In this document: positions 1-38,432 of the stretch, piece by piece | How positions within the stretch are numbered: position 1 is the first letter of the stretch | How the letters are laid out: every line of letters starts with the position of its first letter | Origin: Deltaproteobacteria bacterium | GTDB lineage: Bacteria > Desulfobacterota > DSM-4660 > Desulfatiglandales > Desulfatiglandaceae | DNA length: 38,432 nucleotides | Assembly (NCBI GenBank): GCA_029933075.1 | Contig: JAOZOW010000019.1 | Span: forward strand, 1-38,432 | Direction: 5' to 3' | Translations under genes and position numbers: made by a program | The notes under the pieces: model-generated | What the model was told of the DNA's origin: nothing | The model's database searches: none | Seen by the model: only the letters and a program-made list of their open reading frames with translations

Positions 1-81
1 GTATGCTTTCAGGACCTCCTTTGATTCATACTCCGACAGAATGGCCCGCCCTTGCCTTAAGGCCTCCTCTATAACCTCCAC
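1..81 (-). CDS. ADP-forming acyl-CoA synthetase beta subunit (ATP-grasp), 5' fragment
   Basis: Only the first 27 codons lie in the window; the gene runs off the left edge. The reading begins at GTG (81-79), preceded five bases upstream by a strong GGAGGT ribosome site (90-85), and gives VEVIEEALRQGRAIL followed by SEYESKEVLKAY. This matches the usual N-terminus of the ATP-grasp (beta) subunit of NDP-forming acyl-CoA synthetases, which starts with a short helix reading like LxEyEaKelLkayGIp. Two bases separate its start from the TAA of the alpha subunit upstream, so the two are almost certainly translationally coupled. In this family beta carries the ATP/ADP site and alpha the CoA-ligase site. 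A second GTG at 93 is in frame but has no ribosome site. The assignment rests on a short stretch plus context. Confidence 0.72.
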   Translation of the reverse strand, partial: MEVIEEALRQGRAILSEYESKEVLKAY

Positions 82-83
82 TT

Positions 84-1484
84 TTACCTCCACGTTTTGT
101 GCTTATACTGCCAGAGAGATGCCATGACCTTTGCCGCTCGCTCCGGTGTGGGCAGGTTCACCAGCGCCCCTGCTCTTTCGAGCCTCAATACCTCGTCATC
201 CCAAATGCCCGCAGGACTTACCAGACAAGTGACAACAGGTTTCTTTTGTCTCCAGTCCAGAAGGAAATCTGAAAGATAGGAGACCGCACCTCTGTTTGCA
301 GAAGCGAACATCATGAGGAGCAGTATGCCGTCCGTATTTTCGTCTTCCGCCGCGGCCCGCATGATGCCTTTAATAGCTGCGCTATCGTACCACGCGGGCC
401 CCATGTCCACAGGGTTGGTCCTTATGGCCAGCGGAGGCAGGAGATTGTTGATGGCTGCCTGGGTGCTCTCCTGGAAGGATGCAATCTGTAGGCCATAGCG
501 CTCGCAGGTGTCGCAGGCCACCATCCCCGGTCCGGCCTGGCCTGTTAGCACGGCCATGCGCGGACCTGCGGGCAGCGGACATAGGGATAGCGCGCGGGCG
601 ATATCCACCAATGCCTCTGTACTTTCCATGGGAAGAATGCCGGACTGGATCATGGCCGCTTTGTAGACCTCCTGTCTCCCGGCCACGGACCCTGTATGGG
701 ACAAGGAAGCGCGGTTGCCGCTTTCTGCGCTTCCGGCCTTCATGGCCAAGATCGGTTTTTTGCCCCCGGTATTCCGTGCGGCATCCATGAGTTTTCTGGG
801 ATCGTCCAGCCCCTCCAAATACAGAATAATGACCTGTGTATCGGGGTCCTCAACGAGGTAGGGCAGGATTTCCGCGAAATCTATATTCAGGCGGTTTCCC
901 AGTCCGATGATTTTACTGATCCCCACATGTTCTTTCATGGCCATGAAGGCGAGCAGGTGTGAGATACCGCCGCTCTGGCTTACGATGCTTACCCCTCCCC
1001 TTTCCACGTGCGAGAACTCCGGAGTGAATGAGGCATTGAGATCGATCGTGCGGTTAACTATGCCAAAGGTATTGGGTCCGATGACCGGCATGCCCTCAGC
1101 CATGGCGATCTCAGCCAGCCTGGACTGCAGCTCAGCACCTGCCGGATCATCGATTTCTTTGAAACCGGCGGTTATGAGAACAATGCCTCCTACACCCTTT
1201 TTGCCGCATTCTTGGAAAACCCCTGGCACCGCTCCTGCAGGGACAACCACTATAGCCAGGTCAACGGAGCCCTTGATTTCGGTAACAGAGGAAACACTGC
1301 TGATTCCCATTATCTCCCCGCCGTTCGGGTTTACAGGAACGATTCGCCCCCTGAAGCCGTCGTCCTGAAGGAGGCTCTTCATGACGTGGGAGCCGAGCTT
1401 GGCAGGATTTTCCGACGCACCGATCACCGCAACGGTTTTTGGATTGAAAATTAGATGGAGATTTTGTTGGGGTTCTTTTTTCAT
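84..1484 (-). CDS. ADP-forming acyl-CoA synthetase alpha subunit (CoA-binding / succinyl-CoA synthetase-like)
   Basis: This 466-residue protein has the alpha-subunit architecture of NDP-forming acyl-CoA synthetases: an N-terminal CoA-binding Rossmann domain (NPKTVAVIGASENPAKLGS near residues 14-32), a succinyl-CoA ligase-like domain (SIVSQSGGISHLLAF near 166-180) and a third flavodoxin-like domain. His263 in SLSHTGSVAG is the expected phosphohistidine that relays phosphate between the acyl phosphate and ATP. The enzyme interconverts acyl-CoA + ADP + Pi with acid + ATP + CoA, typical of anaerobes that conserve energy from acyl-CoAs. I chose ATG at 1484 because it has GGAG seven bases upstream and the CoA-binding domain starts soon after; the frame stays open 31 codons further up without family resemblance. 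The beta subunit follows at once. The acyl substrate cannot be told from sequence. Confidence 0.88.
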   Translation of the reverse strand: MKKEPQQNLHLIFNPKTVAVIGASENPAKLGSHVMKSLLQDDGFRGRIVPVNPNGGEIMGISSVSSVTEIKGSVDLAIVVVPAGAVPGVFQECGKKGVGGIVLITAGFKEIDDPAGAELQSRLAEIAMAEGMPVIGPNTFGIVNRTIDLNASFTPEFSHVERGGVSIVSQSGGISHLLAFMAMKEHVGISKIIGLGNRLNIDFAEILPYLVEDPDTQVIILYLEGLDDPRKLMDAARNTGGKKPILAMKAGSAESGNRASLSHTGSVAGRQEVYKAAMIQSGILPMESTEALVDIARALSLCPLPAGPRMAVLTGQAGPGMVACDTCERYGLQIASFQESTQAAINNLLPPLAIRTNPVDMGPAWYDSAAIKGIMRAAAEDENTDGILLLMMFASANRGAVSYLSDFLLDWRQKKPVVTCLVSPAGIWDDEVLRLERAGALVNLPTPERAAKVMASLWQYKHKTWR

Positions 1485-1487
1485 CCT

Positions 1488-1534
1488 AACTCCGGATGGT
1501 TTTCTGTGGACTTTTATAACCTTAAACCGGAGTT
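1488..1534 (-). promoter_or_regulatory. possible ribosome-site-masking hairpin in the acyl-CoA synthetase leader
   Basis: In the transcript (minus strand) the octamer AACTCCGG (1534-1527) is perfectly complementary to CCGGAGTT (1495-1488), with 31 bases between. The downstream arm contains the GGAG ribosome site of the alpha-subunit gene and ends three bases before its ATG at 1484. If the arms pair, the ribosome site is buried. An eight-base match with a long loop can arise by chance, so this is a candidate only. Confidence 0.3.
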
Positions 1535-1711
1535 CGTCAATGGAAAAGCACGCAAACCTGTGCAGAACACAAGGCAAACGAGCATGTGGGGATGTATATA
1601 GAATGCCTCCTTATATTGCGTTTGGATCGCGGCCATGCTAACCTGTAACTGCTTCATACCCGTCCAAAGCCGGTTTCAATCTTACAGCAAGAGGAAGCGA
1701 GCGGGTACCCC

Positions 1712-3145
1712 TTGAGTATCGAAACCAATATCATCAGAAAGGTCCACCATACCCTTTCAAAACACCGCATGATCGAAAGAGGCGACCGCGTGATCGTGGC
1801 CGTTTCGGGAGGGCCCGATTCTGTCTGCCTGCTGGATGTTCTCTACCGGCTCAGGGATGATTTGGGTATTGTTTTGGTGGTGGCCCATTTTGATCATGGA
1901 CTGAGGCCCGAGGAGGATGAGAGGGAGACTCTTTTTGTAAGTTCACTGGCCCGCTCCCTTCACATCCCTTTCGAAAGCGGAAAAGCGCCTGCCGACTTGA
2001 GTCATAACAGGGCCTCCCTGGAGGAAGCTGCGCGGGAGGCCAGGTATCTCTTTCTCGAGAGAGCGATGGAAACACACTGCGCCCAGAAGATTGCGCTGGG
2101 ACATACCCTCAATGATCACGCTGAGACTGTTCTTATGAGGCTTCTTCGGGGCAGCGGTCCAGCCGGCCTTTCAGGAATTCCTCCTGTCCGGGGAGGCCAT
2201 ATAATAAGGCCATTGATCAGTGTTTGTCGCGAAGAGGTGGAGACATACCTTCGGGTGCGGAAATTGGAGTGTATGAGGGATAGCTCCAACATTGAGCGTC
2301 GCTATCTCAGGAACCGGGTGAGGCTTGAACTTCTCCCGGAGCTCAGAAAGTACCAGCCCCGTATTGTAGAGATCCTGGCGCAGACAGCGGAGATCCTGAG
2401 ACAGGAAGATTCATGGCTCTCAGAAGTGGCGGAACAGTGGGTCAATGATGAGGCCGGAGCTGATGAAGAAGGTATGCTGGAAGTCCCTCTCTCCTCGTTT
2501 CTTCTTCTCCCCGGGGCATTGAGATACCGGGCGGTCAGGGCATTGGTTGGCAGGGCCGTGGGCACGCTTCGCAGAATTAAGTGGAATCATGTGGAGGCCA
2601 TTGATCGATTGGCCCGAAGCAAGCGACCGCAGGGTCAAATTCACCTGCCTCACCGCGGTATTGTGAGAAAAATTTACGATAGGCTCCTCTTTACAGTCTC
2701 AGAGCAGGAGGCGCCAGGAGACTATGAATATTCTTTGGATGGACCGGGGGTTTATTATATGGAGGCGGTGGGGCTCACAATGTCGATCCAGGAATTGGAC
2801 AGGGGATCTATCAGAGACTTAAAGGCCGCTCCTTTGGAAGCGTTGCTAAATGGAGATCGAATTACTTATCCCCTTGCGGTGCGGAACTTCAGGCCCGGTG
2901 ATCGATTTGTTCCTTTAGGCATGAAAGGTCACAGGAAGGTCAAGGACTTCTTCATTGATCTCAAAATACCCTCCCGGGACAGGAGGAGGATCCCCATATT
3001 GACCAGCCAAGATAAACCCATATGGATATGTGGCTATAGGATCGATGACCGCTTCAGGGTAGCTGACGATACAACAAATGTGTTGAGAGTGAAGGTCGAG
3101 AGGGGGAGGGTGGGGTCAGGGAATCGCGAGATTGGAGAATTTTGA
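1712..3145 (+). CDS. tilS: tRNA(Ile)-lysidine synthase TilS
   Basis: TilS uses ATP to attach lysine to C34 of tRNA-Ile(CAU), changing both its codon reading (AUA) and its charging identity. The 477-residue product carries the PP-loop SGGPDS at residues 32-37 within the family core, HFDHGLRPEE and the GHTLNDHAETVLMRLLRG segment, then a middle substrate-binding region and a typical TilS C-terminal domain (NFRPGDRFVPLGMKGHRKVKDFF, ending in an IDDRF segment). The length is close to E. coli TilS. The start is TTG at 1712: the N-terminal helix with KHRMIERGDRVIVAVSGG aligns with the family from there. The ribosome site is weak (GAGG about 15 bases upstream), so the Met at residue 20 is a less likely alternative. 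It is transcribed away from the acyl-CoA synthetase genes and converges on speD. Confidence 0.95.
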   Translation: MSIETNIIRKVHHTLSKHRMIERGDRVIVAVSGGPDSVCLLDVLYRLRDDLGIVLVVAHFDHGLRPEEDERETLFVSSLARSLHIPFESGKAPADLSHNRASLEEAAREARYLFLERAMETHCAQKIALGHTLNDHAETVLMRLLRGSGPAGLSGIPPVRGGHIIRPLISVCREEVETYLRVRKLECMRDSSNIERRYLRNRVRLELLPELRKYQPRIVEILAQTAEILRQEDSWLSEVAEQWVNDEAGADEEGMLEVPLSSFLLLPGALRYRAVRALVGRAVGTLRRIKWNHVEAIDRLARSKRPQGQIHLPHRGIVRKIYDRLLFTVSEQEAPGDYEYSLDGPGVYYMEAVGLTMSIQELDRGSIRDLKAAPLEALLNGDRITYPLAVRNFRPGDRFVPLGMKGHRKVKDFFIDLKIPSRDRRRIPILTSQDKPIWICGYRIDDRFRVADDTTNVLRVKVERGRVGSGNREIGEF

Positions 3146-3274
3146 GGCCCTGCCTGCCAGCAGGGGCGGAGCATACATATCTTCCCCGCCCAGGCGTCGG
3201 AACGCCAGGGTCATGGCAGGGTCTCCAGGGAAAGGCGTGCTGACCGGATCAACTCGGTCCAGATGTCTCGAACC

Positions 3275-3664
3275 TCAGGCGAATACCTGCTTGTATTGCA
3301 TCTCAGCACCTTCCATCTCCAAAAACCCGCGCTTATGGTAGGTAACCTTGGGTTCTTTGGAGCGAAAGAACCGAATCAGGAAATCACAGGCCTTCTTGTG
3401 ATCCATGCGGTTCCCGCAAGTCTCAAAGGTCACGGCTGCAAACCGATATTCCGGCCATGTGTGAACAGCAAGATGCGATTCCGCAATGGTTACCGTCCCG
3501 CTCACACCAAAGGGGCTGAAGGTGTGAAATGAGTCTCCGATCACTTCGGCGCCCATGACCTCGGCTGCCTCTAACATGCCTTCCCTGATAAGATCGGCAT
3601 CCATGAGCCGATCGCGCTCGCACTCATGGAGGTCTATGAGAACAAGGTCCAACAGTGAAGCCAA
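3275..3664 (-). CDS. speD: S-adenosylmethionine decarboxylase proenzyme (class 1b, SpeD/SpeH type)
   Basis: The 129-residue proenzyme self-cleaves to create a pyruvoyl group and decarboxylates AdoMet, supplying the aminopropyl donor for spermidine. The cleavage motif is plain: IAESHLAVHTWPEY, with cleavage expected between Glu62 and Ser63. Ser63, His68 and Cys83 match the numbering of the well-studied Thermotoga enzyme, which supports the length. The start is TTG at 3664; a TAA codon lies immediately upstream in frame, so the protein cannot begin earlier, and there is no clear ribosome site, so a TTG four codons in is possible. It lies 148 bp downstream of mtnA on the same strand. The N-terminus is a little unlike the usual GRH-start, but the core is intact. 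Confidence 0.93.
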   Translation of the reverse strand: MASLLDLVLIDLHECERDRLMDADLIREGMLEAAEVMGAEVIGDSFHTFSPFGVSGTVTIAESHLAVHTWPEYRFAAVTFETCGNRMDHKKACDFLIRFFRSKEPKVTYHKRGFLEMEGAEMQYKQVFA

Positions 3665-3812
3665 TTACCGAATCTCACTTTCTATGTTAAGCTTGAGTGT
3701 TGAATTTCCCAGCTCCCTTCAATCAGCCCGGCTAAACCGGCGAACCCGGTTTTGCGAAAACATCATTTTTTATGACAATCTTACCGCAGCGTCAAGGAAG
3801 AAAACAGAAAAT

Positions 3813-4889
3813 TTATGGCGCGGTCAATATTTTTTTGATTGCGGCCTTGTAAGGGGCTCTCAGGATTCCCTTCTCCGTAATAATGGCTGATACATATCTG
3901 GCAGGGGTGATGTCAAAGGCCGGGTTGATGGCCTGTGTGCCGACGGGAGCAACCTGGCGGTCTCTGAAGATACAGATCTCTTCAGCCCCCCTCTCTTCAA
4001 CAGGGATCAGGTCTCCGTTACGTATGGTAGGATCTATGGTGGAGAGGGGCGCCGCTACATAGAAAGGGATCTTGTTTGTCCTGGCAAGCACTGCCACCTG
4101 GTAGGTCCCTATTTTGTTGGCCACGTCTCCATTGGCTGCAATTCTGTCGGCACCTGTTATGACAAGATCGATCCGTTTCTGTCGCATGAGGAAACCCGCA
4201 GCGTTATCGGCAATCACCGCCACCGGGATTCCCTCCCGCATGAGTTCGAAGGCCGTGAGCCTGAGGCCCTGAAGCCAAGGCCTTGTCTCATCCGCGATCA
4301 CGTTTATCTTTTTCCCCTTCCTGTGGGCTGACCTGATGACCCCCAATGCAGTCCCATAGCCTCCCGTGGCAAGCGCGCCGGCATTGCAATGGGTCAGGAT
4401 GGTGGCGCCGCGGGGGATGAGGGGCTCGCCATTTTCACCAATCTGTTTATTGATCTCGATGTCCTCGTTGAGCATCCTTTCGGATTCCAGCCTCAGTTCA
4501 GCCTTAATTTCTTCAATGCTGTGCCCCTCCATACTCCTGGCAAGGGCCGCCATCCTGTCCACCGCCCACCTCAGATTTACGGCAGTTGGTCGCGCTAAGA
4601 GCATTTCATGCCCCATCCGTTCGAATTTTTTCATGAAGGAGCCAAATGATTTTGCCCTGATGGAACCTGCCCCTAAAGCTAGGCCCATGCCTGCAGCGAT
4701 ACCGATGGCAGGCGCGCCCCGTATGACCATTTTCTGGATGGCCTTTATGACGTCTCTGTATCCCCGGCATGTATACCAGTCTGTCCTGGAGGGGATCTTT
4801 CTCTGGTCGATCATCCTGACATGGGAGCCGTACCACTCAATGGTGGGGACCATACCGATTCCGTTAGGTTTATTTCGACGGGCGGTCAT
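3813..4889 (-). CDS. mtnA: S-methyl-5-thioribose-1-phosphate isomerase MtnA
   Basis: MtnA converts methylthioribose-1-phosphate to methylthioribulose-1-phosphate in methionine salvage. The 358-residue protein belongs to the eIF2B-alpha/MtnA fold family and shows the MtnA-specific elements: RGAPAIGIAAGMG (58-70), ILTHCNAGALATGGYGTALG with catalytic Cys168, and VITGADRIAANGDVANKIGT with catalytic Asp248. The C-terminus has the usual NPAFDITP and IITEKGI elements. The ATG at 4889 is one base past the ilvE stop (TGA, T, ATG), implying coupled translation. Some eIF2B-like relatives act on ribose-1,5-bisphosphate, but the Cys and Asp motifs and the neighbouring speD favour MtnA. No other salvage gene (mtnK, mtnN/P, mtnB, mtnC, mtnD) is visible in the window. 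Confidence 0.93.
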   Translation of the reverse strand: MTARRNKPNGIGMVPTIEWYGSHVRMIDQRKIPSRTDWYTCRGYRDVIKAIQKMVIRGAPAIGIAAGMGLALGAGSIRAKSFGSFMKKFERMGHEMLLARPTAVNLRWAVDRMAALARSMEGHSIEEIKAELRLESERMLNEDIEINKQIGENGEPLIPRGATILTHCNAGALATGGYGTALGVIRSAHRKGKKINVIADETRPWLQGLRLTAFELMREGIPVAVIADNAAGFLMRQKRIDLVITGADRIAANGDVANKIGTYQVAVLARTNKIPFYVAAPLSTIDPTIRNGDLIPVEERGAEEICIFRDRQVAPVGTQAINPAFDITPARYVSAIITEKGILRAPYKAAIKKILTAP

Positions 4890-4890
4890 A

Positions 4891-5964
4891 TCAACCTATC
4901 CGCTCAACCCAACCGCGGGTATCCTCTCTTTCAGCGTACTGTAAGCCCACGATCTCGTCATAGAGCTTCTGGGAAAGCTCCCCCATTTTCCCGCCTGCCA
5001 CAACGTGGTCTTCCCCTTTGTATGTGATCTGACCCACGGGCGATATGACGGCGGCCGTTCCTGTACCGAAGGCTTCCTTCAAACTCCCCTCCTTTGCCGC
5101 CCCTATGACCTCGTCAATGGTTAAGGAGCGCTCCGAGACCTTCCAGCCCCAGCCTTTCAGGATTTGAATGACCGAGTCCCTGGTTATACCGGGAAGAATG
5201 CTGCCCGTAAGAGGTGCGGTTATAACTTCGTCATTGATCACAAAGAACATATTCATGGTGCCAACTTCTTCCACATACTTTCTTTCAGCCGCATCCAGCC
5301 ACAGGACCTGTGTAAACCCTTTCTCTTTGGCCTCTTCTGCCGCCAGCAGGCTGGCCGCGTAATTCCCGGCTGTCTTGGCCTCACCGGTTCCCCCTATGGC
5401 TGCGCGGACATATTTGTCCTCCACCCAGATCTTGACCGGGTTCAGGCCCTCTTTGTAATAAGCTCCCACGCTGGACAGGATGATGAAGAAGAGATAGTTG
5501 TTGGCGGGTCGTACCCCGAGGTGCGGCTCTGTGGCCAGCATGGTGGGCCTGACATAAAGTGACGTGCCTTCGGTCCTGGGAATCCAGTCCTTGTCGAGCA
5601 GGATGAGTTTTTTCATGGCATCCATTACAAAATCGACATCCACCTCGGGCATGCAGAGCCGCGCTGCGGAATGATTCATCCTGATGATGTTGTCCCTTGC
5701 GCGGAAAAGATAGATGGAGTCATCCTGCCCCCGGTAGGCTTTCAGGCCTTCAAATATTTCCTGGCCGTAATGGAGGGCCATTGCAGCGGGATCGATAGAG
5801 AGCTCGCGATACGGTTCGATGCGGGCATCGAACCAGCCCCTGCCTGCCTCGTATTCCATAAGAAACATATGGTCTGTAAAAATACTCCCGAATCCGAGCT
5901 GGGATTCATCGGCCGGTTTTGGTTTCTTCTGATCGTCGTCTGCTTGTATCACCTTGATTTCCAT
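4891..5964 (-). CDS. ilvE: branched-chain amino acid aminotransferase
   Basis: A 357-residue fold-type IV PLP aminotransferase of the longer BCAT II group (about 350 residues rather than the 300 of E. coli IlvE). PLP-binding Lys197 sits in GEAKTAGNYAASLLA; YGQEIFEGLKAYRG (67-79) and the EVGTMNMFFV segment (near 233-242) are BCAT signatures. It reversibly transaminates leucine, isoleucine and valine with glutamate. BCATs of this family can also make methionine from 2-keto-4-methylthiobutyrate, the final salvage step, which fits its placement one base upstream of mtnA. A good ribosome site (AAGGAGA) precedes ATG 5964. An 89-base gap separates it from the DUF4340 gene upstream. Confidence 0.93.
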   Translation of the reverse strand: MEIKVIQADDDQKKPKPADESQLGFGSIFTDHMFLMEYEAGRGWFDARIEPYRELSIDPAAMALHYGQEIFEGLKAYRGQDDSIYLFRARDNIIRMNHSAARLCMPEVDVDFVMDAMKKLILLDKDWIPRTEGTSLYVRPTMLATEPHLGVRPANNYLFFIILSSVGAYYKEGLNPVKIWVEDKYVRAAIGGTGEAKTAGNYAASLLAAEEAKEKGFTQVLWLDAAERKYVEEVGTMNMFFVINDEVITAPLTGSILPGITRDSVIQILKGWGWKVSERSLTIDEVIGAAKEGSLKEAFGTGTAAVISPVGQITYKGEDHVVAGGKMGELSQKLYDEIVGLQYAEREDTRGWVERIG

Positions 5965-6053
5965 TGTCTTCTCCTTTCCCCATCTTCAAAAGCGTTCTTC
6001 CCCTATCATACCTCCCTTAAAAATACAACGGGCCTGAAGCGTACAGGGGAGGC

Positions 6054-7013
6054 TTACTCTTTCCGTTCCCCGGCCTTCTTTTTCAGGTCCTTTCGTTTTT
6101 TAGGCAGGTCCTCTATCAACCATTTGCTGACGGTAACGACCGTGGGCCTGTCCTGTAACTTGGCATATATGCGGGTACTATGCTTCCTGTCCCTGTTCCC
6201 GAAAAGGAGGGTTTCCCTCTTTTTCCCGTTCGAGAGCATTATCGAAGCCCTTGGTTGATCAAGGCCATAGGGGTGCAGATCTTGTGCTATCTCTTCCTCG
6301 AATGAGGAGGCTTCTATTCTGGTAAACCTAATTAACAAAGAGTTGACCTTAAGTGGATCCACGGGGAACCGGGGATCGTCTTTGAAAAACCATTTTTCGC
6401 CTTTCTTGATCAGGGGCCATGTGTTTGAATCCCTGACGATCGTAAACTGATTGACATCGTCCAGGTTAAGGGTGAAAAGGCGCTTGAGTCTCAGTTGAAA
6501 CAGGGTCTTGTCAATGGCATCCTTATCGTATGTCTCAATGAGATAGACCTTTTTTTGCCCATCGATTCTTACATAGATTCCATCCCCTGTGGGGCTTTGG
6601 CTGCCCACGTAAAGTTTACCACCAAGCTTTCCGGCCCTGTAGCTCAAGATCAGAATCGGGCTGTCCAGGCCATACTGCCCGACCTCCTCGGGACTTTCTG
6701 CGATTACGCGAGTGTATTTCAGGCCCGCCAGCTTCTCCGTCAACTCCTCCACTGCAAATGTCTGGGCCGCTGTCTTGACTGGTTCGGTGATCTTCCACCC
6801 GGGCTTCACCCCGTCTCCGGTTTTTTGGAGGACGATTTTATGCTTTCCCCTGATAATGGATAGCGTTTCGATTTGATCCGCTCCTATTCTGAATAGCAGC
6901 TTGGCCTTTCGCTCTGATTCGCTGGCAATCCTCTCCTGGTGTATGTCGTAGAAATAGACCCCTGCCAAGGCAATGACTCCAATGAGATATAGGATTGTCG
7001 CCCTGTATTTCAT
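6054..7013 (-). CDS. DUF4340 domain membrane-anchored protein of a Gld-type ABC operon
   Basis: The 319-residue protein has one N-terminal membrane anchor (ATILYLIGVIALAGVYF, about residues 5-21) followed by a soluble, probably periplasmic region with the repetitive beta-rich pattern of DUF4340 (KWFFKDDPRFPVD, YGLDQPRASIML). Each repeat asks for a target expression of the form 'YGLDxP', seen twice. The biochemical function is unknown; DUF4340 genes regularly follow gldG-like genes, as here. The start ATG at 7013 overlaps the upstream stop by ATGA; a start seven codons earlier is open but breaks that coupling. The C-terminus is lysine-rich (PKKRKDLKKKAGERKE). Confidence 0.8.
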   Translation of the reverse strand: MKYRATILYLIGVIALAGVYFYDIHQERIASESERKAKLLFRIGADQIETLSIIRGKHKIVLQKTGDGVKPGWKITEPVKTAAQTFAVEELTEKLAGLKYTRVIAESPEEVGQYGLDSPILILSYRAGKLGGKLYVGSQSPTGDGIYVRIDGQKKVYLIETYDKDAIDKTLFQLRLKRLFTLNLDDVNQFTIVRDSNTWPLIKKGEKWFFKDDPRFPVDPLKVNSLLIRFTRIEASSFEEEIAQDLHPYGLDQPRASIMLSNGKKRETLLFGNRDRKHSTRIYAKLQDRPTVVTVSKWLIEDLPKKRKDLKKKAGERKE

Positions 7014-8416
7014 CGGGACCGCCTCCTCAGCCACACAACGATACCAAGAAGGAGCATAATCAGAGGCATGGCAACTACCGGTATCCAGAAGACAACCATC
7101 CCCTGGGCCCGACTCAGGAGCAAAGGCTCGATGGGTTTTGGCTTTCGCTGGATGGTGATGAACTCTTCCCTGCCCACCATATAGTTGATGGTGTTTGTGA
7201 TGAAGTCTTCATTGCCCGCAAGTTCGAGACGGCTGTTGGAAGCAAAATCCACATCACCAAAGACAACCAGTTTCCCCCTGCCGGTGATCTGAAGCTCGCC
7301 GCGCTGTTCATGTTTTTTCCCTTCATCAGCCTTTTTGATGGGAGGCTCCAGTTCAACCACCGCCGCAAGGGATATGGGACCCTGCCTGTCTTCAGCGTCG
7401 AACCGGGCCCTGCCTTTGTGGAGGGACTCAATATCCATCTCTGCCCACGAGCTGGTGGAAGTTTTTGCCAAGGCGGTGACTGTCACGCCCTTTTTGGGCT
7501 TGCCAATCGGTTCCACGGATCTTGCCAGGTCGAAAAAACAGGTCAGGCGGAAATCCCGTGTAATTTCATGGTCAGCGTAAGTTACCAGCATGGGGAAAAG
7601 ATAGTTGCCTCCCATTACCCTGCTTAGTTTGTCCACTATGATATCATCCGTAATCAGCACGGAGTAAGATTTCAGGAATTTCTTGAGCCCCCCGTCGTGG
7701 AGGGGCTCAAGAAAAATGATCACGCTTCCCCCTGCGTTGATATACTTGCGGAGGCTCTGTAGCTCCTCGGGGAAGAGGGGTTTCAGAGGGGCTGCCACCA
7801 CCACAAGAGAGGCCTCCTCTGGGATTTCTTCCCTCATCAGGTTGATTTCCTTGAACTCATAATTCTGTTTGCTCAGTTTCTCATTGAGCTTTCCAAAGGC
7901 CTTCATGTCGCTGCCCACGAAAACTCGCTCACCATGGCCGGTCACCCAATAGACTTTCTTGATCTTGCTCTCAAGGAGCCTGATCAGTGCGTTGGTAACA
8001 TGCTCTTCGTCTGCGATTTTTGTGGTTTGCGAATGCCCGTAGCCTTCAAGGATGATGGTGTTGAGGGTCTTTACATTATAGTGCTGCGCTACGGCCGGAT
8101 TTTTTTGAGGGTCGATAAGCTCATATGTGATGGTGGGGACCAGGTAATGGTATGCGGAAAGCAATCTTTCGGTATCTTCGGCTTCTGGAAAACCCTCACG
8201 GACGAAGGCCTTGATTTTGACCGGTTTCCGGACATTCTTTAGGATCTGCACCGTCTTGTCGGTCAGGGTATGTTCCCCCGTTGATGTGAGATCCCACCGC
8301 AGGTAGTGCCTTTGAGATATGAGACTGGCGAATACCATCAGGGCAAGGACCAAAAAAATGGCCGCTGTCATGTTGGAGGAGCTCTTTAGTCTTAACCCTA
8401 AACCGGCTTTTTCCAT
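7010..8416 (-). CDS. GldG-like ABC transporter auxiliary protein
   Basis: A 468-residue protein with a membrane helix near the N-terminus (AAIFLVLALMVFASLIS, about 18-34), a long extracytoplasmic region, and a second helix at the C-terminus (VVFWIPVVAMPLIMLLLGIVVWL) ending in a basic WLRRRSR cytoplasmic tail. This is the layout of the GldG/ABC_transp_aux family. Typical elements are LTSTGEHTLTDKTVQIL near the start, VYWVTGHGER in the middle and VIIFLEPLHDGG. GldG was named for gliding in Flavobacterium, but relatives with the same operon occur in many non-gliding bacteria, and the transported substrate is not known. It is four bases downstream of the permease gene and overlaps DUF4340 by ATGA. 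I expect it to form one complex with the ATPase and permease. Confidence 0.82.
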   Translation of the reverse strand: MEKAGLGLRLKSSSNMTAAIFLVLALMVFASLISQRHYLRWDLTSTGEHTLTDKTVQILKNVRKPVKIKAFVREGFPEAEDTERLLSAYHYLVPTITYELIDPQKNPAVAQHYNVKTLNTIILEGYGHSQTTKIADEEHVTNALIRLLESKIKKVYWVTGHGERVFVGSDMKAFGKLNEKLSKQNYEFKEINLMREEIPEEASLVVVAAPLKPLFPEELQSLRKYINAGGSVIIFLEPLHDGGLKKFLKSYSVLITDDIIVDKLSRVMGGNYLFPMLVTYADHEITRDFRLTCFFDLARSVEPIGKPKKGVTVTALAKTSTSSWAEMDIESLHKGRARFDAEDRQGPISLAAVVELEPPIKKADEGKKHEQRGELQITGRGKLVVFGDVDFASNSRLELAGNEDFITNTINYMVGREEFITIQRKPKPIEPLLLSRAQGMVVFWIPVVAMPLIMLLLGIVVWLRRRSR

Positions 8417-8420
8417 GATT

Positions 8421-9191
8421 TCAACCTCTCCAGTAGCGGGAATTCAGGAAGCGCAGTGTAAGAAACAGCCAGAAAAAGATGAAAAGGATATAGAACACCA
8501 GGTCCCGCGTATCGATCAGGCCCCGTACGAAAGAGTCGAGGTGGTTGATGATGGAGATATGGGCCAGGATATTGCCCAGAGGCGGACCGGTGACGGCTTT
8601 GGCCCAGCCCAGAAGCCAGAGCAGAAGCAATGCACCGAAACTGAGGACGGCGGCCACGATCTGGTTTTCCGTCAGAGAGGAGGTAAATATTCCAAGAGAG
8701 ATAAAGCTGGCCCCCAGGAGCACGATTCCCAGGTACCCGCAGATTACCACGCCCCATTCCAGGGTGCCGAATATTTCCAGGATTATCAGGCAGGGGATGG
8801 TCCCTGCAAGCATGGCAAGGAGAGTTACAAGGGAGGCGAGGAATTTGCCTGCCAGCGCGGCGCTGTCGGAAAGGGGATAAGTGAAGAGAAGCTCAATGGT
8901 GCCCGCCCTTTTTTCTTCGGAGTACATTCTCATGGTGATCAGAGGGAGCATCAGCAGCAGAATGATGGACAGGTCCCCAAAAAAGGGTTTTACCACCATA
9001 TCGGACATGTTCAACCCCTGGCTGAGAAAGGGGTTCCTTGCTGCCTGGAGGCTCCTGTATCCATAAATCGCCACGTTGCTCCAGAAGAAGTACCCGGATA
9101 CTGCCAGGAAGATGAACGCTGCGGCATAGAATATGGGGGAAGCAAAAGTGATGGAAAATTCTTTTTTGAATACCGCTATGATCTGCCTCAT
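8421..9191 (-). CDS. ABC-2 type transporter permease (GldF-like)
   Basis: A 256-residue polytopic membrane protein with about six hydrophobic segments, among them FYAAAFIFLAVSGYFFW near the N-terminus, LSIILLLMLPLITMRMYSEE, LASLVTLLAMLAGTIPCLIIL and VLSFGALLLLWLLGW. The segment LPLITMRMYSEEKRAGTIELLFTYP is the coupling region characteristic of ABC-2 permeases of the GldF/NosY type. The ATG at 9191 overlaps the ATPase stop by ATGA, and the gldG-like gene follows directly, so this is the membrane channel of the Gld-type exporter. The substrate is unknown. Confidence 0.87.
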   Translation of the reverse strand: MRQIIAVFKKEFSITFASPIFYAAAFIFLAVSGYFFWSNVAIYGYRSLQAARNPFLSQGLNMSDMVVKPFFGDLSIILLLMLPLITMRMYSEEKRAGTIELLFTYPLSDSAALAGKFLASLVTLLAMLAGTIPCLIILEIFGTLEWGVVICGYLGIVLLGASFISLGIFTSSLTENQIVAAVLSFGALLLLWLLGWAKAVTGPPLGNILAHISIINHLDSFVRGLIDTRDLVFYILFIFFWLFLTLRFLNSRYWRG

Positions 9192-10147
9192 GATTCATAA
9201 TCCCCCTCTTCTTCGGTGACTAACTGGACAAAAACCTCTTCAAGGCTCATTTCACCCGACCTCATTTCTCTCAAATTCCATCCCGATTCCACGATGGTTC
9301 TGGCGATGAGGGGCCTGATGCCCTCATCCGGCCCGCTTTCCACGATGAACTCCCCTTTTTTATCCAGGCTTCTGACCTCTGATACACCTGTCAGAGACAT
9401 CAGTTTCCGCGTGATTTCATCCTCTTGCGCACCATCCACGGATATAACCGTCCTGAGGCCCTTCTGGAGCTCCCGTGCCAGGTTTTCAGGTCTGTCCTCC
9501 TTCTTAATCCGCCCTCTGTGAATGATAATCACCCGCTCGCAAACTTGGCTTACCTCAGGCAGGATATGGGTGCTCAGCAGGATGGTCCGTTCTCCTCCCA
9601 GGCCTTTGATAAGTTTGCGGACATCCACGATCTGGGCCGGGTCGAGGCCCGTGGTGGGCTCATCCAGGATCAGGAGCTGCGGATCGTTCAATAGGGCCTG
9701 TGCCAAACCCACTCTCTGCTTGAGTCCCTTGGACAGGTGCTTGATCAGGCGTTTTCTGTGCTCCCTCAGCCCGCATATGTCTATGGCTTTCTCTATCTCT
9801 TTTTTCAGCTCGGCCCCACCCAGCCCTTTTACGGAGCCGGAAAAACTCAGGAATTTGTGCACTGACAGGTCATCATAGAGAGGCACTGTCTCGGGGAGAA
9901 ATCCTATCCTCTTCCTCACTTCCAAGGATCGGGTTCTGGTATCAAGTCCGTCTATGCGGATTTTCCCGGAGGTGGGTTGCATGAAGCAGGTAAGCATTCT
10001 CAGGATAGTGGTCTTTCCGGCCCCGTTTGGGCCGAGGAAGCCCACAATTTCTCCCTGTCCTACGTGGAATGATACTTCCTGGACCGCAGGTTTAAGTCCG
10101 TAATACTTCGTAAGATTTTCTGCCACTATCATCGTGAGCTCACCCAT
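9188..10147 (-). CDS. ABC transporter ATP-binding protein (GldA-like)
   Basis: A 319-residue ABC ATPase with Walker A GPNGAGKT (39-46), Q-loop region, signature LSKGLKQR (138-145, an LSKG form typical of ABC-2 exporters), Walker B LLILDEP (158-164) and the switch histidine in LLSTHILPEVSQ. The last 90 or so residues form the C-terminal extension common in CcmA/GldA-type subunits. It should energise the permease that overlaps its stop. I chose ATG 10147 because GGAGG lies seven bases upstream; an ATG five codons later (10132) has the weaker GGTGAG. It begins 96 bp after the DUF362 gene on the same strand and may share its transcript. Confidence 0.9.
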   Translation of the reverse strand: MGELTMIVAENLTKYYGLKPAVQEVSFHVGQGEIVGFLGPNGAGKTTILRMLTCFMQPTSGKIRIDGLDTRTRSLEVRKRIGFLPETVPLYDDLSVHKFLSFSGSVKGLGGAELKKEIEKAIDICGLREHRKRLIKHLSKGLKQRVGLAQALLNDPQLLILDEPTTGLDPAQIVDVRKLIKGLGGERTILLSTHILPEVSQVCERVIIIHRGRIKKEDRPENLARELQKGLRTVISVDGAQEDEITRKLMSLTGVSEVRSLDKKGEFIVESGPDEGIRPLIARTIVESGWNLREMRSGEMSLEEVFVQLVTEEEGDYES

Positions 10148-10243
10148 GCTTTCCCCTCCACCGACCTGCCCATTGTCTTCAGCCGGGGCACTTTGTTCGT
10201 CAAGAGGCCTCGGGCTGATAGGGACAACCCCTTCAGGGTATCT

Positions 10244-11353
10244 TTAAATCCTCACCAGCTCATAATCCCGCCGGCCAAGGCCGATTTTTTCTGCATGTTT
10301 CAGTTGAATGCTCCAGTCTATATTCGGATAAATGCCCCTGAATTTATCTTCCCCGGGGGCCCTGGAGCTTGTGAGGCAGGAGGTTTCCATCCCAGGCTGG
10401 CGATTGACCAGATCCACGGATGCTTGGTCTATGGCCACGGGATCGGTGGAGGCCGTAAACCCGATGTCATGGACGATTGGGGCGTCGCAATGGCCGTAGC
10501 AGTCACATGCCGGCGATATATTGGTCAGGAAATTGATAAACAGAGCCTTCCCTTGTTTTCCTTTTAAGACGGCCTCGGCATATTCGACCAGCTTTTTCTG
10601 GAAAAGCGGAATGTCTGTACTCCATTGGATATTAATGGCGCCATTGGGGCAGATGAGGATGCACTCCCCGCACCCCACGCATTTTTCCGGATCAATGGAG
10701 GCCTTTTTCTTGTAAATCGAGATGGCCTTCTGGGCGCAGTGCTCCGCGCACTGCCCGCAGCCCTTACACTTCTTGGTTTTGACCTTGGGGGAAAGTTCCG
10801 AGTGTTGTTCCAACTTCCCTTTTCGGGAGGCACAGCCCATACCAAGATTCTTGATGGTTCCTCCAAACCCGGTCAGTTCATGCCCCTTGAAATGGGCGAC
10901 GCTAATCAGAGCGTCCGATTCCGTGATCTCCCTGCCTATGTATGCCGTTTTTATGTGGGGGCGGTCTATTCTCACTTTTGAATATGAGGCGCCCCGTATG
11001 CCATCGGCAATGATGATGGGCGCGTCAATCACCGAGAAAGCAAAACCATTCTCGATGGCTGTACGCAGGTGGGAGACACTCTCGCCCCTGCTCCCCACAT
11101 AAAGCGTATTGGTGTCGGTAAGATAGGGTAGGGCGCCCAGGGATTTGATTTCTTTCACGATTTGCCGAACAAAGAGGGGACGAATAAAGGCGGTATTTCC
11201 CTTTTCCCCGAAGTGAAGCTTTACGGCCACAAGCGCCCTTGGCGCTATAATATTTTTAATACCGGCCGAATCCATGAGACGGGCGAGCTTGGCGGGCAGG
11301 TTCTCTCTGGCCGAAGCCCTGAGGTCGGCGAAGTAAACCTTACTTTGCTCCAT
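10244..11353 (-). CDS. DUF362 protein with two [4Fe-4S] ferredoxin motifs
   Basis: The 369-residue protein combines a DUF362 domain (residues about 1-190 and 250-369) with an inserted two-cluster ferredoxin module: Cys196/199/202/206 (CKGCGQCAEHC) and Cys225/228/231/235 (CVGCGECILIC). VKLHFGEKGNTAFIRP near the N-terminus and AHFKGHELTGFGGTIKNLGMGCASRKGK near 153-180 are DUF362 hallmarks. It is probably a cytoplasmic electron-transfer or redox protein; the reaction is not known for this family. A GGGAG ribosome site precedes ATG 11353. It is the first gene of the long minus-strand run and lies opposite the rhodanese-thioredoxin genes across a 498-bp gap. Confidence 0.87.
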   Translation of the reverse strand: MEQSKVYFADLRASARENLPAKLARLMDSAGIKNIIAPRALVAVKLHFGEKGNTAFIRPLFVRQIVKEIKSLGALPYLTDTNTLYVGSRGESVSHLRTAIENGFAFSVIDAPIIIADGIRGASYSKVRIDRPHIKTAYIGREITESDALISVAHFKGHELTGFGGTIKNLGMGCASRKGKLEQHSELSPKVKTKKCKGCGQCAEHCAQKAISIYKKKASIDPEKCVGCGECILICPNGAINIQWSTDIPLFQKKLVEYAEAVLKGKQGKALFINFLTNISPACDCYGHCDAPIVHDIGFTASTDPVAIDQASVDLVNRQPGMETSCLTSSRAPGEDKFRGIYPNIDWSIQLKHAEKIGLGRRDYELVRI

Positions 11354-11851
11354 CGCAGGCTCCCTTGGTATGTGGTGGAGAGCTCCTTTTCAGCACGAAA
11401 GCCCCCCTGCCTCCAGTGTACTCCTGTTTATAAAATTCGAGTGTTACAGGCATAAAAATATGCCCTCCAGGGCACGGTTTGAATGCAGGTGCCTGTCAGG
11501 GAACTTGGGGATATTTGAGTTTAGACCTTAAGCGTTCAGATCTCGTGCATTCAACACGGAAGCGGGGCTCCAGGGCTGATTATATAAACGGCGACAGATG
11601 TTAAGCCTTCTCCCATCGGCTGTCAAGGCGCTTGTCCTTAACCAAGGATTTTGATTGACAACTCGGACGGTATTGGACTATTAGTGTTCACGGTGTTTTC
11701 GGCTGGATGCCTGAATGCCGATACCGCGTCGATACAAAAGAAGGCACTTTAAGGGGTCTCCTTGTTTCGGGGAATCTGGACCCGGGTTATCCTCCATGGG
11801 GTGGCCTGAGGCAGCCGGGGGAGAGACTTATTCTGCAGCCCAGCAGTCCTT
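11354..11851. other. 498-bp intergenic region between divergent genes
   Basis: I see no convincing protein-coding gene here. It must hold promoters for both the DUF362 gene (left) and the rhodanese-thioredoxin genes (right). The right half (about 11685-11830) is GC-rich and can fold locally: CGGC at 11700-11703 with GCCG at 11717-11720, and CCCGG/CCGGG arms enclosing a smaller GCCTGAGGC hairpin in the segment 11780-11820. That is compatible with a structured leader RNA, but I could not match it to any riboswitch or small-RNA consensus I know. Confidence 0.4.
11655..11684 (+). promoter_or_regulatory. candidate sigma-70 promoter for the rhodanese-thioredoxin operon
   Basis: A perfect TTGACA (11655-11660) is followed after 18 bases by TATTAG (11679-11684), a poor -10. 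If active it would give a leader of about 160 bases before the rhodanese start at 11852, containing the GC-rich foldable stretch. The good -35 and placement are in favour; the weak -10 is against. Confidence 0.35.
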
Positions 11852-12478
11852 ATGAGAAATAGATACATAACCAGGCTGTTTGCGGGTATACTTTTCGGCC
11901 TCATTTCTATTACGGCTCCGTTTGCCCTTGCTCAGGAGCCGAAAAGAATTTTGAGTATCGAGGCCTATGATATGCTCAATACGGTCCCTGATACCTACCT
12001 GATAGATGTGAGGACCCGTGCTGAATACCAGTTTGTGGGTCATCCCATCACCGCTTACCTGTTCCCCTATATGTTTATGACGGAGGGCTTCGGGAAGACG
12101 GACGGTAGTTACGGCTACCGGTTTAATGTTAAGAACAAGGCCTTTGTGCAGGAAATCGGCAAGGTATTCAAGAAGACCGACAACTTGCTCATAATCTCCC
12201 GCGACGGAAGACGCAGCGCTTTGGCCGCAAAAGAGCTTTTGGAGGCAGGTTTCAAGAATGTTTATAATGTGGAGGATGGGTTTGAAGGACCTCTGTTTCC
12301 TCACTTGAAAGACAGCAATAAGCACAAGTTTTACCGGCAACTCGCCAAGAGGAATAAAATCTATGGGTTTGACCATAGGCGACACTACGGCTGGCAGTGG
12401 TGGGGGTTGCCTTGGACCTATCAAATTAATCCCAAGTACATCTATCCCCCGGACCGGGTGTCGTCGAAGAAGAGATGA
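11852..12478 (+). CDS. exported rhodanese-like protein lacking the catalytic cysteine
   Basis: This 208-residue protein has a signal peptide (basic MRNRYITRLF, hydrophobic core, likely cut after ALA before QEPKR at about residue 27), then a rhodanese fold: LIDVRTRAEYQFVGHP (50-65), and NLLIISRDGRRSALAAKELLEAGF (111-134). In active rhodaneses the loop reads CxxGxRS; here the first position is Ser116, so sulfur transfer by the usual persulfide route is not expected. The C-terminal 50 residues are rich in aromatic residues (YGWQWWGLPWTY). It is probably periplasmic and may bind rather than react. No clear ribosome site precedes ATG 11852, but the signal peptide begins exactly there. The next gene begins 11 bases after its stop; trxA and trxB follow. 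Confidence 0.82.
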   Translation: MRNRYITRLFAGILFGLISITAPFALAQEPKRILSIEAYDMLNTVPDTYLIDVRTRAEYQFVGHPITAYLFPYMFMTEGFGKTDGSYGYRFNVKNKAFVQEIGKVFKKTDNLLIISRDGRRSALAAKELLEAGFKNVYNVEDGFEGPLFPHLKDSNKHKFYRQLAKRNKIYGFDHRRHYGWQWWGLPWTYQINPKYIYPPDRVSSKKR

Positions 12479-12489
12479 GGAGGCAAGCA

Positions 12490-12672
12490 ATGGAATCTGA
12501 GGAGCTTATCCGCATAATGAAACAAGTGGAAGAAAAAGGGATCGGTTGGGATACTGTAGAGGAGAAAATAAAGGTCCCTTACGACTTGCTGAGCCTCTAT
12601 GCCCGTTCCGGTCCTGTACCGGTGACAATTATTAACGGATTGAAGAATCTGTTGGAGGGGGAAGGGAAATAG
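12490..12672 (+). CDS. small hypothetical protein (60 aa) upstream of thioredoxin
   Basis: I do not recognise a named family. The start ATG 12490 has a strong GAGGAGG ribosome site (12477-12483) six bases upstream, overlapping the end of the rhodanese gene; a start five codons earlier would lack it. The product is acidic and mostly helical, with no cysteines, signal peptide or membrane segment. The sequence ITWE-like GIGWDTVEEKIKVPYDLLSLYARSG then PVPVTIINGLKNLLEG resembles a short helical DNA-binding or protein-binding unit (helix, turn, helix), but this is only an impression. Its tight spacing in the operon (12 bases after the rhodanese gene, 38 before trxA) and good ribosome site argue that it is a real gene. 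Confidence 0.65.
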   Translation: MESEELIRIMKQVEEKGIGWDTVEEKIKVPYDLLSLYARSGPVPVTIINGLKNLLEGEGK

Positions 12673-12710
12673 AGGTCTTTACAAAATTAAGTCCTGAAAG
12701 GAGTGGATGT

Positions 12711-13034
12711 ATGTCGGACGTGCTGCAAGTGACGGATGAAAATTTCGAAGAGGAGATCATTAATTCCGAAATGCCGGCGATGGTCGATTTTTGGGCCGAA
12801 TGGTGCGGGCCATGTAAAATGGTGTCCCCCCTGGTTGAGGAGCTGGCCCAGGAATACAAGGGGAAAATCAAAGTAGCGAGCATGGATGTGGATGGTAACC
12901 GACAGACACCGGCCAAGTTTGGCATCAGAAACATCCCTACGCTTATTTTCTTTAAAGGCGGGGAAGTGGCCAATACCTTGATCGGTGCATATCCCAAGAG
13001 CCATATTGAAGAGGAACTGAAGAAGCTATTGTAA
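12711..13034 (+). CDS. trxA: thioredoxin
   Basis: A 107-residue classical thioredoxin with the redox site WCGPCK (Cys32 and Cys35), Asp26 in VDFWAEW, and the cis-proline segment RNIPTLIFFKGGE. It reduces cytoplasmic protein disulfides and is itself reduced by the thioredoxin reductase encoded next. Length and motifs are standard. The ribosome site is AAGGAG about eight bases before ATG 12711. An inverted repeat follows the stop, so trxA may be expressed in excess over trxB. Confidence 0.96.
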   Translation: MSDVLQVTDENFEEEIINSEMPAMVDFWAEWCGPCKMVSPLVEELAQEYKGKIKVASMDVDGNRQTPAKFGIRNIPTLIFFKGGEVANTLIGAYPKSHIEEELKKLL

Positions 13035-13055
13035 CTTTTCCGTACCCGTAACCCC

Positions 13056-13098
13056 GGCCCCGCTAAAAGAGAAGATAGGAAGGCGGGGCCTTCATTTT
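13056..13098 (+). terminator. GC-rich hairpin between trxA and trxB (terminator or attenuator)
   Basis: GGCCCCGC (13056-13063) pairs perfectly with GCGGGGCC (13083-13090) across a 19-base loop and is followed by TTCATTTTC. The stem is strong but the T-run is interrupted, so partial termination behind trxA is more likely than a complete stop. Confidence 0.5.
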
Positions 13099-13118
13099 CG
13101 CTGGTTTTATCGCCAACA

Positions 13119-14033
13119 ATGCAAGATGTTATAATCATAGGCGGAGGTCCGGGAGGACTTACCGCAGGGCTGTATACGGCCAGGGCGCGGCTGAAGACGG
13201 CTCTCCTGGAAAGGCTTGCTCCCGGCGGCCAGGTGCTCACCACGGATCTGGTGGAGAATTACCCCGGTTTTCCCGAGGGGATTTCGGGCTTTGAACTTGT
13301 GGATAGAATGAAGCGCCAGGCTGAAAGTTTCGGGCTTGAGATCCGTGGTGAGGAGGTAGTGAAACTGGAGCTGTCATCCGAAGCAAAAAGGGTATTTACA
13401 TCCAAGGAGACATTGGAGGCAAAGGCCGTGATCCTTGCGTGTGGCGCTTCGCCTTCCAAACTGGGAATCGAGGGTGAGGAACTCTTGACCGGCAAGGGCA
13501 TTTCTTACTGCGCCACCTGTGACGGGCCTTTTTACAGAGATCAAGAAGTTGCCGTGATAGGCGGGGGTGACGCGGCGGTGGAAGAGGCCATATTTCTGAC
13601 AAAGTTTGCAAGCAAGGTCTATCTGATTCATCGGAGGGACCAGCTCAGGGCCACCCGGTTGCTTCAGGACCGCGCCATGTCCCAGGAAAAGATAGAGTTT
13701 GTGTGGAACACGGTTCCCACGAAGATAGTTGGCGAGAGCCAAGTGGACGGCTTGGACCTCAAAGATGTAAAGACGGGCGTTACCACTCATCTCCCGGTCA
13801 GCGGGGTCTTTATTTTTATCGGGTACAGGCCGAACAGCGACCTTGTCAAGGACCAGGTGGAACTGGACGCACGCGGTTTCGTGGTGACTAATGATAATAT
13901 GGAAACATCCATACCGGGTGTGTTTGCCGTGGGAGACTTGAGGTCCAAGTTGCTCCGTCAGATCACCACCGCTGTTGGCGAGGGAGCTACGGCCGCCTTT
14001 GCCGCCGAGAAATATATTGAGAGCCTCGAATAG
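13119..14033 (+). CDS. trxB: thioredoxin-disulfide reductase
   Basis: A 304-residue flavoprotein of the low-molecular-weight TrxR type that passes electrons from a pyridine nucleotide via FAD to thioredoxin. The FAD-binding GGGPGG is at residues 8-13, the redox-active CATC at 131-134, the nucleotide-binding GGGDAAVEEA at 148-157 and HRRDQLRA at 171-178, whose arginines favour NADPH over NADH. The C-terminal FAD motif TSIPGVFAVGDLR is present. The ribosome site before ATG 13119 is weak, in line with lower expression than trxA. bamD starts 10 bases after its stop. Confidence 0.95.
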   Translation: MQDVIIIGGGPGGLTAGLYTARARLKTALLERLAPGGQVLTTDLVENYPGFPEGISGFELVDRMKRQAESFGLEIRGEEVVKLELSSEAKRVFTSKETLEAKAVILACGASPSKLGIEGEELLTGKGISYCATCDGPFYRDQEVAVIGGGDAAVEEAIFLTKFASKVYLIHRRDQLRATRLLQDRAMSQEKIEFVWNTVPTKIVGESQVDGLDLKDVKTGVTTHLPVSGVFIFIGYRPNSDLVKDQVELDARGFVVTNDNMETSIPGVFAVGDLRSKLLRQITTAVGEGATAAFAAEKYIESLE

Positions 14034-14043
14034 GACAAGCGCA

Positions 14044-14817
14044 ATGTCTAAGGTAAAATTATTTGCAATCGGAGTTCTTGCGGTCTTCTGGCTGAATGGG
14101 TGTGCCCTATGGGAACATTTTTTCCCCACCGAGGAGGAGGAGCAGCTCCCTGCTCAACTAATGGACGAGGGGATGGAGAACTTTAAGAATGGATACTATG
14201 AAGCGGCGGCCGATGCCTTTCAAAAGCTAAAGGACCGCTATCCATACAGCCGCTTTGCCTTGGAGGCTGAAGTAAAGATGGCCGATGCCATGTATGAAAA
14301 GCAGGAATATGACGAAGCCTACGAGGCCTATGATGACTTTGAGCGGCTGCATCCCAAGAACTCCAAAATTCCCTATATCATCTACCGAAAGGGCATGTGC
14401 CATTTCAAACAGGTCACGACCATTGACAGGGATCAGTCGCATACTTTGGCGGCAAAAGAGGAGTTCGAGCGGCTTGTAAGAAAATTTCCCCGGAGCGAAT
14501 ATGCCCAGAGGGCGCGAAGCAGGATAAAGGCGTGCTATGTATATCTGGCCGAATATGAGCTATATGTTGGACATTTCTATTTTAAAATGAAAAAGTACCG
14601 GGCGGCAATGGACAGGTTTCGGTATCTGGTTGAGCACTACCCGGATTTCGGCCAGTACCATGAGGCGCTGGAGTATTACCGCCTGTGTAAAGAAAAGGCT
14701 CCATCCGAGCCAGAGGAACCCGAAGGGAGAAAAAAGCCCTCCTGGTGGCAGAGGTTCACCGGGTCAGTCAGTTCCTTTTCCAACAAGGTCATAGAGGGCA
14801 TCAAGGGCATTTTCTAA
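14044..14817 (+). CDS. bamD: outer membrane protein assembly lipoprotein BamD
   Basis: The 257-residue precursor has a lipoprotein signal (SKVKLFAIGVLAVFWLNGC) with lipobox LNGC and lipidated Cys20. It is followed by TPR-type repeats: MENFKNGYYEAAADAFQKLKDRYPYSRFALEA, then KQEYDEAYEAYDDF and YRAAMDRFRYLVEHYPDF. This is the BamD/ComL layout; BamD is the essential partner of BamA in folding outer membrane beta-barrels and indicates a Gram-negative envelope. ATG 14044 starts directly at the signal peptide; the frame is open further upstream but overlaps trxB. The last 54 bp overlap the 3' end of alaS on the other strand, coding for the tail after the WWQRFTGS region. Confidence 0.9.
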   Translation: MSKVKLFAIGVLAVFWLNGCALWEHFFPTEEEEQLPAQLMDEGMENFKNGYYEAAADAFQKLKDRYPYSRFALEAEVKMADAMYEKQEYDEAYEAYDDFERLHPKNSKIPYIIYRKGMCHFKQVTTIDRDQSHTLAAKEEFERLVRKFPRSEYAQRARSRIKACYVYLAEYELYVGHFYFKMKKYRAAMDRFRYLVEHYPDFGQYHEALEYYRLCKEKAPSEPEEPEGRKKPSWWQRFTGSVSSFSNKVIEGIKGIF

Positions 14818-17409
14818 TTGATCCGGGTTATTTCCCCCACCCTGCGCCATATCAGGCCTCCCTCCCCCCTTTCCGCCCACCATGGGCGCCAGTCGTTTGA
14901 TCATGTCTCCGGCATTGAATCGACCCACCAGGTCTTTGGTGACCACGCATGTTAGCATGGCCCTTTGCTCTTTCCTGGCCCCCACAAGTATAATGCCGGA
15001 GCGGAGCTTATCCCTTATCTTATCGGCGGACTCACGGAGCTCTTTGGGGGAGTCGGCTTCCACCTCGATTGCCACTGCCTTGACCCCGGAGATTTTCCTT
15101 ACCTTGTCCATGAAGTCTTCCGATTTTTTGGTAAGGAGTTTCGATTTCAGGGATTCGATCTCTTTTTCTTTTTCCTTGTGCTCCCGCAGGACTCGCTCCA
15201 GGCGATCGCCCGCCTGATCCGGTGTGGTTTTCAGTAGAGAAGCGATCCGCTTCAGCTCGTGGTCTTGCCTTTGATCATATTCGAGGGCTTTTTCTCCGGT
15301 GAGAGCCTCAATACGGCGCACATTGGCGCCAACTGCGCTTTCTGCAGTGATGCGGAAGAGCCCTATATCCCCCGTGCGCCCGGTATGGGTACCTCCGCAC
15401 AGTTCCATGCTGATGCCGTCGCCTATGGACACCAGCCTGACCTTCTCCCCATATCTCTCTTCGAAAATGGCCATGGCTCCTGTTTTCATGGCCTCTTCTT
15501 TAGGCATTTCCTTGGTTTGAAGCACCAGGTTCTCTCTGATGTGCCTGTTAACGATGTTCTCCACCTCGGTCAGTTGTTCAGAGGTCATCTGGGTAAAGTG
15601 GCTGAAGTCGAACCGGAGCCTGTCGGGGGCCACCAGCGAGCCCGCCTGCTTGACATGGTCGCCAAGCACCTCCCTGAGAGCGGCATGGAGGAGGTGGGTA
15701 GCCGAGTGATTAAGGGCCGTGGCATTCCTTTGCTCAATGTCCACCCTGGCTTCCACCTTATCACCGACCGCGACGGCCCCCTGTTCCACACGGCCCTGGT
15801 GAACAATGAGATCGTGAGCGTACTTTACGGTATCGGTCACACGGAATCTAAGGCCCTGTCTGAGTATCCACCCCGTATCACCCACCTGGCCACCGGCCCT
15901 GCCATAAAAAGGAGTCCGCTCGAGGACCACATCCAGGTCAAGACCCTCGGCGGCCTCTTTCACTTCCCTCCCGTTGCTCACCAATGCCACTACCCTGGCT
16001 TTTGAGGCAAGGGTTTCATAGCCAACGAAACGGGTGGATGCCCCTCGGGCCAAGAGCCCCCGGTAGACCTCCGGGATTTCTTCTTCGCCGCTGCCCTTCC
16101 AGGACTCTTGGGATTTGGCCCTCTGCCGCGCCATGGCCTGGTGAAAGCCCTCCATGTCCACCCGCAGGTCTTCGCCGCGGGCCACATCCTCCACAATATC
16201 CACGGAAAGACCATAGGTGTCGTAAAGCTTAAAAGCTACCTCACCGGGAATGGTGTCGTTCCCCTTGGCTTTTAGGTTCGCTATCTCTTCCTCCAGCACC
16301 TTCATACTGTACCGTAGGGTGTCTGCAAATCGTTTTTCCTCATTATTGACAACACCTTCAATAAATCCCATTGAGCGGCTGAGTTCGGGGTAATCATCTC
16401 CCATGACATCCGTGACCTTGCGGCAAATGGAGGCAAGAAAATAGTCTTTCAATTCGAGGACCTGTCCGAAACGAATAGCCCTGCGGATGATCCGTCTTAG
16501 GGTGTATCCTCTTCCCTCATTGGAGGGCATAATGCCGTCGCCGATCAGAAATGCAATGGCCCTGGCATGATCTGAGATGACCCTGAAGGCCACATCCTGC
16601 TTCTTGTCCTCCCCGTATGGCTTTTCACTCAGATCTTCAATAAAGGAGATGAGGTCCCTGAACAGGTCCGTACTGTAATTGGACTGTACACCCTGTACAA
16701 CCGCTGCAAGCCTCTCCAGCCCCATTCCCGTATCGATGTTCGGCCGGGGCAGTGGTTTCAGGCTTCCATCAGGATCCCGGTCGAACTGCGTGAAGACCAG
16801 GTTCCATATCTCCAGGTATCTGTCGCAGTCACAACCCGGAGCGCATTCCGGCCTCCCGCAGCTAAGGGCGGGGCCTTGGTCAATGAGGATTTCGGAGCAG
16901 GGACCGCATGGACCTGTGTCGCCCATGGCCCAAAAGTTGTCCTTGTCCCCCAACCTTACGATTCTTTGCGCCGGAACGCCGATTTTTTCCTCCCATATTC
17001 TGAAGGCTTCTTCATCATCTTTATATACGGATATATAAAGGCGCTCAGGTGGGAGACGATAGATCTCTGTGAGAAGTTCCCATGCCCATTCAATGGCCTC
17101 CTGTTTGAAATAGTCCCCGAAGGAAAAGTTCCCTAACATCTCGAAAAAGGTATGATGCCTGGCAGTGTACCCCACATTTTCAAGGTCATTATGTTTTCCG
17201 CCGGCCCGTACGCATTTCTGGGAACTGGCAGCTCGGGTATAGCCCCTCTTTTCCTCTCCGAGAAAAAGTCGCTTGAACTGGACCATGCCCGCATTGGTGA
17301 AAAGCAGTGTAGGGTCGTCCTGGGGAACCAGTGATGAGCTTTCAACAATCTCGTGTCCGTGGCTCTTGAAATAATCCAAAAATGTCTGTCTGATCTCTCT
17401 GAAATTCAT
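14764..17409 (-). CDS. alaS: alanyl-tRNA synthetase
   Basis: A full-length 881-residue AlaRS. The class II catalytic domain occupies about residues 1-240 (FTNAGMVQFKRLFLG, ASSQKCVRAGGKHNDLENVG), with an inserted cysteine cluster CGRPECAPGCDCD (184-196), then the tRNA-recognition domain. The editing domain has the zinc motif His568/His572 (HSATH) with Cys671/His675 (CGGTH), which removes mischarged Ser and Gly. The C-terminal domain begins near 740 and ends in a glycine-rich VGGKGGGRPDMAQGGG DHHA1 segment. It follows recA by 23 bp. The stop lies inside the bamD coding region, so the two genes converge with a 54-bp overlap. Confidence 0.97.
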   Translation of the reverse strand: MNFREIRQTFLDYFKSHGHEIVESSSLVPQDDPTLLFTNAGMVQFKRLFLGEEKRGYTRAASSQKCVRAGGKHNDLENVGYTARHHTFFEMLGNFSFGDYFKQEAIEWAWELLTEIYRLPPERLYISVYKDDEEAFRIWEEKIGVPAQRIVRLGDKDNFWAMGDTGPCGPCSEILIDQGPALSCGRPECAPGCDCDRYLEIWNLVFTQFDRDPDGSLKPLPRPNIDTGMGLERLAAVVQGVQSNYSTDLFRDLISFIEDLSEKPYGEDKKQDVAFRVISDHARAIAFLIGDGIMPSNEGRGYTLRRIIRRAIRFGQVLELKDYFLASICRKVTDVMGDDYPELSRSMGFIEGVVNNEEKRFADTLRYSMKVLEEEIANLKAKGNDTIPGEVAFKLYDTYGLSVDIVEDVARGEDLRVDMEGFHQAMARQRAKSQESWKGSGEEEIPEVYRGLLARGASTRFVGYETLASKARVVALVSNGREVKEAAEGLDLDVVLERTPFYGRAGGQVGDTGWILRQGLRFRVTDTVKYAHDLIVHQGRVEQGAVAVGDKVEARVDIEQRNATALNHSATHLLHAALREVLGDHVKQAGSLVAPDRLRFDFSHFTQMTSEQLTEVENIVNRHIRENLVLQTKEMPKEEAMKTGAMAIFEERYGEKVRLVSIGDGISMELCGGTHTGRTGDIGLFRITAESAVGANVRRIEALTGEKALEYDQRQDHELKRIASLLKTTPDQAGDRLERVLREHKEKEKEIESLKSKLLTKKSEDFMDKVRKISGVKAVAIEVEADSPKELRESADKIRDKLRSGIILVGARKEQRAMLTCVVTKDLVGRFNAGDMIKRLAPMVGGKGGGRPDMAQGGGNNPDQLENALDALYDLVGKGTD

Positions 17410-17432
17410 TGTTCGTACCGCATCCTTCTGCT

Positions 17433-18452
17433 TTACTCATCCTCTTTGTTGTCGCTGTCGGCGGCCTTTTTCCTGAGGCCCGTCTTTTCCAGTACACGCT
17501 CCTTGATCGCGTCTCTTACATCTGTATGTTCGGCCAGGAACCGCTTTACGTTTTCCCGTCCCTGCCCGATCCTTTCATCGCCAAAAGAGTACCAAGCCCC
17601 GCTCTTTTCCACGATGCCCAGGGATACCCCCATATCGAGGATATCCCCCTCTTTGGATATGCCGTGCCCATATATGATATCAAATTCGGCGTCCTTGAAA
17701 GGGGGTGCAATCTTGTTTTTTACCACCCTGACACGGGTGCGGTTGCCGATCACCTGATCTGCATCCTTGAGCGCGCCTATCCGGCGGATATCAAGCCTCT
17801 GGCTCGCATAAAACTTAAGGGCGTTTCCACCTGTGGTGGTCTCAGGATTACCGAACATCACGCCGATTTTCATCCTTATCTGATTGATGAATATGACGCA
17901 GGTGCTCGACTTGCTTATGGTGGCCGTGAGTTTTCTGAGGGCCTGGGACATGAGCCTGGCCTGCAACCCCACATGCTGATCCCCCATGTCACCCTCGATC
18001 TCGGCCCTGGGGACCAGTGCGGCCACGGAGTCGATCACCAAAACATCAATGGCGCCGCTCCTTACGAGGATTTCAGCTATATCCAGCGCCTGTTCACCGG
18101 TGTCGGGCTGTGAGACCAGGAGACTGTCCACATCGACCCCCAACCTTTTCGCATAGGTGATATCCAGGGCATGCTCCGCGTCGATGAATGCCACCATGCC
18201 CTCCTGGGCCTGTGCCTCCGCGGCGACATGGAGCGCCAGGGTGGTCTTGCCCGAAGATTCCGGCCCGAATATCTCAATCACCCTGCCGCGCGGAACTCCA
18301 CCGATCCCGAGGGCCACATCCAGGGCTATTGAGCCGGTGGAGATTGCAGGTATGTCCAGCACCCTCTCTTCACTCATTTTCATGATGGAACCACGACCGA
18401 ATTGTCTTTCTATCTGGGATATGGCCTGTTCGACCGCTTTATCTCTATCCAT
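17433..18452 (-). CDS. recA: recombinase RecA
   Basis: A 339-residue RecA, the ATP-dependent strand-exchange protein and SOS co-protease. Walker A GPESSGKT is at 63-70; [48 protein letters not shown] and [22 protein letters not shown] are all family signatures. ATG 18452 was chosen over an upstream TTG (18458) because AGGAGG at 18460-18465 is seven bases from the ATG but only one from the TTG. No recX gene follows; alaS comes directly. I saw no LexA-type operator in the short upstream region, which is mostly thpR coding sequence. Confidence 0.98.
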
Positions 18453-18502
18453 GAGCAATCCTCCTAAAATAATCGGTTTGATGCCTTACCTGAGCGCTCC
18501 CA

Positions 18503-19081
18503 TCAGCCTTGGCCGGTTAAGGGCCACGCCTTCATTTTGGTGTAAACGGCTCCTCCCGGGTTGAGGTCGCTTCTGAACAACACAAGCTCTTTGGCGGGCC
18601 ATGGCTGGCTTTTAAGATCCCGATACCGGGAAAGGAGCTTTTCCAGATGATGGCTGGCGGTTCTGCTTCCTTTCCGGAACCTCCCCACCGTCAGGTGCGG
18701 CCTGAACGGTCTCTTTTCCTGCCTGACTCCTAAGTCCTCAAGGGCGAGCTGGAGCGAATCTCTGAAGCGGCCCATTCGATCAAGATCTCCATTTATCCCG
18801 ATCCACAGGACCCTTGGGTTGCGGGGAGTGCCAAATATGCCTGTTCCTCTGAGCGAAACATTGAAAGGGGCGAAATCGCAGCAAATCTCCTCTGTCTTCA
18901 GGCCTACTTCGCCTATCTGCGCCCGGTTAATCCCTCCCAAAAATACCACCGTCAGATGCATATTGTCCACTTTGACCCACCTGAGGTCCAGTGCAAGTTT
19001 TTTCATTTCCCCCGAGACATCTCTCAGCATCTCTTTGATCTCAGGGGGCAATTCAAATGCAAGGAAGGAACGGATCGCCAT
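18503..19081 (-). CDS. thpR: RNA 2',3'-cyclic phosphodiesterase (LigT / ThpR)
   Basis: A 192-residue 2H phosphoesterase with both catalytic His-x-Thr motifs: MHLTVVFLGG (His42) and RPHLTVGRF (His129). The family hydrolyses 2',3'-cyclic phosphate ends of RNA and can ligate 2'-5' in vitro; its role in bacteria is not settled. RSFLAFELPPEI at the N-terminus is typical. The start at 19081 lies 29 bp inside cinA. The cinA-thpR-recA order is common in bacteria. Confidence 0.92.
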   Translation of the reverse strand: MAIRSFLAFELPPEIKEMLRDVSGEMKKLALDLRWVKVDNMHLTVVFLGGINRAQIGEVGLKTEEICCDFAPFNVSLRGTGIFGTPRNPRVLWIGINGDLDRMGRFRDSLQLALEDLGVRQEKRPFRPHLTVGRFRKGSRTASHHLEKLLSRYRDLKSQPWPAKELVLFRSDLNPGGAVYTKMKAWPLTGQG

Positions 19082-20309
19082 TGAGATGCCTTCTTATCCA
19101 ATCCAGTGCCATCATGGAGCTGTTCAGCTTGATCTGTTCCCGGGAACCCCAGAAGCGATACTTTTTAAAGTATACATCATCGGATGTAGCCAGCCCCACG
19201 AAGACCGTACCCACAGGTTTTTCCTTACTGCCCCCTTCCGGGCCTGCAATCCCTGTGACAGCCAGCCCCAGGTCTGCCCTAATACGGCCCCTGACACCCA
19301 TTGCCATTTCTTTTACGGTTTCACCGCTTACGGCACCATGCTTGTTCAGGGTTTCCGCACTCACGCCCAGCAAGGTCATCTTGGATTCATTGCTGTACAC
19401 AACCACCCCTCCCCGGAAATATCCGGAGCTTCCGGGTACATTGGTGAGCCTGTGACCGATAAGCCCTCCCGTGCAAGATTCCGCCACCGCCAAGGTGCTC
19501 TTATGCTGTAGCAGCAACTCACCTACCACATCTTCCATGTTCTGGGTGCCCGATGCAAATATATATGACCCCACAAGACGTTTGATCTCCTTTTCAAGAG
19601 AGTCCAACTCCCTTGTTATCGCTGACTCGTCCGTGCCCCGCAGGCTGAGGGTGATGTGGTTTTCAGGGAAGTGAGGGTAAAAACCCAGGACGATCTCCCC
19701 TGTCTTTCCCTGGAGTTCTTTGAATATCTCCGCGATCTTGGGCTCATTAAGGCCATAGAGCTTGTGGATCCGCTGCCTCATGACCGGGAGGGTTTTGGAG
19801 AGGCTCAGGATTTCAGGAAGCACAAATTTATCCATAAGATATCTCATCTGGTCGGGTACCCCGGGGAGAAAATAGAGCCTCACATTATTTTCGAGCAGGC
19901 GGAAGCCGCATGCAGTGCCCTCTGGGTTGATCATCTTGGAGCCGTCCGGCATGCAGGCCATCTTTTCCAAAGAAGGGGTTATCTCGATCCCCCTAACCTT
20001 TGCATGGTTTTTGATCTTTTCGAACATCTGGGTGTTGAGGGTAAGGGGCCGGTTCAGTGTCTCGGCTACGATCTGGTTCGTCCTGTCATCTTCCGTGGAC
20101 CCAAGGCCGCCGGTTACGATAACGAAGCGGGATGTCTTCATGGCCTGTACCAGGGCCTCGGAAACCATCTTTTCGTCATCTCCCACAGAGGTGATACGCG
20201 TTACATGGAGACCGGAGGCCGTGAGCCTTCCCGCGGCATACCATGCATTCAGGTCTAAGGTCCTGCCGGAAATTAACTCGTTTCCGATTGTGATGATCTC
20301 TCCGTGCAT
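19053..20309 (-). CDS. cinA: CinA: nicotinamide-nucleotide amidohydrolase with COG1058 domain
   Basis: The 418-residue protein has the two-domain CinA layout: an N-terminal molybdopterin-binding-like COG1058 domain (ITIGNELISGRTLDLNAWY, VTGGLGSTEDDRT), associated with ADP-ribose pyrophosphatase activity, and a C-terminal PncC amidohydrolase domain beginning about residue 260 with VAESCTGGLIGHRLTNVPGSS and AVTGIAGPEGGSKEKPVGTVF. PncC recycles nicotinamide mononucleotide in NAD salvage. ATG 20309 is favoured over the TTG two codons upstream. It lies between pgpA and thpR. Confidence 0.94.
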   Translation of the reverse strand: MHGEIITIGNELISGRTLDLNAWYAAGRLTASGLHVTRITSVGDDEKMVSEALVQAMKTSRFVIVTGGLGSTEDDRTNQIVAETLNRPLTLNTQMFEKIKNHAKVRGIEITPSLEKMACMPDGSKMINPEGTACGFRLLENNVRLYFLPGVPDQMRYLMDKFVLPEILSLSKTLPVMRQRIHKLYGLNEPKIAEIFKELQGKTGEIVLGFYPHFPENHITLSLRGTDESAITRELDSLEKEIKRLVGSYIFASGTQNMEDVVGELLLQHKSTLAVAESCTGGLIGHRLTNVPGSSGYFRGGVVVYSNESKMTLLGVSAETLNKHGAVSGETVKEMAMGVRGRIRADLGLAVTGIAGPEGGSKEKPVGTVFVGLATSDDVYFKKYRFWGSREQIKLNSSMMALDWIRRHLNGDPFLPCI

Positions 20310-20342
20310 ATCCAAATTGGGCCGGACACTCCGCAGGCCGAT

Positions 20343-20852
20343 TCAGTTGAGGAAGGATAGAGTCAACCATGTGGCCAGGTAGGCGTACAATCCTGCCAGG
20401 AGGTCATCAAACACTATGCCGATCCCACCGCCTATGGCTTCCACTTGCTTTATGGGGAAAGGCTTCAGGATATCGAAGAACCGGAAAGCCGCAAATGCCG
20501 CCGCAAGATTCAACCATGACATGGGCAGTAAAAGCATTGCCAGGTAAAACCCCGCCATCTCGTCGATGATCACCATTGATGGATCATTGTCGCTCAGGAG
20601 CTTGCGGCATCGGTCCGCACTCCACAGGGCTGTTCCTGTAAGGAGGGCCAGGATCAATATCCTACCCGGAAGAGCCAATCCCTCCGTCAATAAAATGAGA
20701 GGTATTGCCGCGAGGGATCCAAAGGTCCCCGGAGCTAAGGGCAAAAGCCCAATACCGAACCAGGTGGAAAGGACCATTGCGGTTTTGTCGGGAAAGCCGG
20801 ATCCCTTGAATAGATCCTTTACCGGTACGTTATCAGATTCAGATTTTGACAT
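20343..20852 (-). CDS. pgpA: phosphatidylglycerophosphatase A
   Basis: A 169-residue membrane protein that dephosphorylates phosphatidylglycerophosphate to phosphatidylglycerol. The N-terminal family motif LSTWFGIGLLPLAPGTFGSLAA is followed by several hydrophobic helices, VIIDEMAGFYLAMLLLP with the conserved acidic residue pair, RFFDILKPFPIKQVE, and GGIGIVFDDLLAGLYA. All PgpA signature regions are present at the usual length. ATG 20852 is preferred to a TTG one codon earlier; the ribosome site is weak. It is 33 bp upstream of cinA. Confidence 0.94.
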   Translation of the reverse strand: MSKSESDNVPVKDLFKGSGFPDKTAMVLSTWFGIGLLPLAPGTFGSLAAIPLILLTEGLALPGRILILALLTGTALWSADRCRKLLSDNDPSMVIIDEMAGFYLAMLLLPMSWLNLAAAFAAFRFFDILKPFPIKQVEAIGGGIGIVFDDLLAGLYAYLATWLTLSFLN

Positions 20853-20892
20853 CAACTGCGTACCGTGTCTCCATCAGGGTTTTTCATTAAGA

Positions 20893-22062
20893 TCACACGA
20901 CCTTGTTTAGGCTCATAACCCAGGAAAATATCTCCTTCAAAGGCTTGTTCTCTTTGCGGGCGATTTCCCGGCAGACCTCGTATTCCGGAAGGAAATAGAC
21001 CTCCCCTCCCTTTCCGGTCACCTGCTTAACCCTGATCTTCCCCCATGGGCTGTCTACCTCTACCACGCAGCGTTTCAACACCGCCCTCTGGCTGTACTGG
21101 AAACGGATGCCCAGGGTAAAGCTTTCCCTAAAGAGGATTTCCATCAGGGCGTCCTTGCACTCGGGTGGCGCCATGATCTGGATCTGGACTCCGGGGCGGT
21201 TCTTTTTCATCTGGATGGGGCACATGGCCACATCCAGGGCGCCTGCCTCAAATAATCGCTCCATAATGAACCCGAGCCATTCCGGGGGGGCATCGTCCAC
21301 ATTGGTTTCAAGGACAACTATGGTTTCCACGCTTTCAGCCGCCTTCCGGTCTCCGATAAGGATACGGAGCAGATTGGGTCTATCCGGCAGGTCCCTGCTT
21401 CCCACCCCATAAGCGACATCGATGATTTTCATGGAAGGCATGGGTCCGTGGGTAGCGGCCAGAGCCTTCACGAGGGCGGCACCCGTAGGGGTGACCATTT
21501 CATATGGCAGCCCGGAATCGTAGACAGGAAAACCCAGCAACAGAGTCACGGTAGCGGGGGATGGAAGGGGCAACCTGCCGTGGGCGGTGTCCACGAACCC
21601 CGATCCCAGGGGCAGGGGAGAAGAGGAAAGTTTTTCAATGCCAAGGGCGTGAAGCCCGTGGACCGTGGCCACAATGTCGATGATCGAATCCGCGGCCCCC
21701 ACCTCGTGGAGATGGACCTGATCCACCGGTTGGTCATGGGCCTTGGCTTCCGCCTCGGCAAGATGCTCAAAGACCCGCATGCTTTTTTCCTTGACCGGCC
21801 CGGCAAGATCCCCTGCACTGATTATCTCGCGTATCTCGTCCAGCCTTCTCGGCGCCTGGAGCTTATGGTCTATTTTCACTGAGAAGCGAGTGCCGAAGAT
21901 CCCATTCCTTGATTCACGGGTGGCATCTATCTCATATCCTCTCAGCGGGAGTGTTGAAAGGCGGCCTTTCAATTCCTCAAAAGGGAGTCCCGCATCAAGC
22001 AGGGCCCCTACGAACATGTCGCCGCTGATGCCGGAAAAGCAGTCAAGATGAGCGGTTTTCAT
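20893..22062 (-). CDS. larC: LarC-type nickel insertion protein (nickel-pincer cofactor biosynthesis)
   Basis: A 389-residue LarC/DUF111 protein starting at AHLDCFSGISGDMFVGALLDAG, the family signature, with the further elements VHLHEVGAADSIIDIVA, HGRLPLPSPATVTLL, YEMVTPTGAALVKAL and VLETNVDDAPPEWLG. LarC is the CTP-dependent enzyme that inserts nickel into the pincer nucleotide used by lactate racemase and its relatives. I chose ATG 22062 since family similarity starts there; the frame is open 19 codons further. Unlike the lactobacillar gene, which needs a programmed frameshift, this one is a single continuous frame. No larA, larB or larE is in the window. It lies 34 bases after a strong terminator. 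Confidence 0.92.
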   Translation of the reverse strand: MKTAHLDCFSGISGDMFVGALLDAGLPFEELKGRLSTLPLRGYEIDATRESRNGIFGTRFSVKIDHKLQAPRRLDEIREIISAGDLAGPVKEKSMRVFEHLAEAEAKAHDQPVDQVHLHEVGAADSIIDIVATVHGLHALGIEKLSSSPLPLGSGFVDTAHGRLPLPSPATVTLLLGFPVYDSGLPYEMVTPTGAALVKALAATHGPMPSMKIIDVAYGVGSRDLPDRPNLLRILIGDRKAAESVETIVVLETNVDDAPPEWLGFIMERLFEAGALDVAMCPIQMKKNRPGVQIQIMAPPECKDALMEILFRESFTLGIRFQYSQRAVLKRCVVEVDSPWGKIRVKQVTGKGGEVYFLPEYEVCREIARKENKPLKEIFSWVMSLNKVV

Positions 22063-22095
22063 TTTTGAAGCCCGGTTAAACGAAAGGTATGGTTG

Positions 22096-22124
22096 TAAAA
22101 AGCCTTGCCATCGTGGCAAGGCTT
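22096..22124 (-). terminator. rho-independent terminator of the radical SAM gene
   Basis: On the minus strand a perfect 11-bp stem, AAGCCTTGCCA (22124-22114) with TGGCAAGGCTT (22110-22100), closes a three-base loop and is followed by TTTT (22099-22096). It starts 46 bases after the stop of the radical SAM gene and ends 33 bases before larC, so larC and the genes behind it need their own promoter or read-through. Confidence 0.82.
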
Positions 22125-22170
22125 CCTATGGATTGGGATAAAATTTGCTTAGCAGAAGCCCCCTTTCTTG

Positions 22171-23220
22171 TCAACAGCACAGTACCGATTTGGCTCTTCC
22201 CCTCGCACGCCGCCCCTGACGAGGAGGACCTTTCTTCTTGGCCGAGGCACGGAAAGCGATTTTGGACAGGGGCGACCCGAATGGTTGCTTCAGTCTGAAA
22301 TCTGGCAGGAATGGGGGGCTAACTTTTTCCGAAAGCGATTGTTCCTCAGGGAATTGAACAAAGATCTGTTTGAACCCCAGTTGCCTGGCATGGTCAAGTA
22401 CGGTGAAGAACTCACTTTTTGTGATCCGTCTATTGAGGGGCTCTTCTTTTTGGGGGAGCACAGGGTAATACTGGGACATGAGGCTCAGGGGCAATTCAGG
22501 GCCGAATTCCAGGAAAAGGGTTGTCAGCGCATTGACGGAATTGTCTGTGTGACCGGGCAGGATGAGGTGTCTGACCAGGACCCCCCTCCTGGCCGTTTTT
22601 CCGTGAGCCGTGCCGGCATCAAGAAATCCTTTCTGTTTGATCATCTCCGCGATTGCCTCGATCGCCACGTCGGGATAGTCAGGACAGGCGGATAATTTTG
22701 CGGCCAGGGAGCGATCTGCATACTTGAAATCGGGAAGGTAGATATCCACCCAGTCCCGTGCGGCTTTCATCAGCAGAATGGATTGGTACCCGGAGAGATT
22801 AAAAAGCACAGGAATGGATAACCCCTCATCCCGGAGGAGCCGGACAAGACGGAGGATATGAGGAAGGAAATGGTCGGGGGTGACGAAATTGATGTTGTGT
22901 ACATGGTGTCGCCGGATCATTTTTTTGATTTCCGGGAGCAATATTTTCAAATCCTTGGGCGAGCCGAGACCCTTGTGAGAGATCTGGTGGTTCTGGCAAA
23001 AGGTACATCGAAGCGAGCAACCCGTAAGAAACACCGTGCCGGAGCCGTGGGTACCGCTGATGGGAGGTTCTTCTCCAAAATGAGGTCCTACATAGGCCAC
23101 CCTCACCTGATCTGATTCGCCGCAAAAACCGCTCTTGCCCTCAGGGGCCTCTTTTGTCCTGTCAACACCGCAGGAGCGCGGGCAGAGATGGCAGTTTTCA
23201 TACATGCTAAATAGGTCCAT
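22171..23220 (-). CDS. PflA-like radical SAM protein (COG1313 / PflX group)
   Basis: The 349-residue protein has the radical SAM cluster motif CSLRCTFCQN (CxxxCxxC, about residues 68-77) and, before it, a second cysteine set CHLCPRSCGV ... GFCGES typical of the PflX/COG1313 group of pyruvate formate-lyase-activating-enzyme-like proteins. Later elements such as NINFVTPDHFLPHIL, VDIYLPDFKYAD, VRHLILPGHTDNSV and SQYYPV fit the same group. The substrate is unknown. The last 30 or so residues are an odd basic tail (ASAKKKGPPRQGRRARGRAK, ending VLCC) not expected in the family. It is a single-gene unit with a strong terminator behind it. Confidence 0.86.
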   Translation of the reverse strand: MDLFSMYENCHLCPRSCGVDRTKEAPEGKSGFCGESDQVRVAYVGPHFGEEPPISGTHGSGTVFLTGCSLRCTFCQNHQISHKGLGSPKDLKILLPEIKKMIRRHHVHNINFVTPDHFLPHILRLVRLLRDEGLSIPVLFNLSGYQSILLMKAARDWVDIYLPDFKYADRSLAAKLSACPDYPDVAIEAIAEMIKQKGFLDAGTAHGKTARRGVLVRHLILPGHTDNSVNALTTLFLEFGPELPLSLMSQYYPVLPQKEEPLNRRITKSEFFTVLDHARQLGFKQIFVQFPEEQSLSEKVSPPFLPDFRLKQPFGSPLSKIAFRASAKKKGPPRQGRRARGRAKSVLCC

Positions 23221-23678
23221 TTACCTTAGTCGCTGCTCTGTTACACCTGAAGGTTCCAATGCCCCCTTTTTAAGGGGCAGTCTCTATATTGCCAGGTCTG
23301 CTGGCGGCCGTTTATCTGGTAAAGTATTTGCATTTATCGTAGCTCAATTGGCTACTAATTTACTGCATTGGACAGACGGAGTAAATCATTGATGCCTCTA
23401 TACCGGATGCCGGTACCTGGTCGCTTGCTACTGGGGGGCTGGGCATGCCCGTCTGCCGTAGATGCGGCTCAAGGAGGCAGACTGATAACCTCCGTTAAGT
23501 TGTTGAAAATGATCGAGGCCGGATTCGGGATCAATTCTGTTTTTGACACCGGTGATGGAATGCCGCTTTTGAGGAAACGGGAAAAGAGTAGGCCTTTGTT
23601 GAGGGTTGTGGTATCTAATAAAGGCGCCGGAACCGATGGTTCTTGGACAAACCGACATCGGAGAAAGGAGGATTCGGG
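23221..23678. other. 458-bp intergenic region between divergent genes
   Basis: No gene is supported here. The region separates the radical SAM gene (minus) from pgm (plus) and must carry both promoters. A hairpin with arms TGCCCC (23260-23265) and GGGGCA (23274-23279) lies in the leader of the radical SAM transcript. GGGCATGCCC at 23441-23450 is a perfect ten-base palindrome. A TTGACA at 23544-23549 points toward pgm but has no good -10 at the right distance. Confidence 0.4.
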
Positions 23679-25307
23679 ATGGAGCTTCACCCGCTGGCAG
23701 GGAAGCCTGCACCTGATTCCATTTTGATTGATGTGCAGGATCTCATATCTTCATATTATCGGGCAAAAGCAGCCGGTCCCGTGGCCTTTGGTACCTCAGG
23801 GCACAGGGGCTCTTCATTTGAAGGGACTTTCAATGAGGAACATGTGATGGCCATTGCCCAGTCCATTTGCGAGTATCGAGCCTGGAAGGGGATCACCGGG
23901 CCGCTTTTTATGGGATTTGACACCCATGCCCTTTCAGTGCCTGCGTTCAGGACTGCCCTGGAGGTATTTGCCGCAAACGGGGTGGAGACGGTGATTCACA
24001 AAGGAGACGAATACACGCCCACCCCTGTTATTTCTTTCCTGATTTTGGAGCACAACAGAGGAAAATCCAAGGGCCTGGCCGACGGTGTGGTGATTACGCC
24101 CTCTCATAATGCTCCCAAGGATGGGGGGTTCAAGTATAATCCGCCGCATGGGGGTCCCGCGGACGTGGATGTTACCGGCTGGATCGAGGAGAGAGCCAAT
24201 AAGCTTATCCGAAAAGGGACCTCGGCGATCAAGCGGGTGCCTTATAAGAGGGCGAGGAAGGCCGGGACCACCCATGAGGAGGATTTCATAGGGCCCTTTG
24301 TCACCTCACTGCCGGAGATCATAGACATGGAGGCAATCCGGGAAGCGGGAATCAGGATAGGAGTAGATCCCATGGGCGGATCCGGTATCCACTTCTGGGA
24401 CCCCATTGCCCGCAGCTATGGGCTTGACATTCAGGTAGTCAACAGGGAAATCGATCCTTCATTTCGTTTTATGACCGTGGATTCGGATGGGGTCATAAGG
24501 ATGGATTGCTCTTCGCCTTTTGCCATGGCTCGTTTGATCTCTATGGCCGATAGTTTTGATATTGCATGGGGGAATGACCCCGATTTTGATCGCCACGGAA
24601 TCGTGTGCGCCACGGGGCTCATGAACCCCAACCATTATCTGGCTGTGGCTATCTGGTATCTCTTGGGTAACAGGCCTGCCTGGGACAAGCAACTGATGAT
24701 CGGAAAAACACTGGTAAGCAGCAGTATCATCGATCGGGTGGTAAGCGACTATCACAGGACGCTCTACGAGGTTCCGGTGGGATTCAAATGGTTTGTCCAG
24801 GGGTTCATAGATGGCACAGTAGCATTTGGAGGGGAGGAGAGTGCGGGCGCGTCCTTTCTGAGAAGTGACGGAACAGTGTGGTCAACGGACAAAGACGGCT
24901 TTTCCATGACCCTTCTTGCGGCGGAGATCTTGGCCAAGACGGGCATGACGCCTGATGAAATCTACCGCGAGGTGCTGGTGCCCAAGTATGGAGACCCATA
25001 TTACAAAAGGGCGGACGGCCCCATTGATGATGTCCGTAAGTCGCGGCTCCAGACATTGACACCTGATTCCATACAGGCAAAGAATATAGCTGGGCAACCG
25101 GTCACCAATATCATGACCACGGCGCCAGGAAATGGCGCGCCGATCGGTGGCGTGAAAGTGGTGCTGGGTGATGGTTCCTGGTTTGCTTTGAGGCCGTCTG
25201 GTACGGAACCCAAGATGAAGGTCTATATTGAAAGTTTTGGCGGTGAATCGCTCTGGCAAAATATCCATGAAGAGGCCCTCCGACTCCTATTTGGCCCTTC
25301 GGATTGA
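23679..25307 (+). CDS. pgm: phosphoglucomutase, alpha-D-glucose-phosphate-specific
   Basis: A 542-residue alpha-D-phosphohexomutase of the E. coli Pgm type, interconverting glucose-1-phosphate and glucose-6-phosphate. FGTSGHRGSS (37-46) is the start of domain 1, the phosphoserine loop is ITPSHNAP with Ser142, the Mg-binding loop is NDPDFDRHG with Asp300/302/304, the sugar-binding loop GGEESAGASF is near 385, and the phosphate-binding loop RPSGTEPKMK lies near the C-terminus. ATG 23679 has a perfect AGGAGG (23666-23671) seven bases upstream; a TTG 12 codons earlier has none. It is not obviously in an operon. Confidence 0.96.
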   Translation: MELHPLAGKPAPDSILIDVQDLISSYYRAKAAGPVAFGTSGHRGSSFEGTFNEEHVMAIAQSICEYRAWKGITGPLFMGFDTHALSVPAFRTALEVFAANGVETVIHKGDEYTPTPVISFLILEHNRGKSKGLADGVVITPSHNAPKDGGFKYNPPHGGPADVDVTGWIEERANKLIRKGTSAIKRVPYKRARKAGTTHEEDFIGPFVTSLPEIIDMEAIREAGIRIGVDPMGGSGIHFWDPIARSYGLDIQVVNREIDPSFRFMTVDSDGVIRMDCSSPFAMARLISMADSFDIAWGNDPDFDRHGIVCATGLMNPNHYLAVAIWYLLGNRPAWDKQLMIGKTLVSSSIIDRVVSDYHRTLYEVPVGFKWFVQGFIDGTVAFGGEESAGASFLRSDGTVWSTDKDGFSMTLLAAEILAKTGMTPDEIYREVLVPKYGDPYYKRADGPIDDVRKSRLQTLTPDSIQAKNIAGQPVTNIMTTAPGNGAPIGGVKVVLGDGSWFALRPSGTEPKMKVYIESFGGESLWQNIHEEALRLLFGPSD

Positions 25308-25385
25308 TGGGTATGGTGGATTCCCGCTTCCTGTTTTATCGGTGCCTATAGCCGAAACTTATGAGACGGGCTAAGTAAATTTCGC

Positions 25386-25414
25386 TTGCCTATTGTATTT
25401 TGGTTAAATATAAT
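25386..25414 (+). promoter_or_regulatory. sigma-70 promoter of the small exported protein
   Basis: TTGCCT (25386-25391, four of six matches) and a perfect TATAAT (25409-25414) are separated by the ideal 17 bases in an AT-rich stretch. Transcription would begin near 25421, giving a leader of about 75 bases that contains inverted arms CTAACG (25429-25434) and CGTTAG (25463-25468) just before the ribosome site. Confidence 0.75.
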
Positions 25415-25496
25415 AAAAATTTATATTACTAACGTCGGGCCAAGCGCCCCGGGGCTTATCTGCGTTAGGGTTTCCATAAAGCGAAGGGAGGAGAAA

Positions 25497-25805
25497 ATGT
25501 CTCGGATGAAAAAAAGATCATTGGTGTTTTTCATTATTGCTATTTTTTTCGTTACAGCCATAGGTGCTCCTGTGCTGGCCGGAGAGTGGGATGATGACTC
25601 CCAGGTCACGGCCCCTTCCATGGTTGGGGATTTCCTGGTTCTTCGGCCTCTCGGTTTTTTGGCAACTGTGCTCGGGACGGCATTTGCAGTGGTGAGCCTT
25701 CCTTTTCAGCGCGGTTCAGACCAGCAGGAACTGGCGCGTCAAAAACTTATCATTGAGCCAGGCGAGTTTACTTTCAAGCGCCCTCTGGGACAATTGCCGG
25801 ATTAA
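25497..25805 (+). CDS. small exported hypothetical protein (102 aa)
   Basis: ATG 25497 follows a strong GGGAGGAG ribosome site. The product has a signal peptide (MSRMKKRSLVFFIIAIFF, probably cut after VLA before GEWDDD at about residue 29). A second hydrophobic stretch, LVLRPLGFLATVLGTAFAVVSLPF, could be a membrane helix, and the C-terminus is short and polar. I recognise the pattern of small proteobacterial proteins with a LVLRPLG-type membrane segment, but no function is known to me. It has its own promoter and terminator, so it is a single-gene unit, probably well expressed. Confidence 0.78.
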   Translation: MSRMKKRSLVFFIIAIFFVTAIGAPVLAGEWDDDSQVTAPSMVGDFLVLRPLGFLATVLGTAFAVVSLPFQRGSDQQELARQKLIIEPGEFTFKRPLGQLPD

Positions 25806-25847
25806 CGGCATGTCATCATGGAAGTAGTCAGATCCTCCTTATACAAA

Positions 25848-25882
25848 GGTCCCGCTCCATGGTGGCGGGGCCGTTTAATTTT
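25848..25882 (+). terminator. rho-independent terminator of the small exported protein
   Basis: GGTCCCGC (25848-25855) pairs with GCGGGGCC (25865-25872), one G-T pair included, around a nine-base loop, followed by GTTTAATTTT. It lies 42 bases after the stop of the small gene and 38 bases before the kinase reading. Confidence 0.75.
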
Positions 25883-25917
25883 CTGCACCAGCATCATGCA
25901 GATGCCCGGGTAGTTCT

Positions 25918-27315
25918 TTGGGGGGCGGTTTGGCAGGCGAGGAGAAGAAGGATAGGGCAGAGTCCAAGAAGCACGGGCTTACGGGGTGGCTCAAACTCAA
26001 GTTCCTGGGAGGCGGCAAGGAGGAGAGCCCCGTAGACAATAAGTTCCTGGATGATCTTTCGGATATTAAGACCATAGGTCGATACCAGATCATACGGAAA
26101 CTGGGCCAGGGCAGCATGGGCGTGGTCTATTTGGGGAAGGATCCTTATATCAACAGGGACGTGGGGATCAAGATTTCAAGACCTGCCTCCGACGTAGTAG
26201 GAGAGAAGGCCGACAAGTACCGTCAAAGTTTTTTTACAGAGGCACAGTCGGTGGGCCGGCTGGTTCACCCCAATATTGTTTCCATCTACGATGCCGGCAT
26301 GTACAAGGATTTCTGCTACATGACCATGGAATATATCGATGGCCCCACCCTCAAAAAGTTTTGCCATAAAGATTACCTGCTTCCCATTACCAATGTGGTT
26401 CAGGTAATGTTTATTGCATGCAAGGCCCTGGATTACGCCCACAGAAAAGGGGTGATCCACAGGGACATTAAGCCCTCCAACATAATGGTCAATAAGGCAG
26501 GGTATGTGAAGATCACGGATTTCGGCATTGCCAAAATCAAAACGGATCAGACTGCCTCTCAAGGCATTGTGGGGTCTCCCAGCTACATGTCCCCGGAACA
26601 GGTCAAAGACCAGCCGGTGGATGACAAAAGCGATATTTTTTCCTTAGGTTGCGTACTATATCAGCTCCTTACCGGCGAGCTGGCTTTTGCCGGGGAAAAC
26701 CATTTCTCCATCATGTACAAGATCGCGCGGGAAGATCCGGTCCCTATGCGGGAAATCCGCCCTGAAATCCCTGAAATCCTGGCCAAGATCACTCAGAAAG
26801 CCCTTGCAAAAGACCCCGTGGATCGGTATCAGACCTGCGCTGACTTCGCGTATGATCTGAGAGTGGCATTGAGGGGGTTGAAAGGGACCATTAAAACAAG
26901 CAAAGTGGAGGATATAATTGATTACATCCACAGTGTCCCTTTCTTTGAACATTTCAGCAGGGAGCAGGTGAAGGAGATATTGAAGGCCAGCAACCTTTTC
27001 AGGGTGAAGAAGGGGAAAGTCATTGTGGCAGAAGGGGAGATTGATGATTCATTCTACGTGCTGTTGAGTGGCAGGGCTTCTGTTAAGAAAAACGGCGGCC
27101 AGATTGCAGTAATCGGCCGGGGTGAATGCTTCGGGGAGATGGCTTTCCTGAGCGGTCAGGCCCGTGCAGCATCCGTGGTGGCGGAAACCGACTGCAACTT
27201 GATAAAGATCAGCGCCACCCTTCTTGACCGGGCCTCCCCGAAGATGCAGATACTTTTTTTAAAGACCTTTGCCATGACCCTGATTGGGCGTCTGTCCAAG
27301 AGCATTCAGAAATAA
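25918..27315 (+). CDS. Ser/Thr protein kinase fused to a cyclic-nucleotide-binding domain
   Basis: A 465-residue cytoplasmic protein with no membrane segment. A charged N-terminal stretch of about 54 residues is followed by a Hanks-type kinase domain (about 55-325): glycine loop GQGSMGVVY (63-71), Lys85 in VGIK, HRDIKPSN (181-188), DFG (201-203), SPE (225-227) and SDIFSLG. All catalytic residues are present. A Crp-type cyclic-nucleotide-binding domain fills about 340-460 (PFFEHFSREQVKEIL, VAEGEIDDSFYVLLSG, FGEMAF at 405-410, ARAAS with Arg416). The order kinase-then-sensor is opposite to eukaryotic PKG. The start is uncertain: TTG 25918, or TTG 25930, which is better placed after a G-rich stretch; there is no in-frame ATG. 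It converges on the carboxylase genes. Confidence 0.9.
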   Translation: MGGGLAGEEKKDRAESKKHGLTGWLKLKFLGGGKEESPVDNKFLDDLSDIKTIGRYQIIRKLGQGSMGVVYLGKDPYINRDVGIKISRPASDVVGEKADKYRQSFFTEAQSVGRLVHPNIVSIYDAGMYKDFCYMTMEYIDGPTLKKFCHKDYLLPITNVVQVMFIACKALDYAHRKGVIHRDIKPSNIMVNKAGYVKITDFGIAKIKTDQTASQGIVGSPSYMSPEQVKDQPVDDKSDIFSLGCVLYQLLTGELAFAGENHFSIMYKIAREDPVPMREIRPEIPEILAKITQKALAKDPVDRYQTCADFAYDLRVALRGLKGTIKTSKVEDIIDYIHSVPFFEHFSREQVKEILKASNLFRVKKGKVIVAEGEIDDSFYVLLSGRASVKKNGGQIAVIGRGECFGEMAFLSGQARAASVVAETDCNLIKISATLLDRASPKMQILFLKTFAMTLIGRLSKSIQK

Positions 27316-27331
27316 GATATGAGGCCTGTCC

Positions 27332-29368
27332 TCAATAAATGTCGTTGTCCCCACATGATCCATTCTTGAACCTCAGAAGTACGTCGTCAGATTCAACGGC
27401 CTGGCCAGGTGATACGAGCACTGCCTCTATCTCCCCGTCACGGGGGGAGGCAATGCTGGTCTGCATTTTCATGGACTCTATACGAAAGAGCTCCTGGCCT
27501 CTTCTTACATGTTCCCCTTCTGATACACGAACTTCAATCACCAGGCCGGGCATGGGACACTTGAGAAAAGCATCCGTTTTTTCCCTGGGACGCCTCAGCA
27601 TGAATTTGGCCAAATGCCATTCCTTAGGGGTGTATATCTCAAGGAGCCGGGTAATCCCGCAAAAGAAGGCCTGGATATGATTCTCCTGATATTTTAGACG
27701 GAACATGTGGGAGGTGCCGTCGATCGAGAGCTTTAACCGGCGTCGATAGAATTCAAATTCAGGCGTGGCGACCTGGTACAGCCTTTCATCCACAATGATA
27801 CGCCAGTGGCGCGCTGCCGAATCTCCCTCCAGGGATACGGGAAGAACGTCCTCCCCCACCTTCACTACATAACGCTGGGGCTTTCGGTGATCCACCGTGG
27901 TTCCAATCAGTGGAGACATGGGTACCAGGGAATCTCGAACCAGATTTTGCCGGCTGTGATAGACAAGCACGGCGGCCATAATCATGTAATCTATCTTCTC
28001 TTGTTCCGGCGGCCTCTTACTTCGTCCCTCCGAGAAGTGCTCATTGATGAAGTCTGTGGAGAGATCCCCGGCGGCAAAGGCGGGGTGATCCACTATGGCG
28101 TTCACAAAGTCCACATTGGTAGTCAGCCCCTCGATATGGTAGCCGTTGAGGGCTCGCACAAGCTCTCTTATCGCTTCTCCTCTATCATGGCCATGGGCGA
28201 TCACCTTGGAGACAAGGGAATCGTAATGGATTGTTACAGCGCTTCCGGCACCTACACCGTCGTCCACCCGGATATTCTTTCCCCGGGGCACGGCATAGCG
28301 GGTAACGAGCCCGGTGGTAGGAAAGAAGCCCCTGAGAGGGTCTTCCGCGCAGATGCGGGCTTCGATGGCCCAGCCTTTGAGATCAACTTCCTCCTGGCTG
28401 ACGGGCAGGGTTTCGCCTGCGGCTATGCGCAATTGCAACTCCACGAGATCTAATCCGGTGACCATCTCGGTGACCGGATGTTCCACCTGAAGACGAGTAT
28501 TCATCTCAAGAAAATAGAAATTCTTGGCAGGGTCCAGGATAAATTCAACTGTCCCGAGATTGGTGTATTCTGCCTCATGGGCCAACTTGCAGGCGAGTTG
28601 TCCCATTTTCTCCCTGAGGGCAGGGTCCAAGGCCGTCGACGGGCTCTCTTCTATGAGTTTCTGGTATCGACGCTGGATGGAACACTCCCTTTCTCCCAAG
28701 TGAACGATCTTTCCATGGTGGTCGGCAGCGATCTGAAATTCGATGTGCCTTGCTCCGGGGATATATCTTTCAATAAATATTCTATCGTCTCTGAACGCCT
28801 TCCTGGTTTCTTCCTGGCAGGCTGTGAACGCAGGCAAAAGCTCTTCCTCGGCAGATACGATCCGCATGCCACGTCCTCCGCCCCCAGATGCTGGTTTCAG
28901 AAGTATGGGGAAATTTATCTGTTTGGCGACTGCGAAGAGATGTTCAGGCGATTCCAAAGGCTTCGGATAGGCCGGGACCACGGGAAGGCCTGCTCGCTCG
29001 GCAAGGGCCTTGGAGGCTATTTTGTCTCCCAGAAGCGCGATAGCATCGGCAGAGGGCCCTATGAAGGCAAGCCCTGTGTCCTGTACAAGTCTTGCGAACT
29101 CCGCGTTTTCCGAAAGGAACCCGTATCCGGGGTGAACGGCTTCACAGGAATATTGAAGGGCGGCCTCCACGATTCTTTCCTTGAGTAGATAGGACTTAGC
29201 AGGTGATGCCGGTCCAATAAAAGCCGCTTCGTCGGCTTCTTCAACATAGGGGAGGCGAGAGTCAGCCTCGGAGTAGACGACGACGGTGCCGATCTCCATC
29301 CGTCGACATGTCCTGATTATTCGGAGCGCTATTTCACCCCTATTGGCAATTAAAATCTTTTGAAACAC
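27332..29368 (-). CDS. acyl-CoA carboxylase biotin carboxylase / biotin carrier subunit
   Basis: A 678-residue fusion of biotin carboxylase and biotin carrier, the alpha subunit of acetyl-, propionyl- or methylcrotonyl-CoA carboxylases. The biotin carboxylase part starts FQKILIANRGEIALRIIRT and has the ATP-grasp loop KPASGGGGRGMRIV, CSIQRRYQKLIEESPS and LEMNTRLQVEHPVTEMVTG. A linker of roughly 130 residues (about 470-600) probably contacts the carboxyltransferase subunit, and the C-terminal biotinyl domain has ESMKMQTS with biotinylated Lys634. Translation starts at GTG 29368 after GAGGTG, ten bases past the stop of the carboxyltransferase gene. Acyl-CoA substrate not determined; propionyl-CoA is the commonest for this arrangement. 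Confidence 0.92.
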   Translation of the reverse strand: MFQKILIANRGEIALRIIRTCRRMEIGTVVVYSEADSRLPYVEEADEAAFIGPASPAKSYLLKERIVEAALQYSCEAVHPGYGFLSENAEFARLVQDTGLAFIGPSADAIALLGDKIASKALAERAGLPVVPAYPKPLESPEHLFAVAKQINFPILLKPASGGGGRGMRIVSAEEELLPAFTACQEETRKAFRDDRIFIERYIPGARHIEFQIAADHHGKIVHLGERECSIQRRYQKLIEESPSTALDPALREKMGQLACKLAHEAEYTNLGTVEFILDPAKNFYFLEMNTRLQVEHPVTEMVTGLDLVELQLRIAAGETLPVSQEEVDLKGWAIEARICAEDPLRGFFPTTGLVTRYAVPRGKNIRVDDGVGAGSAVTIHYDSLVSKVIAHGHDRGEAIRELVRALNGYHIEGLTTNVDFVNAIVDHPAFAAGDLSTDFINEHFSEGRSKRPPEQEKIDYMIMAAVLVYHSRQNLVRDSLVPMSPLIGTTVDHRKPQRYVVKVGEDVLPVSLEGDSAARHWRIIVDERLYQVATPEFEFYRRRLKLSIDGTSHMFRLKYQENHIQAFFCGITRLLEIYTPKEWHLAKFMLRRPREKTDAFLKCPMPGLVIEVRVSEGEHVRRGQELFRIESMKMQTSIASPRDGEIEAVLVSPGQAVESDDVLLRFKNGSCGDNDIY

Positions 29369-29377
29369 TGTTTCACC

Positions 29378-30994
29378 TCACAAGGGGATGTTTCCATGCT
29401 TTCGCTTAGGTGTTTCAATCTCTTTGCCCTCAAGCACTTGAAGACTCCGGATAAGCCTGCCCCTGGTCTCACGCGGAAAGATGACATCGTCGATGTAGCC
29501 TCTTTTAGCGGCCAGGAAAGGATTTAAAAAGGTCTGCCGGTAGTCTTCCTCTTTTTCCGCGAGTGTGCGCTCGGGATCCTCTGATGACTGAATTTCCCTG
29601 CGATAAATGATTTCCGCCGCCCCTCTCGGCCCTAACACTGCAATTTCAGCTGTTGGCCATGCATAGTTGATATCCGCACCGATGTGCTTTGCATTCATAA
29701 CGAGATAGGCCCCGCCGTAAGCCTTCCTGACTATGACCGTAATCCGGGGCACGGTTGCTTCGATAAAGGCGAAGAGCAGCTTGGCCCCATGGCGAATGAT
29801 CCCCCCATGTTCCTGATCAGGTCCGGGCATAAATCCAGGGACATCCACGAAGCAGATGAGCGGGATGTTGAAATTGTCGCAGAACCGCACGAATCTCGCC
29901 CCTTTTACCGACGCATTGTTGTCGAGCACACCAGCCAGGATTGCGGGTTGATTGGCTATGAGCCCGATAGTTTGGCCTCCCAGCCGTCCAAACCCCACGA
30001 TAAGGTTGCGGGCATATTCCTTGTGGACTTCCAAGAATTCCGCTCCGTCCAACACGCTGTGAATCAGGACTTTCATGTCGTATGGCTGATCGGGTTTGAC
30101 AGGAACCAGATAATCCAGTGTAGGATCAATCCGGTCCGGAGGGTCCCTCAAATCCAGAAAAGGGGGCTTCTGCCGGTTGTTGGAAGGCAGGTAGTTGATC
30201 AATCGGCGCACTTCGCGCAGGCACAGGATGTCGTTGGGCAGGACGAAATGCGCTACACCGCTCTTTTGTGAGTGTACGGCCGCACCTCCCAGTTCCTGGG
30301 CGCTGATGTCCTGATGGATTACGGTTTTTACCACATGCGGGCCTGTGACAAACATGTAAGAGGATTGTTCAACCATGAAAGTAAAATCGGTCATTGAAGG
30401 ACTGTAGACCGCCCCGCCCGCGCACGGTCCCATTATGCAGGAGATTTGAGGGATCATCCCACTGGCTTTTACGTTCCTGTTGAATATCTCCCCGTAAGCT
30501 GCCAAGGCGTCAACCCCTTCCTGGATGCGAGCCCCACCCGAATCATTGATTCCAATGTAGGGGGCGCCTGTTCGCACAGCGTGGTCCATGACCTTGCTGA
30601 TTTTCTCGGAATGGGCTTCCCCCAGTGAGCCTCCCATGACGGTGAAATCCTGGCTGGAGACAAACACTTCCCTCCCATCAATGGTCCCGTGTCCGGTAAT
30701 GACGCCGTCGCTCAGGACCGCCCCCCCTCCTCCGATGTGCCCGCTCCTTCCGGCCTTCAACATGTCAAATTCCTCAAAGGAGCCTTCGTCAAGCAGGAGA
30801 TCGATCCGCTCCCGTGCCGTAAGTTTGCCCCTGGCATGCTGCTGTTCAATGCGGTTGCGGCCGCCGCCCTCTCTGGCTTCATCCCTCATGGCCTGGAGGG
30901 TACACAGGTTATCCTGCACGCTCTGAGGCTCCTGGTTTCCTTTGAAGCCCTTGTGGAGCCTCTTATATGGGTCGGTGAGGTTATCCTTTTTCAT
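29378..30994 (-). CDS. acyl-CoA carboxylase carboxyltransferase subunit (propionyl-CoA carboxylase beta type)
   Basis: A 538-residue carboxyltransferase with two crotonase-fold halves. RIEQQHARGKLTARERIDLLLD opens the first; GPCAGGAVYSPSMTDFTFMV is its oxyanion-hole segment; the second half contains PLICFVDVPGFMPGPDQEHGGIIRHGAKLL and KAYGGAYLVMNAKHIGAD. It moves CO2 from biotin to an acyl-CoA. ATG 30994 has AAGGAGA upstream and gives the usual length; an open frame runs 33 codons further without similarity. The biotin carboxylase/carrier gene follows after nine bases. It could instead serve as methylmalonyl-CoA decarboxylase alpha, but a linked biotin carboxylase points to an ATP-driven carboxylase. 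Confidence 0.92.
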   Translation of the reverse strand: MKKDNLTDPYKRLHKGFKGNQEPQSVQDNLCTLQAMRDEAREGGGRNRIEQQHARGKLTARERIDLLLDEGSFEEFDMLKAGRSGHIGGGGAVLSDGVITGHGTIDGREVFVSSQDFTVMGGSLGEAHSEKISKVMDHAVRTGAPYIGINDSGGARIQEGVDALAAYGEIFNRNVKASGMIPQISCIMGPCAGGAVYSPSMTDFTFMVEQSSYMFVTGPHVVKTVIHQDISAQELGGAAVHSQKSGVAHFVLPNDILCLREVRRLINYLPSNNRQKPPFLDLRDPPDRIDPTLDYLVPVKPDQPYDMKVLIHSVLDGAEFLEVHKEYARNLIVGFGRLGGQTIGLIANQPAILAGVLDNNASVKGARFVRFCDNFNIPLICFVDVPGFMPGPDQEHGGIIRHGAKLLFAFIEATVPRITVIVRKAYGGAYLVMNAKHIGADINYAWPTAEIAVLGPRGAAEIIYRREIQSSEDPERTLAEKEEDYRQTFLNPFLAAKRGYIDDVIFPRETRGRLIRSLQVLEGKEIETPKRKHGNIPL

Positions 30995-31143
30995 GAGTTC
31001 TCCTTCATCTAATGGAACAATACTTTTCTTCCCTAACACTCTGTCGGGGCGAAACCGGGCGTTGCTATCAAAGAAAAACTGAATCTGCTTCATTGAAAGG
31101 AAATTATTATGAGGGATCAGCCTTCCATGTCAAGCGAAAGCCT

Positions 31144-32061
31144 TTAGGGCCTCTCGTGCGCTGAGATAAGTGAGCGGGAAACCATGTTTACCACGCCCCA
31201 TATGGCATCTGCGGCAAGATGAGCCTCGATGGATCGGTCGAAAAGTATGTTCATTCGCGGGGGGAATTCCTCATCACCTTCCCAGAGCAGATAATATAAA
31301 GGTATCTTGGGGAAAGCCATGAATCGATATGCTGCATCGGCAAGCTCCAGGCTCTCCCCGCCGACAAGCTCGGCAGCCTTTCGAAATCCCTCGACATCAC
31401 GTCCGTAGCGCCTTACGAGGTGTGAGGTCCTGAGCTCATGGGGGCCTTGAAAGAAGTGGGCGCATTTGAGTTCCTGGACGCTTATCATTTCTCCCCTAAG
31501 GGGTTCGGGTCCGACATTGAGCAGATACACCAGACAGAGGAGTTCAAGGAGAGGGCTCTTCATGGTTTCCCACTTTCCGTCGCCCTGACGAAAGACAGAC
31601 CGGTCCTGCAGGTCGATCAGGAGATACTCTCCCATGACTGGCAGCAGCATTCCTTTTGGAGGGTAGGGTTTGGCCAGGGCATTCCCGCACACGATATCCA
31701 TGTTTCGCTTTTCAAGCTCATCCCAGTATTCAGGTGGGACCTTTATCTCCTCTCCCGATGGGGCCCTGTCTTCCGGGATTTCTCTGCGGCGTCTGTCGTT
31801 CATATCCAGGTAACTGTCGCTGAAAGGATAGGGCCCGGCCCTGAAGCGGTCGCAGGGGAACCGCTCGCAGTCCCTTGAGCAGTAAGCGATTCTCCTTTCC
31901 ATGGCGCACGCTAAAATGGGGCAAGGAGCCCCCAGGAGCCGCTCCTGGGCGGCTGCCTTTTTCCGGGCCTCCTGGCTCGTGCCCGGTCCACAGGTAGAAC
32001 AGAGGCCAAGGTTTGTAAGACCGCAGACATCGCAGTTTATGCCGCATGCGCCTGTGGGCAT
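31144..32061 (-). CDS. DUF3795-like cysteine-rich domain fused to DUF3786
   Basis: A 305-residue protein with ten cysteines in the first 70 residues: Cys6, 10, 13, 21, 24 (ACGINCDVCGL, CSTC), then 47, 52, 61, 65, 70. The spacing suggests zinc or Fe-S binding and resembles DUF3795. From about residue 110 the sequence fits DUF3786: MLLPVMGEYLLIDL, LLELLCLVYLLN, MISVQELKCAHFFQGPHEL, RYGRDVEGFRKAAELVGGES and LYYLLWEGDEEFPPRMNILFDRSIEAHLAAD. DUF3786 is frequent in anaerobic Deltaproteobacteria and related lineages, often close to corrinoid or Fe-S enzymes; its function is not established. The start ATG 32061 follows GAGAGGG. It stands alone, 341 bp behind the TIM-barrel fusion gene and 150 bp ahead of the carboxylase. 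Confidence 0.75.
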   Translation of the reverse strand: MPTGACGINCDVCGLTNLGLCSTCGPGTSQEARKKAAAQERLLGAPCPILACAMERRIAYCSRDCERFPCDRFRAGPYPFSDSYLDMNDRRRREIPEDRAPSGEEIKVPPEYWDELEKRNMDIVCGNALAKPYPPKGMLLPVMGEYLLIDLQDRSVFRQGDGKWETMKSPLLELLCLVYLLNVGPEPLRGEMISVQELKCAHFFQGPHELRTSHLVRRYGRDVEGFRKAAELVGGESLELADAAYRFMAFPKIPLYYLLWEGDEEFPPRMNILFDRSIEAHLAADAIWGVVNMVSRSLISAHERP

Positions 32062-32402
32062 TTCCGCAACCCTCTCTATGCTATCCTGCCTTGGGGGGCA
32101 GGAATAGGCTGCTTATGGGAAAGAATATTCACTGACTGGTTTCCGAAACAGGGTTAATCCTGAATTTGGCTTTTATCGTTTCGATAACTTAACCGGCACT
32201 CCTTAAGGCCGGGCCATGGGGCTCTCTTTCAGACCGCCGCAAAAGGCACCACGCAGCCTCCCTCACGGCAGATCAGCCACAAACCTTGGCAGTGCCAAGC
32301 CCCGGGAAGGAGAAGTTAGCAAAAAAGGCACAAAAACCGATTCTGGACAGAGATTATATTCACTTATTGTTGCCATGGAATAAACCGGTTTCTACGGAAA
32401 TG
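32062..32402. other. 341-bp intergenic region between same-strand genes
   Basis: I see no gene here. The short plus-strand reading in the right half starts at TTG without a ribosome site and runs into the 3' end of the fusion gene, and is best ignored. No strong terminator is visible behind the fusion gene. The interval is long enough to hold a promoter for the DUF3795-DUF3786 gene. Confidence 0.4.
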
Positions 32403-34982
32403 TTACGAAGCCTCAATTCGGTCCCTGATATCGGAGTAGAGACTGTCCAGCCTGAGGATATGTCTGAAAAGAGACAGACAGATGAAACCCATTAGGCGAA
32501 AGGCAAGGTCGGAGCCGGATTCGATGAATCGGTTGAATGCCTCTTTGCTTATAAATGCTGTCTTGCAGGGCGTCCGTGCCACAACGCTTGCAGACCTGGG
32601 CTTGTCATCGATCAGGGACATTTCACCGAAGATATCTCCCTCGGCCAGTTCCCCGAGAAGTACTTCCTCTGAGTCGTGGGCCAGGCCCACCACCTCCACA
32701 TCTCCTTCCATTATGAAATATGCGCCGTCGGCCCGGTCGCCTTCGGAAAAGATTTTTTGCCCTGGCCGGAATTTTTTGATTTCCTGGTAAAGTATGTTCC
32801 TGTCTTTTTCGGAGAGGGTGGGCAAGAAATCCGCTTTCTCCCGCCTGAGCTCAAATCGTATTCGGTCAATATCGGGTAGTTTCATCTCAGTGCCTTCAAA
32901 GATTAGAGAGAGGGAGCGAATGGCGGTCTTATATTTGTCGTTCAGGTTTCTGAGCCTCTGAGGGAGTATGCTGAAAAGGCGGTAAATGAGGTCGCGGGCA
33001 TAGGGCTGGCCTCCCTTGAACAGCATTTCCAGGCCGGAGCGATTCAGTATGCCCACTTTCGCCCTTACACTGGAAACCGTAATGGTCGCCGACTTGGGGA
33101 TATTGTAAAAAAGGCTCATCTCACCGAAAATCTCACCTGGGCCGAGAGAGGCCAGTGCCGTCCCGTCAACATAAACGCCCACCTCGCCTTCTTTCAGATA
33201 GTACATTTCCTGATCGGTGCTACCCTGTTCGCAAATTACGTCATCTTTGAGGTAGGTTCTCTCCCGGCTGAATATCTGATTCAGGTGCTCGTTGCTGATT
33301 GTGCCGAACAGAGCCCCGCTTATATTGTGGCATATGAGATCAAGCTCACTTTTCTGGATTGCGCCCGACTCTATCTGCACGGGCAGAAGTAGATCATCGA
33401 TATACCGGGTAAGGTCGGACTTGACCTTTTGAGGCATCTTCATGAACTCCTGGGAGATACGTTTTGCCTCGTCCACGGAGAGCTGCTTTTTTTCCTGAAT
33501 TTTCCTGTAGACCAAATATTCCCTGAGCGCGCCTATTCCTCCGATCCCTGCCAGGAACTGGTAGGCGGGCGTGTTTGCGATGTGAGGCTCTATGAGTGAC
33601 CCGGTGCCGGCAGTGGATATGGCTTCTTTTCCTTGGTTCATATAATCATGGTAGGTTTTGTCGAGGGGAAAGCTTTGGGCTTCCTCTATGGTGGCAATAT
33701 CTTCCGGGGTTAGGGGTTGAATCTGCTCCGCCACCACGTCGATGCGGTGGCCGAGGCTCCTGAGGAGCTTTATAATGACGGCATTGTTGATCCCCCTGCC
33801 CGATATGTTGCTATGGACATCGGCACTATAGGCCGGCGGGCTAAAGAGGAGGTTGCCATAGTTGTCCGTAGCATGGACCCGGAGGAATACCCCCTTGTCC
33901 AGGCACCATTTTCCCACTCGCTCTGCTCCCACGAGGGGATCATCCCCCTCTATGTTCAGATGTCCCACATCGAGGGTCACACCAAAATTCTTTTCTCTGA
34001 CTTCCCTGTCGAGCAGTTGGTAAATGTCCTCCAGCGCAGCAACGAATTGCTCCGCCCTCTGTACACACCCTATTTGGCAATAATTTTCGATTGTAGCACG
34101 TACATGGCTCCCGCCCGCACTTTCTATGAGCCTGGCCATAGCCTTGGGATTGGATGCGTCGATCAGGTGGTATACTACCGACCCTGCCCCAATCTCCTTT
34201 GCCAGCTCAATGGTCTCTATCTGGACATCCATGCACTCTGTGGGGTTGAAGAACCGCTGGGCGCCTTTTGACGGATCAGGTGAGGGGCAATAGGGCCCTA
34301 CAATGGGGGAGTGTATATCGATCTTGATCCCCGTCCTGATCCGGGCCTCGTTGATCTGCCGTCGTTTTTCCTCTGAAAGCTCTTCTGGAAGAAGCTTTGC
34401 GTAATTGAAAGGGTGAAAATCCACGCACAATTCAAGGCCTTCGAGCCCTTCTCTGAGCACTTTTTCGATCAAATAAAGGGGGTCAATGATTTTTCTTTCC
34501 CAGAAAGTCGTGGCCAGGAGGGGGCTGGGATTTATGACAGGAGCCCAGGTTTGGAAGGGGGCTTGGGTTTTGAGGAGATTGGCTTCATATTGCATTGCGA
34601 ATTCCAGGATAAGGGCATCTCTAAGATCAGCATTCTCATCCCCGTAGAAGACAAAATAGGGTGCGTGATCGTAGATCCAGCAGCATTTTATGAGGAAGAA
34701 AGGGGAGCGGGTGAGCTTTCCAAGGGGTGAGCCGTGCGTCTCTTTTTTGGACAGTTCCAGGATGTGGGAGATGCTTGAGACCCGGAGTTCGTATCCGTAC
34801 TTGGCCTTTGATTTGTGTCGTGCTAACAGCATCAGTGCCGCATCCGGATCGAAACCCAATCGGTCAAGGTCTTTTTTGCTGCGGCTGGAAAAGAAATCTT
34901 TTTCTCTGAGGCTCTCTTCCAGCACCTTGGCGACGGCGTCTACATCTGTACGGGATTCTGCTTTTTCAGTGTCGTTTACCAA
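32403..34982 (-). CDS. TIM-barrel (endonuclease IV / xylose isomerase-like) protein with two C-terminal cyclic-nucleotide-binding domains
   Basis: An 859-residue multidomain protein. Residues 1-160 I do not recognise. About 165-435 read as an AP-endonuclease-2-type TIM barrel (sugar isomerase/epimerase, endonuclease IV fold) with a full set of likely metal ligands: His224 (KIDIHSPIVG), His272, Glu299 (ATIEN), Asp338 and His341 (LDVGH), His370 and Asp373 (HATDN) and Glu419 (VVAEQ). A helical linker (440-550) follows. Two Crp-type cyclic-nucleotide-binding domains are at about 555-670 (EIFGEMSLFYNIPKSAT) and 715-835 (DIFGEMSLIDDKPRSAS). The second keeps the phosphate-binding arginine (Arg796); the first has Lys630. 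There is no DNA-binding domain and no membrane segment. Start TTG 34982 after GAAGGTG. Substrate unknown: a sugar or polyol, or abasic DNA, are possible. Confidence 0.85.
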   Translation of the reverse strand: MVNDTEKAESRTDVDAVAKVLEESLREKDFFSSRSKKDLDRLGFDPDAALMLLARHKSKAKYGYELRVSSISHILELSKKETHGSPLGKLTRSPFFLIKCCWIYDHAPYFVFYGDENADLRDALILEFAMQYEANLLKTQAPFQTWAPVINPSPLLATTFWERKIIDPLYLIEKVLREGLEGLELCVDFHPFNYAKLLPEELSEEKRRQINEARIRTGIKIDIHSPIVGPYCPSPDPSKGAQRFFNPTECMDVQIETIELAKEIGAGSVVYHLIDASNPKAMARLIESAGGSHVRATIENYCQIGCVQRAEQFVAALEDIYQLLDREVREKNFGVTLDVGHLNIEGDDPLVGAERVGKWCLDKGVFLRVHATDNYGNLLFSPPAYSADVHSNISGRGINNAVIIKLLRSLGHRIDVVAEQIQPLTPEDIATIEEAQSFPLDKTYHDYMNQGKEAISTAGTGSLIEPHIANTPAYQFLAGIGGIGALREYLVYRKIQEKKQLSVDEAKRISQEFMKMPQKVKSDLTRYIDDLLLPVQIESGAIQKSELDLICHNISGALFGTISNEHLNQIFSRERTYLKDDVICEQGSTDQEMYYLKEGEVGVYVDGTALASLGPGEIFGEMSLFYNIPKSATITVSSVRAKVGILNRSGLEMLFKGGQPYARDLIYRLFSILPQRLRNLNDKYKTAIRSLSLIFEGTEMKLPDIDRIRFELRREKADFLPTLSEKDRNILYQEIKKFRPGQKIFSEGDRADGAYFIMEGDVEVVGLAHDSEEVLLGELAEGDIFGEMSLIDDKPRSASVVARTPCKTAFISKEAFNRFIESGSDLAFRLMGFICLSLFRHILRLDSLYSDIRDRIEAS

Positions 34983-35124
34983 ATACGCACCTTCTTTCAG
35001 AAAAATTATTGTAGAATATAGAATTTACTGAATATGGCAAGAAATTCTTCCTTTTCCCCGTCCCCGAGTAGCTGAGAATTGATATGAACGCGGGGCCCCG
35101 ATCGCGATGGACGCCGGATGGGCG

Positions 35125-35631
35125 TTAATAGTCCTTTGGTCGCTCTTTCACCTGAAAGGGCAAGTCAAAGGCCTGTTTCAGGGTCTGGACCGTGGTATCC
35201 ACATAGCGGCCCTCTACCACGCAAGAGACGCTTGAAATGGAAGTGGCAATGGCAAGGGCGCTGATGCCCACCGATGCAATGGCGGAAAACATCACGCCGT
35301 GCACCAGGGGTTTTTCCCGCAGGTGAGGCCCGAAGACCGTAATGACAGCCACATCGGGCGTATAAGTAATGACCTTGGCGTCAACGCTGGATTTAATCTC
35401 TTCCAACACGGCCATTGCCTGATCCAGATCCTTTTGATCTATGATCAGCGCGAAGTTCCCGCAATCGTCAAGGTCAAAGCTCTCCACGAGCAGCTCGATG
35501 TTAATGTTATTCTCTCCCAGGGTGCGGAGCACCGTCCCGGCTACGCTTGCGTGATCGGGCACTGACATAATCTTCACCAATGCACGGCCATCGCTTTGCA
35601 TGATACCGCCGATTTTGATCTTGTCATTCAT
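35125..35631 (-). CDS. double ACT-domain regulatory protein
   Basis: A 168-residue protein made of two ACT domains like the C-terminal regulatory part of aspartate kinase: GRALVKIMSVPDHASVAGTVLRTLGENNINIELLVESF, then AVITVFGPHLREKPLVHGVMFSAIASVGIS. There is no kinase domain. ACT domains bind small ligands, usually amino acids. Stand-alone ACT genes commonly follow PaaK-like ligases in anaerobic bacteria and archaea, as here, where 22 bases separate it from the ligase gene. The start at 35631 is uncertain; Met11 (35601) is an alternative with a GGCGG-like site. Confidence 0.82.
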   Translation of the reverse strand: MNDKIKIGGIMQSDGRALVKIMSVPDHASVAGTVLRTLGENNINIELLVESFDLDDCGNFALIIDQKDLDQAMAVLEEIKSSVDAKVITYTPDVAVITVFGPHLREKPLVHGVMFSAIASVGISALAIATSISSVSCVVEGRYVDTTVQTLKQAFDLPFQVKERPKDY

Positions 35632-35653
35632 GAGGCACTATCCGGTCTTGCCC

Positions 35654-36940
35654 CTATTCCCAGCTCCGCCTGTCTTCTATCTTCCTGTGCAGGTCGGGGA
35701 TACTGCCCCTGGGAACGATTTTCACAACGCCTTTAATTGTCAGCCCCTCTTTTATGGCCCGCTCCATTCGGGCCTGCAGTATCTCTGGTCGGGCAGAGTC
35801 CTCTTTCAGCTCCACCAGGAAGGTCATTATGTCACGGTGCGCTTCCCTGGTGATCACAACCTGGTATTTGAAGACCTCGGAGAACCGGCTCATGACATCG
35901 TCCGTCTGCCACGGATGGACAAAGGTGCCCCGTACTTTGGTCGCCTGGTCGATTCTTCCCAGGATCTTTTTTAGCATGGGCCCGGTCCTTCCGCATGGAC
36001 AAGCCTCGGTGGAAAACGTGGACAGGTCGCCTGTGGCCATGCGGATCATGGGATAGGTGCGGTTGAAACAGGTGGCCACGATTTCCCCGGAAGCTCCTGG
36101 CGGGACCTGTTTTCCGGTCTGAGGATCCACTACCTCCACTATGATGTTGTCCGGCACATGAAGGCCGCGGGCATGGCGGCATTCATATCCTATGCAGCCC
36201 AAAAACACCGTACCGTAGATCTGCCTGACCAGCATATCCACTTTGTCCTGGATTCGGGACCGGAGGGATTCCGGAAGCATCTCGGCCCCCACGATTGCAG
36301 TCTCCAAGTGGAGGTCGTTTTTAAGATCCAGCCCCATCCCCTCGGCGCGCTGTATTAAGGTCATGAGAAAGCTGGGGGTCCCCATGAATCCGGTGATCCT
36401 CAGCATCTGCATTACCTTGACCTGGGTCAGCGTATTGCCCACGCCGGTGGGTACCACGGTGGCGCCGATCCTCTTTACAGATTCGTCGAGCATGAATGCA
36501 AGGGGCCAGAGGTGGTAATTGAATGTGTTTATAATGCGGTCTGCCTTCCTGAACCCTCCAGCGCAGAGGGCCTCGGCCCAGGAGGTGTCGTCATAATCCC
36601 ATTCTCCCGGCTGCCATATGAGGCCTGGATTGACATAGATCCGTCTGAACTTGTCAGGTGTCACGGTTTCGAGGCCCCCGAAAGGGGGATCTTTTTTTTG
36701 CCGCTCCACCAGGTCTTCCATCCGAAGTATCGGAAGTTTTTCCAGGTCATCCAGCCCCTTGATCTCAGAGACTTCGATGCCCGCTTCGCCGTAAAGCCTC
36801 CTGTAGGCTTCAGACTGCTCCATGGCAAATCGGAATATATCGAGGAATTTCCTGCTCAGGGCTTCCCGTCTTTTCCCCCAATCAAGGGTCTCCCGATCCC
36901 GGTCAAAGAAACCGCCTCTTTCTTGTGATACGCTGCTCAT
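35654..36940 (-). CDS. phenylacetate-CoA ligase-like protein (PaaK family)
   Basis: A 428-residue AMP-forming ligase relative. The N-terminus (LSRKFLDIFRFAMEQSEAYRRLYGEAGI) and the C-terminal half are clearly PaaK: YGTVFLGCIGYECRHARGLHV (242-262), MIRMATGDLSTF (298-309), CPCGRTGPMLKKILGRIDQATKVRGTFVHP (314-343). But the ATP phosphate loop, expected near residue 105 as a SSGTTGKP-type motif, is replaced by NPGLIWQPGEW (104-114), and the usual lysine in EGKAxR near the C-terminus has no clear counterpart. It may be a divergent or inactive ligase. The double-ACT gene follows and the DUF6125-like gene precedes. True phenylacetate as substrate is not indicated. Confidence 0.82.
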   Translation of the reverse strand: MSSVSQERGGFFDRDRETLDWGKRREALSRKFLDIFRFAMEQSEAYRRLYGEAGIEVSEIKGLDDLEKLPILRMEDLVERQKKDPPFGGLETVTPDKFRRIYVNPGLIWQPGEWDYDDTSWAEALCAGGFRKADRIINTFNYHLWPLAFMLDESVKRIGATVVPTGVGNTLTQVKVMQMLRITGFMGTPSFLMTLIQRAEGMGLDLKNDLHLETAIVGAEMLPESLRSRIQDKVDMLVRQIYGTVFLGCIGYECRHARGLHVPDNIIVEVVDPQTGKQVPPGASGEIVATCFNRTYPMIRMATGDLSTFSTEACPCGRTGPMLKKILGRIDQATKVRGTFVHPWQTDDVMSRFSEVFKYQVVITREAHRDIMTFLVELKEDSARPEILQARMERAIKEGLTIKGVVKIVPRGSIPDLHRKIEDRRSWE

Positions 36941-36970
36941 GGCATTGCCTCCCCTGCCGGCCCCTTGGCT

Positions 36971-37492
36971 TCAACCTTGCTCCTGCCCGATATGGAAGCG
37001 CCATTTGCAGAAGAGGTCTTCGGGGTGGGGGTCGGGCGGGGCAAAAAGACACTCCGTCTTGATGCGGTCGTCAATGATTCTGGCGAAGCTTACGAATTCC
37101 TTCCGGTGCATTTCTTTACACACGAACTCCCCCAGTCCCTTTTTGAGCCTGGCTTCCTGGGTGGGACAGGAAGGTACGCTTATGATTACTTCATGGGGGG
37201 ACTCATGGATCTCGTATCCCACCAGGATACACCACGGGAAGAGCCTGAGGGCCTGCACGAATCCTCTCAGTCCCCTCTCCTTTATCCCGAATCTTGAGAC
37301 AAGGTCCTTAGCGGCCATGCCGGCCACTCGCCCCCAGACCTCTTCGTTGATCCTCTCGGCTGTGGGCTGGTCGAAATGCTCTGTCACATAGATGAACCAG
37401 AACGCGTCCACCACCCTGTAATGCCACAGCAGAAATTCGATATAACTCCGAAGCTCAGAAGCATCCATTTTTTCAAAAACCTGAAGATCCAT
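36971..37492 (-). CDS. DUF6125-like hypothetical protein
   Basis: A 173-residue soluble protein. [20 protein letters not shown] at the start and the C-terminal pattern [43 protein letters not shown] match my memory of the DUF6125 family from anaerobic bacteria and archaea. Cys109, 125, 148 and 162 are candidate metal ligands, with CPxQ and CK(W) typical of the family. The function is not known. It is placed between an SDR gene and a PaaK-like gene on the same strand, ending 30 bases before the latter's start, so co-expression is likely. Confidence 0.7.
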
Positions 37493-37606
37493 TATTCCTT
37501 CATCCTTTCTAAGCGCATAGGAATCTGTCCGGCGCTAACCGGTATTATTGCGGGATCCCAAAATCCACTGGCAGACTGGTTTGCCCCCGGGCAAGCGCAG
37601 GGGGTT

Positions 37607-38368
37607 CTACTCATTTTCCCTGTGGATGGCAAAGGGGCCCCAGGCCTGGCATGTGGGCATGATCTCCATGCTGTTGATATTGATGTGCACTGGAAGGGTC
37701 GCCACCCAGTACAGGATGGCCGCTATGTCATCCGGTCTGATGGGTTGTGTGCCTCTGTACACCTGATCGGCTTTTTCTTTATCGCCTTTGAAACGTACGA
37801 TGGAAAACTCGGTTTCAGCCAGTCCCGGTTCAATATTAGTGACCCGCACCTGGGTGCCCAGGAGATCGCAGCGCAGGTTCCGGGAAAACTGTTTTACAAA
37901 GGCCTTGGTACCACCGTACACATTGCCCCCCGGATAAGGATAGGTGCCCGCAACCGATCCGATGTTGATGATATGTCCCCGGTTCCTTGCCACCATGCCG
38001 GGGAGAAGGGCACGGGTGCAGTAAAGCAGACCCCTGATATTGGTATCCACCATGGTCTCCCAGTCATCCATGTCCACGGCCCACGCTGGCTCGAGGCCTA
38101 AGGCGAGGCCAGCGTTGTTGACGAGGAGATCCACATCCCTGAAAGATTCGGGAAGGTTTGATATCTCTTTCTCTACACCAGCTCTGTCCCTTACATCCAA
38201 GGCAATGGTATGGACAGGGGTAATTTTCTCCAGTTCATTTTTCAATTCTTCGAGACGCTTCCTGCGTCTGGCCGCGAGGATCAGTTTCCAGCCCTTTTTT
38301 GCGAACAGCCGGGCACAGCTCTCGCCAAAACCGGAAGTGGCGCCTGTAATGAATGCTATCCCCTCCAT
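37607..38368 (-). CDS. SDR family NAD(P)-dependent oxidoreductase (YdfG-like)
   Basis: A 253-residue classical short-chain dehydrogenase with TGATSGFG cofactor motif (8-15), LLVNNAGLAL (81-90), Ser138 in IGSVAG, and catalytic Tyr151 and Lys155 in YGGTK. The double arginine after the first beta strands (AARRRKRLEEL) favours NADPH. The C-terminus (LPVHININSMEIMP, FAIHRE) closely follows E. coli YdfG, an NADP-dependent 3-hydroxy acid / L-allo-threonine dehydrogenase. Start ATG 38368 follows GAAAGGAAA. The next gene, DUF6125-like, begins 114 bases after its stop. Confidence 0.92.
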   Translation of the reverse strand: MEGIAFITGATSGFGESCARLFAKKGWKLILAARRRKRLEELKNELEKITPVHTIALDVRDRAGVEKEISNLPESFRDVDLLVNNAGLALGLEPAWAVDMDDWETMVDTNIRGLLYCTRALLPGMVARNRGHIINIGSVAGTYPYPGGNVYGGTKAFVKQFSRNLRCDLLGTQVRVTNIEPGLAETEFSIVRFKGDKEKADQVYRGTQPIRPDDIAAILYWVATLPVHININSMEIMPTCQAWGPFAIHRENE

Positions 38369-38432
38369 TGCGTTTTCCTTTCAAGTATGATTAATAAAAG
38401 CTTGACCAACTTCGAAATATTAACAAAGAATC

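Follow-up and report, generated by a model that had tools for sequence, protein, structure and literature searches.

Which enzyme activity, and which signal, are joined when a single bacterial chain carries a TIM barrel and two cyclic-nucleotide-binding (CNB) domains? This question is raised by a gene in a 38,432-nucleotide stretch of DNA from a Deltaproteobacteria bacterium, which we call the window. To our knowledge, the direct targets of class III cyclase products in the Desulfobacterota-type group are largely not known. An enzyme that is conserved and carries its own tandem sensors would offer a direct, testable cyclic-nucleotide target that does not work through transcription. We suggest that the product of this gene, here called the barrel-CNB protein, may be a soluble cyclic-nucleotide-gated metallohydrolase that probably acts on a small-molecule phosphoester, a reading to which we assign a probability of roughly 0.45. 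The gene and its parts are as follows.

32403..34982, minus strand: whole barrel-CNB gene, 859 codons, TTG start, stand-alone
34572..34943, minus strand: N-terminal all-helical domain, residues 14-137, conserved in the family and predicted to be helical
33669..34526, minus strand: TIM barrel, residues 153-438, from Pfam, profile comparison and structure model
33288..33662, minus strand: helical linker, residues 441-565, from sequence conservation among homologues and the model
33018..33260, minus strand: CNB domain 1, cassette GEMSLFYNIPKSAT, with Lys where 23 of 26 homologues have Arg
32520..32777, minus strand: CNB domain 2, cassette GEMSLIDDKPRSAS, canonical, with Glu787 and Arg796 invariant
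32409..32510, minus strand: long C-terminal helix, residues 825-858, from structure prediction

The gene and its domain organization

A preliminary description, made from the sequence alone, had proposed a single 859-residue frame with an unrecognised N-terminal region, an endonuclease IV/sugar-isomerase-like TIM barrel and two Crp-type sensor domains, and had recommended a domain search, structure prediction and a survey of other genomes and of neighbouring genes. The frame exists, on the minus strand (34982..32403), and many stops interrupt the plus strand across the same positions. A purine-rich AAGAAGG lies upstream of the TTG start, which is credible because the homologues begin with Met at the same place. 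The gene is separated by 142 bp from the upstream gene and by about 340 bp from the downstream gene, and a scan for its promoter and terminator gave nothing better than shuffled sequences. Over about 858 codons, differences from four homologues number about 540 at third, 230 at first and 155 at second positions, with third-position changes more than twice as many as first-position and more than three times as many as second-position changes. A chance frame is excluded, since other genomes encode relatives that match it in length and layout and the differences are mostly at third positions. The barrel-CNB gene is a real, selected gene under purifying selection.

The domain layout also holds. 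HMM searches over the 859 residues assigned one PF01261 domain and two PF00027 domains, all above their cut-offs, in the order helical N-terminal domain, TIM barrel, conserved helical linker and two CNB domains. As had been stated, the N-terminal region is unrecognised: Pfam has no model that reaches E<=1 over residues 1-170 or over the linker. The N-terminal domain is helical, and its invariant residues include K99, W102, H106 and P108. The linker is strongly conserved in sequence (REYLxYRKIQ, YIDDLL) and has low confidence in the full-length model, so that no coupling route is visible in it. The predicted C-terminal helix takes the position of the C-helix of CRP-type sensors.

The barrel and its relatives

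The PF01261 match covers residues 173-422 with 39.1 bits against a cut-off of 31.1 in Pfam, and reaches 42.4 bits in the genome search. Two motifs mark the family, DFHPFNY (188-194) and HSPIVGPY (224-231). Since a fold search with the full-length model was swamped by CNB matches, a second model was made of residues 14-498 (pLDDT 85.6, pTM 0.87), and it contains eight barrel strands. Foldseek places it among PDB structures of the xylose-isomerase/endonuclease IV superfamily, with UlaE, ketose 3-epimerases, xylose isomerases and endonuclease IV, including the M. tuberculosis enzyme, as the best matches. Epimerases and isomerases make up most of the nearest folds.

Profile comparisons place the barrel near the MJ1311/CbiR-type subfamily. 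It aligns with a set of MJ1311-like proteins of the host group (hhalign 97.8%, E 1.2e-12), a set whose best PDB match is MJ1311 and which in turn aligns with endonuclease IV (Nfo; hhalign 97.8%, E 7e-13). When the family profile of the N-terminal and barrel part was compared with PDB sequences, the sole barrel match was MJ1311 (3wqo), and this was weak (E 0.2). In NCBIfam the only barrel-matching family is CbiR (NF041277), at 23.8 bits against an equivalog cut-off of 105. We rejected CbiR as the identity of the barrel, since the score is far under the cut-off and no cobamide genes lie beside the gene; none were found among the neighbours sampled in the window and the other loci.

Endonuclease IV itself was also rejected. 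The barrel has no significant profile match to the Nfo of the host group (hhalign probability 1.3%), and the segments HxxYLIN and FTRN/W, invariant in Nfo, are replaced by HSPIVGPY and DFHPFNY. The host has its own Nfo above the TIGR00587 cut-off; within its genome this model matches only C20 and C113, and the barrel-CNB protein is not among them. For these reasons abasic DNA, named in the preliminary description as a possible substrate, is not supported.

Metal-ligand positions

The mapping of metal ligands combines two alignments, of the barrel with the MJ1311-like set and of that set with Nfo. The equivalents of the nine established metal ligands of endonuclease IV are H224, H272, E299, D338, H341, H370, D388, H390 and E419, and none of these residues varies among 26 homologues. 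Also invariant are E184, D188 and H190 on strand 2, which may be contacts to the substrate or to an extra metal. Eight ligands had been listed previously. All eight are invariant and seven belong to the nine, but D373 is not at an endonuclease IV ligand position, and the invariant D388 and H390 had been missed. In two models the ligands lie where barrel strands (220-224, 268-272, 295-299, 333-338, 366-371 and 415-418) end on their C-terminal side, or directly beyond. The loop after strand 7 that carries D388 and H390 is modelled poorly (residues 373-398, pLDDT <50), so its closure over the metal site is our inference. The ligand set does not by itself prove hydrolysis, because MJ1311-like proteins share it in full.

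The sensor domains and cyclases

The two PF00027 domains together score 141.9 bits (E 6e-42), with single domains at 92.6 and 58.7 bits. The best PDB matches of this part, by sequence and by fold, are the tandem regulatory CNBs of PKA and PKG. The Glu of the phosphate-binding cassette is conserved in 26/26 sequences in both domains, and the cassette Arg in 26/26 in the second domain and 23/26 in the first, where Lys is found in the window and in the public loci L018 and L019 and Arg in the others. Ser at the next residue is CRP-like and Thr is PKG-like. Here it is mostly Ser or Thr, and this mix does not tell cAMP from cGMP. In PKA, affinity drops about ten-fold when Lys replaces the cassette Arg (PMC2246266). 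By analogy, the Lys in the first CNB domain of the window should weaken nucleotide binding.

Cyclases that could supply the signal are abundant. In the genome of the window (G000, 3.0 Mb), 11 class III cyclase domains were counted alongside 13 CNB-domain matches, and each of 23 other carriers (23/23) has at least two class III cyclases. This co-occurrence is uninformative, because cyclases are present in 59 of 61 relatives whether or not they carry the barrel-CNB gene, with more than 20 and up to two dozen in some genomes.

Gene neighbourhood

In the window, the genes upstream on the same strand encode an SDR, DUF6125, a PaaK-like AMP-binding enzyme and an ACT protein. Downstream are DUF3786 and then a biotin-dependent acyl-CoA carboxylase pair, with a kinase gene beyond it.

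27332-31093, minus strand: acyl-CoA carboxylase pair, a 678-aa biotin carboxylase that includes a biotinyl domain and a 571-aa carboxyltransferase
25918..27315, plus strand: Ser/Thr protein kinase with one C-terminal CNB domain

In the window 5 kb separate the kinase-CNB and barrel-CNB genes, and in L018 and L019 the two genes converge directly; the carboxylase pair that lies between them in the window is missing at this place in L018 and L019. The kinase-CNB copies in these two loci are 80% identical to the kinase-CNB protein of the window, a higher figure than the 62-64% of the barrel-CNB protein. It is possible that the kinase-CNB protein is a functional partner. Elsewhere, a calcineurin-like gene is near the homologue in L026 and L025, and a 5'-nucleotidase is a neighbour in L025/L040. 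In L026, a gene that joins a CNB to a GGDEF diguanylate cyclase domain (1452-2840) lies 1.5 kb upstream of the homologue. In the L031-L037 clade, an S26-type signal peptidase and a NusG-like factor border the gene, and a MocA/hexapeptide gene comes next; some of these loci also have a PilM-type pilus gene on the upstream side. MocA/hexapeptide genes are typical of polysaccharide clusters. A cyclase profile match was found at 1 of 30 loci, 2.1 kb from the gene in L041, and none in the window. Tabulating the neighbours across loci, as had been recommended, gives a variable picture that names no pathway. This is because shared neighbours are confined to close relatives, as with the kinase-CNB gene in the window, L018 and L019. 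A function based on an operon was rejected, since other clades have unrelated neighbours.

Proposed function and alternatives

We favor hydrolysis of a small-molecule phosphoester because the full hydrolase-type ligand set is present and because, among characterised proteins, family models put CbiR nearest. This phosphodiesterase of the same superfamily is sensitive to EDTA (PMC7733943). In Bd1971 of Bdellovibrio, a CNB sensor is joined to an EAL barrel phosphodiesterase that is switched on by cAMP (PMC6717892). In the working model, the class III cyclases of the host would produce cAMP or cGMP, which the tandem CNBs would bind. Binding would move the C-terminal and inter-domain helices, and the conserved linker and N-terminal helices would relay the state of the CNBs to the barrel. 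There, an endonuclease IV-type site with two or three metals would hydrolyse the phosphoester. Thus a cAMP-like signal probably switches the barrel enzyme. Allosteric control, which the preliminary description had read from the CNBs, is the natural interpretation of a fused barrel in which catalytic and sensor residues are both conserved. An endonuclease IV-type metallohydrolase gated by two CNBs could represent a kind of second-messenger effector not described before, whose substrate might itself be a nucleotide signal, though we regard this wider proposal as tentative and somewhat unlikely.

The main rival is a cyclic-nucleotide-gated isomerase or epimerase for sugars or sugar phosphates, which would move a proton or a hydride with the help of one or two metals. 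The top fold matches (D-psicose/tagatose 3-epimerases, UlaE and xylose isomerases) are of this kind, the Pfam model describes a xylose-isomerase-like barrel, and the polysaccharide-type MocA/hexapeptide gene adjoins one clade. The metal positions E299, D338, H370 and E419 would fit either chemistry. However, the further hydrolase-type ligands H224, H272, D388 and H390 are invariant as well, the sole NCBIfam match of the barrel is CbiR and no epimerase model, and sugar-catabolic genes are not consistently found in the neighbourhoods. We judge an isomerase unlikely, while giving it real weight. A barrel without catalysis, serving as a regulatory binding domain in a scaffold that reports cyclic nucleotide together with a metabolite, would suit a stand-alone gene of patchy distribution with no nameable substrate or pathway. 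Yet a dead barrel would not need nine invariant ligand positions, and E184, D188 and H190 are likewise invariant in 26 homologues; a scaffold of this kind is therefore quite improbable.

The same hydrolase-type metal site, found in one protein with two nucleotide sensors, might instead degrade a cyclic nucleotide or another nucleotide second messenger at a rate set by the CNBs. Bd1971, which pairs a CNB with a second-messenger phosphodiesterase barrel, lends this feedback some plausibility, as do the few neighbours linked to second messengers or phosphoesters (the CNB-GGDEF gene in L026 and the calcineurin-like genes in L026 and L025). But these neighbours are anecdotal, the cyclases are unlinked to the gene except in L041, and we know of no PF01261 protein that hydrolyses a cyclic nucleotide, so feedback of this type is improbable. 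A signalling AP endonuclease, or another DNA-repair nuclease gated by cyclic nucleotide, would account for the presence of every endonuclease IV ligand position, but the lack of a significant Nfo profile match, the replaced segments and the Nfo already present in the host make it very improbable. We give hardly any weight to an anti-phage effector of the Pycsar type, in which a cyclase makes cCMP or cUMP and a CNB-bearing effector kills the cell. PADLOC Pycsar models do match, but only the CNB parts. Cyclases are missing from the surroundings of the gene, both in the window and in the flanks examined at 28 of 29 public loci, there is no TIR or membrane effector domain, and the spread looks vertical within one group, with no defence-island context. 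A defence role was rejected, as the PADLOC matches rest on the CNBs and come with no linked cyclase.

Comparison with known systems

Our searches of the open-access literature agree with the earlier statement that no protein of this layout has been described: they found no published description of a barrel with two CNBs, and no papers on MJ1311 or naming both domain types. The text of a 2007 survey of 30 CNB families names no endonuclease- or isomerase-type partner. As far as this text and the open-access literature show, each domain is known and the combination is undescribed. The MJ1311-like or COG1082-type 'sugar phosphate isomerase/epimerase' proteins (PF01261), including the host paralogue L002, share the barrel and the nine ligand positions. 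They are single-domain proteins of 250-310 aa whose function is not known, whereas the barrel-CNB protein adds the N-terminal helical domain, the linker and two CNBs, and has DFHPFNY and HSPIVGPY as private motifs. CbiR, which remodels cobamides, shares the superfamily and the conserved His/Asp/Glu metal residues but has no CNB domains. In endonuclease IV the metal-ligand positions follow in the same order along the barrel; the barrel-CNB protein differs by its fused sensors and by lacking a direct profile match and the DNA-contact segments. With PKA and PKG it shares the CNB-A/CNB-B layout and canonical cassettes, but its CNBs are in one chain with a PF01261 barrel and no protein kinase. Bd1971 is the nearest described analogue in logic, likewise a CNB sensor and a TIM-barrel enzyme in one bacterial chain. 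However, its EAL c-di-GMP phosphodiesterase belongs to another barrel family, and its one CNB is N-terminal while the two here are C-terminal.

We regard the barrel-CNB protein as a new type of CNB-controlled enzyme, with which the PF01261 superfamily would join the enzyme types under CNB control. If the wider proposal of a second-messenger effector class is correct, Desulfobacterota-type anaerobes would use such proteins to let cAMP or cGMP control metabolism or signalling directly, with no transcriptional step.

Distribution of the family

The barrel-CNB protein is encoded in 10 of 61 genomes (the own genome and its relatives), and all but one copy are intact, at about 860-890 aa. The same architecture is also found more widely: a scan of 84,980 species, which used exact peptides and could have missed more distant members, gave 29 public loci with relatives, 25 of them with full-length frames. 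Among the others, L039 ends with its contig, L041 is N-masked and L037 has a stop; the frame of L045 is split between the first and second CNB. By their titles, the carriers are mostly Desulfobacterales, Syntrophales and 'Deltaproteobacteria' MAGs, with one named Smithella. We conclude that they are mostly uncultured sulfate-reducer-type and syntrophic bacteria, about 29 in number. In a sample across the phylum of the window, 4 of 395 genomes have the family.

The fusion is kept across 26 full-length homologues, down to 40% identity. In 85 genomes of the same class, a barrel-only profile gave 13 matches, all below 1e-146 and 11 of them in full-length frames, and nothing between 1e-146 and the limit of 1e-5. 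Since no stand-alone form of the subfamily barrel was seen in these genomes, the fusion appears, on this sequence evidence, to predate the spread of the family. A viral origin was rejected, as IMG/VR and phage records contain no copies of the protein; the best plasmid matches cover the CNB part only.

Two members stand apart. L038 is the only one titled outside the Desulfobacterota, Deltaproteobacteria and Pseudomonadota labels; it is titled Lentisphaerae, and its bin of 14.1 Mb is unusually large. Its protein nests in the clade of the window on a long branch, and among 289 genomes of its phylum the family occurs in L038 itself alone. Transfer, or mis-binning or contamination, is the likely explanation. 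The homologue in L042 (1232-4117) is 962 aa long, either because its N-terminus is extended by about 100 residues or because its start is mis-called.
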